DNA from: JAZDEY01 sp043808325 [NCBI: Candidatus Eiseniibacteriota bacterium]
GTDB taxonomy: Bacteria > Arandabacterota > Arandabacteria > Arandabacterales
NCBI GenBank assembly: GCA_043808325.1
Contig: JAZDEY010000058.1
Span: forward strand, 1 to 5,306
Length of the DNA stretch: 5,306 nt
Direction of reading: 5' to 3'
Shown: positions 1-5,306 of the stretch, in pieces
Layout: each line of letters opens with the position of its first letter
Numbering within the stretch: the stretch's first letter is position 1
Translations under genes and position numbers: made by a program
The notes under the pieces: generated by a model
Told to the model about the DNA's origin: nothing
Seen by the model: only the letters and a program-made list of their open reading frames with translations
Database searches by the model: none

Positions 1-1
1 T

Positions 2-196
2 GTACATCACAAGCGTAGAGATGGGGGTAACGATCTAAGCAATGCTGAGGTGCTATGCCCTCCATGCCATGCTGCAACATCAACCTATGGATCTCCAGGC
101 AAAACTCCACCGCCTTTTTCAGAACAAACAAAACAGGCTGCGTTTCGCGAAGCCAACAATCAGTGTGAGTGTACACGAACGGGTGGTTGTCATTAA
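2..196 (+). CDS. HNH endonuclease-like protein, C-terminal part (5' end outside window)
   Basis: The frame starting at base 2 is open from the window edge to TAA at 194-196, giving 64 codons. It begins VHHKRRDGGNDLSNAEVLC, then PPCH and TYG. The pattern HH-K-x-GG-x-LSN-x-LC-x2-CH is the second half of an HNH nuclease ββα-metal fold: the first His pair provides the general base, and the last His of the CxxCH element helps bind metal. The tail (about residues 40-64) reads FSEQTK, then NNQCECTR, then GCH. It resembles the zinc-binding beginning of another HNH unit and stops abruptly. It could therefore be a truncated tandem repeat or simply a Cys-rich tail. The stop lies 29 bases before the attC R'' box, as expected for the gene of an upstream integron cassette. 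HNH identity is fairly sure from the motif; substrate and role (restriction, homing or other) cannot be told. Confidence 0.7.
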   Translation, partial: VHHKRRDGGNDLSNAEVLCPPCHAATSTYGSPGKTPPPFSEQTKQAAFREANNQCECTRTGGCH

Positions 197-215
197 GTAT
201 GTTCAATGAAATAAT
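187..215 (+). promoter_or_regulatory. Candidate sigma70 promoter (TTGTCA, 17-nt spacer, extended -10 TGAAATAAT)
   Basis: A -35-like TTGTCA (187-192) is followed by exactly 17 bases and a -10-like AATAAT (210-215). Each hexamer differs from consensus at one base. A TG at 207-208, one base before the -10, makes it an extended -10. The surrounding 190-225 stretch is AT-rich. Transcription would start near 222, run through the attC hairpin and reach the OLD nuclease start at 406. It overlaps the last codons of the HNH gene, so it belongs to the upstream cassette rather than to the Gabija-like cassette. This is a sequence match only. Confidence 0.45.
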
Positions 216-225
216 CTAAATGTTG

Positions 226-289
226 ACCTAACAAACGACTCAAGGCGGACGCGGGCTAACGCCCGCGCCGCTTAGCCGCAACGTTAGGC
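226..289 (+). other. Integron attC recombination site (upstream cassette)
   Basis: The R'' box ACCTAAC (226-232, consensus RYYYAAC) and R' box GTTAGGC (283-289, consensus GTTRRRY) flank an imperfect palindrome. GCGGGC (251-256) pairs with GCCCGC (261-266) around loop TAAC. The stem continues with C250:G267, then the CGG (246-248) paired with CCG (268-270), then AAG/CTT. A249 is unpaired, and one G at 244/245 is probably a second extrahelical base. This matches the folded attC architecture recognised by IntI, including a bulged A in the central stem as in aadA-type attC sites. The crossover would lie between G283 and T284. About 64 bp is a usual attC length. Confidence 0.9.
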
Positions 290-405
290 ACCTGCAGATC
301 CTGGAATCCAAAGCCGAAGGATTGCAAAAAGTTGCGCAGCCAGCGGACAAAGGCGGGGATGCGCGGCAGTACTTGGCTGACAAAACTCCGAGGAGATGAA
401 CGCTT
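284..405 (+). other. Cassette leader with a possible gene remnant (in-frame to TGA 397-399)
   Basis: This stretch separates the crossover point from the OLD nuclease start. One frame is open through the whole leader and ends at TGA 397-399, six bases before the ATG at 406. It reads LQILESKAEGLQKVAQ, then PADKGGDARQYLADK, then TPRR, a helical, hydrophilic, protein-like tail. It has no ATG or GTG start inside the cassette, only CTG (292, 301) and TTG (322, 373). It may be the remaining C-terminus of a gene that preceded gajA in the source locus, cut when the cassette end was formed, or it may be chance. I see no convincing promoter here. Confidence 0.3.
391..395 (+). promoter_or_regulatory. Ribosome binding site of the OLD nuclease gene
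   Basis: AGGAG at 391-395 lies 10 bases before ATG 406. It also overlaps an ATG at 396 in another frame, which is too close to the Shine-Dalgarno sequence to be used. This fixes the start of the 680-residue protein at 406. Confidence 0.7.
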
Positions 406-2448
406 ATGCACCTCGCCGAGATACGAATCGAGAACTTCCGACTGTTCGGGGCGGGAGACTCCGCCCTCGTGCTCCCGTTTCAGCCCGGACTCAACGTCTT
501 GGTCGGTGAGAACGACTCAGGGAAGACTGCCATCGTAGATGCCATCCGCTATGCGCTGGGTACCACGAGCCAGGACTTCCAGCGCGTCACCGACGAGGAC
601 TTCCACGTCAAGAGCGGCCAGCGAGCGTCCGAGTTCAGCGTCCGCTGCCGGTTCACACACATCGACAAAGAAACAGGCGGTGCGCTGCTGGAACACTTAT
701 CCTACGAGGACGGGGCCCCCTGCCTGTACGTCACCTTCCACGCGATGCATAACGACGATGATAGCATCCGGCGCCGGATCACGGTGGAGGTCCGCTCGGG
801 CCGGGATGGCACGGGTCCAGTGCTGGACGGCAACGTACGGCTGTTGTTGCAGGCAACCTACCTTCGCCCACTGCGCGATGCCGAACGCGAACTCGATGCC
901 GGCCGGAACTCACGACTCTCGCAGATTCTTCAGCACACAAAGGAGATCGCCGCGCACAAGGATGAGGAGTTTGATCCGACCACCTTCGTCGCTGCGGTGG
1001 AATCCAAGGAGGGGGCTCAGTTCCCGAAGAGCATCGCCAACGTTTCCCGCCTCGCGGACCACCTCATCAGGGAGAACGAAGGCGTCAAGCAAGCCGGCGA
1101 TCGTCTGGACAAGAGCTACCTCGCCAACCTTAGTTTGGGCGATGAGCCCCTCGGAAGTAGAGTGTCCGTCGGCGAAGGCGCGACGATCGAGCAACGACTG
1201 CGAGCGCTCCTGGAGAAGCTCGAGCTACGCCTCTCGACGCCGGCCGATTCCGGCGGTCAGCTTCCGCATGGGCTTGGCTACAACAACCTGCTCTTCATGG
1301 CCTGTGAGCTCTTGCTGCTCGGTCAGGATCGCGACACCCTTCCTCTGCTGATGATCGAGGAGCCCGAGGCGCACCTGCACCCGCAGCTGCAGTTGCGGCT
1401 GGTGGAGTTTCTTCAGGAGCAAGCCGCCCAGGCCGTAGGGAGGCCGGTCCAGGTCATCGTCACCACGCACAGCCCGAACCTCGCGTCGAAGGTCAAGCTG
1501 GCCAGCATGATCCTCGTCTCCCAGGGCAGGGGGTTTCCGATGGGGCCTGAGCATACCTTGCTCTCCCCGACCGACTACGGTTTCCTCGAACGTTTCCTCG
1601 ACGTTACCAAGGCCAACCTCTTCTTCGCCCGAGGAGTTCTCATCGTCGAGGGGGATGCGGAGAACCTGCTCCTGCCTTCGCTGGCCCGGCTGCTCGGGAG
1701 GGATCTTACGCGCTACGGCGTGTCCATCGTCAACGTGGGCACTCGCGGACTGCGCCGCTATGCGCGCATTTTCCGCCGCAAGCCACTACCTGACAAGACG
1801 CTGGCACCCTCCATCCCGATACGGGTGGCTTGCATTGCGGACCGTGACATCCTGCCCGATTGCGCTCGCGAAGCCTTGGATCTCGAAGACGGAGCAGGCA
1901 AGGAAGAGAAGGCGAATCAACAGCCGAGGTTCGAAGCGGATCTGCCGGACGAAGACGCACGCGCGAAGTGGTTCGACGGGCAGTGTCGGGACGACGGCGA
2001 AAACGTGCGTACCTTCGTGTCGGATCATTGGACGCTGGAATACGACCTGGCGCATGCCGGGCTCGGCCCCAGTCTGCATACGGCAATCGCTTTGGCGAAG
2101 GGGGAGGCAAGTCGGGACAGAGAAGGGAGATCTCCCACAGACGAGGAGCGGGTGGCGATCAACAGAGCGGCGGAGAAGGTATGGAACGAGTTGAACCAAC
2201 AAGTCGGCAATCGCCCGGATGCCCGGGAGTACCTAGCTTGCATGGTCTACAAGCCTCTGCTGCGGAGCGTGTCAAAGCCGATGACCGCTCAGCATTTGGC
2301 TTCCATCTTGGAGTCGGGGGCCAGGGACAAGCTCTTGGTGTCGATCCCGGACTACATCCGGGGCGCGATCGAGTACGTAACCGGGTTTGGCCGTGCTGAA
2401 AGCACAGCCGGGGAAGAAATCAACAATGAGGGTAGCGTGACTCCGTGA
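406..2448 (+). CDS. gajA: Gabija anti-phage protein GajA, class 2 OLD family ATP-dependent endonuclease (ABC ATPase plus TOPRIM)
   Basis: This 680-residue protein has an intact two-domain OLD layout. The N-terminal ABC/AAA15 ATPase starts with the family-typical LAEIRIENFRLF. It has Walker A GENDSGKT (34-41), a signature-like region GLGYNNLLFMA (about 290-300), Walker B LLMIEEPEAHLHP (314-326) and the switch His in VTTHSPN (H355). The C-terminal TOPRIM nuclease has LIVEGDAE with E415 and E419, an IADRDI element with D479 and D481, and a later TLEYDL segment (E545). K624 is a candidate for the conserved C-terminal Lys. In characterised Gabija, GajA is a DNA-nicking endonuclease held inactive by nucleotide binding to its ATPase domain, and it assembles with GajB. 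The gene overlaps the helicase gene by 4 nt, and this OLD-UvrD pairing defines class 2 OLD/Gabija. It is longer than Bacillus cereus GajA (about 580 residues), so it is a divergent member. An RBS precedes ATG 406. Confidence 0.87.
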   Translation: MHLAEIRIENFRLFGAGDSALVLPFQPGLNVLVGENDSGKTAIVDAIRYALGTTSQDFQRVTDEDFHVKSGQRASEFSVRCRFTHIDKETGGALLEHLSYEDGAPCLYVTFHAMHNDDDSIRRRITVEVRSGRDGTGPVLDGNVRLLLQATYLRPLRDAERELDAGRNSRLSQILQHTKEIAAHKDEEFDPTTFVAAVESKEGAQFPKSIANVSRLADHLIRENEGVKQAGDRLDKSYLANLSLGDEPLGSRVSVGEGATIEQRLRALLEKLELRLSTPADSGGQLPHGLGYNNLLFMACELLLLGQDRDTLPLLMIEEPEAHLHPQLQLRLVEFLQEQAAQAVGRPVQVIVTTHSPNLASKVKLASMILVSQGRGFPMGPEHTLLSPTDYGFLERFLDVTKANLFFARGVLIVEGDAENLLLPSLARLLGRDLTRYGVSIVNVGTRGLRRYARIFRRKPLPDKTLAPSIPIRVACIADRDILPDCAREALDLEDGAGKEEKANQQPRFEADLPDEDARAKWFDGQCRDDGENVRTFVSDHWTLEYDLAHAGLGPSLHTAIALAKGEASRDREGRSPTDEERVAINRAAEKVWNELNQQVGNRPDAREYLACMVYKPLLRSVSKPMTAQHLASILESGARDKLLVSIPDYIRGAIEYVTGFGRAESTAGEEINNEGSVTP

Positions 2449-4499
2449 GTGCAGCCGCAGTCAATCCGCCGCTTCCCATTCCGGTGGTAGCTGACGCCGA
2501 CATCGAAGTCGCCGAACGGTACCTTGGCGTGTCCTTCGACGAACCACGCCGTCAGATCCTTCGCTCGAACGACAGCTTCGATGTCCAGGCTTGCCCCGGC
2601 AGCGGCAAGACGACGTTGCTGGTCGCCAAGCTGGCCATTCTCGGCGCCAAGTGGCCGCACGCCCGTCGGGGCATTTGCGTGCTCTCCCACACGAACGTGG
2701 CCCGGCAGGAGATCGAGAGCAAGCTCGCAGGAACCGCCGTTGGGCACCGACTGCTCGCCTATCCCCATTTCGTGGGCACGATCCACGGATTCGTGAACGA
2801 GTTCCTGGCTCTGCCCCTGCTGCGTTCGGAGGGGCATCACGTGCGTCTGATCGACGACGAGACCCACGGAGAGTTTTGCAAGGGACGGCTCTACTCGGTT
2901 GGTGCATACGCGAAAGCCGAGCTCTACCTGAAGAACAGGGAGCAGCACAGCCCGGACAGGACGATACGGGCGCTCAGGTACGAGGGTAGCGATCTCACGT
3001 TGGGCTCTGCCGCGGGGAGCCTGCCATGTGGCGCTAAATCGGACAGCTGGAAGATCCTCGACAGGATTAAGAGAGAAGCAGTGAGCAAGGGCTTTTGGCG
3101 CTTCGACGACATGTTCGCTTGGGCCGAGAGGCTACTGGCGATGCACCCGAAGGTCGCAGAGTTCGCGCGCTGGCGCTTCCCTGCGGTCTTCCTGGACGAG
3201 ACGCAGGACACGTCGGAGCTTCAAGGAAGCCTGCTGAACAAAATCTTCCCGGTCTCCGCCTGCGACCTCCGCCAGCGGTTCGGGGACTCGAACCAGGCCA
3301 TTTACGACTTTGGCCAGCGGGCGGCAACTACCGACCGATTTCCTTCCGCCGGTTACCGGTCACTACCGAACAGCCAGCGCTTCGGGCCGAGTATTGCGGC
3401 CAAGGCATATTCGCTGGCAGTCGTCCCGACGAGCCCATCTCTGACGGGAAAAGGTCCGCGGAAGAACGTGTTACCGCGCGCCCTCGACTCAGCCGCCATG
3501 CCGCACACGATCTTCCTGTTCGCTCCGAACTCCGCGCAACAGGTCCTTCCGGCGTTCGGCAGCCTCCTGCTTCAGACCTTCCCGGACGAGGTGCTCCGCT
3601 GCGACGCATTCCTCGCACGGGCCATCGCGCGGGTGGGGAGGTCTGAAGCATCTGACGAGAAGGTTCCAAGACATCTCGGCGACTACTGGACAGCCTATGA
3701 ACCACGCGTGGCGAAACTGGAGCCCAGGCCAGAGCACCTGGTCGACTACGTTCATCTCGCTCAGCGCAGAAGAGTCGCCACAGTCGATTGCGCCGAATCA
3801 ATTAGGATGGTGGTCAAGGGTATCTGCGAACTTATCGAGATCGTCCAGCCGGCCGCGATCCCGCGCGGCGGGCACGCGGCTCGATGGCTATGGGAAGCGC
3901 ACCAGAAGGATGAGTCGTCCGTCGTCTCGCTTCGTCGCCTTCTCTGGGAATGGTGCATCGAGACGACGCCCATTGTCGAGGAGCGTTGGACCGACAAGGT
4001 TACGGAGCTGCGTTGCGCTCTGAGTCAGATGATCGGGAGGGACTGTAACTCGGGCGCGGACGCATTCTGCGAGTGGTCGATGGATTATGCCGAGCAGACG
4101 TCGAGCCCCAAGCCCGAAGGCCCCGCAGCGCCGAACCGCTACCGATTGCATCAAAACGGGCGCTATGTAGACATAGACGTGGGCACCATCCATAGCGCCA
4201 AAGGCCAGACGCATACAGCAACCTTGGTCCTGGAGTCTCTCTTCAAGAAGCATGATATGCAGGACCTCCTGCGGTGGATCTGCGGTAAGAATTGCAACGC
4301 GGGTTCCAGGCCAGGCACGGAACTAACGGAGCGCATGCGCCTCGTCTACACAGCCATGACCCGCCCGAGTCATCTCCTCTGCCTGGCCATGCGAAGGGAT
4401 GCGGTCACACAAGACGGCGCGGAAGCCGAGACGCGACAGCAGCTTGAGCAACTCGGTTGGACCGTAAAGGATCTCGGTACCTGCGAAGGAGCTTCCTGA
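2445..4499 (+). CDS. gajB: Gabija protein GajB, UvrD/PcrA-like SF1 DNA helicase
   Basis: This 684-residue protein has a complete SF1A helicase motif set. There is a Q-motif-like FDEPRRQI (31-38), motif I ACPGSGKTT with K55 and T56, and motif Ia LSHTN (80-84). A GTIHGF segment (111-116) and motif II LDETQD (D251, E252, Q254, D255) follow. Then come motif III GDSNQAIY (280-287), motif IV-like LPNSQRF with R312, motif V TIHSAKGQTH (581-590), and motif VI RLVYTAMTR with R632 and R640. It lacks a visible PD-(D/E)XK nuclease domain. In known Gabija, GajB is an ATPase/helicase that binds the GajA assembly and is activated by DNA ends. The start is GTG 2445, overlapping the gajA stop TGA (2446-2448), with GAGGGT at 2428-2433 as a loose Shine-Dalgarno. 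Translation is therefore likely coupled. It is much longer than B. cereus GajB (about 494 residues). The extra length lies mainly between motifs IV and V, in the 1B/2B-type accessory region. Confidence 0.87.
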   Translation: MSAAAVNPPLPIPVVADADIEVAERYLGVSFDEPRRQILRSNDSFDVQACPGSGKTTLLVAKLAILGAKWPHARRGICVLSHTNVARQEIESKLAGTAVGHRLLAYPHFVGTIHGFVNEFLALPLLRSEGHHVRLIDDETHGEFCKGRLYSVGAYAKAELYLKNREQHSPDRTIRALRYEGSDLTLGSAAGSLPCGAKSDSWKILDRIKREAVSKGFWRFDDMFAWAERLLAMHPKVAEFARWRFPAVFLDETQDTSELQGSLLNKIFPVSACDLRQRFGDSNQAIYDFGQRAATTDRFPSAGYRSLPNSQRFGPSIAAKAYSLAVVPTSPSLTGKGPRKNVLPRALDSAAMPHTIFLFAPNSAQQVLPAFGSLLLQTFPDEVLRCDAFLARAIARVGRSEASDEKVPRHLGDYWTAYEPRVAKLEPRPEHLVDYVHLAQRRRVATVDCAESIRMVVKGICELIEIVQPAAIPRGGHAARWLWEAHQKDESSVVSLRRLLWEWCIETTPIVEERWTDKVTELRCALSQMIGRDCNSGADAFCEWSMDYAEQTSSPKPEGPAAPNRYRLHQNGRYVDIDVGTIHSAKGQTHTATLVLESLFKKHDMQDLLRWICGKNCNAGSRPGTELTERMRLVYTAMTRPSHLLCLAMRRDAVTQDGAEAETRQQLEQLGWTVKDLGTCEGAS

Positions 4500-4501
4500 T
4501 G
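4485..4501 (+). promoter_or_regulatory. RBS and overlapping start of the DUF262 remnant
   Basis: GAAGGA (4485-4490) lies 8 bases before ATG 4499. That ATG shares one base with the gajB stop in TGATG (4497-4501). This arrangement decides the start at 4499 over an upstream in-frame ATG at 4457 that has no RBS and lies deep inside gajB. It shows the third gene was once a translationally coupled member of the operon. Confidence 0.6.
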
Positions 4502-4783
4502 GCGAAAGCTGAAGCCACCGTCGAAGAATTGGTCGGTATGATCGAGTGCGGCGAACTGCGTCTACCAGAGATGCAGCGCTGCTACGTCTGGTGTTCGACC
4601 CACGTCCGCGACCTGCTCGACTCGCTCTACCGCGGCTGCCCCTCGTGGCCGATCCTGCTGTGGGAGACCGATGAATCAGTCCCTCTGCAGGAGTTTGCTG
4701 TCCCGCACAAGAGTTTCCTTGCGGAGCGGCGGAAGGCCTTGAGCCGGCGACTGAATGAATTCCTCGGAGTGGCACAGCCATGA
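4499..4783 (+). pseudogene. DUF262 (GmrSD/ParB-like) protein, internally deleted remnant of 94 codons
   Basis: Residues 7-68 match the start of DUF262 proteins: TVEELVGMIECGELRLP, then EMQR-x-YVW, VRDLLDSLYRG, ILLWETDE and VPLQEFAV. DUF262 is a ParB/Srx-like nucleotide-binding domain found in GmrSD restriction enzymes and other phage-defence proteins, normally hundreds of residues long with a downstream DGQQR motif. That motif is absent. From about residue 69 the chain jumps to SFLAERRKALSRRLNEFLG and ends. This resembles the last helix typical of long DUF262 proteins, so an in-frame internal deletion near 4700-4712 is likely. C28, C32, C47 and W50 sit where I would expect Arg, Arg, Tyr and Gly, also suggesting decay. 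It overlaps gajB by one base. It might still make a short peptide, but catalytic function is unlikely. The DUF262 call is firm; the deletion reading is inferred. Confidence 0.65.
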
Positions 4784-4889
4784 TGTGCATGCTGCTTGAA
4801 GAAGCGCCGGCGCAGAGCGGGCTGCGGACGCGACGATGCTTGGGGATACACGAATGCGGGGCGCCGAGTGTGGGACAGCGTACCCAGGT
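4784..4889 (+). other. Cassette 3' tail between the DUF262 remnant and attC, no supported gene
   Basis: About 105 bases, GC-rich, separate the third gene's stop from the attC R'' box. An ATGATG at 4780 overlaps that stop and opens a frame of 63 codons. The frame runs straight through attC and into the flanking DNA, so I do not accept it as a gene. No terminator or promoter stands out. Confidence 0.4.
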
Positions 4890-4949
4890 GCCTAACAACA
4901 GTATGCAGCGGACGGCGATCCGCGCCGCCGCTGATGCCGAGCGTTACTC
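4890..4949 (+). other. Integron attC recombination site of the Gabija-type cassette (R' half degenerate)
   Basis: R'' GCCTAAC (4890-4896) fits RYYYAAC perfectly. The hairpin pairs CAGCGG (4906-4911) with CCGCTG (4928-4933) and CGGCG (4913-4917) with CGCCG (4923-4927), loop ATCCG. A4912 is bulged between the two stems, as A249 is in the left attC. The crossover would be G4943/T4944. The right half reads GTTACTC instead of GTTRRRY. Bases after the crossover come from whatever lies downstream, so this suggests the array ends here. Read in one frame, the site encodes NNSMQRTAIRAAADAER, a string I recognise as a frequent spurious tail in annotated beta/gammaproteobacterial hypothetical proteins. 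Confidence 0.8.
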
Positions 4950-5079
4950 TCTTTCAAATCGTAATTCATAATGCCAAGGCTTTTCAAAATCGTTTAGTAG
5001 TAGTTGCCAATAACCGGCATGTTCCATTTTTCCACTGATCCCATTTGCGCATTTCCAAAAGAAATAAACTCATCGCCCC
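4944..5079. other. AT-rich intergenic flank between the array end and cfa
   Basis: The sequence changes abruptly from GC-rich cassette DNA to visibly AT-rich DNA right after the attC crossover and stays so up to the cfa stop. I see no supported gene. The only hairpin, TGCC/GGCA at 5005-5019, is short and has no T-tract on either strand. It is probably the native chromosomal flank. Confidence 0.5.
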
Positions 5080-5306
5080 TCACCGAATCGTTTCATAGCC
5101 TCCGGGGACGCCATGCTTCGAGAAGACGATTTGCCACAGTTGAACATGCCGGGCGCGAAAGGACCCGGCGCAGTAAAGCAGGTAGTATTCCCACAGGCGG
5201 TAGAACCGCTCGCCGTATTTCGCCTTCAATTGATCCCAGCCCGTGTCGAAGTTTTCAAACCATGCCATCAGCGTCCTGTCGTAATCGGGGCCGATCATGT
5301 GCCAGT
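5080..5306 (-). CDS. cfa: Cyclopropane-fatty-acyl-phospholipid synthase, C-terminal end (5' end outside window)
   Basis: The minus-strand frame is open from the window edge to TGA at 5082-5080. It encodes 74 complete C-terminal codons starting WHMIGPDYDRTLMAWF. Characteristic blocks are GPDYDRTLMAWFENF, YGERFYRLWEYYLLYCAGSF and FRARHVQLWQIVFSKHG, ending GGYETIR. These align in order with the E. coli Cfa tail, recalled as WHNFGADYDTTLMAW, then ERFKRMFTYYLNACAGAFRA, then LWQVVFSRG. The enzyme uses S-adenosylmethionine to add a methylene group across cis double bonds of membrane phospholipid acyl chains; it is soluble and membrane-associated. The SAM-binding core lies outside the window. It is convergent with the cassette operon and functionally unrelated. 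It probably marks the fixed chromosomal border of the array. A polyunsaturated-fatty-acid or other CFA-family methyltransferase is possible but less likely. Confidence 0.88.
   Translation of the reverse strand, partial: WHMIGPDYDRTLMAWFENFDTGWDQLKAKYGERFYRLWEYYLLYCAGSFRARHVQLWQIVFSKHGVPGGYETIR

Follow-up and report, generated by a model that had tools for sequence, protein, structure and literature searches.

Anti-phage cassettes of chromosomal and mobile integrons have been on record since 2025 (Darracq 2025, Kieffer 2025, Getz 2025; via passages of PMC12409362 and PMC12444791). Passages of the review among these sources (PMC12409362) describe cassette-borne defence as small and streamlined and report that it lacks systems of more than two genes, and those of PMC12444791 place Kiwa and Shedu among the cassette genes of Xanthomonas. 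The locus described here, in a window of 5,306 nt (the whole stretch of DNA that was analysed), resembles these cassettes in holding known defence genes between attC sites. The system is a different one from Kiwa and Shedu and, in contrast to the streamlined cassettes of those passages, comprises two full-size genes and the relic of a third within 4.66 kb. From Gabija it has the gene order GajA-GajB, the overlap of the two genes, the pairing of an ATPase-TOPRIM protein with a UvrD-like helicase and the conserved active-site motifs; it differs in lying between attC sites and in the DUF262 relic that overlaps the end of gajB. Judged from the sequence, it is likely that positions 284-4943 form a single integron gene cassette that probably closes an array ending beside cfa, with an intact gajA-gajB pair and a DUF262 relic. 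The features are as follows.

2-196, + strand: 3' part of an HNH-type ORF (Pfam HNH) that extends beyond the edge of the window; probably the gene carried by the preceding cassette
187-215, + strand: sigma-70-like promoter match (TTGTCA-17-AATAAT, TG before the -10), located upstream of the cassette and weakly supported
226-289, + strand: attC1, recombination site of the preceding cassette; R'' ACCTAAC at 226-232, R' GTTAGGC at 283-289, crossover G283/T284
284-4943, + strand: probable integron cassette, 4660 bp, its 3' end formed by the greater part of attC2; bounded by two attC, no credible site intervening, and with an own-end match of 12 bp
284-405, + strand: 5' leader, with a purine-rich stretch ahead of gajA that, by its sequence, resembles a ribosome-binding site
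406-2448, + strand: gajA, ATPase and TOPRIM (OLD-like) nuclease, 680 aa
2445-4499, + strand: gajB, UvrD-like helicase of 684 aa, its GTG start codon overlapping the stop of gajA
4499-4783, + strand: apparent DUF262 (GmrSD_N / HEC-05-like) relic, 94 aa; start overlapping the gajB stop (TGATG)
4885-4896, + strand: CAGGTGCCTAAC, complementary to 283-294 and including the R'' of attC2
4890-4949, + strand: attC2, recombination site of the 4660-bp cassette; R'' GCCTAAC at 4890-4896, GTTACTC in the R' position at 4943-4949, crossover G4943/T4944
5080-5304, - strand: C-terminal end of cfa (cyclopropane-fatty-acyl-phospholipid synthase), probably host DNA past the end of the array

The attC sites were scored with a covariance model (R1) of 18 attC from other genomes, neither site of the window being included. 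These 18 were picked by eye from 45 listed pattern matches for short length and a hairpin look, so that the R-box pairing and covariation of R1 are not independent evidence. The collecting pattern was unspecific (35 of 369 genomes matched it, and 48 matched the same pattern reversed), and the E-values of R1 are rough. Support for the model comes from the head-to-tail rows formed by its matches, which are partly training sites: 15 of 20 regions have at least two kept matches on one strand. The best background match in 963,861 bases reached 16.2 bits (E 0.045, locus L018); a further 527,511 bases contained no match at E 1 or better. On this scale attC1 scores 49.1 bits (E 5.8e-16, match 227-289) and attC2 35.8 bits (E 3e-11, match 4893-4949), while the third-best match in the window (12.0 bits) is attC1 read on its reverse strand. 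With filters off, matches between 290 and 4880 reach at most 5.8 bits (E 1.1 or worse); hence there is no credible third attC. The presence of such a site was among the findings that, according to the earlier note, would overturn its reading of a single cassette of about 4.66 kb. An Rfam search returned nothing at gathering scores.

The ends of the element point in the same direction. The 12 bases GTTAGGCACCTG at 283-294 are the exact reverse complement of 4885-4896, so that the cassette's own R'' is complementary over 12 bp to its 5' end, on the R' side of the upstream site; the R'' of attC1 itself matches that R' over 6 bp only, in line with the poorer fit claimed in the earlier note. The window would be expected to hold 0.84 inverted pairs of 12 bp, so that such a pair is not rare as such, and the match carries weight because of its position rather than its mere occurrence. 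Across 70 sampled intervals between neighbouring attC matches, own-end matches ran from 0 to 12 bp, with at least 7 bp in 44 and 12 bp in one, placing the present cassette at the top of the range. When ends were swapped between intervals (n = 4830), about 0.06% matched over at least 12 bp, which upholds the proposal that the two ends belong to the same element. These figures use 90 of 95 matches, two reverse-strand duplicates and three weak matches being omitted (L158 17133 and L167 8646 would each split an interval, L156 7081 would add one), and not every one of the 70 intervals is independent, as L152 and L168, two regions of one genome, have at least one cassette start in common. In 26 of the 70 the match is shorter than 7 bp, in many of them apparently because the model match ends out of register. 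The four longest sampled intervals (3.7-7.9 kb) have end matches of 0, 0, 2 and 4 bp and may therefore hide missed attC; the longest interval with an end match of at least 7 bp measures 1604 bp. All coordinates first proposed for the element hold, both crossovers included. Its complementarity beyond the usual 7-base boxes is real, but such extension is common in true cassettes and therefore no special feature. The typical, though not strictly defining, trait of a short single-gene cassette is absent here, with 4660 bp and three ORFs against a median interval of 557 bp (70 intervals).

The two attC are unequal. While attC2 has the hairpin and the R''/R' layout and is oriented like the upstream site, its R' is degenerate and its fold weak as integrated. 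The bottom strand of attC1 folds at -22.0 kcal/mol (z -5.2 against shuffles, 0 of 200 as good), and that of attC2 as integrated at -15.7 kcal/mol, only modestly better than shuffles (z -1.9, 9 of 200 as good). The attC that would be restored at a circle junction folds on the bottom strand at -26.9 kcal/mol over 70 nt, where the 12-bp arm is complete, and at -20.9 kcal/mol when trimmed to 62 nt.

The two main genes form a complete Gabija operon, as first proposed, both being full length with their motifs kept. The PADLOC GajA model matches residues 1-661 at 663.5 bits and the GajB model residues 12-677 at 583.4 bits, and Pfam places AAA_15 and OLD-like_TOPRIM on GajA; no above-cut-off NCBIfam model names the product of either gene Gabija. 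GajA has Walker A, a Walker B stretch, VEGDAE, VNVG and DxD, that is, an ATPase and a TOPRIM domain with the E, G and DxD of the active site (residues as given in passages of PMC10781630), placed by motif rather than by structural alignment. The adjoining GajB has the motifs of a UvrD-like helicase. In alignments with six plasmid relatives the motifs are kept, the lengths are comparable (680 aa against 653-690 for GajA, 684 aa against 661-671 for GajB) and third codon positions diverge most, in both genes and against each relative. To the solved Gabija proteins both are distantly similar only, with best stretches at 303-427 (GajA) and 34-127 (GajB).

The content is not Gabija alone, since the third ORF, missed by the earlier note, is apparently the relic of a DUF262 gene of about 566 codons whose middle was deleted in frame. 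It shares with HEC-05-like / GmrSD_N proteins the first 60-70 residues and, in local alignment, the C-terminal end: an N-terminal part of 68 aa (78% identical to a 566-aa plasmid protein) is joined in frame to an apparent C-terminal part of 24 aa (54%). The tail scores 68 against the end of the 566-aa protein, a score reached by 0 of 2000 shuffles (best 42). A global alignment had placed the tail right after the N-terminal part; we rejected this, as local scores are 14 and 14 against residues 69-130 and 68 and 41 against the last 40 residues. At 94 aa against 566 aa, it is not a full-length HEC-05 / DUF262 endonuclease with a conserved core: it lacks about 470 residues, among them a DGQQR stretch common to the two full-length relatives, and the product is presumably inactive.

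On the left, the HNH ORF scores 19.8 bits (E 9e-4), below the curated Pfam cut-off of 21.4. Promoter matches of the kind listed number three in the window against 1.3 (sd 1.2) expected by shuffling. On the right, the cfa fragment matches NCBIfam PRK11705 at 112.6 bits (full-length cut-off 400) and Pfam CMAS at 51.6 bits, and the cassette is therefore probably the last of its array. Of 369 sampled genomes, 214 have a match to the cfa fragment, at 68% identity at best; the family of the best match is represented by 1 genome and the order of the second by 2. Its genes have a GC content of about 61-62%, the leader 55% and the tail 66%, with 45% in the left and 50% in the right flank. The 5,306-nt window, which begins in the preceding cassette, contains no intI or attI. 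The neighbourhood of cfa as a shared integron site was considered and rejected: one of 30 cfa loci (L090) had an attC-like site (23 bits), about 350 bp off with other DNA intervening. The genome of that locus has seven attC matches scattered on six contigs and an integron-type integrase.

No second copy of the cassette was found, the nearest GajA matches being about 46-50% identical, and no empty site joining 283 to 4944 was seen in the collections searched. In the plasmid collection GajA relatives are below 60% identity throughout (361 records) and DNA similarity is confined to genes (38 records); viral_contigs yielded three distant GajA relatives and a single match to a 20-base piece of attC2, which is not an attC. 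DNA similarity to six Gabija loci ends inside the genes, these loci being too distant to test the cassette ends well. No attC at E <=0.01 lay near 78 genome and three viral Gabija/GajA loci, mostly distant OLD-type relatives, near six plasmid loci of the 361 records, or near the GajA loci of the three best genomes of 369 (seven passed E 1e-20). Conversely, GajA searches reached at best 53 bits in 30 of the 35 attC-pattern genomes, the other five being left out for un-attC-like matches, and 70.7 bits in ten genomes from which other loci had been taken, one of them also in the set of 30.

Among other accounts, the Gabija-DUF262 block may have entered a pre-existing short cassette with ends at 284 and 4943, by transposition or illegitimate recombination. 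The 4660 bp lie far beyond the sampled size range, the relic attests a past rearrangement at this place and leader and tail differ in GC (55% against 66%); against this, the five ORFs scanned include no transposase or phage integrase, and leader and tail exhibit no target duplication, their longest common direct word of 6 bp being reached in 291 of 300 shuffles. We consider such an insertion unlikely. Still less probable is that the two attC stem from different decayed cassettes once separated by a lost attC, in fused cassettes, which do exist (PMC4670013), or a degraded CALIN. The degenerate R' side of attC2 would suit this account, but the two ends pair over 12 bp, as genuine own ends do, the gajA/gajB and gajB/DUF262 overlaps leave room for a lost site only in the leader (about 117 bp) or the tail (about 106 bp), and no credible internal model match is present. 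That both hairpins are attC-like by chance, and the locus a defence island of the chromosome rather than a cassette, would accord with the lack of a nearby attC in the Gabija-type relatives examined. As the sites score 49.1 and 35.8 bits where the best background match stands at 16.2, share one orientation and have matching ends, this account is hardly credible.

Taking the locus as a single cassette, we posit that an integron integrase once brought in the block in circular form through recombination of its folded bottom-strand attC, and that a circle rejoining G4943 to T284 would recreate an attC whose R'/R'' arm is perfect over 12 bp. As now placed, the right attC is separated from its R' partner and excision is therefore probably inefficient; with the degenerate R' and the poor fold, the integrated copy may hence be hard to excise and the cassette may be parked. 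According to passages of PMC5371416, excision was tested with inserts of 3,060 bp, which the present 4660 bp exceed, and there was a fall in excision for cassettes of at least 1,500 bp when an attC folded poorly and not when both sites folded well; attC2 seems to resemble the poorly folding case. GajA, as a DNA nuclease, and GajB, as a helicase, probably work together as an ordinary Gabija complex in cleaving phage DNA, with expression likely from a local promoter rather than from a distant Pc. The DUF262 gene probably travelled along from a defence island and then lost its middle, which suggests that cassettes can shorten by internal deletion.

Integron-borne defence as such had already been published; the novelty therefore lies in size and full-length genes. 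The 4.66-kb operon of full-size genes is an outlier among defence cassettes, and its position between two attC makes it a concrete case against the size rule in passages of PMC12409362. It suggests, tentatively and with more doubt than confidence on our part, that integrons are able to acquire and mobilise entire blocks of several full-size genes from defence islands, small streamlined size not being a limit set by recombination. If so, the block moved would measure 4.66 kb here, and about 6 kb had the DUF262 gene once been whole, and such cassettes may have escaped surveys in which attC are grouped by close spacing. The default attC distance of IntegronFinder is 4 kb. Passages on the program mention an adjustable distance threshold. 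A single construct makes it possible to test directly how large a cassette can be and still recombine, and how long defence cassettes are formed.

The stretch at 284-4943, 4660 bp in length, is likely to be a real integron cassette with an intact Gabija operon, a reading drawn from one copy and from an attC covariance model (R1), made for this analysis from hand-picked sites. No integron integrase gene was seen in the window. The relevant features are:

227-289, attC1, the left site, that of the preceding cassette
406-2448, gajA, 680 aa (PADLOC GajA, 663.5 bits over residues 1-661)
2445-4499, gajB, 684 aa (PADLOC GajB, 583.4 bits over residues 12-677)
4499-4783, relic ORF of a DUF262 gene, overlapping the gajB stop (TGATG)
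4893-4949, attC2, the right site, that of the Gabija cassette itself

The earlier note had held that a 12-bp complementarity between the two ends marks them as parts of one element, and this is borne out by comparison with other cassettes. Positions 4885-4896 are the exact reverse complement of GTTAGGCACCTG (283-294). Such pairs are not rare per se (0.84 expected anywhere in 5.3 kb), and the weight of this one comes from its placement at both crossover points. In 70 control intervals between neighboring attC matches, drawn from 15 of 20 fetched regions, the match between an interval's own ends ranged from 0 to 12 bp, with at least 7 bp in 44 and 12 bp in one, whereas swapped ends matched over at least 12 bp in about 0.06% of 4830 pairs. 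Set against the other cassettes, the 5' end of the Gabija cassette matches no 3' end over more than 8 bp, and none of their 5' ends matches its 3' end over more than 9 bp. Thus, the ends at 284 and 4943 belong to the same element. The extension of the complementarity beyond the 7-base outer boxes (R'' and R'), which had also been pointed out, is present but is no peculiarity, being common among cassettes in the own-end control.

With all filters off, R1 recovers attC1 at 49.1 bits (E 5.8e-16) and attC2 at 35.8 bits (E 3e-11) in identical orientation within the window; a third match is attC1 on the reverse strand (12.0 bits). The top score between the two sites is just 5.8 bits (E 1.1), in agreement with the proposal of a cassette bounded by two attC sites without a third inside. 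As background, the top score was 16.2 bits in 963,861 bases from loci of GajA or DUF262 relatives, and another 527,511 bases gave zero matches up to E 1. The model was trained on 18 attC sites from other genomes, picked by eye out of pattern matches; covariation among them is not independent proof, because the collecting pattern found sites in 35 of 369 genomes and its backward control in 48 of 369. Our trust in R1 stems instead from the head-to-tail rows formed by its matches, with at least two kept matches on one strand in 15 of the 20 fetched regions.

The operon itself lies whole inside the cassette, as had been claimed, although the cargo is not the Gabija operon alone, since the broken DUF262 ORF is also inside. 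Neither gajA nor gajB has an NCBIfam match above cut-off. Alignment with six plasmid relatives (46.8-48.8% identity for GajA, 35.9-38.9% for GajB) reveals no shortening of either protein. GajA retains GENDSGKT, the IEEPEAH Walker B stretch, VEGDAE, VNVG and the DxD in ADRD, the E, G and DxD being assigned to their positions by motif and corresponding to the TOPRIM site residue types described in the available text of PMC10781630; GajB retains GSGKT, DETQD, GDSNQAIY, IHSAKG and AMTR. Compared with any one of the six relatives, both genes differ most often at the third codon position, a pattern expected of genes that have presumably been long constrained, which does not date the period after capture. 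The system would presumably act as elsewhere, with the GajA nuclease and GajB helicase directed against phage DNA.

A DUF262 protein of 566 aa from a Rhizobium rhizogenes plasmid, itself HEC-05-like (155.7 bits over residues 3-562), shares 78% identity at its N-terminus with residues 1-68 of the relic and, over its last ~24 residues, 54% with the relic's C-terminal residues. With 94 residues where the full-length protein has about 566, the ORF has clearly been shortened. Aligned to the C-terminal end of this protein, the relic tail reaches a score of 68 (attained by 0/2000 shuffles; best 42), as against 14 for the stretch after the N-terminal part; with Planctomycetes K2D, a second relative, the score is a weaker 41, reached by 4/2000 shuffles. 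Loss of the whole middle is hence well supported, if short of certain because a global alignment instead placed the tail next to the N-terminal part. A tblastn search (E 1e-3) of 12 loci that carry related Gabija operons found no DUF262 gene. Two of these loci, L201 and L202, from two genomes, have a different third ORF (3970-5013 in L201 and 5387-6943 in L202, both on the minus strand) overlapping the gajB end by 10 bp, with a DUF6883 domain in L202 and without a Pfam match in L201. Both operons lie near what, judging by the ORF starts, look like guaA/guaB genes, perhaps a common insertion place. On a Cupriavidus plasmid (L181, 1760-9060), genes for a Shedu nuclease and a phage-type integrase lie immediately upstream of a related Gabija operon.

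In the left flank, an HNH-like ORF, of which the window has the 3' end, is probably the gene carried by the preceding cassette. To the right, a cfa gene ends on the opposite strand 130 bp past attC2, and the Gabija cassette is therefore probably the last of its array. GC content is about 61-62% in the cassette genes, compared with 50% in the right flank and 45% in the left. The last part of the preceding cassette contains a promoter-like match (187-215) that has a TG before the -10 box and is directed into the Gabija cassette; the window has three such matches against 1.3 in shuffles, none of them in the cassette's own leader. In another genome (locus L090), an attC-like site (319-373, 23 bits) is found some 350 bp away from where a cfa gene (723-944, minus strand) ends; the two are oriented to each other as they are in the window, with other sequence separating them.

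The substrate of the integron integrase is the bottom strand of attC in its folded form. This strand folds at -22.0 kcal/mol in attC1, distinct from shuffles (z -5.2), and at -15.7 kcal/mol in attC2 as integrated, hardly distinct (z -1.9), the outer arm of attC2 being lost because R' reads GTTACTC. The attC restored in the circle reaches -26.9 kcal/mol with the whole 12-bp arm (70 nt) and, trimmed to 62 nt, -20.9 kcal/mol, about the level of attC1. The block would accordingly have arrived as a circle bearing a good attC and would now be left with a poor one next to host DNA, so that it may be parked, with excision expected to be rare.

The cassette is unusual in size, while its kind is already known. 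The median length of the control intervals is 557 bp, and among those whose own ends match over at least 7 bp the longest reaches 1604 bp. In the accessible portions of Loot et al. 2017 (PMC5371416), median coding lengths are 362 bp in sedentary vs 575 bp in mobile integrons, inserts up to 3,060 bp were assayed, and the authors conclude that short coding sequences are not imposed by recombination itself. Cassette-borne defense genes were published in 2025 both for mobile integrons and for those on the chromosomes of Vibrio cholerae and V. parahaemolyticus (excerpts of PMC12409362, PMC12444791), and in the cassette genes of Xanthomonas DefenseFinder identified twelve systems, Kiwa and Shedu being two of them (PMC12444791). 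We found no report of a Gabija integron cassette among the titles and abstract openings listed in the literature searched, though the 2025 primary papers may contain one; PMC12342005, in its accessible part, handles attC and Gabija separately. Relative to known defense cassettes, this one combines full-size gajA and gajB with a reduced DUF262 gene: the relic is in line with the streamlining trend seen in the PMC12409362 review, by which defense cassettes are small and systems of more than two genes absent, whereas the two full-size genes go against it.
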